From Polytrichum commune (Eukaryota; Streptophyta; Polytrichopsida; Polytrichales; Polytrichaceae), in the NCBI GenBank assembly GCA_950295325.1, contig OX485805.1:29809501-29873500 (forward strand): a DNA stretch of 64,000 nucleotides, read 5' to 3'. This document shows positions 1 to 64,000 of the stretch, piece after piece. Both the position numbers and the translations under genes were made by a program. Position 1 is the stretch's first letter. Each line of letters starts with the position of its first letter. The notes under the pieces were generated by a model. It had not been told where the DNA came from. It searched no databases and saw nothing but the letters and a program-made list of their open reading frames with translations.

Positions 1-2672
1 ATTTTGTTGGACGGCAACTTGATTCTATGGTTCATGTTATAGTGTTATAGAGCACACTTGAAGTCAACACTTATTCATACATTTCATATTGTAGATTAAT
101 TCGTGACGTTGCACATCTCGCACACATACTTGATAATGCCAAAGACCATTGGAGCATGGCTTAATCAAATTCTATGTCCAACATAACATCGTTGTGACGG
201 AGGCATTTTTTGAGATCATGCTATATGCACATGATTGTATTGTGGATACTATTAGGTAGGCAACTATTGAGGCAATTTGAGAGGTCATTGCAGTGTCACA
301 TGTGTGTAACACTTCCTACCTAGTTTCAAACAAAACAATATTGTAACGGATTTGTATAGCATAATTAAACACTAACGTTATGAACATCAAAACATTCAAA
401 CATTGACAGTAGAGTTACGTAAAGTGTACCCTAGTTTAGTTTGGTCTTAAGGCCGCCGTATGTTGGTGCTTGCGAGGTCCTTGTCCCACATCCTTGCCAC
501 TTCACTTTGGCCCTGCTAACAAATCCTTTGGAGCCGAATTTGGAGTTGAAACGAATTGAATGTGCATCAAAAGGCCCAAAACTTCTTGAGTGTGAGAGCT
601 GCAACTTCAATTTAAGTGACCTCACGTGTATTTCCAACTTCCCTAAAGCACGAATCTTCCCTTTGAAGTGTGCATTAGTTGTGGTTGAACTTTGAAAATG
701 AGTTGTCAAAAGCCGAAATTTGAGTTTTGAGTATTGAAATGTCACCTCAAAATTGTGATAATTCGAAAGGCCAACACCAAATTGTTCCTTTGAAGTGTCG
801 AAACTGCAAGATGACCGTAGAAAACCCATGTGGCAAAACACAATACACAATTTTGGTGCATTTCTAAACACAAAGGAGCCAAGGGGTTTTTATCGTCTAA
901 GTGCATGTTGAGTGGCACCAATCTACCAAGGAACCACCTGTGAGGGAATGGAATCATTGCCACGGGCAATGCTCGATAATAAATTTATTGAGTGGGAAAT
1001 GGTGGGGTGTGTGGGGATGTGGACACCTACCAAGGATGAGGTAGGTGTAGATATCCCATTTGGCCATGTGCATCATGGGAGCATATGGTAGGGGAATGAA
1101 GATTGGTTGGTCTACTTCGATGGAGATTGTCCTCTCAAGCTTTCGATATAAACATTCCCCTTTTCAGCCTCCGCGATGTGGAATGTGATTTATTTGGAGG
1201 AACTATTATGGATCACGAGGTTAAGATGCATGTTCCAATACGGTTTTTGACAATGACAATTTGTTTAATTGGGGAGGTATGGACACAATGGGCTTTGCAT
1301 GGTCTAGGGCAGCTTGGTGTCACCACAAGAAGCATCCTCCCCCCTACATCCATTAACAACTAGGATCGGTATCGCTAGGAGGAGGACTAGTGGGGGCATA
1401 ATCATTTATTGTCCCTGCCTTAGGCTCGCATTGGGGAACCCAACAATCTCTTGTGGACCATAGAAGTGCCATTAGTACAACCCAAAGCAATACGTGCCAA
1501 AATGTCACTATGTAGTGATGGAGAGAGCCACAAACGACATCATTTTGAAAGTAGTGAGGTCACTTGAACCAAAAACAACACTAGTGTATTGAATATCAAG
1601 ATCCTATACAAAAATGAATCAAATTCAACCTTACAACTAGCATAAATAGACTAGAAGAAGGATGGAATGAATTCAGGTAGGAAAACAAATCATGAAACTC
1701 ACATTAACATTGCCACTACCTTGGAGAATTGTTTGCTCTTACACAACTTCAAACCATTGGACAAACATTGAAATTCCATGCATCAAGGAAGGAAATGTGG
1801 CTTTGATTTAGCCAATTCTGGCAAATTAAGGTATAATTGTGATGGATTACAAGCAATTTGCACAAGAATGGTGTTGAAATTTAAGCTCAAAGTCATGATT
1901 GCTTCAGCATGTTACCTCGCAACCCATTGACTTGCATGCCAAAGGCCATCAACCCAACACGACCCACCCAATTGTAGCATCGGCCTACCTTAAACTAGGA
2001 GCGACCTTCATAATTTGGCTATGCGGCACCTTGGTCGGCTTTCCTGCTACACCTCAACCATGTGGAGGGCCATGCCTATGCGGCTGGCAAGCCTAATGGT
2101 CAAGTTGCACACCCAAACTAGCCATTACCCCCATAAAATGTTTTCACCTATGTGATTAATGGTAATTTATGCCTTGATTGGGATTCCGTCCATTTTTTGG
2201 CAATGGAACTCTAGCAAAAGCTTACTAATGTTATCACAACCTCAATTTGGATTTGCTAATTATCTCGTAGTACTCATTGAGTGTTTTATATCCTAAAAGA
2301 ATTGGTGTAGTCGTAAAAAATAACCATTTGAAGGTTGTCTACCTCAGGTTAGGTTAATTCATTGACAATGGTCTTGATTGCCAGTGAGGGTACAAATGTT
2401 TAATTGAGAATAAATTGTAGTAGGAAGCCATAGCCATAGTAAATCGACTTTAACCAGGTAAGTCAACTTAGGTGGAATATTTCATGATGAAAGTGAAGGA
2501 CAATGGTATTAATATCGAAAGTGATGCTAAGGACATAACATTACTCAACGATGTGGGCCCTTGGAATATAACAATGGGATGATGGGAGCTCACTTTGAAT
2601 TTGAGTCTCCCTACACGTATTTCTAAGCATCCCACTCTTAATATTCAAAGGGCCCTCATTCCAAGCATTGAG
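1..2672. other. Intergenic, no supported gene
   Basis: AT-rich sequence with short open frames on both strands. The longest, about 146 codons on the minus strand near 431-871, opens with GTG rather than ATG and shows no recognisable domain. No RNA gene, terminal inverted repeat or long tandem repeat was seen here. Confidence 0.6.
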
Positions 2673-2843
2673 TGTTGTGTAATGTCTCAATGAAGAGGTT
2701 GGCGGTTCGAATCCCGGCTGTGAAATCTCCTCTCTACTTGACGGAAAACTTGTCAGGTGGTCAACCGCCTCCTGTGCTTTGGCGTTGGCCTGTAGGCCTT
2801 CTGTCTCAAAAATAATAAAAAATAATAAAAAATGTTGTGTAAT
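2673..2843 (+). mobile_element. 5'-truncated tRNA-derived SINE with target-site duplication
   Basis: The 149-bp body (2684-2832) is flanked by a perfect 11-bp direct repeat, TGTTGTGTAAT, at 2673-2683 and 2833-2843. Near its 5' end lies a canonical Pol III B box, GGTTCGAATCC, at 2704-2714. The body ends in an A-rich AATAATAAAA tail at about 2812-2832. These are the marks of retroposition. No A box precedes the B box, so the copy is probably 5'-truncated. A decayed tRNA gene is less likely because of the tail and the target duplication. Confidence 0.8.
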
Positions 2844-5743
2844 ATTATGGAGAACCAAAAGAAAGAACATCCGTAAAGTCACCCAAGTCTTATGAGGCTA
2901 AACTTTTGTGCTCAATGAGTAGTGTCGAACTATTTAAAACCATATGTTTAACTTGCCATGTTAGGATGGGTGGATCAAACTAGCCATGCATTGGCCAATC
3001 TAGAATTTAGGAAGATAGATCCCACGGCCATACCCTATTTTAGATCATGAAATTCCTTCAAAGAAATCGGGATTGCAAGAAGACTCGGTTCATGGAGTCT
3101 CACCCAACTTTCAAAATCGGACAATGACATACCATGAGCTAACAAGCTCGACTTGATAGAAAAATCTCTCAAAGATAGATCAACATCCCTCCTTCCATCT
3201 GCGAGGAAATTTCCAGATAACCCTATTTCATTTTAAGAATGTCCACTACATTATCATTTAGGTTCCATGCTCGTTTTGGATCATCTACAAATAATAATAA
3301 AACCTATAAACTTTCATGACTTGTTTGTACATGTTTCAAATAAGGCTTACGTTCATGCGTTGCGATCCGCCTGTCAAATCACTAACAATACCAACAGTCC
3401 TTAAATAGCATCCATGCTAAGCACCTTGCTCCTAAAATCTCACCTCGATCAACTGTAGTGAAGGTTCTTCGAGGCCGCCTTTGCCAATTACAAGTCCTTG
3501 TGAAGGTACTTCACATATTGATGGATGGTTTTGCAAAAGTGGCTTTGGAGACCCAACGAAGGTGGCCGGAGGTTGCCTTAGGCCAATCTAGGGAGCTCAC
3601 GCCATTGAAAACTTCCCATTGGCTTCCTCAAAGCCAACGAGAAGTCTCATGTGGAGGCCACACACATTTGAAAACGCGAGTTCCAAAATGGAAAGTGGTG
3701 GGTCAAGGTAAAACTCTTAAAGGGACGGGTTTAAAGTCAAAGGAATTCCAAGAAATAAACCACTACATGTTGAGAAGGATTTTTTGTTCTAATTGATCAT
3801 GACTTGGTGAACGTGTCATTTGTACAGTTATATCCATCATTGGAGATGTTGACGATTTATAAAGATGGTGAATCGGGGTGGATATTTTAAGTAGTTAGTA
3901 GGGAGATTTTAGCAAGTGTATTTAGGGGCTAGCATATTATCTATGTTTTGCGATGGTGTGCATATATATGGACAATTGTTTGGTGAAGTCGCAAATAAGA
4001 ACAACATAGCAAAAAGATCTCATGCAAATGCGCTGAACCCTTTTGTGTATGCAAATACATGCCTTGTTCATAGCCCATACAAAACTCATTGAAAATCTTT
4101 AGGGGTTGGGTGGACATTTGTGTGAGCTTGAATCCTTCTTGTGGGAGATCTTTGACGGTCATAGGTTTTTTGAGGTACTTGCAAATGTGTGTGGAGGAGA
4201 TAGCGAACATACAATTATACCAATTTGGAGATTATGGAATTTGCTATAAATTATGAACAAAATATTTTGTTTTTACCCATGAATTAGTAAGTACTCCCTT
4301 TCCAATAATGTTTTTGTAATTTATAGGATACTTCCTACTAGTCCCAGGTTGAGTTGCATGTTGCGTGTTTTGGGCATTCATTCACCTCAAATAGACAATA
4401 TGAGGATTTGTGCAATTGGTGGGTGCATCCACCTTCAAATTCAGTTATATGTCTTCATGAAATTAGTTGCATGGAGGAGCCCATTCAGCCACAATAGGTT
4501 GAAGATGATTTTTGAAGGTGAGTGTCAAACCAAAACCTAACAACCTCCGAGAGGATTATGATATTAAAATGTGGTATAATCGATTGAGTAGGTTCAATCA
4601 CTAGGGAAATTTTGCAGTGGATGTATAAATGACAAGACATTAGATTTAGAAACATGTTACACAACATGATGACCGTAGTTTGTAAATCACTTCCCTGTCT
4701 CACTTCTACACTTTTCAAAATGTTATTGTTTATCAAGTAATGACCCATGACCAAAGAGTCTATCCTATCTCATGTCCTGCTAGAAAATCATGACGCTTTC
4801 AACCTCTCTATAGGATAGAGGAGAGAAAAATTCACAAAGGTTGCATTTATGAAAAAAATGTATCGTCTTTGTATCCCAAAGGCTCTCCAAAAGTCATAAT
4901 TACCTTTCAAACTTTTTGGTCTTTTTGGATTCAAATTGCAACCAATTTGTCTTCAAAACATGTGTATGAATCCTATTTACATTGAAATTAAGTACGTGTT
5001 GTTTTTGGATTAAAATCTTATAGTATAGTGAGCGAACCAAAACATGCAGCCGCAATAATGTTTAGTTAAACAAAGCATACATATTTTGGTTACATATGTC
5101 ACACACATATACACACATATACATACATAGATACAGATACAAAAATTAACGTGTGATAAGATGTGGATCTAAGAACAAACACCAAGAAGCTTACAAGACA
5201 CATGCTTACAAGACATGCATGCTAAAGGCTTGCTAATTATTAGAGTTGTCCTATACTGAAACTAGAGTGAATTTGGTAGGCCACTTTACACAACGAACTC
5301 CTTACCAAAACCGAAAGTGTAAAGTGACATGCCCTACTAAAGTTATAAGAACATTGAATTTTGTATTGGTGAACAAATAACGGGCCCACATACCCATTAT
5401 TGTGAACTTATGGTGGATTGGAATTTTGGAGGGTTCTCTACCAAGGAAGGTGAGTTCCATGTACCTCAAAAGCCCTATATATATGGTCAACATTGAGCAA
5501 AGTCTAGTGCAATTCGAGGAAAGAGAGAAGACTTGTGCAACCCGTGGTGACTCGTCTCACAAGTTGTAGCCCTTGACATCGCCGGAAAAAGTAATGGCCA
5601 AACAATATTTATATTATTCTTTTGGAACCATTCTCCCATGTCTCGAGAACATTTGACAACATTGATTGCAAAGATCATGGATTCTAAGTTCACTTAACAT
5701 ACATGAGCATGCCATGTTGACATCATCATGATCATCATGCATG

Positions 5744-5782
5744 ACAACAAACAAACAAACAAACAAACAAACAAACAAACAA
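5744..5782. repeat. (ACAA)n microsatellite
   Basis: About nine near-perfect tandem copies of ACAA/CAAA, directly visible. Confidence 0.9.
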
Positions 5783-6479
5783 GGAACAAACTTCTCTATG
5801 GCAAGTTTATTAACACATCATGCGAGTCATGGCCATGCAATTGATGATCATGACATTAATAAGCCTCCATTTCAAGTTACATGGGCTTTTCAGTATAATG
5901 TTCGAATCGTGCCAATCTCGGGGGGTTCACTGGCGAAAAATCGTGGAACAACATGCGATAAAAAATAAGGTCTAATATATTCATTGTAGATAAATTTTGT
6001 AAAAAACTTACATATAATATAGGGGGTTTTAAAATAGTGAAAAAGGATTACATGTAAAATACCATCACACCTTATTTTGAAAAATACCATACCTTATAAT
6101 CTTTTTTGCAAGGTAAATAGCCCCCCAATAAATAGGTCCCGAACACATGTGTATGCAAAATATAAGAGGGAATGAACCCCCTGAGGTGCCAATCTAATTT
6201 TCCATCGCCTATGTTTAGGTTCAATGTTGAATGTTGAAGGGGTTCATGTCAATGACACTTGTTTACTAAAGACCCCAATCAACCCTACATCTCAATTATT
6301 TAGAAATTATATTAATTATAGTATTTGAATCAAGAGATAGAGGTTATCAACCTCTTATCCACATGTGAAAGAAAGTACCAAAACATGTTGACACCAATGT
6401 TGTTGTGGTTCATTGTAATATGGGCTATATTTTACTTGTATTTTTTTCTTGTAAATTCATTACAATTTTCACATGCATG

Positions 6480-6830
6480 ATGGGCTGGTATATAGGTGAA
6501 TGTATGGTATCAATAATTAACATCAATAATGCTATCGAAGAACCTACATGTGGGTATCAAAGTACCAATCAAATAGTGATATTTGATGGGCATGTCAAGG
6601 TGAGAGAATCTTTGTGTACCTGAGTTATTATTTGGGTCAAATCCATTCTAAACCATATTGATATAAGAGCGATTTACCTAAGCATGGAAGTTCTTACATG
6701 GTATACGGACCAAAATGTTATCAAAACAAAAATATTGTTATTTTTCCATACCCTACTGCCATCAAAAAGAGTGAAATCCTTGTTATAGATACCCAACTAG
6801 TCTTCAAAAAAACGATATTAGTCCAACATT
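6480..6830 (+). repeat. Dispersed repeat, copy 1 (partner at 38.34-39.07 kb)
   Basis: The sequence resembles 38340-38395 plus 38820-39070 over roughly 300 bp. Shared stretches include ATAGGTGAATG(T/C)ATGGTATC, TGATATTTGATGGG and AAGGTGAGAGAATC. The partner copy is interrupted by a terminal-inverted-repeat element. No long open frame is preserved and the family is not recognised. Confidence 0.6.
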
Positions 6831-9599
6831 GGTTGACACTTTGACTAAGGCAAAGGATATGTCCCCATATGACCTCTAGCCCATTCTAATTCTTTATTCA
6901 ATTGATTGTGAGCTTGCACAAATTTGACAACCAAGCTGCAACCAAGTAAATATAACAAAACCAAAATAATTCAATTTTTTTTCCATGTCTTCCTATTCTC
7001 TCTTCCTTTGTCCCTTTTCCTTTCCACCTTATGCCTGCCTCGGGTCTCCATTGTCTTCATGTCCATTGTGTTCATTGAAGCTCTAGTAAGTAAAGGTATG
7101 CAAAAAACAATAATATAATGAAGAATATAGAATTCATGATTATAGTCATCAAAGATATCAACTAACACTTCACCTTCACTTCCAATAACACATCACCTCC
7201 AATTAAAAGTTTGCCCACCAATAGCGGTATGTTGGCAAGCAATGTCGTGTAATGTGGGAGCAAACCCTCCATACTTAGAAGCCCATGAGACTCCGCCATG
7301 CCCACAAGGCCACATGGGTCATGCAAATTTTAAGGTCTCAATCACCATATTTGCCTTGTTTAGCTATAATAAGGAGGTTTATTTAACCCCCAATGTCCTA
7401 TGCGACCATCAAATTGGTGTGAACAATTTGTTTTCTTTGAACACTAGTTCGGGTGGTTTCTAGACTATTTCAACTACTCCTCTTGTTCATGTTCAGGTAT
7501 GCAATGTGTTGTCGCATGGATAATTTTGATTCAAAAAAATTAGCTATTTTTGGACTAATTCAAATATGGAAGTGTGCTCTCAATGGTTTATAATGGAAAC
7601 GCTCTACGAATGCATGCTTGACATTTGTCACCTTTGAGGTTAAAGGGCAACATATCCTAGACTTTTTTTTAATTCCTATTGCATGGCACTCAAACACAAC
7701 ATATCCTAAACATATATTGTTGGAATTTCTATTTGGACATGTGTGGGTGGGTATAAATCCATGTGGACTGTGTGCAATTGTGCCTCAAATTGCAAAGCTT
7801 TCCAAACATTCACAAAATAATGGTTTCATGATTTGAGAACTAAATTGTGTGAGTATATTATCCTTCTTTTGAATGAGTGCAACATTTTGTCATTTGATGA
7901 TAATTTGAGTGGAGGTTTGATTAAAAGAAACTGAACCCTAATTTATTTTCTAAATTGGTGCCCCTCAAGATCACTATTGACAATTCCTATTAATATATCC
8001 TACATAACATAACTTCAATGTTAAAAAAATTAACCGTGAATAGTCACCTCTAACTTGCAAAAATTTACACGGTTGGATTTGTCAAAGGACCTTGGGTCTT
8101 TATCTACGGTCGTTGAAGTTCAGGTCACATTTTTTAGGGAAATTTGAGGGAAATTTGGCGTGAGAGGTTAGGGGTTAATTATAATATGCCCACACTCAGA
8201 GAGTGAAGTCTCATATGGAGTTAGGACAAAGTTGAAACAAGCCAAGAAAGGCAAATGCAAGGAGGATCTCGTGGTGAACAAGAGAGATGGCATGTGAAAG
8301 GTAAAATGGGTTAAAGAAGTTGAAGGTCAAGGGTTCATTTGCAAGAGGGGAAGCACTTGGTTGTTGAAACTATGTGAGAGGGAAGTGGAAGAGATAGAAT
8401 GAAACATGTGATTAAGTTTGTGATTATAGTTGTGAGAAAGACTATAGTATTATTAGTGAGTTTGTAGAAAGTTGAGTTGTATGAACCCTCTTACCAACTA
8501 AAGATGATGAGAATAAAATTAGAATTAGTTGAGTAATGTGGGCATGATAGATTGAGAGTCATCGCATGTAGTGATGATAGGACAAACTTTGGTTTATCAA
8601 GAACTGTTAAGCACGAGTTATCCTAGGGTTAAGCAAGAATAGTAGATTAATACCTAGTATAGGAATTATGATCTATGAGAGTGAAGTGTTAGTTATTCTT
8701 ATTAACTATGGTCTTGTTTATTGCCCCGGTTGTTGTTGATACAGGTTGTGTAGGCCAATCAAGACTATAGGTTGACCTTGGTTTTAGTTATTAATTGCAA
8801 AGTTGTGCGTACCATAGTTCTTTCTACACTCCAACACTATTTAACTATGTTTATAACCTAATATTTCGAATTTTTATTTTAAAAAACCAAAAAAAAGTAA
8901 TATGAAAAAGGGTATCCTTTAAATCTGGGATTGTCAAACCTAAAAAGGAAATTATAATTATTGATTGCCTACAAGTATCAAAAGTGGTAAAGGTAATGCG
9001 GTGATAGTTAAATATTGGAAGCAAAGAATAAACAATTTGTCTTGCATTGGCATTAACCTTGACTAATTAATGACGGAACTTATGATTTTGAAGATGCATT
9101 AGTCAATGATTACAAAGACAATTGTTACACTCAAAAGGTTGTGGTTACCAAATACTATTTATACTTTACAATTAGGGAATGAGAACCTATACACCACAAT
9201 CAAAAGACAAGACAAAATGAGATATTGAAAATGAGGTCATGAGATGAACCCTACAGAGAAATAGAAGCGAAAGACATGTGAATTGTGTTTTTAGAACAAC
9301 CTATTTGTTTAATTAATGAATTGCAATGTGACAGATGCATGTAAGAGACACCATGTTCTACAAGTTTGACTAAAATGTATACAAATGACACTTGACATTA
9401 GTATGCTCAAGAATATCTTCCTCTTGCATATTGAAATGTAAATACATGACACTTGCAAGTAATATACTCAATAACATAATGTAATTTTTTTTCACTTGAA
9501 AATTTGCTTATGTTGGCCTATAATATTATATTGGCAATTAGCGGACGTGACACTTTAAGACCTCTAGACATTTAGGTTAAGCCCTTTATAAAGAACGAA

Positions 9600-9637
9600 T
9601 GTGACACTAAATACCATAAACGGTATTTAGTGTCACA
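9600..9637. repeat. Near-perfect hairpin with CACTA-like ends
   Basis: Arms of 16 bp (TGTGACACTAAATACC and its complement) flank a 6-nt loop. The arm sequence resembles the TGACACTAAATA end of the CACTA-like family found at 15.0, 22.9 and 34.6 kb. It may therefore be two element ends brought together by internal deletion, which is an inference. Confidence 0.7.
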
Positions 9638-10045
9638 TGATTAGGTCATGAATTGAGAGATAACAAAAAAATGAAGTCAATGCTCAACACTATCCACTTT
9701 CGGTTGACCGTTGACATATGTAACCACTTTGAATTCCAAAGACATGTTTGACTTTCCTGCACCGTATATGAATCTCAATGAACTCAATTGCATTGACCTC
9801 TTTTCATGTTTGCTGTATGCTGTACGTTACATGTTTTTGTGAATTGTTTGGAGAACAAAGTTTTCATAGCAGGTACTTGTACCTCTAACCCTAAATGGTG
9901 TTCAACTTCCCAAAGAAGATTTGTTGGCAAGGCATTCACTCAGCCAATTCTAGTAGTGTTTGGATTACGACCGCAAAGTTATAAATACAATAAGGTATGA
10001 AATTTGGAAAATGGTGAAAATAAGCTAATTTGGCCAAAAAGAGTT

Positions 10046-10152
10046 CATAACATTATTCAGATCCATAACAATGTTGTGTGGGATTGACAATATTCTCTGG
10101 AATGTTCATGTATATTCCCCACATTCAAACTCGTGTGTTATGTTATGTTATG
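10046..10152. mobile_element. Foldback/MITE family copy (degenerate)
   Basis: It begins CATAACATTATTCAGATCC, the same left end seen at 15491 and, with one extra base, at 60245. The right end has decayed into TGTTATG repeats. No clear target duplication was seen. Confidence 0.55.
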
Positions 10153-10602
10153 TTGGCTTGAGATACGTGCCGAATTTTTGAGGGATGGAGTTGAGGAAAT
10201 GATGAGGAATGCAAGGTGTTTCGTAATTTATTCTTTCTAAATAATTAGTTACATTTGCCCAAAGAGGCAAGTAAGTCAAACCCCCTACTTGTGCAACAAA
10301 GTCTCCCTAAACTGAGCATCAAAATATCATACCATGGATACAATTGCACACAAAATAATTAACTCAATGTCACCTGAAAGTGAATTGGTGTGTGTGACCT
10401 ATCATTGTATCCCACCTAGCATTGCATCCTTTTTGGGAGCCACCACTTTTATAGTTAGCCATTATGGGTCCACAAGAATCATTTTACTCCTAGTTTGGTA
10501 CACCAATAGTGGTCATTCACCCTTTTCTGGTTTTTCAACCTTATAGAATTCAATAGTTCATCACATATTCCACATAATCCATGGATGCACCCCAAAAATC
10601 AA

Positions 10603-11138
10603 GGGCACTTTCCACATGGACCACGAGCCTTGACCATGGGAATCTAAGGGCCCTTGAAAACTATCCAAAGGCTGTAATATAGGAAACAAAAATCCAATTT
10701 TGCAATTGATGGGCCCTCAAGCTTTGTGTAAAGTGAAAGTGGACCATGTTGGAGGACATGCATATTTTATGGATAGTCTAAGAGTAGTAGGTAGAGTAAG
10801 GAAACCTCACCATGGCATTATAATATGTTTGGGAACCGATGGCAATTTACTTGCTTGCCATGGCCCCTACTTTTTTGTGTTGGATCCACCTCGTTTTGTT
10901 GAGCCTAAAGCAACATGAAACATGAAACATTATTCACGTTTTGTTGACCATGAAACATTATTCACTCGGTGCCATGTAGGATGCCATGTAGATTTTTCAT
11001 TCATTTGAATATCTCTGGTCCATGAGGCCTTCATGGTCTAGTGTGAAGTGAACTTGGACTATCTCCGACTTCTCGACCAATTACATAATTTTATATTACG
11101 GGTCAAGGGCCCTCAAGCTCCCATGTGTACAATGACCC
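10603..11138 (-). mobile_element. Tourist-like MITE, divergent copy 1
   Basis: Ends are decayed versions of the family inverted repeat (GGGCACTTTCCACATGGA on the left, GTGTACAATGACCC on the right), with TCA next to both. Internal sequence resembles the copy at 24629-25714, including GGGCCCTCAAGC near 10720 and a shared GGACCATGTTG stretch. These two copies form a subfamily distinct from the copies at 58-64 kb. Confidence 0.55.
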
Positions 11139-11195
11139 TCATAATTCACCGAAAATGGGTAAAAATTTCCATTTTTATAATGAATGCACACATGC

Positions 11196-11216
11196 ACACA
11201 CACACACACACACACA
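11196..11216. repeat. (AC)n microsatellite
   Basis: Short uninterrupted CA/AC dinucleotide run, directly visible. Confidence 0.85.
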
Positions 11217-11358
11217 TGGATTGATAAAAGTGATCTCATGCATAATAAAGTTGTATGCTAATTATCGGTGTTAGGAGGTGAAGATCGGCAATTTCATAAA
11301 ACATGGTGTGATACAGGTCTGACATCGTTGTTGGGCTTACTAAATTAAGGTGAAATTA

Positions 11359-11927
11359 GGGCCACTTCACACATGAGACTGAGAGCCCGTGACCAATACA
11401 CTTCAAGCACTCTTATTGGTGGAATAGCCGGAGCCGGTCCAAGTCCGCTTCACACTACGCTTGAGGGACCAATGGAGTATGTGAATGCAAGATGGACGTA
11501 AAAGTCTATGTGGATTCCTACGTGGCATCGAATGGATCATGTTTCATGGGTCACTTGGATTATTTTCAAAAACCACCTCTTGGAGGTAGGCCTATCACAA
11601 AACCGGGAGACCACAACACTCCAAACACTCACAACCGTTGATTTACTCTATTTTATCATGTGTGAGGACAAGCATGAATAGACATTCATTGAAATAGCAT
11701 TTGGTTGAGGGACCGGTCACATATGACTTCACACTACACTTGAGGGTCCGTGACCACACCACATGATTTTGGAGGTGTGTTGGATGGCCCCAGGACACTT
11801 CCTTTTGGGCTCTCGCAATTTCATGGTCCTGGCTCTTGGCTCATGTGCAAAGTGGCCTTTAGGACACTTCCTTTTGGGCTCTCACAATTTCATGGTCACG
11901 GCTCTTGGCTTGTGTGTGAAGTGGCCT
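11359..11927 (+). mobile_element. Tourist-like MITE, copy 2, with duplicated 3' end
   Basis: The left end starts GGGCCACTTCACACATGAG after TTA. The right end is GTGTGAAGTGGCC. No transposase is encoded. The 3'-terminal 69 bp is tandemly duplicated (11792-11860 and 11861-11929), which explains why this copy is about 70-80 bp longer than its relatives at 58-63 kb. Terminal repeats starting GGG and 3-bp TNA target duplications fit the PIF/Harbinger (Tourist) superfamily. Here the flanks are TTA and TTG/TGA, so the duplication is imperfect. Confidence 0.8.
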
Positions 11928-11982
11928 TGAGATCCATTCCCCTTGGCTAAATTTGCTAGTTTCATAGCGATTCAAGTCCTCA

Positions 11983-12210
11983 CCAGTGATCGGGGAGATT
12001 TTTGGGCATAATCGGTTGAAATCCTAGTGTTTGCAAGTTCAACCGGTTACATGTTGACATCCTCCAGTTTTCCTTTATTAAAATGGGGTATATTTTATAC
12101 ATTCCTCTAAAATGATAGGTAATTTTCCTGCAGTTTTGAACTTCAACCAGTCATTTCTCAAACTCAACCAGTTCATTTGTAACTAACTGCCGGTTCTCCC
12201 CGATCATTGG
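11983..12210. mobile_element. Short TIR element, about 228 bp, with 6-bp flanking repeat
   Basis: Inverted ends CCAGTGATCGGGGAGA and CCAATGATCGGGGAGA differ at one position, and TCCTCA lies directly outside both ends. The interior has several copies of a CAACCGGTT/CAACCAGTT motif. A degenerate relative is at about 27473-27692. The superfamily is uncertain. Confidence 0.65.
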
Positions 12211-12383
12211 TCCTCATGTAGGATCACAAGCGGCCCGAGTGTCCAAGGGTTTGGGCATTCGGGCAGGCACCAATGCCAACTTCAGTGTAGGGTTGTAGGC
12301 TCTTCTGTTAATAGCAAGAGGGGTGCATTTATTGTAAGAACTAGGAACCACGTTTGTGTGTGACCATGAAATTGATGCTCTTA

Positions 12384-12772
12384 GGGCATCACCACCCATC
12401 CTCAAAAACGGATGACCTCAACTTATATTGTGAGAGGCGGCTTGCAAAAGTGTCCCACCCATCCTGCAAAATGGATGATTTGTTGGTAGGGCCGGCTTGG
12501 AAGTTGAGGTTGGCTTGCAAATTGGGGTCATTTTGGGGGTCGGAGCTCCGCCCCCAAAACAAAAAAGGAGCCCCCCTAAACAACAAAGGACAAACTCCAT
12601 ATTCCTCTCCGATTTCCAAGGTGCCAATGAGATTCATCTTGCTTTTGTTTCTTCCTTGTTTTATCACCTTATATACAAGTCATGGGTGGGACACATGGCT
12701 TGCAAACCGGATGACTTGAACTTATTGTGAGGATGATCCACCCTGCATTTTGTGGGATGGGTGGTGATGCTC
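12384..12772. mobile_element. TIR MITE with TTA target duplication (Tourist-like)
   Basis: Left end GGGCATCACCACCCATCC, and right end the complement of GAGCATCACCACCCATCC, are flanked by TTA on both sides (12381-12383, 12773-12775). Both subterminal regions match for about 90 bp inward. The centre holds a near-perfect palindrome around CGGAGCTCCG at about 12530-12558. TTA duplications and GRGCATC ends are known from plant PIF/Harbinger MITEs. Open frames here are a by-product of the inverted repeat. Confidence 0.75.
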
Positions 12773-12775
12773 TTA

Positions 12776-15040
12776 TTAATATACAAGATCCTCCCCTCTC
12801 TTAAGAATGATGTATGTACAAATATGTAAGTAGAAATTTTCTCGAATACATATACAAGCGAAAAGTAAATAAATCATACATGTCTTAATCATTTGTATAC
12901 GCCAAAAATATAATGCGACAAATATGGCTAAAGTAATCTTAGCAATGCATGTTTATTTATCATTGATGAAATCACTGAACATTTATTCGTCCATTGGATG
13001 TAATTCATACAACTTTATTTCCACAATATAAGTCATTGTGGTGAGTGGAATGAAAATTTATAACTTTATCATTAAACAATCTGTCAAGACATAAGTCCAC
13101 ATTAACCCATTCTTATTTTGATACCAACATAATCTCATTTCCATATCGGAAGGTTGGTCGAATAGATCAATTGGTTGTCGATGCTCAATCCACCTATTGC
13201 CAATTTTGTAGTGTGTCCTACAGAGCCTTCCCAAATACCAAATCTTGGTGGCAATGTTTTGGCCAACTTGTCTTTGTTCCTTGGTTTCTTCACTCCTTTA
13301 ACTACTGCTTGAGATACATATGATACCCCACAATCACATCCCACTTTCATTGCATAATCATTATCCCCGACTCTAGATAATCAAACTTTAGGAGCTCTGC
13401 ACAAGAAGAAGAGAGGGGGAAAAAAAAACCACCTACGAGTTGCACCCTCGCTCCACATGTACTTTACGTTTTCACAGGGTGGTATTTCCCCCTCTCGTCA
13501 TAAAACCTAAATTTCAAGATGAATGTGGTTTATATATTGAATGAAATTATTAATTTGGACCTCTTGTAGATTACCCACTTCATTATAATACTACGAGCCT
13601 AAAGGTAGAAATACAACTAGGATTAAGTGAATAATACACCTAGTATATTTAGTAATCCCTAGGCACAATTTAATACCATGTTTGTTCACCCACATGAGTC
13701 CATACATGCCACATTGAGTGCACCCCCCGTGGCTAATGGTTGGTTCTTTGTGAGCGGTTATTTGTTGGTTTCAGTCGTTCCATGATTGTCTTGCTTGTTG
13801 CTCTTGGTCATTCCTTGTCGTTGATTGTTCCTTGTTCTCGGTTGCTCTTGCATTTTCCCTCATTGGTCTCACCTGTGATTGTTGGTTTAGGGACACAAAC
13901 TACATGCTATATGATGGGAACTAGTTCTTAGGTCATTAGCGGGGTGCAGATCATGACAAAGTCATGTAGGCCCATGATGTTGATCATATAGGCTGTAACC
14001 AATTGTCATGGGTGTTCAAGTTGCCGAGGCCGGGTGCGGTAGCTTGATAGGACCCATTCAACCCCCATTGTACGTGTAAATATCCAATCACACGCCATAG
14101 TTTAGTATCAACATCTTACTACAAACAATGGAGATGCATGCCCAAGTGGGTATAAAACATGGCAATAGTTAATGGATAACTCTAATGTGGGCTTCATAAG
14201 TCCATTTATTTTTGTTGATTCGACTATCTTGGAAAAAAAAAAAAAAAACAACAACAACATTGTCCACTTCTCCTCTACTTCAAGTGGGACATGTATAAAT
14301 TCAAGCATCAACCTTATATAATGACCAATTAATGGTTGTAACACGGTTGAATATTCTCTAACAAACTCCTCTAATATATTACAATGATTGTTATGATGAC
14401 TAATTGGCTAGTATAGCCATAAAATCAATGTTCAACTCTGTCTCAACATTCATCACTTTGCGCACACCTATATAGCCACTCGAGAGGATCACATACATGT
14501 CAGTTGAAAGCTTATCACATATTGAGATTCGTCATCTTGATCTTGTTCTCATGACACTCAAAGATTCGTGCAAGACTCATCAATACACTAGAATTCATCA
14601 TCCATAATGAATTGCACATCATAAGATGCCAAACCTCGTGGAAGTAAGCGTAGTACTAGGCTCGTGTACTTTACTCATGATCACACTAAATATATGATCA
14701 GTTTGACCCACATTGTTAATTGTCTATCCAAACTAATTGTCTTGTAATCACTTGGTGTGGTGATTTTTCACAACATCTACCAAGGGGGAGGGCATGGATG
14801 GAAATGTTGAATTCTATTCTATGTAGAAAAATGATGATGAAACAAATCCATTCCTACATTGGGGACATAGACCATGATTTAATCCAATGAGCTTGAATTG
14901 GGCTAAATGAGAACCAACCTATAGGAGTCAATTTTGACTATTTTCCCCTTGGGAGGTGTTAGGAAACCAAACCACAATTCCTATATAACACTTGATGGCA
15001 GCTAGAGAAGGTGTCCTATAACACTTTGTGGCTAGTGCTA
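12776..15040. other. Intergenic, no supported gene
   Basis: No coding or RNA gene is recognised. A sequence near 13705-13740 (GTGCACCCCCCGTGGCTAAT) resembles the terminal repeat of the element at 39525-40802 and may be a relic end. There is a poly(A)/CAA run at about 14233-14260. Confidence 0.55.
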
Positions 15041-15394
15041 CACTAAATATTGTATTTATTGTCAAATGATATTTTATGTCATTTTGATACCTTTACTGAT
15101 GACAAGTCCCTAGAAACAAGTCCACAAATACTCTCATCCCAACTTGCCATATTATGCATTCTAACAATTATGCAATGAAACATTGTCATGGATGAATAAA
15201 AATTGGACGGAACTTCACTTACTAAGTGATCATAATCACAACATTGTAAATTTATAATGCCCAACGTGTTTTACAAGGAACGACAAATAATGTTAGGTTC
15301 GCATTTAGTGTTGGTGACACTAAACATTTGGTTTATAATCACCACTATTGAGCAAGACAAATAGAAACGGTGACATTGTATATAAAATTTAGGG
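15041..15394 (+). mobile_element. CACTA-ended MITE, copy 1
   Basis: It starts CACTAAATATTGTATTTATT after CTA and ends in a mutated TTTAGGG before TA. It aligns with the reverse complement of 22930-23299 along its length, for example TTACAAGGAACGACAAATAA and TGTTGGTGACACTA. It encodes nothing recognisable. Confidence 0.65.
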
Positions 15395-15490
15395 TACTAT
15401 ATGACAAGTTACGGTATCGGCTCTAATTAACATGCCACAACATTTTTAACACCACATGTACTTATCACATGTTTAGTGTGGTACGACATG

Positions 15491-15617
15491 CATAACATTA
15501 TTTAGATCCATAACAATATTTCATAGGATATCCCCACATCTAGGCCAAGTACGAGAAATATTCCATGGAATAATGTCAGTCTCACATAACAATGTTATGG
15601 ATCTGAATGATGTTATG
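15491..15617. mobile_element. Foldback/MITE family copy with long inverted ends
   Basis: Left CATAACATTATTTAGATCC and right (complement) CATAACATCATTCAGATCC start inverted repeats of about 33 bp around a centre of about 60 bp. Relatives lie at 10046 and 60245. Confidence 0.65.
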
Positions 15618-15748
15618 TGGCAATAATTTATGCCAAGTTTAATAAGGTGACGTGGCATCTTTCCATGGGAAGAAACGACCTTAGGAATTGGTCAGCCAAG
15701 AGGAGAGGTTTGTCTTGACCTAGTTGGATAGGCGAGTCACTGTCTTCT

Positions 15749-15756
15749 TATAAATA
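15749..15756 (+). promoter_or_regulatory. Candidate TATA box of the galactosyltransferase gene
   Basis: TATAAATA stands at the edge between AT-rich DNA and a GC-rich block. About 15 bp downstream is a small hairpin, GGCGAC-TTTTA-GTCGCC (15768-15784), where transcription would be expected to start. No transcript evidence is available. Confidence 0.45.
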
Positions 15757-15769
15757 AAAACGTCGCTGG

Positions 15770-16330
15770 CGACTTTTAGTCGCCGACACTCACACAGAGC
15801 CCGAAGGTAAAGCCACGCTGGAAATTGTTACACAGCGTGCGGTTGACCCTGGACGCCGTCCCCAATCACTCGGCTGCCTGTTCGTTACGGTCCAGGCGAC
15901 CACTGGCCGGCGAATTCGGCCCCCGAAGACTTTCCCAGGAAGGGAGTCCATCGGGCGCCGCTCACAGGTCGGAAGATCTCGACTCTTGCTGACATCTGGA
16001 TCCATTGGATGGAAGAGAAACCCTTTGGACGGCGACGGCCGGAGGCGCTTCTCTCGCTCCTCTCTTCCCAAGACGGGGCATCCGGTGTACGGCATCCAAG
16101 GGTCGGAATAAAATGGAGAACCAGAGTGAGCGAGAGGCACTGGACGGAAGCGGACGTCCGGAGGGCAGAGCGTGACTGGAGGCCTTTTGGGAGTTGTTTT
16201 TTAAGTGGCGCTGCGATCTGCGGCGATGGCTTCCGCAATGCGAGGCGACGACCTCGGCATGGACGTCTTGTTTCGTTGCACTCGTTTGGTTCGTGTGAGA
16301 CGAAGAAAAAAAAGAAAAGGAGGGTAACTT
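15770..16330 (+). other. GC-rich block, probable 5' leader exon
   Basis: This is by far the most GC-rich part of the surrounding 15 kb. It begins just after the candidate TATA box and ends near a plausible splice donor (AGG|GTAACT at about 16321-16328). It lies 0.95 kb upstream of the galactosyltransferase start codon, so a spliced 5' UTR is the simplest reading. Overlapping open frames on both strands (up to 127 codons) follow from GC richness and match no family I recognise. An independent non-coding transcript is the alternative. Confidence 0.4.
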
Positions 16331-16463
16331 ACGTCCTATCTTCAATTTTGATGCTTATTTTTGGAGTGTTAGCTATTTGAAGGTAGCATGCCTGATGACG
16401 ACGGCGTGCGGGATCTGAGGCCTCGTGATGAAAAAGAAAAGCCATGCACAAGCACATGCCAAA

Positions 16464-16466
<3 letters not shown>

Positions 16467-16505
<39 letters not shown>
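16467..16505. repeat. (GA)n microsatellite
   Basis: About 19 uninterrupted GA/AG dinucleotides, in the likely 5' UTR intron of the galactosyltransferase gene. Confidence 0.9.
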
Positions 16506-16509
<4 letters not shown>

Positions 16510-17275
16510 GCCTGGATATCAGCTTAAGAGAGTCTTGGATTTTTGGGCTTGGGGGTTGTGCGGAATGATATGATCACCGATTGAGGCAAGGTTAGCTGTG
16601 GATTGTAGTTTTGGTAGGATTCGGCTTGTGGCTACGGATGGTAGGTGGGTTTGCGATGAATCCTCAAGCTAACAAGGATTGGGCGCTGGAGGATACGAGG
16701 CTTTTCGTTTTCTTGGTGCCGTCGCCATAGCTCACAAGATTTAGGGTCACCAATCCAGGCAGATTTCTTATGCAGGATTTGGGTTACAGTAGCTGGCGCT
16801 GGAATTAGGAGAGAAAAATCGCAGGGTCGAGTGACGGTTTTGCATCACCAGTAACAAGATTGAGGGGGCTGATTGGTTGGAATTGGTTGGGTTCAAAGGT
16901 TCTCTCAAGAGAAGCTGTAGGTTATCGTGAGATAGATATTTGGTCAAACTAAGTGGACGTTCATTGACTTATTGAAGCTATACATGGGTTGGTAACATCG
17001 AATTTAGCTGATCGACCACAGCTACCAAGGAAGTTTTGACCTCCTCGATGCAATCTATGATGTGTGACACATAACATGACTTGATATGAGCTGCTGATCC
17101 ATCGCCAATGATTGACTACGGGAGGCTACCTAGGTCGCAGATGGCCGCGATTCGAAGCTTAATATTTATTGCTGGTGTAGTAATTCCTTTGGAGAGCTTA
17201 GAACTCTGGAGTTCCTAAGCCATTACTTCCTTCCTTCCTTCGGAGGAAATAACTACATGCTTTCCTTTTGCTTGA

Positions 17276-20200
17276 ATGAAAGCAAAAGCAATGAAGGTAG
17301 GTCCTATTCCCATTCTCGTCCTACTGCTCACCGTCTTCACCGTGCGATGTATCTTCTCCATCCCTGGAATTTTCGGCACCAAGCCTTCCCACAATCTAAC
17401 CTATGTCGGAGGGTACCCAATTGTAGTGGTTCGAAGACATCCAGATTCCCCGTCTCCTAGCCCGGACAACGAAACCTTAATTCATCCTCGCTTCAACGCC
17501 TCAGTTAATTCTTCAACTTCATCCATCCCTGCTCATCAACACAACGAATCGGTTGTGTCGGTGTACCCTACACCTGCAGCTGAGGCGGGAGTTCCAAGGA
17601 TCGATCCTGTGTGGAAACTGCTCGTGGGCACTTTGAGCAAGAAAGATGTGTCGAAGGACGCCAAAAATGCTTTGGATGGGGGGTTGCAGGCATGGGCAGA
17701 GGTGAGTAAAATGATGGCTAGCGAGGTCAAGGAACGGAGAAAGAATAATGGTGGTAAGAAATTAGCAGCTGCGGATACCAAGTGTCCTTACATGGTGAGC
17801 ACGGTGAATGCTACTGCGTTGAAATCCAAAGAGGAGAGAGAAGTGCCCATCCCATGTGGCTTAATTCTGGACTCTTCCATCACCATTGTGGGCACTCCCG
17901 TTGGCTCTACGGGGGAATTTGCCTTCGAGCTTGTAGGGTCGAAGCTTTTGGGCGAGGTGGAGGAGCCAATTGTGTTCCACTTCTCCGTAAGATTACGTGG
18001 AGATCGGAAGACCGACCGGCCAGTGATTGTGCACAACACGTGGAGCAGTGATGATGACTGGCATGAGGAGCAACGATGCCCCCGGCCACCGGATGTGAAT
18101 CCCCTTACGGCGAATCTAGGTCAGTATCGATTCTTTTATTCTAACAATATATCAATCTTTCTATATATCTATCTCCCTGCACTTCCTGACATCTCAGTAC
18201 TTCTTCCCATTCCATTTGTGTGCAACAAAAACTGCTGTTTCATGTGCAGTCAGGGAGGATAGGATGTTTGTAGTAATTTTATTATCACTAGTACCCCTGT
18301 CCCTTGATATAGAGAGTTTGCAGAAGGAGCAAAGTGAGGGAGGATAGGATGTTTGTTGTCATTTGTTAGCACTAGTAACCCCCTCCCACGCCAAATGGAA
18401 TTAGCAGTAGGAAACAAAGTGAGGAAGAATAGGATCTTTGTTTACGATTCCTTAGCAATAGGACCCCTCTCCCATGCCAAAAGGATTTAGCAGAAGGAAT
18501 CAAAGTCATAGAGGGTAGGATGTTTATTGTAATTTCACTAACACTAGTACCCCTGTCCAATGCCAGAAGGATTTAGCGGAAGGAAATAAAGTGATGGAGG
18601 ATAGGATAGGATGTTTGTTGTGATTCATTAGCACTAGTGCCCCTCTCCCATGCCAACAGGATTTAGCAAATGGAAGCAAATTCAGGGAGGGCAGGATGTT
18701 TGGTGTGATTCATTAGCACCAGTACTTCTGTCCCATGCTAAAAAGGTTTTGCAGGAGGGAGGATAGGCTGTTTGTTATATTTTTAAGCACTAGTACCCTC
18801 TCCCATCCAAAAAGATTTAGCAGATTGAAACAAAGTGAGGGAGGATAGGATGTTTGTGGTGATTCATAAGCGCTAGTACCCCTCTCGCGTGCTAAAAGGA
18901 TTTAGCAGAAGGAAGCAAAAGTGAGGAAGGATAGGATGTCTGTGGTGGTTTATTAGCGCTGGTCCCCCTCTCCCATCCTAAAAGGACTTAGCAGAAGGGA
19001 ACTAAGTCGAAAACAATTAACAGGAGACTAATAAGTAATTATCCACGTCATCACAGAAGTGAAGGATTCCCTGGACACATGGCTCAAGTGCAAACTTGTC
19101 ATGGTGATTGCACTACTGCAAAGGAGAAATCCTCTGGAAGAAGATTGCTCCCTTATATGTGTGCACACAACTGCCTGGTTTTATTTCTCAAGCATCTAAG
19201 TGTTTTGGTGACTAACCTACTTGGGAGTCATTTTTTGCATTTACAACAGGCAACTATCCAAGTTCACCTGGAAGTGAAACATCCTCCCAATGGTTCACAT
19301 AGTTAAATGAAGATATAACCATTGGGAGATTGCTTTTTTCTCTGTTTAAAAAATCATTTATTAAACTCTCACCTCACACTGGGGTTGATGGGTTGACAGT
19401 GGACGGTGTGGAGGTTTGCAATCCCCAAATTGGGCGAAACATAACCAGGAGGAGTGGTCCGGGGTCATGGAAGCAGCTGAATGGCGTTGAGAAGGAACTG
19501 GATGCCGTCTGGTTTCCATTTGCAGAGGGATATCCCTTTGTGGCAACTTTAGTTGCTGGGTGGGATGGTTTCCACATGTCCGTCAATGGAAAACACATCA
19601 CTGCATTCAAGTATCGCCAGGTAAATTGGTCATACATCTCAGAATGTGCTGGATCTTGTGGTAGGAGAGAGGCTTGTTTATCTAAACCCCTTGTGGCTTT
19701 TAGCTTCACTCACGTAAATTCCATGGAATTCTGGTAGAATTAATACTGGGTTTAAGCTCCCAAGTTTCCTGGGAACAGATTCACTTCTGTAGAATGCAAT
19801 TTGTTTTGGGTATCATATGTACTGAGTGTTTCTTCGAGATATAAGAGAGAAATTCGCCAGGATTTGGAAGTCAAGATGAAGAAAGGGGAATGTAGTGTGT
19901 AAGTTCTATTGAAGCTTGACTTGTTCTTGAATTCCTACGTGCAGAGCTTAGAGCCGTGGATGATTACGAGGATGCGCTTCAGTGGTGATTTGGAGCTGAA
20001 GGAAGTGTTGGTGAATGGACTTCCTATTTCAGATGATGCATCACTTATACCAGATCTGAAACTCCTCAAAGCACCTAAAGTAGCCAAAAATGTCACCCTT
20101 TTTGTTGGCGTGTTTTCAAGCAACAGCAACTTTGTTCGTCGAATGGCCTTGCGAAGGACCTGGATGCAGTACCCTTCTGTGCGAAATGGTAGCGTGGTGG

Positions 20201-22114
20201 TGCGGTTTTTTGTGGGCTTGGTTAGTCCTCCGTTTGTGCTCTGAAACTGTGCCAAACAAACCACCATCTATGTAAAGGTTGTTGGAAGGAGACAGGATGG
20301 AAAGATAAAAACCCTAATTTGTGCAGTGGAACAGTGAAAAGTTCAAAGCCCTATTTTGGTGATTTTCAAGCAAGGTTTTTCTTCACATAGCTACATGTTT
20401 GCCCAAGTGAAGCCCTGAAGTATGAAAGTTCAGGATTGTTGTCCATGAGGATGAAAATGTGAGGCAAAATCAGTGCAGTGATATGGTATTGATTGAGTTT
20501 CTTTGCACAAGGAGCACATATGAATGGAAACCTGATGTTCTCTCTTTTATTCATGGTGCAGCATCAGAGAAAGCAGGTGAATAAGGAGCTGTGGACTGAG
20601 GCCCTCACTTATGGGGATGTTCAACTTCTTCCAATAGTGGATCTCTACAACCTCATTACATACAAGACTCTTTCGATTTGCATGTATGCGGTATGTGAAT
20701 TGTTGTGATTTCAATCTATGCTGAGTAGGTACTGGGTTTTGAGCCATAGTAAGCAGTACATGGATCTTGCTTGATTGCATTCTCCAGTCAATGTTCGCTT
20801 TGGTTGTTATTGTATTTTCTAGATCAGCACATTGTTCTCTAAAGTAATGTGTGATTAAACATGTGCTGCTGGTGTTTTTGAGCAGACAACAAACCTCAAA
20901 CCTAAATATGTGATGAAGGCGGATGATGACACTTTTGTGCGAGTGGATGCGGTGCTATCTGCTATTCAGAATTCTCGACACAACCATAGCATTCTTTTAG
21001 GAAACATAGAATTTACCAATGAACCAGAGCGAGATGAATCAAACAAGTGGTTTGTAAGTATGAAGGTACGTAGTCACTTTTCTTATCAATTTTGTTTACA
21101 TTAGTTGTATTGTTTGTGGCACCACATCTACTGTGCAGCATATTTGCATAATAAAGTCTTGCATGTATGCACATGATGGATTTTCTTACAACTGCTTCCA
21201 TCACCTGCGCGCACAGCAAGGTGTGCTTGTTGAAGCAGGAAAACTTGGTCTTGACTGACTGGTTTGTGCTTTGAGTTTTGTGCTCAAGTATTGATGCTGA
21301 GTGTTTCTCTACTACAGGAGTGGGAAAGCTCCACTTATCCACCTTGGGCTCATGGACCTGGCTATGTCTTCTCCACAGACATCGCCAAATTTGTAGTTGA
21401 AGGCCACCAAAAGGATGTTTTAAAGGTAACGTATACCTACCTGGCATGTTTGTTTCTCTAGTTGACCTTCCCTTTTGAGGTAAGTAGGCCTACAAGGATA
21501 GTTTTATCTCTGCACCCACTTCTCCTAGGATTTGCAACATGAGAATAGTACAAAACAGTTAGCTGATTCAAATCATTTTCCTTCACCAATTTCCTCATAA
21601 TTTTCGGACCTCATATGAATGTCTTATTCATTATCAAGTGAAGATTCCCTTTCTTAAGTGATCTTATAGGTTCCCCCCCTAATGTTGACTATTCAACCTA
21701 AAATACTTAACATATTTTGAACATATTGTTCAATAACACGTCTTTTTGATGTCCTTTGTTAGATTCACACCTAACCACACACCCCTCAAGTACGGGTGTC
21801 CAATTAAGATAAGGAACTGAATGTCTAAATGGATGATGGAGTCATGGACGCTCCAAATGAGTTGAGCTTTAAGCATAAGAGTACATCCTGTGCAGTTTTT
21901 CAAGCTCGAGGATGTGGCTATGGGGATCTGGATCAGCAAGTTCAAGAAAGAAAAGTCGAGGCGTGTGGACTACGTAAATGATGAGAATTTTTGTCACATG
22001 AGTTGTGAACCAGGGTACATCATTGCACATTATCAAAACCCAGGGCAGATGCAGTGCCTCTGGAACCATTTGATGCTGGGAGAAGTGGATGTGTGCTGCA
22101 ATAATGACATCTGA
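17276..22114 (+). CDS. Hydroxyproline O-galactosyltransferase-like GT31 enzyme with galectin domain
   Basis: Coding exons: 17276-18119, 19400-19620, 19945-20220, 20562-20690, 20886-21065, 21318-21425, 21896-22114 (658 aa). All introns are GT-AG and phases are continuous. The start ATG directly follows an in-frame TGA. Residues about 9-28 form a type II membrane anchor, followed by a Ser/Thr/Pro-rich stem. A galactoside-binding lectin domain spans about 190-385 ([25 protein letters not shown]). The GT31 catalytic domain follows ([15 protein letters not shown], the metal/UDP-binding DDD at 503-505, GPGYVFS, LEDVAMG), with a Cys-rich C-terminus. In plants this architecture transfers galactose from UDP-Gal to hydroxyproline of arabinogalactan proteins in the Golgi; some members act on N-glycans. 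Family assignment is firm, exact acceptor is not. Intron 1 carries a minisatellite and intron 6 a dispersed repeat. Confidence 0.92.
18251..19008 (+). repeat. Intronic minisatellite, nine units of about 85 bp
   Basis: Units begin with GAGGGAGGATAGGATGTTTG-like sequence at about 18251, 18336, 18421, 18506, 18592, 18681, 18755, 18837 and 18923. Each continues through an ATTAGCACTAGTACCCCTC-like block and ends AGGATTTAGCAGAAGGAA. The seventh unit is shortened. Copies are diverged but co-linear. The array fills about 60 percent of intron 1, between the exons that encode the two halves of the galectin domain. Confidence 0.92.
21514..21822 (+). repeat. Dispersed repeat copy inside galactosyltransferase intron 6
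   Basis: It shares ordered blocks with 40840-41170 and 48964-49330: CACTTCTCCTAG, CTCATATGAAT(G/A)TCTTATTC, TATAGGTYCCCC, a TCTTTTTGATG block, and CAATTAAGATAAG near the end. No inverted ends or coding capacity were seen. Confidence 0.7.
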
Positions 22115-22929
22115 AGCTTCTTTGAAGTTACCTGTGACTACTGTACATATCAAACCTTCTCCCTTTCCATTTTGAATCCAAGAGCAACCCATTTTATGCT
22201 AAAATGTGGTAATGCTTGCCATCATTACTTTTTTGTAATTCCAGCTTGTACACTAAGTGGCGATCTTGTCCTTGTACATTGCGCCATAAATTCAGCGAAC
22301 CGTTATTCCATCCCCACATGAGAAAAATTAGCTGAGAGTAGACTGTTTTGGCAGAGAATAGCTTTGACGGCAGTAGACGGAACCAAAGAAATGGGATGTT
22401 GAAGACATTCTACAACTGTTCATCTGAACAGTTAAATATGAAATTTGAGAATGGGAATTATCACCCTTGCATGGCAAATAAGATGGTCTGAAGAACAGAT
22501 CTCTACAACTTCTTTGATCAGTCTGCATTCTGAGCTTGTCATTGGTTCACTATTCACAACTTCAATGTCTTTCCATTTATTTTCTTTTTCGAAACTGTTG
22601 TAAGATTGGTCAGAGTTTAATTGATCTGTTTTATTGATCTTCCAGTATGTATGGCATATAAAAAAAGATCTCCAATATTTCAGTACCTGCTTGCTGGCAG
22701 CTTAATGCATTAATTTATAGGACCAAGTGCTTGTCTAAAAGTTACACCTGAACGAACCTTGTCCAGGAGATCATGATGCATGTCTTCCAACTAAGTTACC
22801 TCTTGAAAGATTGTGGTCATGTTAGCTCTGTATGGTTTGCCTGCTCAACATAAATGTCCAGAAGTCATTTAAAACTATTGTTTCAGGCACTTTCTTTGAT
22901 AAAGCGTATTGCAATTGCCTGATGAGCTA
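22115..22929. other. 3' UTR and intergenic
   Basis: Sequence downstream of the galactosyltransferase stop codon. Part of it is presumably 3' UTR, but no clear poly(A) signal could be fixed. No other feature seen. Confidence 0.5.
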
Positions 22930-23299
22930 CACTAACTATCATATTTAGTGTCACAAATTCTGATTGTCTTGCTCAAAATAATTGTAAACCACGGTGTAGT
23001 GTCACCAACACTCAATGTTAACCCAACATTATTTGTCATTCCTTGTAACTTGTTTGGATGATTATAGGTTTACAGTCTTGCAATTACTGTCACTTACCAA
23101 GTGATTTTTCATCCAAATTTCAATCATCCATGACAATATTTCTTCACAAGCTGCTGACAAGAGAAGGCATGGTGTTGGCCAATGGATGAACTCATCCATC
23201 ATGCACGGCAATATTTGTCCACTTATTCATAAGAAGTGTCATCCGAAAAGTTAACATAGTGACATAAAATACCATACAACATAAATATCATATTTAGTG
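22930..23299 (-). mobile_element. CACTA-ended MITE, copy 2 (best preserved)
   Basis: Starts CACTAACTATCATATTTAG and ends CATATTTAGTG. Read inward the ends are CACTAACTATCATA and CACTAAATATGATA (12 of 14 identical). TA lies directly outside both ends. Ends in CACTA/TAGTG suggest an En/Spm relationship, but that superfamily makes 3-bp duplications; the TA flanks would fit Tc1/mariner. The assignment stays open. Confidence 0.7.
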
Positions 23300-24628
23300 T
23301 AGTTAGTATGCACACCAAAGAATTTGATATAACTTAGTTGGTAGAAAATGATAATGTCAGTAAAAGGTTACAGCGACATGTACTTCCGAATGTTAACCCA
23401 CATCAATTAAACAAAAAATGTAGCTCTTTTCAAACTAAATTAGAAATGTCATTGAGCTTCCACTGAGCTTCCCTTGAGCTTTCACTGAGCTTCACCAAAT
23501 CTTATTCATTAAGTTTTGACATGCACAAGCCAAACCTTGTTACCACTCAAAGGCAATCTTCACAATGCCTCTATCCCATGATATGGGACGAAGCCAATAC
23601 AATATACATATTAACTCCAAAAATTATGAGGAGAGTGGCTTCAACCTCAATTTCTATTAATCGCATACTAGGAGAAGTGGGTTAGTCGAAAACATTAACG
23701 ATTTTAGCATGCCTACTTTTCAATCTATCATTTTAAGTCTACGTTAAGGTAGAATTACCATAACCCATTAACCACCCTCTAGCCGTGCACTAGATCATAA
23801 TGGTTTAGTGCCATTTCTAAAACCGATCATGGCTTGGTGGCAACTTTAATGCGTGTACACTTAGTGTAGCCAATGGGAGTCAAGTGTTAATGTACTCATG
23901 AGGTAACCGATTTAAGCGATGTCCTGTATGGAAATGCGAAATCACCGTGTTCGGTGTAGGGAGAATCTAGTGAACGAGTAGGGGGTTTGGACAACGTTCC
24001 ACTTTGAAAAATTGCAGCATTTTTTGTATAGGGCAAAAAAATATGAAACAACTTGCATTCTTCATGAATCCTTCTCGTCTATCTTGGAAAATCATCTCAT
24101 GATTGTCAGACCAGATGTTCAATGCGATAAAATCACCTTATTTTCACGGGTTATGGTATTTCTACCTTAGTGCATCCTCAAACCATTATCCCACCCAAGA
24201 CCAACAACATAGAATCTTGCACAGGAAGTACACATTGAGCATTGACATTGTCCACCTGCCACGATGGTTTTGGATCATCTCCTAAAGTTATCTTGAAACT
24301 TGAAACGTTTATAACTTTCCCATAACTTAGACGAATTCCGGTCAACCGTTTCACCTCATGTTCTGTGCCTACATTGCATAAAGCCAAAGATCTTGCCATA
24401 TTGATGCCTTTTAGTGATGCAAAAAGCACTTGATGCATCACAGTCTTCTGTGTGGGGTCTCTCAGCGTGCTTGTTTATTTATTTATTTATTTTGAAGTGT
24501 TGCGTGCTGTAAATACTTTTTGGAGCTCTTCTATCCATAACATTATTAAGTAGTGTGCATTCGTTCACATGGGTTTCAGGAATATAAGCATGGGATGTCC
24601 TAATCTAGTGCAAGGAGACTTGATTTAA
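23300..24628. other. Intergenic, no supported gene
   Basis: It contains four diverged copies of a TGAGCTTCC(A/C)C-type 10-bp motif at about 23450-23500 and a (TTTA)n run at about 24474-24490. An 87-codon open frame on the minus strand (about 24178-24438) resembles no family I know. Confidence 0.5.
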
Positions 24629-25714
24629 GGGTCACTTCACACATGAGTCAAGGGTCGTGTGACTAGTGTTATATTTTTTATTCTAGGGGTCGGAGGCGGC
24701 ATTATAAAGTAAAATTGAAAAATATTTCAAAACATTTTTAATGTTTTTTTATTGAAAATTATTGAAGACATCAATCCGTGAGGCCCTTTCTGGGAAATCA
24801 TTGTCGAGAACATTCCCCCTCTTTCAAGATGAGTTCTCCGAGCCCTTCTCCGCCCAAGTATTGATCCAAGACTACGCATGGATCATCCCCCGATGCGGAA
24901 TTCATATTCCGGTATTGGTTGATTCGTGCGGCATGGCTCAGGGGTTCGACATTGTTGTTGAGTTTGAATGTACTGATGCTACACAGTAATATGGAACAAT
25001 TGACGAAGTTGCGTGTGTCTATATTTGCCCTATTGACGTGGACTAACTGTAGTAGTGAATTTATAATTAAAAACATAAATAAATGCCTCAAAATTTGTTG
25101 TGTATTTTGAAATGCATATTTAAAAAAAAAGAAAAAAAGAAATGCGCCCCTATCCGTGACCTTATAATGGTGAGGACCCTTGATTCTCATCCAAAGGCCG
25201 TACCATAGGTGTTGGGAAAGCTGTTTTATGTAGTCACGGGCCCTAAAGCATAGTGTGAATGGACCATGTTGCGGGACCATTGCATATTTTGTTAGTGGAA
25301 AAAGAGGGGAGGATTTGGTTCAATATAAGATGTCTCAAACTCTATCAATTTAAGAGAATTACGTGGTGGTGTTTGTCTATCCTGGAACCTGTCTTGGAAT
25401 CTGCCCTGCAATCTATCCTGAAATCTGTCTTGTTGGAAAAAAATTATTTAAAAAAGTCATGGTCTCCTGGAATTTGCACCAGGGCCACCTCCAAGCAGTG
25501 GGCCCGATGCAAATTCTGGGAGACCATGAAACCTTATCCCAAGTCCGCCATGTAGGACTCCATGCAGACTTTTCATCCATGACGTCTTCTTTGGACCTTT
25601 AGGCCTTTATCTTCGTGTGTGAAGTGAACTTGGATGGTCTCCGGCCCTTTCGACCAATGAGAGCTCTTAGATTGCAATGCTCATGGGCCTTCAACCTTGT
25701 GTGTGAAGTGGCCC
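24629..25714 (-). mobile_element. Tourist-like MITE, copy 3, enlarged by an insertion
   Basis: Left end GGGTCACTTCACACATGAG and right end TGTGTGAAGTGGCCC are flanked by TAA on both sides (24626-24628, 25715-25717). It is about twice as long as the other copies. Homology breaks after about 24662 and resumes near 25157, where the sequence again reads CCGTGACC. An approximately 490-bp insertion with an A-rich 3' end (about 25111-25140) is the likely cause. The insert was not identified. Confidence 0.75.
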
Positions 25715-25894
25715 TAACACTGAATCTGCACTAGCTTGGGGCATCCCATGGCTATATTCTCAGGGCTCACATGAATGAACGCACACTGCTTAATAATGTT
25801 ATGCCATTGACTTTATTTGACCAGCGTCTAGCAACGGTCTGCCTATCTGTATATCAAGTACATGCCATACATAAAGTCCAAAGATTAGAGTGTG

Positions 25895-26211
25895 TAAGGT
25901 AGAGGGGCCCTTTCCCGCTCGAATTTCAGATTGGCATGTTCATTGGGGAGTTATTAAGGGGGAATCAATCTTGGAAGATGTGCAAAGTACATTGGAAATT
26001 GGACCAATTGGAATAATTAATTTTGGATTAATATTGAATTAGTTATGAATTTTGGAAGGAGAACTCATAGGGGTACCCAAAACCACTCACCCCAAAAATG
26101 TACACCATGATTACATAGAAATTTGAGGTTGGAAGCTATAATGTACCTCTTGTTTGGATAGGTCTAGTGAGCGGTTTAAGGACCCGAGCGGGAAAGGGCC
26201 CCTCTACCTTA
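25895..26211. mobile_element. TIR element with 27-bp perfect inverted ends
   Basis: Positions 25895-25921 and 26185-26211 are perfect inverted repeats starting TAAGGTAGAGGGGCCC and running to CCCGCTCG. The outermost bases can be read as a TA target duplication, which would fit a Tc1/mariner-type MITE. The 263-bp interior is AT-rich and non-coding. Confidence 0.8.
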
Positions 26212-26559
26212 GATACAAGGCACCCAAGCATCAAATGAGGTAGAATTGCTATCTCACTGTGTAACTGAGAGTCCGCCATATTCGGAATTGTATAGAACTC
26301 AAGTGCAATTTCAGTTTATGTTTATTATCCTCATAGCTGACTAGTGTGTGGATGTATTCTGAGAAGCTAGATAGATAGATAGAAACTCCGGTCCCTTTTT
26401 AGCAAGGGGCCGGCGTGAATAAAGTGTCTGTTCGTAATGCCAATGACCTGATGCCCACTGGACAAGGGGACATTGGGACAATACTACTCTCCCCTTTCGA
26501 GGATGGACACTATAGTGACACACTATACTAGTTCCTAGCTAGCCACTAGTGCCTTGAAG

Positions 26560-26730
26560 ATACCGGACATGGTATCCCCCCAAAGCTTTGAGGTACCCAT
26601 ACAACAAGGTCCAAGGACCCCCCACCATAGTTGGGTGGACTAAGGTGGTGAGCACCACGCCGGCATGGGGAATAGAACCCACAACCTCCTCATTGGGGGC
26701 CATGAGCCCTAACCACCAAGCCAAGGCCCG
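26560..26730 (-). mobile_element. tRNA-derived SINE with A and B boxes
   Basis: Read on the minus strand it opens CGGGCCTTGGCTTGGTGG. The A box-like TGGCTTGGTGG lies in 26708-26724 and the B box GGTTCTATTCC at 26669-26679, 45 nt apart as in a Pol III promoter. Possible degenerate target repeats flank it: GTGCCTTGAAG near 26550 and GTGCCTGAGAAG near 26733. Too diverged to be a functional tRNA. Confidence 0.65.
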
Positions 26731-27472
26731 TGGTGCCTGAGAAGCTACTTACAATACATGACGATACTATGATCTCCTTAAACTCAAGAAACATCGATTT
26801 CTGTGCAGATTTGGGGTTAACATGTTCATACACACTATATATAGGTTCCAAGAGTATGATTGATTTCCTACTTTCTGCTCAAGACAAGCTCATCCCACAA
26901 GGAGATGTGTATGCTTGGATACACTCGCTCAATAAGAAAGAAAAAAGAAAAGAAAAGAAAGAAAAATTACGCCCGTATCAAAATACTGGCATGAATGTGA
27001 GCCCGTTAGTCTAGTGTTGATCGTGGTATTCCAGGATGCAACATAAGGTTTATACCTCACTCAATAACTTTAAAACACTGAAGCAAAAGTTCAATCCCTG
27101 GCTCAACCTTTAGTCATACAAAATCCAAAAGAAAACAAAAGACAAGATGACGATGAATTATTGATCAACAAACAATTCCAAATGATGCAACAACTCGACC
27201 AAAAAAGACTCATTAGTAGGATATAAGATATGACACATAAGGCCTTGGCACATGGTGCCAGGGTAGGGTGATGGTTGTGCCCGCAGCCGTGGTGGACCCC
27301 ACCAACCCTTGTTATCTAGGGATGGTCCCCGCCCGGGCTGTGATGCAAGATGTAGGCACATGAGTCACACTTCAACGTTGGGGCGGAGTGTGTGTGTGTG
27401 GTACAATGCCCGGGTAGTTTTTGGGCATACCCCACGCTTTACTTTAGAGCTGGCTACTATGACCGGACGGTC

Positions 27473-27692
27473 CCAGTCAGGGTGGGAGGATAGTCAGTCC
27501 AAATCTTAGTGGATTTAAATCCAACCGGTTATATGTTGGCATCTTCCGATTTCGCTTAATTCATTTGAGGTATATTATATAGATTCCTCTGAAATGATAG
27601 GTGATTCTTCTATAGTCTCAAACTTCAACCGGGTATGTTTTAAACTCATCCGGTTCATATGTGACTAACCGCCGGTTCTCCTCGAGCCCTGG
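27473..27692. repeat. Degenerate relative of the element at 11983-12210
   Basis: Ordered matches include CCGGTTATATGTTGGCATC, a GGTATATTATATA block, CCTCTGAAATGATAGGTGAT and GCCGGTTCTCC. The terminal repeats are no longer well paired and no target duplication is visible. Confidence 0.6.
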
Positions 27693-28157
27693 TGTGGTAA
27701 TTGGGGGTTAGGTTGGACTTCAAATGTTCTTGGTTAATATTTCTATCTATGAATTTTCAGTAACTGTGGTTCATTAAATGTTTTTAGGGTTTAGCCTAAA
27801 ATATGGTTTGCTAAAGGGTATATATCTTGAGGCAGTAAATTGGAATTTAAGGATTATGGTTATATGAAGATATGTTTTATAATGACGTTAAAATTAAAAA
27901 CAATTGACAAGGATTAATTGTGCTTCGTTATCTTCTTCTAGTTTCTACCTAGATTGTCCAACTACAACCTGAGTCAACTCTATTTATGGGAATGACTCAC
28001 TTGAGAACTATACTCGAACTCCTAGTATATCTTAACCACACTTCTTGCAACCAAATATTTTTTCTATCCTAATATGAGACTATTTATTGTGTAACATCTA
28101 AAAATTGTTGTAAATTAATACTATGGTTATATTACCAACCTCATAGACTTGGGTTTA

Positions 28158-29014
28158 GGGTACATATTGTGTATATAGCTCATTTGGATTTAGGAAAAAT
28201 TAAATATTCATTTGTCATATTGTTAAATTTTCTGTATATGTTTCAACAACCTAAGTCCAAACGCATCCGCTATTTCAAAAGGACTAGGAAAGCGGCTAAG
28301 GTCCATGTGGTTGAAGATTCATTGTACCTCACGCGATGAATGCCTATAATATTTGCAATGATGGCGTATTTGGCCACCAATCCTGGACGCAACTTGTGGA
28401 AAGAGCCAAGGCACTACACATATTACGATATCGTCAAAGGTGATGTTTGGCTTCATGATCCAATACTTAGAGACAAAAAAAAAATACATAGAAGCTTATA
28501 AAATGAATTATGCTTCATTCCAATTTTTGGTTTTAGAAATAAAACCATGGATTACTTCTAATGCTTTAATCATTGTGAGGGAGCCCCTCCATGTACATAA
28601 GGCTGTAGGTTTGAATCTTTATAGGTTGGCGTATGAGTATGTTGTGACCCTCATGACATACTGATTTTGTGTAGGCACTTTTATAGTTCGTGAATATATG
28701 AATATTATTATAGATGTTCTAATTAATGAGCAAAAATTATTTACTTGGTATAATTCTATACCGCAAGAAAATAGGTGGCAATATCTAATTGTTTGTTTTG
28801 AATTCATATGTGGTTTGCTAAATGTTGTTGGCGAAATAAATGGCATTTACATTCCATTGATTAAAAACCCAAGTCATCGTGACATAGCAGTGCCTATTGA
28901 TTTTTATCGTGTTCGAAAAATATTCAACTCAGTGGTCTTTCAAGCTATTTGTGATGCACATAATTTCTTTTCAAAAATTTGTTTCAATATACCTGGCGGT
29001 ATAACTGACGATTA
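28158..29014 (+). pseudogene. PIF/Harbinger transposase relic, copy 1
   Basis: Broken by stops and frameshifts, but recognisable as a HARBI1/DDE_Tnp_4-type nuclease. An N-terminal part reads DIVKGDVWLHDP, then a LYRLAYEYV helix, then in one frame (to the stop at 29012-29014) LLNVVGEINGIYIPL, FNSVVFQAICD and FNIPGGITDD. These correspond to the family's VVGxxDGTxI, QAVCD and G-PGSxHD blocks. The first catalytic Asp of the DGT block reads Asn (EING), so the copy would be dead even if repaired. The family moves Tourist-like elements, several of which are present in this window. Confidence 0.75.
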
Positions 29015-29359
29015 ACCATTCTAATTTTTTAATTTTAATTTATTTTTTATTGTATGATATGTTGTATGTGCGTGTGAAATCCTAAAAAAACCGATTATTT
29101 GCATACTTGATGGGAGATGCGTCCTTATTTGGTTGTTGACTCAAGACACTCTCTTCAAGAATAAATTTACAGCAATGTACATTAATGTCTGTGCCCACTA
29201 CCTCGATTAATGACTCCAATTGGAATAATGTAATGTAATCCAGACCCGGTCAAAGTGTTCAGGGTGTTTAATTGTAAAATCTTGAAGTGCACGCATTTAC
29301 ACAGTCTGTACCCAGTCAAGAACTTTGCAAACTATGCCCTTATATTTGCCCTCCCGAAC

Positions 29360-31338
29360 TTAAACACTTAAAAATAAAATTTTACATCTAAGAGTGTCCT
29401 CAGATTCATTCCCTAAGCCATTTTTAGAGAACATAAAAGATCCGTAGTAAACAATTATAGACATTGCTTTTATAATCTTAATATTTTCACGGAAATTGTC
29501 TTCAAATTTTTTCATTGTTAAAGTGTATATAGGACATGTTAATTGACGGTATACACCACTTTCAAGTAACAAAAACACCTTCATGAGTAGATAAAAAATC
29601 GTTGGTTCCTTTGCAGCTAGGCGGATTCAAGTAAGCCTTTCATGTACAATTTCCGCCTCTAACTCTAGATAAGATACACAATAATTGTCATCATTCTCCA
29701 CATTCTTCATCGTAGCAGTATGCACATGAGATGGTTCAAACAACGACGCTGAAATTCTATTCCATTATAAATCACAAACTAATAATTAAAAGAGGAGGAC
29801 GTATAAGGTACTTACTGTCGTGAGTCCAAGGCATGGCTGGTAACTAATCAAATACCTTTCCGTGTGCGTAAAATATATGCCAAATATGATAGCAATCGCA
29901 AAGAATTTTTTCTCGCAACATCGTATTAGTTTCTTAAAATTCCCTGCTTATCCAGTTGGATGATCCCAAGACCAAGGTAGTGTCACTTCACCATCGAATT
30001 GATGAATGTAATACAAACTGGACATAGACACAAGCTTCGAGGGCGAAGGCGGCGTCCTTGAATTTAAAATTTCATCAAGTCTTTGTTTTCCCTAAGCTAT
30101 ATAAACTGTCTCTTGGCGCAACAACTCATTCCGGCGAATATTGAACATCGTTTCCATCCACGGGTGATAATCAAAGGACTTCGGAGCCCTATTGCCTTCT
30201 ATCTAGTAAAAGAGGAGTTCCGGAGTGGGTTCCCGTCCGTCGTCCCACATAGTCATATTGGATACAATGTCTTGTAGAGTAACCTCTTGGACTCATCCTT
30301 CGAACGCACGATCATTTAATAGAGACGCATTTGGAGAAGAAATTGGCCGGACTTCCAAGAGGACATCATCAATAGCCTTAGATACTTCATCCAATGTGTC
30401 ACTTAGAGGATATTTGGCCTCCCTGTTAGTTTCAAACGGGAGCGGACACGTCGTGGCAATAGGACATCGTATTTGGGTCCCGACTACCCCGTTGAAGGAT
30501 TGTGGATGACAATGGATTTCTCTTGTACGCACATTCCCTTTGTTTTTGTCTTCCATTTCTCAAACTCTTGCTGAATTGTTTGGCCCCACTTACTTTTATA
30601 CACTTGAAGGACCGGATTTTGAACCTTGGAGAATACCTTCAAAAAACCTTGACCAGTAGCATTTAGTTGCATGCTCTTCCTAATAGGTCCAATTTGCAGT
30701 GTTTCCTTTCTCCTCTCACCCTTTGCAGAGAATTTCTTTTTTCCACCCTTGTGAAGGCCCTTTCTCCACCTTTGGGGACGCTACACCGAACAACAAATTG
30801 GATGGTGGAGGTACAATTTTGTACGGGCTGTCAACGTAGCTGTCAGTGACACTGTAATTTGATTGCTAGGAGGGTTGGGAACCACCAAGGTCTATTGGAA
30901 AGTTAGAATCATCACCGACATGCTTTCTCTCATCTTCTATCTCAGAGTTGTTCACACGAAGACTATCCTCCACTTTCGCCTTCATTTTCTTTAAACCTTG
31001 ATCAGTTACTCCCTTGCGCATCACCTCTACCATCTTTTCTTGCCCATGTAAGAAATCGGGATAGGGTAGTAGAAGAAAATGCATTCCATCCAGAAACTTA
31101 GCGTTTTTGCACCCACTTAAAACTTGTGTTGGTTGAGCTTCATCTTATTAGAGAAGTCTGCCTTACTACAATGAATACAAACGAAAAATCGACGCTTGGC
31201 TCCCGACTCAATTGCCCCTTTACAATGTGTGGCAAACTCCAACATAAGGTCTTGCACTCTCTTCTTATTCGGATATCTAACATTGTAGACTTGTTTGTAA
31301 ATCTTAATTTTTAATGTCAGATGCACAATGTCCATCAT
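29360..31338 (-). pseudogene. Decayed multi-frame coding region, identity unknown
   Basis: Minus-strand open stretches follow one another in different frames. At 31338-31117 there is a CxxC plus H pattern reminiscent of a zinc finger (FVCIHCSKADF, then H). Others lie at 31084-30866, 30672-30484, 30556-30293, about 30080-29950 (YIHQFDGEVTLPW) and 29584-29360. Composition looks protein-like, with long charged and hydrophobic runs, but frames are broken. It could be a transposon's accessory gene or a dead host gene. I do not recognise the family. Confidence 0.4.
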
Positions 31339-31379
31339 ATTAGGATGAGAAGGGCAATCTCCACGTTTGGATAGTGTAT

Positions 31380-32900
31380 TTTGGGAATGTCAAAGAATAG
31401 GAAATAATAAGAGGACGCAATTGTAGTCCTAGATAATGACCGGGTAGAACCAGCAGTTAGTTGCAGATAAACCGGTTGAAATTTCAACCATATGTGCATT
31501 CTATGTGTATTGAACAGGAGCTACTTCCACACCTTTAGACTCCGGAATTTCTTCATTGGTGCTCTCACCCTCATTTGATTTTGCTACTGATACTGCAGCA
31601 GCTGGAGCCTCCTCAGTTGTCCGAAACTACGCTTTAGGATGGTTGGTCTTGAATTACCCTAAACTACACTGAAGACCTTGGCCAGAATTAAAAGTTTGTA
31701 CCTATTGTGCACTTCCTTAGTGAATCCAAATAAAACAGACGCCATTGAGGGATGCCATGTTATCAGGTTTATACTATGTAAGCCATGTTATGTTAAGCTT
31801 GTGTTAAGTGTGTATTTATACAATCTAAGTTAATTTAACAATTCTGCTCAATAGGACCTAGACTCCATTTGAAGAACAAAACCACCAGATGTAGGGTAAG
31901 TTATTGAGCTTCTAAGAACTGGCAATAGAGTGTAGGGTGACTACATTTCACACAGTAGCAACAGATTAGTGGTAAGTCTCTGTAGCATTTTTGAAAAGAA
32001 CAGGAGAATTTGATTGGAACTGGGTAGTTAGTGAAAAGAGCTTTAATGTCATTCATGTACACAATTTTGTAGGAGGCCCCTAAACCAACAGGAAAACCAT
32101 GATCATAAGTGATACGTGGGGAGCCACCCTTGACATTGTTCTACAAATCTGGTATAGTACCGATTTGTAGTCTCCTTCCGATCACCGCTACTGGCAAATT
32201 ATCCAAAATTGTGCAGGTTAATATGTAATTGAACATAAATAATGGTAAGAGCAACCCCCAAGAACTCACTAGTGTACTAGATCCGCAGTGACAAGATTTT
32301 CCCAGTGAACTGCCAAATTTTGGCTACCCCCTATTGTTAGTTATCGAATGAGCAAGATCATTTTTTGTGACAATAAACAACATCAAATATTTACATGATG
32401 CCTTCCGCTCTACAAATTCCATGGTACTTAATAAATGGGCATTAGGCTTTCTTCACATTTTAGCAACCTGGCATTCTATGTAAGATGTCACGGTATGCGG
32501 CGTCAGCGGCCACACCTTATCCGTTGGATTTCATTCATTTAGATTTGGATGGATGAATCTTAGTTATTTAGAGGAAGGCTCCTAAGTGAGGAGTCTCCTC
32601 CTTGGCTTGGCATTCTTGCCAAGTCAAGTTTTGTGAGTGAGTGTGTGGAGAGAGGTTGTGTGAAGTGAAGATTGCATGTTTTTACAATAAATATTAAGTT
32701 CTTCTCCCCTTTCTTACACTCTTAGATTCTCCCGTGGTGGAGTGAGAGATAGCTTGAGTCATTGTATGCATTTGAAGAAAGATTAGAGCTCTTATGAGTT
32801 TTTACCTCTCATGCTTCTCATTTGACAAGAATGCATTATTCATTTTTTTTCTCTTCAAATCTTGAGCTACAACACTCAAGAAAGAATGTGAGGACAAGTG
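31380..32900. other. Intergenic, no supported gene
   Basis: Anonymous AT-rich sequence. A block at about 32520-32900, ending shortly before the second Harbinger relic, reads like transposon or LTR leader sequence, but no paired repeat was found in the window. Confidence 0.45.
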
Positions 32901-32912
32901 GTGGCGGGATTG

Positions 32913-34170
32913 TGGATACATGTTGTGTATATATCTCATTTAATTTTAGGAAAATTAAAATATTCATTTATCATATTGATATAATGGAGCCTACTGCTAT
33001 AGCTATGATGTTAAATCTACTGTATATGTTTCAACAACCTAAGTCCAAACACATCCTCTATTTCAAAAGGTCTAGGAAAGCAACTAAGGTCCATATGGTT
33101 GAAGATTCGTTGTACTTCACATGATGAATGCCTATAATATTTGCAATGATGGTGCATTTGGCCACCTATCCTGGACGCAACTGGTGGAAAAGCCAAGACA
33201 CTACACAGATTACGATATCGTCAAAGGTGATGTTTGGCTTCATGATCCAATATTTAGAGACAAAAAAAATACATAGAAGCTTATAGAATGAATTATGCTT
33301 CATTTCAATTTTTGGTTTTTAAAAATTAAATATTGAATTACGTCTAATGCTTTAATCTTTGTGAGGGAGCCCCCCCCGGGTACGCAACTCCCGTATTATA
33401 TGGTCCTGATTATAATCACTTATAATGCGTTTTAGTCCAATATTGAGTGATACAATTTGTTTTAATGTAGGAAACCTTTGTAGCCCTTCTAACAAGGAAT
33501 CCAAAAATGTAATTATGTATAGGAAATGAATATATTTTGAAGCATATAATTGCATTAAAAACCTAATCATATGATTTTTTTAATACATGTACCATAGGTC
33601 AAACTACCCAACTTTTTGGACTTTTTAATAAAATTTCAACATTGTGAATGAATTATAATTTTAATGGGAGGCAACTATTAGTGGCTTATAATTTTAATGG
33701 GAGGCTTAATAAATATGCAACCCAATTTTTTTTCATCTCATTCATTTAATTTGGTCTTCACCCAGCTTTTTTTTCATCTCATTTTATTTAATTTGGTCTT
33801 TACCCAACTTTTTTTTCAGCTCATTTTATTCAATTTGGTCTTCACCCAACTTTTTGAAAATTTTAATTTGATATAATTTTTACAAAAGCCGTCCTTTAAG
33901 CCGTTTTAAGTACGATGCCCCCTGCGTATAATATGAGAGTTGCGTACTCGGGGGAGCCCCTCCATGTACATAAGGCTGTAGATTTGGTTTTTTATAAGTT
34001 GGCGTATGAGTATGTTGTGATCTTCATGGCATCCCGATTTTGTGTAGGCACTTTTATAGGTCGTGAATATATAAATACTATTATAGATGTTTTAATTAAT
34101 GAGAAAAAATTATTTACTTGGTATAATTCTATACCGCAAGAAAATAGATGGCAATATATAATTGATCGTT
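32913..34170 (+). pseudogene. PIF/Harbinger transposase relic, copy 2, split by an insertion
   Basis: Homologous to 28158-28800 over 32913-33373 and 33952-34170. Shared peptides include MFQQPKSK, EDSLY, DIVKGDVWLHDPI, EPLHVHKAV and TWYNSIPQENRWQY. It keeps a stretch near 32980 (MEPTAIAMM) that copy 1 has lost. The C-terminal catalytic part is missing after 34170. A separate element sits between the two halves. Confidence 0.75.
33374..33951. mobile_element. TIR element nested in the Harbinger relic
   Basis: The insertion point is shown by comparison with the intact copy at 28580. The ends are inverted: CCGGGTACGCAACTCCCG on the left, complement CCGAGTACGCAACTCTCA on the right. GGGAGCCCC occurs outside both ends (33365-33373, 33952-33960), a 9-bp target duplication as made by Mutator-like elements. 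The interior holds three tandem units of about 50 bp (about 33725-33855) built on an ATTTAATTTGGTCTTCACCC-like block. No coding capacity. Confidence 0.75.
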
Positions 34171-34568
34171 GATAAGCTTAGGTTTGATACACGATTGAAT
34201 GCAAGCCGTATTGGAATTTAAATTTCATTTCGTTTCCTTAAGGGTAGATGGCGTATTCTAAAATTTGCAAGAAAATTTGCTCGTAAATTGCCCAAAATTA
34301 TGTTTCCTTGTTGCAATTCTGCCAATTTTTATTGGCATTAGAATTTTAATTGTTAAAAATATTTTTTGGGTTAATTTAATTTTAAATATAAATTAATAAC
34401 CTTATGGTTGAATAATATCAATTTATTTATAGTATTGTGGTTTTTGGTGTCATGTTAATTATAAGAATGTTATGCATGAATTTAGGGTATATTGTGTTAA
34501 GATTATAAAATATTTTAATTTCTGACTAATGTGATTCATACGCATTCAGGGCATTAGCCACAACATAC

Positions 34569-34729
34569 TAAATATTTCAATTACTGTAACTCTATAATCC
34601 CACCAAAAATTACAAGGAATGGCAAATAATGTGGGGTCAAACATTTAGTGTTGGTGACACTACACCACAGTTTACAATATGTATTGAGCAAGACGATAAG
34701 AATTGGTGGCACTAATTATCATTTTAGTG
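34569..34729 (+). mobile_element. CACTA-ended MITE, copy 3, internally deleted
   Basis: The right part (TTACAAGGAATGGCAAATAA, GTGTTGGTGACACTACACC, ATTATCATTTTAGTG then TA) matches copies 1 and 2. Most of the left part is missing. Confidence 0.6.
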
Positions 34730-35674
34730 TATGTTTCTGGCAGTTTGAAGATGTGTCCACACAATCCGGAAATCTCAGGCTTGCAGTACCACAAATTGAT
34801 GTTCTCTTTCTCTCCGAAACCCTGTTGTAGGTATGCACCAATGATGATGTATTTAGTTCCTTCCATAAACTGATGATGGAGAATTAAGACTTCAACAGGC
34901 TCCTTTTAAACCAGTACTCTCTGCAATTCACCTGGGGTGGTTTGAGCTTGTGCTTCAAATCTTTATAGTCAAATAAGCTTTCCTGACTTTTCCGAAGTAG
35001 TTCAATAGTTCAGCCAATTCTACAGTCAACCACAGCAACTGGTATACTTAACTTTGGTATTTTACATTTATTATTGTATACATAACATTCACAGGGTAGA
35101 AATTTTCAAACTCAGAAACAGCAATGTATGTGAAGTACTACGTGGCTACAAGCCAACAAACAAAGAATGAAGAACTTACAGTAGGCATCGCATACTGCAC
35201 TGATTCCTTAGGAAAATTTCTGAAATGTACAATGCAACAGTCGCAAAAACCCATGACATAATGGAGATTCAAACCACTACATTGAAGTGTACTTATAAGT
35301 GCAACTGGGTGCTGTTCATGAATGTGTAAACTACCAATCAAAGTTTACACAACATCCATATGAATCCAACAAATTAGGTCTATCTCGAAATCCCTCACCA
35401 AGATCTGAGCGACACGGCATAATCAGAAAGCCAAGTAGAAGCCAGGAATTGCAATCAATGCGCTTCTCTCATTTCAACGAGGTTCAAAAATGTACAATGC
35501 AACGGTTGCAAAAGCCACATGATGAAGAAAACTTCACGACTACATATACTTACACATGCCGCACGCTCACAGCTACTTCTCAGCGACTGCTCAGCTGTTG
35601 CACGAATTTGTACACGGAAACTGTTGTACAACTTGCAGCGAAATTACAGATGGGAGCTCAGTGGGAAGAGGTTT

Positions 35675-37788
35675 TCATTTCGCCTTTGCATCGCCTCCGA
35701 TTTCGAAGGTTTCGGAGCCTTCGCTGCTTGCATCACCCTGCTCCTTACCTTGTAACAGTCCTGCAGGAGTGGATTTCTTGCTCCCAGCTTCTTCGAGGCT
35801 GTATGTTCCGCTCTGGGGAGACCGGTAAGCACCCCCGGGCACCTCAAGCCGGGGAACTCCTAGAATGGTTCCTCCCGAAGCCTGTAGAAATTCAGCATTC
35901 GAGGCTCAGTTGACATCATCTCAACAGGAACCTAACATGAATCGCTTCAGTTTACAGGTAGCAAACGGCCGTCATAGACAAGCTTTAACATTGAAATTGT
36001 AAATGATCTTCACTGTTGACTGATTCTTCACCTTCCTACACTTCGCCAATAGTTCGATGCTTGTTTATTTGTTGTGTGATGTGGAAAACTCACAAATGGA
36101 CTGTGAGGCAACTCTTTCTAGTTTTGCGAATCAATTTCTGCATCTATCTTAGTGCGGTCGACAGATTCATAAACTTTAGCCGACTTGTGAGTAAAGAAGC
36201 AAGTCACTCCGATTGTGATGTTTTTCTTTACTACGACATTATTATATTCTAACCTTAACATGATATAGAAAGTTCCTTGGTTAGAGATTTAACTCCCGAT
36301 TACCGAACAGACGGTAAAATGCCTAACTATTGGACAATAGTTCGGGTGATAATTGTCGGACAATTTCGCGTGAAGAACAAATCTGAATTTCACGTGCTCC
36401 ACAGGTTCACCAAATTTGAAATTATCTTAAACAGCGAGCTGCACCTTAGTATGTAGAAGCTTCTTTAGAAATTTGACTCCCGATTACCGAGCAGAGTGAC
36501 GAGAAGATAATATGCCTACTTGTTGAAACGATAATTCGGGTGATCCTTGGAGACATTTTTGTCTCATGTATCGTATTATCATGTGTGCCACATGCGGCAG
36601 CGAAGGAGTCTAACCTGTGTGTTGGTCTTAGCGCCCTCCTGAACGGTGTTGCCCTTGGCAGCGCTCAGTCGCGACGGCTCTCTGATGCCTGTGGTCACAG
36701 CATCCTGCTCTCCACGCTCAGTCCCTTCCACCTTTTGCAAAGCAGCGTCGGCGTTACCTGCTGCCCCTCCTGCCACTATGATTGCTCCCGCCAACGCCAA
36801 AGCCGTGCTCATCAAGCTGGCGCGCTTCACTGGACTTTCCTCTCCATCAGCCTGGCCGTCAACATAGATGATACATAAGTGCTTGAAAGTTATCGTAATT
36901 TATAAGAGAACTGACTAGTTAGTCCTTGGTGGAAATTTATCAGTTTACATAATTCGCTGTGTGTAGAAATCCAGAGCCATCCTCTCTAGCTTAAGAAACT
37001 CAACACAAACTCAAACTCGGCTACTGCGATGCAATGCACTGCAAGTTAAGCAATCACAAAGTCAACCGTTTTATCAGATGACTGCCTGAACTTCTAAATC
37101 ATCACCTGGGATTAACATGCACCATTCCCGTAAGTTCTTGAAAGTTCATATAAGAACTGATTATTTAGTCCTTGGTGAAAAAGCTCAGTTTATATGATTC
37201 GCTCCATGTAGAAAACTAGAGGCGCCCTCTCTAGCTTAAGAAAATCAACACAACTCAGACTCAGCTGCTGCAATGCAATGCAATGCAATGACAGTGGAGC
37301 AATGACAGTGTCCTCCATATCATCCGATTATTGTGCGTGACAATTCTGGATCATCACCAGGGGTTAACAGACACCATGTCTTGAGCAGCATTATGGTTGA
37401 ATAAAGCTTACACAAACGTTTTCTTCAAATCTTTCTAAATTGCAGCTATATCCACTATCTACATCGATACTTGCCATTTTCTGCTTAATTGAAGCGACCA
37501 TAACAGCCGATGAGCGCCTCTTTAAGCAGCATTATGATTAACCAAAGCTTTTATATCTATTCCACAAATTTTCCTAAACTGCAGCGATAGGCACTGAGCC
37601 ACTACACTTACCATTTGCTGCTTAGCCGAAACGGCCATAACAGCTGAGCGCCTCCTGCAAGCCGCCTCAGAACAAGGTAGCTGAACCTTGAGGGCTTGCC
37701 CTTGCTGGAACCGGCTCTGCGTCGCTCCTACACACACCACAGCAGTGGAGGTGGCCAGTTCCGCAATTCTGCTCGTCGCCATGGCCAT
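35675..37788 (-). CDS. Putative thylakoid-targeted protein of unknown function
   Basis: Exons on the minus strand: 37788-37612, 36851-36615, 35812-35675, giving 183 aa. Residues 1-59 look like a plastid transit peptide (MAMATSRIAE..., Ser/Ala-rich, basic RRR, no acidic run). Residues 68-95 form a second, lumen-type signal: KR, a hydrophobic Ala/Ile/Val core, then ADA before Ala96. The rest (about 88 aa) is hydrophilic and rich in Gly, Ser, Glu and Lys, ending DAKAK. I recognise no photosystem subunit; its size and leader resemble small lumenal or PSII-associated proteins. Splice phases are all 0. A possible donor inside exon 3 (CAAG|GTAAGG) was read through because the frame stays open to TGA. 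Both introns contain tandem duplications. Confidence 0.6.
36280..36545. repeat. Degenerate tandem duplication in intron 2 (period about 184 bp)
   Basis: CTCCCGATTACCGA at 36293 recurs at 36477, each followed by an ATGCCTA block and AATTCGGGTGAT- or GTTCGGGTGAT-like sequence. Confidence 0.65.
36876..37380. repeat. Tandem duplication in intron 1 (period 255 bp)
   Basis: Units 36876-37130 and 37131-37380 align end to end. Shared blocks are TAAGT(G/T)CTTGAAAGTT, TTAGTCCTTGGTG, CCTCTCTAGCTTAAGAAA, GCAATGCA, and ATCACC(T/A)GG(G)ATTAACA-like ends. Confidence 0.8.
37385..37665. repeat. Tandem duplication that copied the end of exon 1
   Basis: GCAGCATTATG at 37385 recurs at 37526 (period 141 bp). 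The second unit (37526-37665) contains the functional 3' end of coding exon 1 with its GT donor. The first unit holds a fossil of it at about 37475-37520, still open in the exon's frame (RRSSAVMVASIKQKM against RRSAVMAVSAKQQM), but its donor reads GC instead of GT. Confidence 0.8.
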
Positions 37789-38182
37789 CAGGATCAATCA
37801 AGAAACGTTCTATTAGCAACGATATTTCGACTGGAACTACTACTGAATATCTGAGTATTGTGATGAGTATTGTGCACATAGATTGTCAATTCTTGATGTC
37901 TTCTTAAAGTAGCAGACAGTTTTTATCATACAAGCAGTGCGATCCGAGGCGCCAATCCAATCGACGGGAGGGGAGGGAGGATGCATGAGAAGCTTGAGGG
38001 AAGCCAGCTCCATCTGGCGGGCAGAGATTGAGTGAAGCCTGCATGCATGACCACGTAGTGAATTTGTGTGAGGGACTTTTACGAGGAGAGCTCCAATTGA
38101 TCAACGGAAGCTCCTCGTGGTGGCGACGATGAGCTTCTCCTTTCTGGTTGGACTCTTTTCTGCACTTGCTATATTGACACTG

Positions 38183-38188
38183 CACGTG
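38183..38188. promoter_or_regulatory. G-box (CACGTG) upstream of the putative thylakoid protein gene
   Basis: CACGTG within TGCACGTGTC, about 395 bp upstream of the start codon at 37788. G-boxes are common in light-responsive plant promoters; function here is an inference. Confidence 0.35.
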
Positions 38189-38339
38189 TCGTCCGGAGTC
38201 TGCTGCTAATGACAGAACTTTTTGAACCTATAACCTAACTTAAAATCTCATTTGCAGCAAGTCCCGTCGCTTGTTGTCAAGAATAATGGTGTGATGAGGA
38301 TGAATGTCTGGACTCCGGAGTCGAAACCAATCTTGGTCA

Positions 38340-39075
38340 GGTATATAATATAGGTGAATGCATGGTATCAATAATCAACATCACGAAGAGCCGAAGAGCC
38401 GGTTTAATCTACACTGAAGAAGTGCACCAGTCGGTCAAGAATTTTCGCCCCAGGCAAGGTTGTTTGAGGCATCGGTTGGTATATATGGCAAACAAGGTGG
38501 TAAAAACAATAATAAAAATCGCATCGAGTTGGAGTTCTCCAAAAGTTGCGTTTTTCGTATAAGGGTTTGAGGTTGCCCAGGAACTCGACCTCCAAAGAAC
38601 TCCCTAAGCAAAAAGTGTTGCTATGTTGCCATGCATCCATGTCATTTTTTAATCCATGCTTGAAGTTTTTGGTTGTAGTGTAATCCTAGCGGGTGAACAA
38701 CCCATTTCGTAGCCAATCACATTGCTTCATTCCCCTAAAATTCTTGACTAGTGCACTTCTTCAATGTAGTCTAAACTGGCCCCAATGGCATCAAAGAACC
38801 TATCCATGGCTATCATAATTGATCGACCACTTAAGTATTGATATTTGATGGGTACGTCAAGGTGAGAGAATCTTCATGTATCCAAGTTATTATTTGGGTC
38901 AATACCATTCTAAGCCATACATGGATACTAGGGTGGTTTGCGTAGTTATGAAGATTCTTGCATGGTATATAGACCCAAATGGTATCAAAAACAAAAATAT
39001 CCTCACATACCCATATCCTACTGCTATCAACAATGATGTTATCCTCATTATAGATCCACAAATGATACCAAAGAA
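38340..39075 (+). repeat. Dispersed repeat, copy 2, interrupted
   Basis: Partner of 6480-6830. Homology covers 38340-38395 and about 38815-39075; the gap is filled by the TIR element listed next. Confidence 0.6.
38396..38783. mobile_element. TIR element (about 388 bp) nested in a dispersed repeat
   Basis: Inverted ends of about 45 bp: left GAGCCGGTTTAATCTACACT, right (complement) GGGCCAGTTTAGACTACATT, both continuing GAAGAAGTGCAC. The flanks (AAGAGCCGAA, AATGGCATCAAA) both resemble the undisturbed target near 6530 (AATGCTATCGAA), suggesting a decayed 9-10-bp target duplication. No transposase. Confidence 0.65.
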
Positions 39076-39524
39076 AGATGAAACCAATATGAAATTGGTC
39101 AAAACCACAACTTTTCCAAGCTACACTAAACATCTAATTTAGTGTGGTCTAGAAAGGAAAGACAAAAAGAAAGACAACTCCAATGTTGCCACTAGCTTGA
39201 AATATGGTGTTGCTTCATTTTTAGTTCGTCTAAGTCAACACCCAATCATAGTGACAATGCACCCAATCATAGTCACCTATCCAAGTATTGTTCCAACCTC
39301 TAGCAGCGTAAATTTTAGGGTTACATAGTCAATCTATATGTTAACCCATAACTCCTCATCTCAATCCTACTCCTTGGTTATGACAATTGTCAAAACTCTC
39401 ATAATCAATCACAAGCCGCCACCACCTGAACTTTAACTTTGTTCGCTTGAAAAATATAAATCTCATCTATATCAACATTCCACGACCCTAGTCAACGGTT
39501 AAATGGACCTAGTCGATTATGGAT

Positions 39525-40802
39525 GCCCGGGGGTGCACCTTTCATAGCACATATAAGTATACGTGAGTGCACAAAAGGGGTATTAATTTGAACTTTTTTG
39601 TACTACATATACATATGCTACACAAATTATGAATCGTAGTTATGTACATGTATGGAGGACCTCTAGAATATATACAACATTTGCCTTGTATGATGGGGTC
39701 ACTTATTCACGCTCATTTATTTGGAGGAGGTTGAAGAGTGTGATTATGATCATACATTGTTGATGATTCTAATGCACAAAGTGGTGAAAAGGAAAATTAT
39801 AGTGTTGGAGAAGACAATTGAAACATGTGCAAGAATATTGTCATAGAGACGGAATTTATGTAGTCGCAGGTTGGAAATGATTTACATGAAGATGTGGAGT
39901 TGCAGAGTGAGCTTTGGCATGCCTTGGATATTCTAATTGATGATCATGAAGATGTTGAAATGCCCTCTCAATTTAATGTGAAGACCATTATGGCTTATGT
40001 AGAGGTAAGGGAGTCTAGAATTTTCAAAGATACACTTGTTAGTCGATTGAATGGCAATCCAAACTTTATTTAAAGATTGATTGACTTGGATTAAGGCCGG
40101 CATATTGTATATGAAGCCTAAACTCCTTATTGCCGCAAATTGTGATACTATGTTAAATCTTGTGATTGTGGAGTGTGTTTTTAACACACCTGAAGCTAGA
40201 ATTGTCCAAAAAAAAAGGTGGTAGACCTAAATAATTAGCTTTTAACAAGGTTTGGTTTGTTGGGAGGGTATATAGGTTGCATAGAAAATTTGGTCATCGT
40301 AATGGTGGAGTATAGGGATCCAATTGATTCGATGGACCGTCCATCAAACATGGAGATTGACATATGTTCGCATCAAAAAGGAATCAACAATAAGTGGACT
40401 TACAATCTCATGGATCATTTGCTGGTAGATTTAGAAACAATAATGGCATTAGCTTCAATGACAAATATTGTAGACTTAGATGCTTATGAGTTATATCAAG
40501 GGGATAAAAAAAAAGTCTTCAACGACTTTATTAAGGAATGTTAGGGTTTTACATTATACATATGATAGGGGTTCATTATTATTTAAAATTATATTTGTAT
40601 ACTTATGTTAATGACTATATATGAATGTAGTTTTGATACATATACATATTGTCACCTGTATTTTTATAATTGAAATTGCACGTGTATTGCTAGATGTTAC
40701 AACAACAACAACAACAACAACAAACTTGTATATAGGGGTTTCTAAAGTATGTTGCGAACGCACATAGTTTGTGGTTTTTAATGATAGGTGCACCCCCCGG
40801 GC
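39525..40802. mobile_element. 1.28-kb DNA transposon with TIRs and 7-bp target duplication
   Basis: Left end GCCCGGGGGTGCACCTTTCAT and right end (complement) GCCCGGGGGGTGCACCTAT are flanked by TATGGAT at 39518-39524 and 40803-40809. The interior carries broken coding-like stretches on the plus strand, for example around 39860-40070 (FNVKTIMAYVEVRESRIFKD) and 40257-40544. I cannot assign these to a transposase; they may be captured or accessory sequence. A (CAA)n run lies at about 40699-40722. A 7- to 8-bp duplication would be nearest to hAT. Confidence 0.75.
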
Positions 40803-40839
40803 TATGGATGCTTTGACCTTAATGATACTTTTTCTCAAC

Positions 40840-41170
40840 TAGCCACTTCTCCTAGTATATGAAATATGTAATTAGTACGAGATGCTTAGCAAATCCAAAT
40901 TAAGACCATAGCCACTTTTCTTGACATGAGTTTTGGAGCTCATATGAATATCTTATTCATTATCAAACATTCTCATGCTCAATAAATGGCCATATAGGTC
41001 CCCCTCCCCCCAATTTTGTTGATTATTAAGCTTACAATGATTACCATATTTTGAGCAAGTAGTCCAATTTCTTTTGAATACATGTCTTTTTGATGCCCGT
41101 TCTTGGATCCACACCTATTCACATACCACTCAAATATAGCTATCTGATTAAGATAAGTAACCAAATTAGG
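40840..41170 (+). repeat. Dispersed repeat, copy 2 of the intron-6 family
   Basis: Ordered similarity to 21514-21822 and 48964-49330 (ACTTCTCCTAG, CTCATATGAATATCTTATTC, ATAGGTCCCCC, GTCTTTTTGATGCCC). Confidence 0.7.
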
Positions 41171-41189
41171 CAGGTTTACCCTAAGGGAG

Positions 41190-43362
41190 ATGGTGCTAAA
41201 ACTATCACTTTAAGCACTTAGTGTATCTACTATTATTTGATTGATATAAGTTTTAGATGCTTCTTGTTAGGTATTGAAAGGGGATTCTAATGCATTGAAG
41301 TATGCCTTATTTGAATTTCATGTGTAAAAGCTATAAGGGTTCAGAGTTTCATTGGTTCAATGTGAGATGGGATAGTTTTTCTAAAAGGCAAAATTAGATT
41401 GGAGGAAATAAAACAAATCTCATATTGATCGTCAATGCTTCATTGAGCCATTTGTTTCGCCACATAGAGAAAGCATCACTTCCAAGTGAACCTGAACCAA
41501 TTGATAAGCATCCTTAGGGAGTAGGCAAAAAGTCTCTCAAGTAGGTCAATCACCATAACACTTAGATGCTTGAGAAAGTGAAAGTACGTGAAATATGTTT
41601 GCACTCTTCTTCAAGAGGGTTTATCCTTTGGACTAGTGCAATCACAAGTTCACATGAGAGCCATGTGACCAAGGAATACTTCACTTTTGCCATTACATGT
41701 ATTCTTTGTTTCTGTTGTTTTTTTTCCCCTTTCGCCAAATCTTTTTGGCATAGCAAAGAGGTCTTAGTGCCAATGAATGAAGCTTTGATAGGGGGACTAA
41801 CAATAGTAAGACTACATTGATTATCTCAACTAGTGAGGGAGGGCTTATGGTGCACGTGGGAAATTAGTGAAGGTGATACTAAATTTTTTTACGCATGAGT
41901 GTCACCAAAAGATCTAGGAAGCATTGTTCATCTTAACACAAATCGCTGAAAATACTACTCGTAGAAATCTCATTGAAAATACTAACACTATTCATTGACA
42001 AGCATGTGTTTGCACATAATTTGATGTATCACTCTACAAGTACCTTAGAGCATGCAATAATTTTCTTAAGATGTATGGTAAATAAGCACGTATTCATGAA
42101 TTTAGTATCACTCCATAAAAATTTCAACCCTCACTAATTTTGAGACTTGACAAAGTAGTCCTTGTTTCAAAACTTAGTACCACACGCACTGATTGGGAAA
42201 ATCAGTGTAGTAGAATGGTTACAAGATCATGGTTGTCAAGTAGGGCATTATGAGGATGATGATGATCTTTATGTGCAAATTAGGTTTAGAACCCAATCTC
42301 TTTTGTTTGGAGCTTGCTGAAATTGATTCTAATGCAACTAGGCCAATGCCTTTTCTAAATCCCAACATTCTTTCATTTTCTGCCTTAATGGCCTAGACTT
42401 GACGCCCCAGAATGCAAGTCAATTTCAAATGATCATCAGAAATATGCAAAATTTAGAAACGTTCTGTCTTTGAAATGTAGCTAATGAGATTGCTCATCAC
42501 CTCCAAAAGTTTGATCATAAAAATTTATGAATGGTTATTCTTTATACGGCAAGAAGTGCTCTTGTCTTGATAGTTTTGGTCACTTGAAGATCATATCATG
42601 CTTGCACTTTACTTTGCAACAATCGACAGTGTCTAAAATTTCAGTCAGCCATATGAGGTTTGCCATCAAAGCAATGAGATTTGTGATTGTGATGAATTTC
42701 GAAGTTTACTTCTAAAATTATCATTAAATTCAATTCTACAGATGTGATCCTTTGAGGGTGCCTCACAATTTATCTTTTGTGCTATATCTCAAAAAACCCT
42801 TAGCAATGTTACTCTATAACTTATCATAGAGAATGAGTTTCCCATTAGGCGTTAATACTTCAGATTTTGAGATTAGGAAGCCTTGGAGTATCTACTTAAA
42901 AAACCATACTTCTAGCCTATACATCATAAGGAACAAACTGGTATTTCGCTGATTGTCAATGTGCTACACGTGATTTCATAGTTCCGCCCACAAATGTGAT
43001 GATAGGGTTTCTCAAGGCAAGCGATATCTTGTTTAAGAGTTCAAAGATACACCACATGCTACATTGTGAGTTCAGACATAGCAATTCCATTACCTTGTTT
43101 CTAATTTGTGTGCAAGTAACTTACAGTATTTTATCTTCTATATACTTTATATTCGATATTTTATCATCTCATTGACACTTGAGAGGCTTTGGAGTACCAT
43201 GTCCCAAGGCCTTACAATTCGATCTGACTCCAGAATGTGCTGTTCTTTAGTTGACATTTCAGAGAGGCAATTACAAGGTGCATAAGATACGTTAACAAAA
43301 AAAAGTAACTTGAGGCCATTGAAATTGACGCAAATATATGATGCAAAGCACATGTCTATTTA
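41190..43362. other. Intergenic, no supported gene
   Basis: AT-rich sequence up to the 3' end of the ALG3 gene. Its last few hundred bases presumably include the ALG3 3' UTR. Short open frames only. Confidence 0.5.
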
Positions 43363-46300
43363 TCAATCAATTTTCTTTGGTTCTTTATTTTGATCCTTAC
43401 ATGGGTTTTCAGAAGGGCACCACAAGAGGCCCCCAAGAAGAATAAGATGGCACAGTAGCAATACAGTGGATGAGATTGGCGTTGATGGGTATACATTCCA
43501 ACAAAGCTCCACTCCAAGGAAGATTGCCAAGCTGCAAGAACTTACAATCACTCAATAGGATCCCCTGTATTGCTGCACCTTGATGTATGTTGTCTTAAAA
43601 AATTCCCAAAAAATGCAAATGCAAATTGCATGGTCAAATACAAGAAAATGTGAAGTGACCGGACAAGGGACTCTGCTCATGTTATTCCCATGTGATGAAG
43701 TTACTGAAATGACAATGAGCTTGGAGTAGTAACATACCGCAGGGGAGTGGGAAATGTCGTCTTCCACAAAAGAAATGGAATGCTGTAGAAGTACCTGCAA
43801 TGAATAAACACAAGTCTTATCGGTAAGGAGATAAAGGTTTACATCTATGAGCAAGTAATAATGGCCAAGTTAGCTGATAAGAATACATTTTCATCAAGAA
43901 ACTTGTAGTGTGCATGTTTTTGGTGCTTACCAGGAATAGAATTGGTAGTGCAAGGACCGAGCAAAAACAATGCCAATGAAGTTCCCAGTGAAGAGTACAG
44001 TAACAATATCTGATAGGAGATTTGTTAAAGAACTCGCAACAATTTTACCTACAGCCTTTGGAACAGTATGTTACATTACAAGACCATTACTTTGAACAAA
44101 ATTGGAGCACAAAGTGACATAGAGCTATTATAGATGTGGATACGGTTGGCTGACAGTGGCTGGCGAACACTACTAATTTTTTCCCAAAAGGATGAGCTAG
44201 AATTGCCTTCTTTTTCACATCCTTCGTCAACTTTTCCAAACCCGGATGCTGCAAGAATTCCATTTTCGTGTCTGCCAATAACAATGTGACATACAGATTA
44301 CAACAAACTCAGTTTCAACTGCTCAATACAGTTGATGGTTTCACAATGTCTTGTTAAAATGTCATCAACTGGAAACAAACATGGCCAAATTAGGGGTGCA
44401 TGTAATCTCACAATAGCCCACAAGGCAGAAGAGAAACTACCATCTTCATTACAACATGACCATTGCTGCACATTGCGAATTTCTACAAAGAGATGGATGG
44501 TTAAGGCATCGATGCACAAGGATGTACCTGCACCACTTGTACTGGGCAAAAAAAAACAGAAAGCCCAAGTGGAATAACAACAATGAGATTGCGAATGGCT
44601 TAGATACAAAGATGTCCTCTGGTACAAACTTGAAATTCACTGACCTGCCAATAATAATGGACAAAGATTGAACCACAGAATCAGCCAAGGTCTATCAACC
44701 TATGCCAAGACTTCGTTTTTTACTCTTAAACTAGCATGGTGCCCACCAAATGACGATTTGCGATGCTCTGCACTTCCACTGCTAAGACTTTATTTTGATA
44801 TTGAGAAAATCTCAACCTCCACTCTTCTTGTCATTACCATTTTAATGTGTGTCTTATCATTCCATTGTGAGATGCCATTGAATTATATTAACACAATTCA
44901 TCTTTTATAGAACCAACATCTGGTCACCTAAGCTACTTCGCATATCCATTGCAACTTTTCACTTCATCTTGTAATCAAACCATTTCTATAGACGACAACA
45001 GTTTTGCTCCTTGTAACGTTGCAGACAATGTCATGTCATCCATGTCCCTTTCTTTCTAGGTTTTTCTTCACCATAGACAATGTCCATTTACTTTGTTAAT
45101 AGAATATTAGGAGTGTGGACAATGCTAACAGTGTGATTTACAGGACTAGAGCGATATAAGAGGCTCATCCTCTAATGTGCACGTGCAAAGAAGATGGATG
45201 GTTTTCAGCTTGTGAGTGACCCCAAAAACCTCTAAGAACTTCCAGACATGGAGATTTCCAAACCCCAAGAAAATTGACATATATACTGAGTTTTACATAC
45301 AACTTACCAAAAATGGATGAAAATTCGACCAAGATTGAATGCTCTCGATAGGTACTCCATGGGATACGTAAGTAGAAAAGGCATTCCCACCAAAATCTGC
45401 GAGGAGAATTTGCCTAAATCGTTGCAAGAACCTGAAACTTATCTTATAACATAGTAAAGTGTTTGATGGAAGTCAAGACTGGATGACAACCATAAGTGCC
45501 CTGATATCCATGTTAATCCAGAGATCCTCAAGGAACTTGCAGCTGTGAACACGTGGCAACCCCATTGGAACTGTTCTTGGGCTGTGACCTTACGGTAACT
45601 CTCTGACTTTATTGTAAATTATTCATCACCTGTCAGTGTGAGATGTCGTACAAAAGATGTATCTGGCACATCATCTTTCAATTTTCCAAATCGACAAATC
45701 CAAGGGTAGAAAGTCTCAAACCTGAACAAATGCTGCACATGATAGTGATGCCAGGACTCCCCAAATGGTGAGGCTCTGTAGCAAAAATTTGAAGGGATTG
45801 ATTTAAACACAGAAGACTCCGCACATCATAATAGAGGAAACTGCAAAAGTTTTGAGTTCAAACTGGAAATATTGTGGACAACGGTATGTACTGATGAAAC
45901 AATCAGAAGTCCAGCAAAGAGACATTTTGGGGTTGCTTACTTTCAATAGAAGAAGCAACAAAGGGGGTGCAAGCAGCAACACATTCATCTTCACAGAAAC
46001 TGCAACACTGCACATAAGTGTCCCACCCACCCCCATCTACTGTCAGGTTCAAACTGAAATAGAAAGATAGTCACAAAACAGATCACAAGTTGCAACTTGG
46101 CAGCTACATCATCCCTCTCCTTGCCAACATCCAACATTGAAGGACCTGTCCAGAAAGCTTCAGCCCTCTTCTAAAACCAGCACAGTTTCAATGTCATGAA
46201 ATAACAGAGTGAAACAGCAATATAATCCAAAGACTACAATACACACCTGAAAACTGTGAGGGCAAGGTGCCATCGCTGCTGTTGCATGAGAGCTACGGAT

Positions 46301-48554
46301 GCATGGGTAAGAGTGGTGGCCACACAATCATTGAAGAGGCGAAGAACAAATATGGAATGTACTCTTTTTGAGAGACAGAGCAACGAGAGTGCCCACCAGG
46401 GTACCTGAGCTTGGTAGAGACATACACAAATATGTTGCGAATTAGTTCAGAGATACAACTATGAAAACACCTATTAGTACCTGCAGGCAGAGGAGTAGTG
46501 TCTGAAGAGCAACTGCCAAGCAAAGTACTGAAAACACGACCTAAGATTGTTACGTGCATTAAACCTCACTTCTCAACCTTTTGTTGATAAGCAAGGATGA
46601 CCTTGACAGCTAAGACGGTTTACTTGAGGCTCGAGTCCTATGCCTGCCAGGTAAGAGGACAGAAAAGGGAACAGGATCGCACCACTTGGGTTCTGATGTA
46701 GATAAGGAGGACCAGGCTGAGGTTTATCACATACAAAACTCCAAAAATAATCTGGCCAGGAACAACGGACTTTGAATCAGCTAACCAAAAAAATGGTTGA
46801 CAATTGATGATTCCAGTAACATCATCCAAGGAATAGCGAAGTCAAATTCAGTATTGAGATTCATTCTGCCACACTCCCATTCACAAACATCCCTTAGCTC
46901 CATGCCCTAAGCAGATATGCTAAATAACAAAATCCAAATTGGTGTGGAGACATATATATTACAAAGCTCTAGATCCATATATCAACACTGATTTCTGAAT
47001 CACAACAAAGTACACCATTAAGCCAATGCCTATCAAACATAGGGTTGCAATTTTGAAATTTTGTTCTTATATTTTGCACTTGTAAGATCTATAAGAATGG
47101 ATTGTGAGTTAATTCAATGTTGCATGAATCGTTACCTGAATGTTGGATCAGCACTGAAAAGATAGTAAATCCTGACGGGTATGTGACGACATTGACTCAA
47201 CAACAAACGCTGATCACTTGCCTTTTGAGATGTAAGGTGGTGGTACCAACCTGTGCTGGAAAGACTGCAGCACCTGTTATATACTTAATAATTGAATAAA
47301 TGTAAAGGAACCCCGCAGGGTACACTAAAGGTCCTGTGTCGCCATGGAGCTCGGCATAATTTCGCTCGCCAGCCAAAAACCCTGTCACCTGAAAAAGGTA
47401 CGTCAGGCTGAGCAAAGACAAGGCAAAAACAAGGATCCTTCCACCACTATCCAAATTTTATCGGTCCAATTTCATCCTAGATTCGGATTTAAGTTTGCCA
47501 AATTCAACCGGAATGCACCTTACACAATTTGCACAATTTGCGCATCAGTACCACCTTCTTAGTTATTTCACTGATGACCGTTGTAACCTGATAAAATGAC
47601 TTATGGAGTCTTCAAAAACAACGATTTCCTCAAATTATGTATGTGTTCTTTACGAGAAACTGCATCTATTCTTGACTGTGTTTGATCGCAATGTAAGTAA
47701 AATGGAATTCTAATTTCTATGATATCTGAACAAGACTGCTGAACTGAAATCGTGCACATGAAATTTACAAAAAGCCTACTATATTGTTACAAAGCGCACC
47801 TGTGACATGTACGCATCCCAATCAATCTTCGTATCTGCAATTCCAAAATGCACAAAAGTGTGATGACAGAGAAAGAAAAACCTATGAAGTGTTCTGACTT
47901 GCCCCCCGTATTGCCTACAAAGTGAAAATTTTCATTAAAATGTCCTTCGGGATGTCACATGATTTTCAAAAGACCTCGCTAGTGCTCAGGGCATTAAAAA
48001 AATGAAGCTCGTGGCATCCATTCGGGGAAATTGCAAAAAGAATCACATCCTTGGCAGCCTCCAATTGTACAAAAAAAAATTTAAAAAGAAAAAAACACAT
48101 CAATGTTTCGGATTACTCCAGTAGGAAGGTGAAACAATCATGAAGATGTCAATGCACACGCGATTGATTGATGCCAAACGACTTCTGAAACTCTCTCGAT
48201 CGAGATTGAACACAATTCGCTTTCGCTGCTAGGGATTGTTTAAGAATTTTTAAATTTTGAAAAAATTATTCGTAACCTGAGCTGCTGCCTAGAGCTATGT
48301 AAACTTTTATCGCAAGACTTTACCCTGAGGTCAACCCTGTGTGTAGTCCAGAAGTTGTTCTTACAAGGAACACGGGCGATAATGAGGGCCGTGAGAAGAG
48401 CGTCGAAGAGAATGAGAGCACAGGCCCATGGGATGAGTACGGAGGATCGGGGGCGATCGCGGGGGGCGGCTCCGGGGCCTCGATCGCTCTTCTTCTCCGC
48501 CATAGTCGTTGCTGGTGCAGCTGAGTTCGCCGAGACAGAATCCGCCATAGCCAT
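43363..48554 (-). CDS. ALG3: ALG3: Dol-P-Man:Man5GlcNAc2-PP-Dol alpha-1,3-mannosyltransferase
   Basis: Thirteen exons on the minus strand: 48554-48365, 47834-47800, 47388-47251, 46751-46683, 46404-46247, 46007-45941, 45775-45722, 45396-45308, 44644-44528, 44271-44144, 44009-43931, 43794-43738, 43531-43363; 449 aa, phases continuous, all GT-AG. The enzyme adds the first dolichyl-phosphate-linked mannose to the lipid-linked oligosaccharide in the ER lumen, giving Man6. Family blocks appear in order: [10 protein letters not shown] (67-75), [11 protein letters not shown] (91-101), [54 protein letters not shown] and [13 protein letters not shown]. Many hydrophobic membrane segments are present. 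Start: the first ATG in frame with good context; a second lies 6 nt on. The loop joined by exons 10 and 11 looks a few residues short compared with the Arabidopsis protein as I remember it. Confidence 0.95.
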
Positions 48555-48963
48555 GCCCTGCTCGGAAACAAGAACGATACCCAAAAAGAAAAGGAAGGAA
48601 ACAAAAAAGGCAGACGGAACTACTTAAATTTAGTACCAACTTAAGGTAGGTTTGCGGGCCGTATTTGGACACCAACTTTTGGGGTAGTACCTAAGGTAAA
48701 CGTGTCTTAAATGGTTAGTTTTTTGTTATTTGCCATGATTCTCAACTTGGGTTGTAAGATTGGGATTTTTCTTGAATCCACAAATGTGATAGGAGATTGT
48801 AGCAAACAATCTATGGAATTTTTCTGATCACCCTTGTTGCTCCTATGATTTTTCAAAGTCAAAAGTGTCGGCGTCGTAACATGACCATGTACCACCTCAC
48901 CCATCCCCCTTTCCCCCAATTTGGGTTATCAATTCATGTATTATTTGCATATGTTTCTCTTTG

Positions 48964-49330
48964 CCATTCACTTATCCTAGGATATGAACCGTGCAATTTG
49001 TGCAAGGTAATTAGCAAATCGAAATCGTGCCATAGCCATTTGCCTCGTAATTTTCTAGAGCTCATATGGATATCTTAATCATGTTCATAATGAAAATTCT
49101 CCATGCTCAATAAATAGTCATATAGGTCCACCCCCCCCCCCTCCCAAAAAAAATAAAAATAAAAAATTCCTATTAAACCTAGAATAGCATATTTTCAACA
49201 CATTGTCCAATCTCATTTGAACACATGTCTCTTTGATGTCCATTCTTGGAGCCACGCCAAAACCACATACCAATCAAATGTAGGTGGTCCAATTAAATAA
49301 GTTACCGAATTAAGCACATCTACCTTAACA
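48964..49330 (+). repeat. Dispersed repeat, copy 3 of the intron-6 family
   Basis: Matches 21514-21822 and 40840-41170 (CTTATCCTAGGATATGAA, CTCATATGGATATCTTAAT, TATAGGTCCACCC, ATGTCTCTTTGATGTCC). Contains a C-run followed by A-rich sequence at 49129-49165. It lies between the divergent ALG3 and hydrolase genes. Confidence 0.7.
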
Positions 49331-49429
49331 ATTTTATGACCAATGCTTGCAATTATATTACGTTTATTAGGTAACGTATACACTAATCTCTATGTATATA
49401 TACCATATACTTTTTGTTGCTGTATGCAC

Positions 49430-49453
49430 ATATATATATATATATATATATAT
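49430..49453. repeat. (AT)n microsatellite
   Basis: Uninterrupted TA dinucleotides, directly visible. Confidence 0.85.
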
Positions 49454-50180
49454 CACATACATAACCCTGGCCATGGGAGGAATTGGTCCATTCGACCACT
49501 GGAATTCAAGCACAGGAGCGGGAGCAGCACAAATGCACAAGAATATGTTTACGGCAATTGGCATCGGGCTTTAAGTTGTCTTTATTCTGGATGCCTTAGT
49601 TGCACAATTGGATTCTGAGAGGTGTGCAATTCGTTCTTGGATTGATAATCTCCACTTAAGTTAGGGCTTACACAGTCTGGTTTTCTGTTAATTACGATGT
49701 CCACTGAGAACCTTCAATTGCGGCCACTTACACATTCTCATTCTCTGCTACAATGTCTACTGAGAAACTTCGACTACAACTTACATATTCTGCTTTTCTG
49801 TTACAATATTGGATCTCTTGAATTCCCATAATCGACAGACACAACCGATATTTCTATTATGTAGACTGTTTCATTACCAATCTGCTGTATGCTTGTGATG
49901 CTTCCAATTGGCCATCCAAAGCTTTTAGATATATTACCTATGGTTTTAGCAGATGTAAGTTTCATATCCTTGTGCGCGCACTGGCATGTGAAAGTTGCAA
50001 AGCGCGCTCTTAATGTGTTCCTTGTCCATATACAATCACAATGGATGAGCGTCAGAGTTTTTGGTGTTGATTTTCAAGTTGCTCTGGATATTTCGAAACT
50101 CTGGAGACGGAGTCAACATAAGTACCAAGCTGATTATGAGCAGCTTGCCTCGCTAGATTCAAATCCTTGCCAGCTTTATC
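49454..50180. other. Upstream region of the hydrolase gene
   Basis: No coding feature supported; presumably promoter and 5' UTR. No clear TATA box could be fixed. Confidence 0.4.
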
Positions 50181-51332
50181 ATGTTGCGGCTGGGATGCGT
50201 ATGTCTTTTAGTTTTTCTAGCTCAAATTGCGGTCCTTCGCCAGGAGCATCACATAAGCTCCTGTAGTGATGATGACCTTGCACAACTGGCAGTGCACCGC
50301 GACTACTTCTATGTCGGAGGTGAGTATGTGACCATGGCGTCAGGTGAGGGTTTGATGAAGAACCAAATGTATGTGGAGAAGTTGTCTGCAACGGGCTACG
50401 AATCGACGCAGCCATATCCTTTGGTGCTCATCCATGGGAAAGCAAATACTGGAGTAACTTGGCTGAATACCCCGGACGGACGACCAGGTTGGGCCTCATA
50501 TTTTCTCTGCCAAGGCTACGTCGTCTACATCATCGACCAGCCAACGCGGGGTAGATCCGCTTGGTTACCTGGCGACTTTGCAATGGACACCTTCTCTTTC
50601 GAATATATCCAGGCGAGAATTACAGCCACGGAAAAGTACAACCTCTGGCCTCAATCTACGAAGCACACTCAATGGCCCGGGACTGGAGAGAAAGGGGATC
50701 CGATTTTTGACGCTTTCTACGCATCCACTGTGCAGTTTCTCTCTAACGACACCGAGGCGCAAATCAAGACTCGCGACGCTGTTGTGGCGTTGTTGGATAA
50801 GATTGGAGCTGCAGTTTTGCTCACTCACTCTCAGGGGGGTTTATACGGGTGGCCGATTGCTGACAGTCGTCCTCACCTTGTCAAAGCGATCGTCGCAGTC
50901 GAACCTACCGGCCCGCCATTTCAAGAAGCAGTTTTCGGGAATAATCCGGCCCGGGCATGGGGCTTGACGGACATCGCAATGACGTACTCGCCCGCAGTGT
51001 CAAAACCACTAGAGCAGATCAAAACGGTGAAAGTGCCATCAATTGACAGCGATCTGTACTCAAGCTGTATAATGCAGGTTGAGCCTCATGTGCACGTTCT
51101 GCCGAACCTCAAGGACATTCCGATCTTGATTGTTGTCTCTGAGTCGTCTTTTCATGCTGTCTACGACCACTGCTCAGCCAAATTCTTGCTGCAAGCCGGA
51201 GTCAAGAATGTGGAGTTGCTCCGACTGGAAGACGTCGGCATCAGGGGCAACGGCCATGCGATGATGAAGGAGAACAACAACTTGAAGGTTGCAAGAGTGC
51301 TGCAAGAATGGGTGCAAAAGAACGTCGATTAA
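50181..51332 (+). CDS. Secreted alpha/beta hydrolase, esterase 713-like, intronless
   Basis: A single open frame of 383 aa, ATG to TAA, without introns. Residues 1-20 (MLRLGCVCLLVFLAQ...) form a signal peptide. The alpha/beta hydrolase fold follows: oxyanion-side LVLIHG (81-86), TPDGRPGW (98-104), a VYIIDQPTRGRSAW segment, nucleophile Ser217 in THSQGG, acid Glu241 in AVEP after the next strand, and His359 in GNGHAMM. The Glu acid in a VEP motif, the NQMYVE start and the GNGHAMMKENNNL end match the family of bacterial esterase 713 and its fungal relatives, as I remember it. Substrate is unknown; carboxylester hydrolysis at the cell surface or outside is likely. All other genes here have introns. 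It converges with the phosphatase gene (1.36 kb between stops). Confidence 0.88.
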   Translation: MLRLGCVCLLVFLAQIAVLRQEHHISSCSDDDLAQLAVHRDYFYVGGEYVTMASGEGLMKNQMYVEKLSATGYESTQPYPLVLIHGKANTGVTWLNTPDGRPGWASYFLCQGYVVYIIDQPTRGRSAWLPGDFAMDTFSFEYIQARITATEKYNLWPQSTKHTQWPGTGEKGDPIFDAFYASTVQFLSNDTEAQIKTRDAVVALLDKIGAAVLLTHSQGGLYGWPIADSRPHLVKAIVAVEPTGPPFQEAVFGNNPARAWGLTDIAMTYSPAVSKPLEQIKTVKVPSIDSDLYSSCIMQVEPHVHVLPNLKDIPILIVVSESSFHAVYDHCSAKFLLQAGVKNVELLRLEDVGIRGNGHAMMKENNNLKVARVLQEWVQKNVD

Positions 51333-52691
51333 GGTAGGTTTTCCGATTTCTATCAATTATTTTAAGTCATACTTCACCTCTAATTTGTCGCATGATCCAA
51401 CTGTGAAACAACCGCCGTTTTACAAAAGACTGAGCATTACAAATACTTGCACGGTGCATCACACTTAAGTAACGCTCAACAACTAAGAATCAGAAAAACT
51501 TACTGAAAACTGCAAAACTGTAAGAACAATCGATGCTGTTTCTTTTACAAATCATAAACTGGCCGGTGGCCGACTATCCCAATTCCTAGACATATAGGAT
51601 TATGCCACTTTTCTCTTGCAATGTAGTTGAAAATTTCAAAGTGAGACACACTTTGTAATGTAGTGTCCCTCTAGAACCTCATTACAACTCGATTAAGAGA
51701 TAGATTTCCTTCTTTATTTCAGAATGTAGTACTAGGCAGTCTCAAGCCTTTCTTCGAATCGGACCATCAAGTTAGATATTAACTTTCTCACTGAGGCCAC
51801 TGCACTCTGTTACTCTAGGGGATCAGCCTCTTTGACACCATCTTGATGTACTTCTAGTCCCATAAGCCATTTGCCATCCTGGACTTTAAAATTGATTTCA
51901 TTTCACATTGGAATTTGGACTCAGGTCAAAATTAGGGCTAGGCGCAGGGTTTCTATACGTAAAGTGTAAGATTCACTTCTGGTTTATTTTAGTATGTGAA
52001 GAGGATGATAGTGGGCTTGTGATTACATGAATGTCTAAACCCCTAGAGGTTATGGAATTCACCCTACTTACATGATAGAGCAGCCAGTGAAAGTAAATCT
52101 AACTGAAAACGGAACAATAATCTCCATTTCAGGTTTAGTATGAGGATTGAGAGTAAGGTTAGAGATAGTTGAAATGCTTCATCAGATATAAATTGTACAT
52201 GGCTCAATTCCTGATCTACAAAATCAAATTGTACAGAAGGATTGCAGTGGCTTAAATCTCGAAGTACACTCTGTTGTTTATCAATCCTCTCATTTTAGTT
52301 GTTGTATGAAAATCCTGAACAATGTTGCAAGGAATTGCAATCGATAATCACAAGTAACGGCATTCATCAGCACATTCATTCTGAAGCAAGTAACTTTCCA
52401 AAGCCTTCGACAACAGACAACATGAACAGACACAATGAGGACAGCAAAAGATGCTAGATTTATTGGATCAATTGACGTGGCAAAGGCTGCCTATATCAAT
52501 TTGTGCTTGAGCCAAACCGATATCCTAGTACATGCTCAATTGGTGATGTACAATTGCAAATTATAGAGAATCTCATGTATACAGATTTGCAGTGGCCTTA
52601 ACAATGAGACTTGATCGGAATATTAAATTTTCTTTTCCTCATGTTGCTGCATAAGTTGGCACAAATTGGCCAGTCATGGTATACTAATTCT
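51333..52691. other. Region between convergent hydrolase and phosphatase genes
   Basis: Both 3' UTRs must lie here. No open frame, inverted repeat or tandem repeat of note was seen. Confidence 0.5.
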
Positions 52692-55600
52692 CTACTTGGA
52701 CCACACTTTGTTGTGGATGACTGCAGAGTCAGCTGAGACAGCTTCTCCGTCCTGATTTCGGTGCCAGGTCCACAATGCCGTGGTGCGGTTCTTGATGTCC
52801 AAAAGTCCATGGCCAAAGCTAGCTTCCCGGAACGCAGAGTAGTTTGGTTGTGGCTGTGTGAAGCTGCACAATTATGGAGCACATGAAATTTCTTAGCCAA
52901 CTTCACACAAACCGCACACGTCCCTGCAGGTATACAAAGGTTTATTTAAATGAAATGGTGGTCAGGTTTGAAGATCATGAGGACTTACTTTCCAGCCAGG
53001 CCTTCAATGTTACCACCATCACCAATAGTGATATAGGTAGGAGCCGCTGGGTTGAGTTTTGGAATGCAGACTCCATTCGTGATGTTGTAGAGCACATTTG
53101 AGACGGGGAACTGGAAACAATTTAGCAAATTAGATCCTAGAATACAAGTCAGCAGCAGAGGGGACATGTTATGACATGGGAGGAAATTATTCGTGACTTT
53201 CTCCTCCTATATGTATGCTGAAGAGCGATGAAGCATGTGATGCAGGATATGGCGAAACTCACCGATCGCTCATATGCGTGCACATGGCCAGCGAAAACGA
53301 TGTCGACCTTCGCTGCAACAATCCACCCCTCGAACATCACCCGCATCGTTTCACCTTCCATGTAGTGGTAGGTGTTGGAGTTGTACCAGGGCGAGTGCAC
53401 CAGCACAAACAACCAGGGGGTTACATTCCTGTCCACTCGTGCAAGCTCCTCTTGCAACCATTGCCATTGTGGGGTATACTTTCCTGCAACATCATAAACA
53501 TGAAAAATCAATTTCTACAATTCCTATCTAACCTCGTTGATAATGCCACTGCAATCTGTATACATGAGTTCCATCATAATTTTCAATAATACACACCAAT
53601 TGAGCTTTCTGCTATGAGAAGATTTTCTATTTGGCTCATCATCACCATTTGGACAAGTTATATAAGTGCGCTGCAACTGTTTCTTCCCAGTTTGGCGATG
53701 AACCTAAAGAAGGAGATTCACATCGTGGAATCACTTTGACTTGTGCAAGAAAAATATACCGTATGCAGAGTAGGAGGAGAGGACGATGATGTGCGCAGGC
53801 CCTCTCTTGACGGCGTAGAAGAGAGCGTTAGTGCTGTTGCTTGATCTGTAAGGGGTAGGGAAGCGGTGCAGGAATGGCTTGAAAGGAGTAGCCTCATCCT
53901 GAACAACACCAGAGTAACTTCTCCGACGTCAGAATTTAGGAACATCTTTAAATCGTCGACCAATTCGAAGTAGCATCATCAAAACGTAGAAAGGAGTTAA
54001 GTAGTTGGCTTACAATTGCGGGCAGGAAGTCAAGCTCGTGGTTTCCAGCGGTCCAAATCCATGGCTGATAAGCAAAACTGCGCTCAACGAATCTAGTCCA
54101 TGTATCCCACCGGTTTTGGTCATCGTTGGGATAGTTATCTTGATACGCGAGATCACCCACGAAAAGCACAGACTGGCCATAGCTCTGCAAGTAATGCTCC
54201 AAAGTGGCAGCAGAGTCGTATGTCTGTCCCAAGTCCCCTGCCACAACCAAAAAAATTATCATCAACAAACCACTGAGTAAATCGATCTTTCCTTGCTTAC
54301 TTATAGGAGAAGCTCCAAATTGCTTAGATGACTGGGTGCATGTATACTCACCGATGAGGCCAAACGTGTAGGGAGTGTCAAGACCATGCGCGGGAGGGGT
54401 CATGAACCAAAACTCGCGGGCGTATTTACCGGTTCCAACCTTGTAATAGTATTTCTTGTTGTACTGCAACCCAAAATTCAACAGAAGTGATCAAGCAGCA
54501 TTTCAAGAGTACTACGGTTTACATGGCGAATCGACAGAGGGTATGCGACAGAGGCAGAGTTGCAAATTAAATGCAGAAATACTAAATATTCGCTGATGCT
54601 CTAAGACATGATAGTTTTTTTAAGAGTGTATATATCATTGAGGATGATGCACATATCACTTTACCTGTAAGTTGCCAATGGTGACATGGTGGATATATCC
54701 CGAAGTGTAATTGTAGTAGGTGTATTGCGTTGTCACTCCTTTCGCTTCCCATGAGTGCACGCCCTTCTTGATACCGTAGCGGACCTTCGATGCAGCGTGC
54801 GAAGGAGTCACCCAGCTTACGATAACAGCTTTGCCATCATAGTCTCCCTGCGTCAGGTGCACCTGCAATCCACACAGATCCAATCAGCAACATATTTCCT
54901 CAATCTCACCTATTCTCAATGATCTTGCAGGAACTGCTGATACAACACTGTCGCTACTACTACTACTTATGTTCCTGCTTGCAATCTGTTGGGGTCTGTA
55001 ACGAGATCAATTCCAAGAAAATAACGACAAATCCAGTGGATTCTTTTACATCCATCGATGTCATTAAGGTTCGCAGGAGTAAGACCCCCTTAACACTAGA
55101 GCTCCAGTTGAGAGCTTAAACTTGCAATCTAGAGGATTTGATACTTGGGTTTGAGCAAGTGTAAGACTAAGAGCTTTACACTTGCTCAAACAATTGAGAG
55201 CTTGAGGATTAGATAAGTGCCAATGCTCAAAGTGAGATACTAGGGGGAACGATACCTAACAAAGGAGACTTCACGACAAGTGGAAGAATACTCGAAACCC
55301 CATTGGCTTGGGCCCACAAAACAGGGGCTCAAACATTCCCAACATTCCCAGTAAACGTCGACCTCCACGAGATTACTTAGCACTTTGACCAAGAGCTAGT
55401 CGTAATCGTCGTCTCGAGCACATGAGGATCCATCATAGCCTCATCTACGCATTGCAAGTCTAGTGAAAAGTTTTAACACTATAGTCGAAAGCCCAAGTGA
55501 AAAGTGATATTGCGTGAACAAACAAGAATCCGTGAGATACTCTTCGCCAAAGAGAAAGACTCCTTTCTTCAAGCTCACAACCTCACAGATAACGCATTCA

Positions 55601-55931
55601 GATATCGGTCTCCTCACATTTCTTGCCGCATGTGATCAATTGGTATCTCGAGTTATGAGATGAGCAGCAACTCATTAAGAAAACTCTTTGGCACCTGGCG
55701 TGATTATTGGGCAGAGGTGGTTTTGAGAGCAACCTGTTGGGCGGAGTTTTTGCCCTTGGGCACTGCGAAGAGGGGAGAGCTGAGAGGCAAGTCTATGCTC
55801 TGCGCCAACCGCCGCATGTACAGGCTCTCTCTGCCTGCAGTTTCAGCCATGGCGGATCCTGCAAGAAATGCAACCACAAGCAGCGACGTGAGCACTATTC
55901 CTCTCGACATGCTGCCACTCACCATCTTCAT
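52692..55931 (-). CDS. Purple acid phosphatase, plant class I type
   Basis: Eight exons on the minus strand: 55931-55734, 54862-54665, 54463-54352, 54237-54014, 53898-53760, 53483-53263, 53110-52989, 52863-52692; 461 aa, phases continuous, all GT-AG. A signal peptide (residues about 11-29, ending SAMA) is followed by an N-terminal fibronectin-like domain (about 66-160) and the metallophosphatase domain. All seven ligands of the Fe(III)-M(II) centre are present: Asp171 (GDLGQ), Asp198 and Tyr201 (GDLAY), Asn235 (GNHE), His320 (VHSPWY), His357 and His359 (GHVHAY). N-glycosylation sites include NYT, NST and NFT. The enzyme hydrolyses phosphate monoesters in the apoplast or vacuole, often in phosphate scavenging. 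Residues 364-385 ([15 protein letters not shown]) hold a Cys in the region used for dimerisation in related proteins. Confidence 0.95.
55149..55191. repeat. Perfect 16-bp inverted repeat in phosphatase intron 1
   Basis: GTTTGAGCAAGTGTAA at 55149-55164 is exactly complementary to 55176-55191, with an 11-nt loop. It lies in an 871-bp intron, the longest of this gene, whose middle (about 55010-55650) may be an insertion. Confidence 0.8.
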
Positions 55932-58557
55932 TGTCCTTTCTTCCTTCTTTCCTGCAATGCAACATGAAACTGTGTCAAATCTTCTGTTGCTTACTGCAGG
56001 TGACCATCAATCAACACCGACAACTTCTTCATCACTACTTCCCATGACCAGATAGGCACCGAATTGCCATCAGCTTCGGACTACTACTGATTGTCAAAGC
56101 TCTCAAGCACTAGTATGCCCGAATTTATATTGAAGCACTGGTGCAAGTTTCGAAGGAATGGGTTGATCACGTCCTACAAGAGCGATATTCTAGTATCATC
56201 ACCGACAATCCGAAATTGACATGCAGATTGCTAGTCAATAACCGAACAAACGCAAATTGGTCGCTTACTTTGCGACACAGACAGGCAACCTCAATGGTTG
56301 CAGTTCCAGAAAGCAAGAGAATGCAATCCACCGCCGCCACAGGGAACTCAAAGAATAGGAAAATAAGATTAAAAAAAAAAGACAATTTCCAGACGTGAAG
56401 GACACAGAAAACTCAGTGGACTCATATTTCCAAACCTTTATTCAATCTCCCTCCACCCTACTCCATACCACTCAACTCAGTAAAACCCCTTAAATTAAAC
56501 CTGTAGAATACCAACGATAGAAAGCGCCACAACGATAGAAAGGTAGCAGGCAGGTCACTCACAAATGGCGCCAGTTAGCGCAACTCACAATTGTTCATCA
56601 CAATCTTCAGGACTATCCAAGGACACAACATTTAATCCAGAAGGATCATTTGATGAGGTACAGATTCCAACAAAAATCGATTCCCTTGTTCAAGTACATA
56701 CACCCAACTTCAGAGTATACTATTAAGATTGCAAACTACTACTCCGCCGTAGTACCAACCACAGCAATTTGAGGCTATTCGAAATGTCTTCCAAGTCCAT
56801 CCAACTTTTTCGACCACAACACCCTGAATACATACAGCCATAAGTTATCCCAGACTATGTAGCTTACATCCGAGACCCACCCAAAGTTCCGGCTAATGAA
56901 ACTTTGGGAATCCTTGGGAAATCTTATCAAATTACAATGCAGAGGGAAGAGTTGGAGACGGGTGAGGTGAGGTGAGGTAAGGTGACCAACCTACCAGGAC
57001 AGGCTTGATGGGAGATCGTTAACCGACTCATCACAACCTGGGGTACAGTTTTATAACGCTGTTTTATACCACCAGGCTGATGTGACTTGGACTAGAGAGG
57101 TCGCCGAATCTTTTCCCCTTTCTCTTTCTTTCTCTTTCCTCGTAAGTAGGCTGCCTCACCGGTCTGGTGATTTGCAATCTGCAGGCTACAGAAAAACTCT
57201 CAATCCTTCGCCTGGTTGTTCGGCGCTTGGCTTGTCTCCACCTGGATGGCTATCCGTCTGTCTGTCTGTCTGTCTGTCTTGTGTTTGTACAACTGCTGCT
57301 GTAAATTCCTTTCTGGCAGACAGTGGAGCATTTGTGATCAGAAATGCTATGTGAAGTGAAGCAAAGGTATAATAAATTGCCTCAACTTGAACTCAGTCAT
57401 CACCGTTAAATTAGTAGCCTAACAACTTCTTCATGAGGAATCAATCCTGATGATTTCATGAGGATTTTCTCCGACCCTCCTAAAAAAATTGCGCGTCCTC
57501 TCCACCCCCTTTTCCGCACCCCAAGTGTGAGCCTTTCCCCTGTATATCAACCCGCACCGCAAAAGGGGAAAAGTTGGGGTCAGAACGTCAAAAATTTGGC
57601 CAAGATTTGTTCGTTGTGATGATAACTTATTCAACAAAGCCAACTGTCGACAAGAGATGGATTGGATTTGAGCATGGCCTCGTGCGCGAAGGGAGTCAGC
57701 TCAATTCGCAATACTTTTGTCACAATTTCTGCGCCTTGAAAGGTGAGTCTGGGGGTTGTAATAAATCTGGACTTAAGAATGCATGAAAATGTGTACGTGT
57801 GCACTGCATATAGTATTTAGAATGTCACTAACCCTTTAGCATCACACATTGCTGTAAGCTTCTACTATAGATTTTACTTTTACAAAATTAAATAGAACAT
57901 AAAAAGACTGCACTTGGATGAAAAAAACAAAAACCTACACTCCTGCTAAGAAGTTATAGCATTACATAATTCAAAACAATAATTGATAATTTCATCACAA
58001 ACTTCCTACGGGTGGATATTATTGTTGTATATATCACACATAGTGGTGTGTAATGTACGTAGTTACCCTAAAATGCACGTGTTAATCTTATGTAACACTT
58101 TACTTCGTGGTAGTACAAAGTGGCACATGGTAAATCATAACTATAAAAAAAATTGTGCAATTCACACAACGATAACTAATTTTTTATGCTCATATGTCAA
58201 CAATTCGTTGTTGTTTTCCATAATAATTTTGCCTCCATAAGTTTTGTGATGGAGTCCAAAAAGCCAATTTGACATGAACCTCTTGAAAAGTAAACGTACA
58301 TGATGTGACGGACCCTTGAAAGTATTTCCTTTCCTTGTTCACAACCCACAAAGTTTCGTAAGTACATTGAACATCGTGATAATGAAGTACCGTGACCATG
58401 TTGAGCTCCTTTCGGATGTGTATTCCACCGTACAGTTACCATGGTTGGGACTCAGCATAAAGGTTGGCACGAGTAGTACCAATGAACAGGGAGCACCAAC
58501 CGCTACTTACAGATGAACCAGTTGAGTTTGAAAATTTACCGGTGGAAAGGACACTGA
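55932..58557. other. Upstream of the phosphatase and intergenic
   Basis: The phosphatase 5' UTR and promoter must lie at the start of this stretch but could not be delimited. It includes a GGTGA-type short repeat at about 56964-56990 and a (CTGT)n run at 57256-57279. No gene recognised. Confidence 0.5.
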
Positions 58558-59044
58558 GGGCCACTTCACACACAAGACTGAGAGCCCATGACCATTATAC
58601 TTCGAGCACTCTCATGGGTGGAAAAGGCGGAGCCGGTTCAAGTTCACTTCACACTACGCTTGAGAGACCAACAGAGTATGTGACTGCAAGATGGGTGTAA
58701 AGTGTACATGGCATCAAGTGGATCATGTTTCATGGTCACTTGGACTATTTTCTAAAACCACTTCTTGAAGGTACGCCTAGCACAAAACCAGGAGACCATG
58801 GCACTCCAAACACTCACAACGGCTTATTTATTCTATGTTATCGTGTGTGAGAACCCGCATGAATACAAATTCATTGAAATAACATTTGGTTGAGGGCCCG
58901 GTCATATATGACTTCACACTACACTTGAGGATCCGTGACCACACTACATGATTTTGGAGGTGTGTTGGGACGGCCTGTGGACACTTTCTTTTGGGCTCTC
59001 ACAATTTCATGGTCACGGCTCTTAGCTCGTGTGTGAAGTGGCCC
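58558..59044 (+). mobile_element. Tourist-like MITE, copy 4
   Basis: Complete 487-bp copy. Left end GGGCCACTTCACACACAAG, right end CTCGTGTGTGAAGTGGCCC, with TGA on both sides (58555-58557, 59045-59047). Same orientation as the copy at 11359. Non-coding. Confidence 0.9.
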
Positions 59045-59047
59045 TGA

Positions 59048-60722
59048 GCAGTACCCACTCTCATTGGAGATTCATGTTTTATGCTTACACTAGAAGGAAT
59101 GGAGGTCCTTTCCCACACAAAAAGGACACTAAACTAACACTATTAAGTGACCAGCACACATGTCATTGAATTTCCAGTTCAATTAGAGCAGTTGATGAGG
59201 AGCTTGCCTTATAAGTACAAAATGATGTCAGCTAGGAAGCAATGTTGTAAATATGTTGCCGGTTCCTTTAAGTTTAGACGAGCCATGGAAAGCATCAACA
59301 AGAGAATCTGCATGTTTGTGTAGTCTTATTAATTGTCATTTGTTGTGTAATTTGGGTGGTGACTCTATTAAAGCACAAACCTTGTTTGTATCAGGAACAG
59401 CAGCATGTAACTTCAGAGCACCAAGATTAAAAGGCATATTCCTTACATACCCATTTCCCCCTGTATCCAACTAGCCTTGTGCTTCATGCCGTGTGCTATT
59501 TACTGCTCTTTTCTCTAATTCAAGTCTCTATGCCATGTGCATAAAACCCAAGGTCACTTAACCCCTCTCTACATGGATATGTGCAAATCGGTTGCGGCCC
59601 CATGCTCGACATTCCACACTATTTTGGGTTATTATTACCACAGCAACAAAAGACATCAATCATGTTTTTACTGTGGTTGTTATATACATGAATAAACATA
59701 CTCGTAAATTTTGTGATCCGATTTTGACCCAAGGTAATTTGCATGGGTGAAGAGGCAACCTGTTCGTGAGGGCAGCCTATTCGCGCATATCAATGTACAT
59801 GATTTTGGGTGGGGAGGGGATGAGTATTAGACCCCATAAGGAATAAGGAACACTTAAGTTGCTAATAAAAGGTCAAGATAGTGTGTGAAACACAAGTATT
59901 ATATTCAAGTTTCATGACCATTTATTCTTGTATCACGTGTCCCTTCCTTGTTAGGACTTGTAAATCTTCTGCTAGCGTACCTTTTAGGTTGGGACACTTT
60001 ATTGTCAAGTATTGAGTTTGGTTTATTGTAAATGGAGCAAACATTGCAATGTGGTCCATAACACAAATATATGGAGAAACCAAAATGCATAGACTTGCAC
60101 ACAATCTCAATGAAATTATTTTTAGTTGATTGATCATTCGAATAAAGAGGTTACAAACTCATCCACAAGCACCTCCAACACGAGGTAATAACCCCTTGTC
60201 CCTTAGCCATGCTCCATGAACCCATCTCATGTTTACATACATGACATAACATTAATTCAGATCCATAACAGTGTTCCATGGGACTGACAATATCCCATAG
60301 AATATTCCCCACGTTCAGACTGAACGTGGGTCTGAATAATGTTATGGATCCCGAACACTATTACGGATCTTAACAATGTTATGGAGTTTGTGGCTTTGAT
60401 CGTTGGTGAAAGGTTTCATCTTACAAACTCAATTGTCTCGTTATGAGTGGTGGCGATCGCTAACTAATGATTTTGCCAAAGGTGTTCTTTATTTGTTTTC
60501 GTCCATGGGGAGAAGGCACACATTTCTAAGGAAATGATGGGCGATGGTGTGAAGTGGGCCCCGAGACATGGGGTGGTCTTTGTGTACTTTGTCAAATGGG
60601 ATATGAAGGTATATCCCATCCCTAGGGCCTTTTCCAAGGAATCAGGTCCCTTGGGCATTTACCAGCAGTTTTGACCCACACAACCCCCTTGGACCCAATG
60701 CAATGTCCTGCTGGACGTGCCT
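59048..60722. other. Intergenic, no supported gene
   Basis: Contains one foldback-family copy (60245-60383). Otherwise only short open frames without recognisable domains. Confidence 0.5.
60245..60383. mobile_element. Foldback/MITE family copy with a 23-bp palindrome
   Basis: Starts CATAACATTAATTCAGATCC and ends with two partial copies of the inverted end. In its centre 60308-60330 is a perfect palindrome, CCCACGTTCAG-A-CTGAACGTGGG. Confidence 0.65.
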
Positions 60723-60725
60723 TAA

Positions 60726-61225
60726 GGGCCACTTCACACACGAGCCAAGGGCCGTGACCATGAAATTGTGAGAGCCCAAAAGAAAGTGTCCAAAGGCCGT
60801 CCCAAGACGCTTCCAAAATCATATAGTGTGGTCACAGACCCTCAAGTGTAGTGTGAAGTCACATGTGATGGGATCCTCAACGAAATGCTCTTTCAATGAA
60901 TTTCTATTCATGTAGGTCCTCACACATGATACAATAAAATAAATCAATGGTTTGTGAGCGTTTGGAGTGCCATGGTCTCTTGGTTTTGTGTTAGGCCTAC
61001 ATCCAAGAGGTGGTTTTGGGAAAACAATCCAAGTCACCATGAAACATGATCCATTCAATGCCACGTAGGAAACCATGTAGACTTTATATCCATCTTGCAT
61101 TCACATATTCCGTTGGTCCTAAAGTGTAGTGTGAAACGAACTTGGACCAGCTCCGCCTTTTCCACCAATGAGTGTGCTTGAAGTGTAATGGTCACGGGCT
61201 CTCAGTCTCGTGTGTGAAGTGGCCC
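60726..61225 (-). mobile_element. Tourist-like MITE, copy 5 (inverted)
   Basis: Complete 500-bp copy from GGGCCACTTCACACACGAG to TGTGTGAAGTGGCCC, flanked by TAA on both sides (60723-60725, 61226-61228). Opposite orientation to copy 4. Confidence 0.9.
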
Positions 61226-61228
61226 TAA

Positions 61229-62833
61229 GTTCGAAGACTATTTGTGGACATAGAATTGAGTAAAATACATGGCCTTATTGGAGCTATTTGTAAGGTAAAG
61301 TAGATGAAACCGTGGGCCCTTTAGTCCAATGTTGGGCAACAAACCCATGTTGGTTATCATGATGGTTTTTAAGTGTATAATCATGGTTTTCAAATTTTCA
61401 AATAATTGGACTTGAATCATCGCCATGGTTCTCAAAAAAAAAATCAAAACTCAGTCAAGTAACTTTCTTAAAATTTGCCAATTTTTGTTGGTCTTTCATG
61501 AAAACCGCTAGATCTTTGAATTTTTATTTTCTTCAAATAACCAAGACCGGAGGTTCTTTTATTGTAAAAACTCTCAAAACCTCAAAAATGAAGGTTGTTT
61601 GCTTCTAATTTTTCTTCAAAAACTGGAACCGGGGGTTAGAACAAAATCAAATACCCGCCCAACACTAGTTTAGTCCTAAACCATACGTTTATGAGAATTA
61701 ACACAAAGTCACCCAATTTTCTTACTGCTTGAATTACCATGCACAAAGAGTGGCGTTGGGTGTTATGAACCAGATTTCTATCTTGCCCTACTAGGATGGG
61801 TGGGCCAAACTAGTTGTAGTGAGCTTGGACATGTTGTAACAGATGGTTGTTGAATAACAACCGCCATGTCACCTTTCTTTCCCTGGGCAAGGCGACTTTC
61901 ATTGTTTTTTGAGGGGAGGTGTCTAGCCCGCACCACATGTAACCGATCGCTCCCAATTGGGAGTCAATTTCCTAGTCGGACACCTCTATATCCACGTATA
62001 AGTTCAAATTCACTTGACATAGCCTAGAAGAAAAATACACATCCCATATATGTATCTTGTAATTCAAACTCTCATTAAACATTGTTTTATACACCCATGT
62101 GATACCCTAGTTGCAGGAGGTCACAAAAGTCAAGATTGATGGGTAATCCCTGTGCACCATTTTCTTCGTTGATGTGTCGGCAAGAAGGAGTAAACTAAGA
62201 AGAAGAAGAAACGCTGACCATGTGATCAGCGTGATTGGAATGCCCGTTCGACCCACCCTTGGCATTAAACCCTCAGGGCATACGGTAATACAAGTGGTGC
62301 AGGACTACTAACCCCTCTCGGGGTGGGCACACTCATTAAACATTGTTTTATACTCCCATGTGATACCCTAGTTGCAGGAGGTCACAAAAGTCAAGATTGA
62401 TGGGTAATCCATGTGCACCATTTTCTTCATTAATGTGTCGGCAAGAAGGAGTCAACTACATGACATTAAGCATTATTAACCTCAAAGGACCAACTTCAGA
62501 ATATACTCTCTCTTTTTCTTTTTTTCCCGAATGACCCTTACAGCAACCCAGAAGCTGAGCCTCAGATTCTTTTCAACTCTTACACAATCAAGTTTGTTGG
62601 CTGATCTTCACCGTATTTTGTGGACTGTGGTCTTTATATATATAAGTCTAGCATGAAGGGAGGGAGAAAAATAAGAAGAAAACAAACATAATACACCGTC
62701 GGTGAGCATTCGTGAGTCCCAAGAACAATACATTATCTCTATCATCTTGAGCGTTATGAAACTTGAAGGGGCACCAAATTTGACGGATAAAAGGAGTGTG
62801 TCTTGAGTTAGAACTAGAGTCATCCAACTTCCC
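61229..62833. other. Intergenic, no supported gene
   Basis: Anonymous sequence apart from the 128-bp direct duplication at 62071-62459. Short open frames only. Confidence 0.5.
62071..62459 (+). repeat. Direct duplication, 128-bp units with a 133-bp spacer
   Basis: 62071-62198 and 62332-62459 are nearly identical (only a handful of differences). The spacer contains an imperfect palindrome (CGCTGACCATGTGATCAGCG) and a B box-like CCGTTCGACCC. Confidence 0.85.
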
Positions 62834-62836
62834 TAA

Positions 62837-63329
62837 GGGCCACTTCACACACGCGCCAAGAGCCGTGACCATGAAATTGTGAGAGCCCAAAAGAAAGTGT
62901 CCAAAGGCCGTCCTAAGATACCTCCAAAACCATGTAGCGTCGTCACGGATCCTTGAGTGTAGTGTGAAGTCATATGTGACGGGGTCCTCAACCAAATGCT
63001 ATTTCAATGAATCTCTTTTCATACAGGTCTTCATACATGATAAAATAGGATAAATCAACAGTTGTGAGCATTCGGAGTGTCACAGTCTCCCGGTTTTGTG
63101 TTAGGCTTACCTCCAAGAGGTGGTTTTTGAAAATAGTCCTAGTGACCATGATACATGATACATGATCCATTTGATCCATGTACACTTTACATCCATCTTG
63201 CATTCACATACCCCATCGGTCCCTCAAGCGTAGTGTGAAGCGAACTTGGACCGGCTTCGTCTTTTCCACCAATGAGAGTGCTTGAAGTGTGATAGTCACG
63301 GGCTCTCAATCTCGTGTGTGAAGTGGCCC
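62837..63329 (-). mobile_element. Tourist-like MITE, copy 6 (inverted)
   Basis: Complete 493-bp copy from GGGCCACTTCACACACGCG to TGTGTGAAGTGGCCC, flanked by TAA on both sides (62834-62836, 63330-63332). Same orientation as copy 5. Confidence 0.9.
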
Positions 63330-63525
63330 TAATCCTTGGAGTGGTGGAGAGGGGGCTGCACTTTGGATTATGATATTGACCGCAAATTCCAAATTAATTT
63401 TTTAATTTTTTTTTAAAAAAAAAACTTCAATAACTTGTAAGCTAGGCTCCTAAACTACACATAGTTCTAGTGCCAACTGAATTTGCCCATGCACTCCATG
63501 GGTGGATGTTCACAATATGTACCAA

Positions 63526-64000
63526 GGGTGGATGTCCACACACGAGACTGAGAGCCCGTGACCATTACACTTCAAGCACTCTCATTGGTGGAAAAGGCAA
63601 AGTCGGTCCAAGTTCACTTCACACTACACTTGAGGGACCAACGGAGTATGTGAATGCAAGATGGATGTAAAGTGTACATGGATTCCTACATGGCACCAAA
63701 TGGATCGTGTATCATGGTCACTTGGACTATTTTCAAAAAGCACCTTTTGGAGGTAGGCCTAACACAAAACCGGGAGACCATGACACTTTAAATGTTCACA
63801 ACCGTTGACTTATTCTATTCTATCAGGTGTGAGGGCCCCGCATGAATAGAAATTCATTGTAATAGCATTTGGTTGAGGACCCCGTCACATATGACTTCAC
63901 ACTACACTTGAGGATCCATGACCACGCAAGATGATTTTGGAAGGTGCATTGGGATGGCCTTTGGACACTTTCTTTTGGGCTCTCACAATCCCATGGTCAC
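63526..64000 (+). mobile_element. Tourist-like MITE, copy 7, cut by window end
   Basis: From CACACACGAGACTGAGAGCC onward it matches copy 4. The first 12 bp of the terminal repeat are altered (GGGTGGATGTCC). The window stops roughly 15-30 bp before the expected right end. It lies 0.2 kb from copy 6 in the opposite orientation. Confidence 0.8.

Follow-up and report, generated by a model that had tools for sequence, protein, structure and literature searches.

The esterase gene and its neighbourhood

Within the window, i.e., the whole 64-kb stretch of Polytrichum commune DNA analyzed here, positions 50181-51332 of the plus strand form a single unbroken frame from ATG to stop, with 383 codons plus the stop, exactly as the original prediction described it. 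On the basis of the frame and of Pfam and PDB sequence matches, it is read as the intronless coding sequence of an esterase 713-like hydrolase. The frame is open from 50157, the preceding in-frame stop occupying 50154-50156, and it is the longest of 16 ORFs of at least 120 aa in the window, the second longest having 328 aa. Because bacterial homologues align throughout in BLAST matches (residues ~40-382, several of them from residues 1-7), no coding intron is hidden in the aligned stretch; an intron in an untranslated region could still be present. In the encoded protein, Asn189 lies in the only N-glycosylation sequon, and there are six cysteines. A search of the 64-kb window for a second copy returned the self match alone below an E value of 0.05, and an Rfam scan gave nothing at the gathering score.

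Plant-type genes lie on both sides of the esterase within this one window. An exon-like frame at 47200-47457 on the minus strand corresponds to an ALG3-type mannosyltransferase (Pfam PF05208, 6.8e-18), and at least three open frames at 53152-54883, also on the minus strand, to a purple acid phosphatase (PF16656, 2.7e-15; PF00149, 3.4e-08 and 9.5e-08). On the plus strand, at 17-21 kb, the Pfam domains of a galectin-domain galactosyltransferase are carried by two separate open frames. From these neighbouring gene families the source of the DNA was judged to be a plant. The claim that every other gene here has 3-13 coding exons was not reproduced: by Pfam domains, only the galactosyltransferase (two open frames) and the purple acid phosphatase (three) were seen to be split.

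The esterase gene itself has 51.2% GC and is set between AT-rich flanks, both with 37.8% GC. Its GC3 of 0.58 lies between the extremes of six coding pieces nearby (0.35-0.66, with the piece ends set roughly), so that the atypical codon composition that marks a recent transfer is not seen, and any transfer was therefore not recent. Together with the plant-type neighbours and the AT-rich flanks, this value makes the gene look resident, not contaminating. The ratio of observed to expected CpG is 0.91, vs 0.72 in the galactosyltransferase piece, a rise that is no proof of foreign origin. Between 48000 and 53500 there are no direct repeats of 18 bases or more, and the five inverted pairs in the same region are weak, with nothing resembling insertion borders.

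Two other features of the window deserve mention. A tandem array with periods of ~86 and 176 bases occupies 18248-19007, inside or beside the galactosyltransferase gene. Moreover, the stretches 28073-29012 and 32798-34169 contain similar open frames, three of which were scanned and gave no Pfam match; we take these frames to be reminiscent of a decayed transposase.

Protein family, predicted catalytic residues and selective constraint

The protein matches the Pfam family Abhydrolase_6 (7.4e-09) and, among proteins of solved structure, esterase 713 (1qlw, E value of 1.4e-27), BDI_1566 (4q34, 1.1e-26), and the chains of SulE (8goy at 6e-20, the others up to 4.1e-18), while a profile built from 49 sequences matches 1qlw at 4.6e-50. 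These significant similarities, along with the residues described below, support its predicted membership of the esterase 713/SulE group of alpha/beta hydrolases. Further hallmarks of this group are a fold with a small two-helix cap and a lid loop that extends to the partner subunit, and carboxylesterase activity.

The putative nucleophile is Ser217 (codon at 50829-50831, plus strand), which lies in the motif THSQG at residues 215-219, without the GxSxG consensus; according to PMC10356948, this context is a rule of the group, and the consensus is likewise missing in esterase 713, 4q34, and SulE. The candidate catalytic acid is Glu241 (50901-50903, plus strand), found in VEPTGP and aligned with the VEP of 1qlw, and the candidate base is His359 (51255-51257, plus strand), found in GNGH. 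Glu241 and His359 are invariant in the alignment of 49 sequences, in which Ser217 is at least 90% conserved, and all three are invariant in a smaller alignment of 11 sequences. A Ser-Glu-His triad is thus obtained by alignment, the location of the Glu after the sixth strand being taken from SulE as described in the same source (PMC10356948). There, mutants of the corresponding Ser209, Glu232, or His333 of SulE are reported to keep ~0.001% of the activity. Both the family and the placement of the triad had been proposed beforehand, and the PDB matches and the two alignments bear them out.

The N-terminus was assessed by a crude hydrophobicity test rather than by a dedicated predictor. Among all 15-mers of the protein, those starting at residues 4 and 5 score highest, with a Kyte-Doolittle mean of 2.65, in a test in which an internal 15-mer, the best one past residue 40, also reaches 2.11. 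The hydrophobic stretch spans residues 4-19 and fits a signal peptide, so that a putative signal peptide region is placed at residues 1 to about 25 (50181-50255, plus strand). A hydrophobic stretch also precedes the core domain in 56 of the 80 bacterial loci analyzed, whereas 24 fail, six of these being too short to score. With such stretches present in bacteria, a gain of the signal peptide on the plant side is not required. As for the signal peptide of the original prediction, the hydrophobic N-terminus stands and the secretion signal is plausible.

The frame also bears marks of selection. Of the 66 alignment columns with a uniformity of 90% or more in 48 bacterial rows, the window protein keeps 62, and the four departures, at residues 70, 134, 183, and 210, involve no catalytic position. 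When the sequence was mutated at random in silico, none of 200 runs was free of stops at 55% protein identity; the corresponding counts were 1/200 at 70%, 0/200 at 80%, and 17/200 at 90%, in a test that ignores indels and is silent on present-day expression. These results speak for a frame that was under selection until recently; they do not speak for expression today.

Bacterial relatives and phylogenetic placement

Bacterial and archaeal genomes hold at least 480 relatives of the protein, the best 80 of which were analyzed. Among these 80, the closest are L011, from a Hyphomicrobiales metagenome-assembled genome, and L012, from an uncultured Paracoccus, with 54.7% and 54.2% identity, respectively, over residues 40/42-382/383. 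Matches were also found in 85 plasmid records, with a best identity of 43.8%, and viral contigs gave one distant relative (27%). By their tree labels, the 80 loci belong mostly to Pseudomonadota, followed by Acidobacteriota and by single representatives of Actinomycetota, Bacteroidota, Chloroflexota, and Vulcanimicrobiota; many of them come from metagenome-assembled genomes, the labels of which may be wrong.

The bacterial gene neighbourhoods were considered as a clue to the substrate. A PQQ alcohol dehydrogenase adjoins the esterase in three of the 80 loci, a CoA-transferase in three of the 80 as well, and EthD-family genes are found beside it in three of nine annotated plasmid regions (L005, L006, and L010), which is too inconsistent to name a substrate. 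In L015, L016, and L080 a gene for a PQQ-dependent dehydrogenase of the methanol/ethanol type, assigned by similarity in L080, lies downstream of the esterase, and this dehydrogenase might use the alcohol set free in the esterase reaction. Separately, six of the 80 loci (L040, L043, L055, L062, L069, and L076) have two tandem esterase domains in one long frame, each locus giving two separate BLAST matches, and appear to represent a variant of the family in which the domain is duplicated.

For the phylogeny, a tree of 74 rows was rooted on L007 and L008, with an ingroup of 71 bacteria and rows drawn from outside plants and fungi; 18 of the initial 92 rows (near-duplicates, long branches, and the viral row) had been left out. 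The esterase falls inside the bacteria, the smallest well-supported set around it having 21 rows, 20 of them bacterial, with a bootstrap of 96 and an SH-aLRT of 85, on a long terminal branch of 0.71. A quick tree of all 92 rows recovers the same neighbourhood, with the esterase in a set of 22 rows (SH-aLRT 95). A tree in which the esterase is constrained to lie outside the 71 ingroup bacteria is worse by 10.88 log-likelihood units, with an AU p value of 0.048, which is marginal and comes from a test chosen after the tree had been seen. Placements of the esterase as sister to L013+L014 (p 0.199) or to L011+L012 (p 0.099) are not rejected, so that no particular donor group is fixed. The gene nests among the sampled bacteria, i.e., among the best 80 of at least 480 relatives in a comparison free of plants and fungi. 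For the microbial origin proposed in the original prediction there is support on the bacterial side, by identities of up to 54.7% and by the nesting, while the AU rejection of an outside placement is only marginal.

Origin and possible role of the esterase

The best explanation, to which we give a probability of about 0.7, is that the gene is a resident plant nuclear gene, taken up in the distant past from a microbe within the esterase-bearing bacterial lineage group and kept under selection; the transfer, the secretion, and the activity are what we infer. The nearest relatives found are bacterial, and the nesting among them recurs in the 74-row and 92-row trees. The lack of a coding intron, whereas two neighbours are split into several frames, points the same way, and the 62 retained columns and the failure of all 200 drift runs at 55% identity argue that the gene was kept. 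Its GC3, similar to that of the neighbours, between two flanks of 0.378 GC suits a composition that would since have adapted to the host. Against this, the nesting holds among the sampled bacteria only, the AU result is marginal and the end branch long, two sister placements are allowed and thus name no donor group, and the CpG ratio proves nothing about foreign origin; likewise, intronless genes are common in plants without any transfer. It is a lesser possibility that a fungus, perhaps itself supplied by bacteria, was the immediate donor of the same enzyme, the bacterial nesting then reflecting a deeper history. The esterase 713-like family also occurs in fungi, but bacterial sequences already reach 54.7% identity. 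For this donor there are precedents in Marchantia, where fungus-to-plant transfer is reported for other enzymes, such as GH88 and terpene synthases (PMC12890914). A fungal source overlaps with the old microbial acquisition favored here, which leaves the donor open.

Vertical descent from an ancient eukaryotic or plant gene, with losses in many lineages and a superficial bacterial affinity produced by sparse sampling and long branches, is unlikely. The marginal AU value, the branch of 0.71, and tree rows without other eukaryotes would suit it, but the nested placement (96/85) is repeated in the 92-row tree. Very improbable is a recent pseudogene or an untranscribed, functionless insertion: the DNA evidence used here leaves room for it, but the frame is full length, 62 of the 66 conserved columns are retained, and the drift runs seldom stayed free of stops even at 90% identity. 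Rated lowest of all is a bacterial fragment joined into the plant sequence by contamination or chimeric assembly, which the missing introns, the bacterial relatives, and a GC content above that of the flanks might suggest. It is opposed by AT-rich flanks with plant-type genes beyond them on both sides and no bacterial neighbour gene seen, by the neighbour-like GC3, and by the identities among the searched records (at best 54.7%, and 43.8% for plasmids), none of which is a near-identical bacterium.

In the favored reading, the N-terminal signal of the esterase would probably send the product into the secretory pathway, and hydrolysis would occur outside the cytosol. His359, oriented by Glu241, would activate Ser217, which would attack the carbonyl of a carboxylic ester and give an acyl-enzyme; water would then hydrolyze this intermediate to release the alcohol and the acid. 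This mechanism agrees with the mutations of the corresponding residues in SulE, as given in PMC10356948. By analogy with esterase 713 and SulE, the substrate may be guessed to be an ester of small to medium size, derived from microbes or plants, e.g., a methyl ester. A more specific and rather doubtful proposal is that an ester-degrading enzyme of the periplasmic type found in soil bacteria now resides in the plant apoplast, where it would cleave microbial or environmental esters as a plant-encoded counterpart of SulE-like detoxification.

Microbial gene transfer into plants is already well documented, and an event of this general kind would not be new. If confirmed, the gene would add one more microbial enzyme kept by plants, here a secreted esterase, and would offer a specific case to test, a single intronless gene with a well-studied triad and with relatives of known structure, including degraders of sulfonylurea herbicides. 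Our literature search turned up no esterase 713-like gene described from a plant, and the classic transfer papers, outside its reach, may list it.

Several known systems are close to what is proposed here. GH88 and microbial terpene synthases in bryophytes (PMC12890914) and Tma12 in ferns (PMC12448838) are reported as microbial enzyme genes kept in land plants; as far as the available portions of these two sources extend, the transfers concern other protein families, and no member of the esterase 713 group is named. The prokaryotic L011 and L012 have the same triad in a single continuous frame, but both lie beside a CoA-transferase gene, whereas the window esterase lies beside plant-type genes. 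SulE, a sulfonylurea herbicide esterase (8goy and others), resembles the window protein in its Ser-Glu-His triad, the lack of GxSxG, and a signal peptide, putative in the window protein (PMC10356948). The similarity between the two is low (6e-20), and SulE has a lid loop, a dimeric state, and herbicide activity, whereas the window protein is known from its sequence alone. BDI_1566 of Parabacteroides distasonis (4q34) matches the window protein in two stretches; L008, a plasmid relative from the same species, is 30% identical to the window protein, falls outside the ingroup, and served as outgroup. Esterase 713 of Alcaligenes (1qlw) is the best PDB match and is distant too, the matches being confined to three stretches, residues 62-127, 204-249, and 336-381 of the window protein, with the VEP and GN.H motifs common to both proteins.
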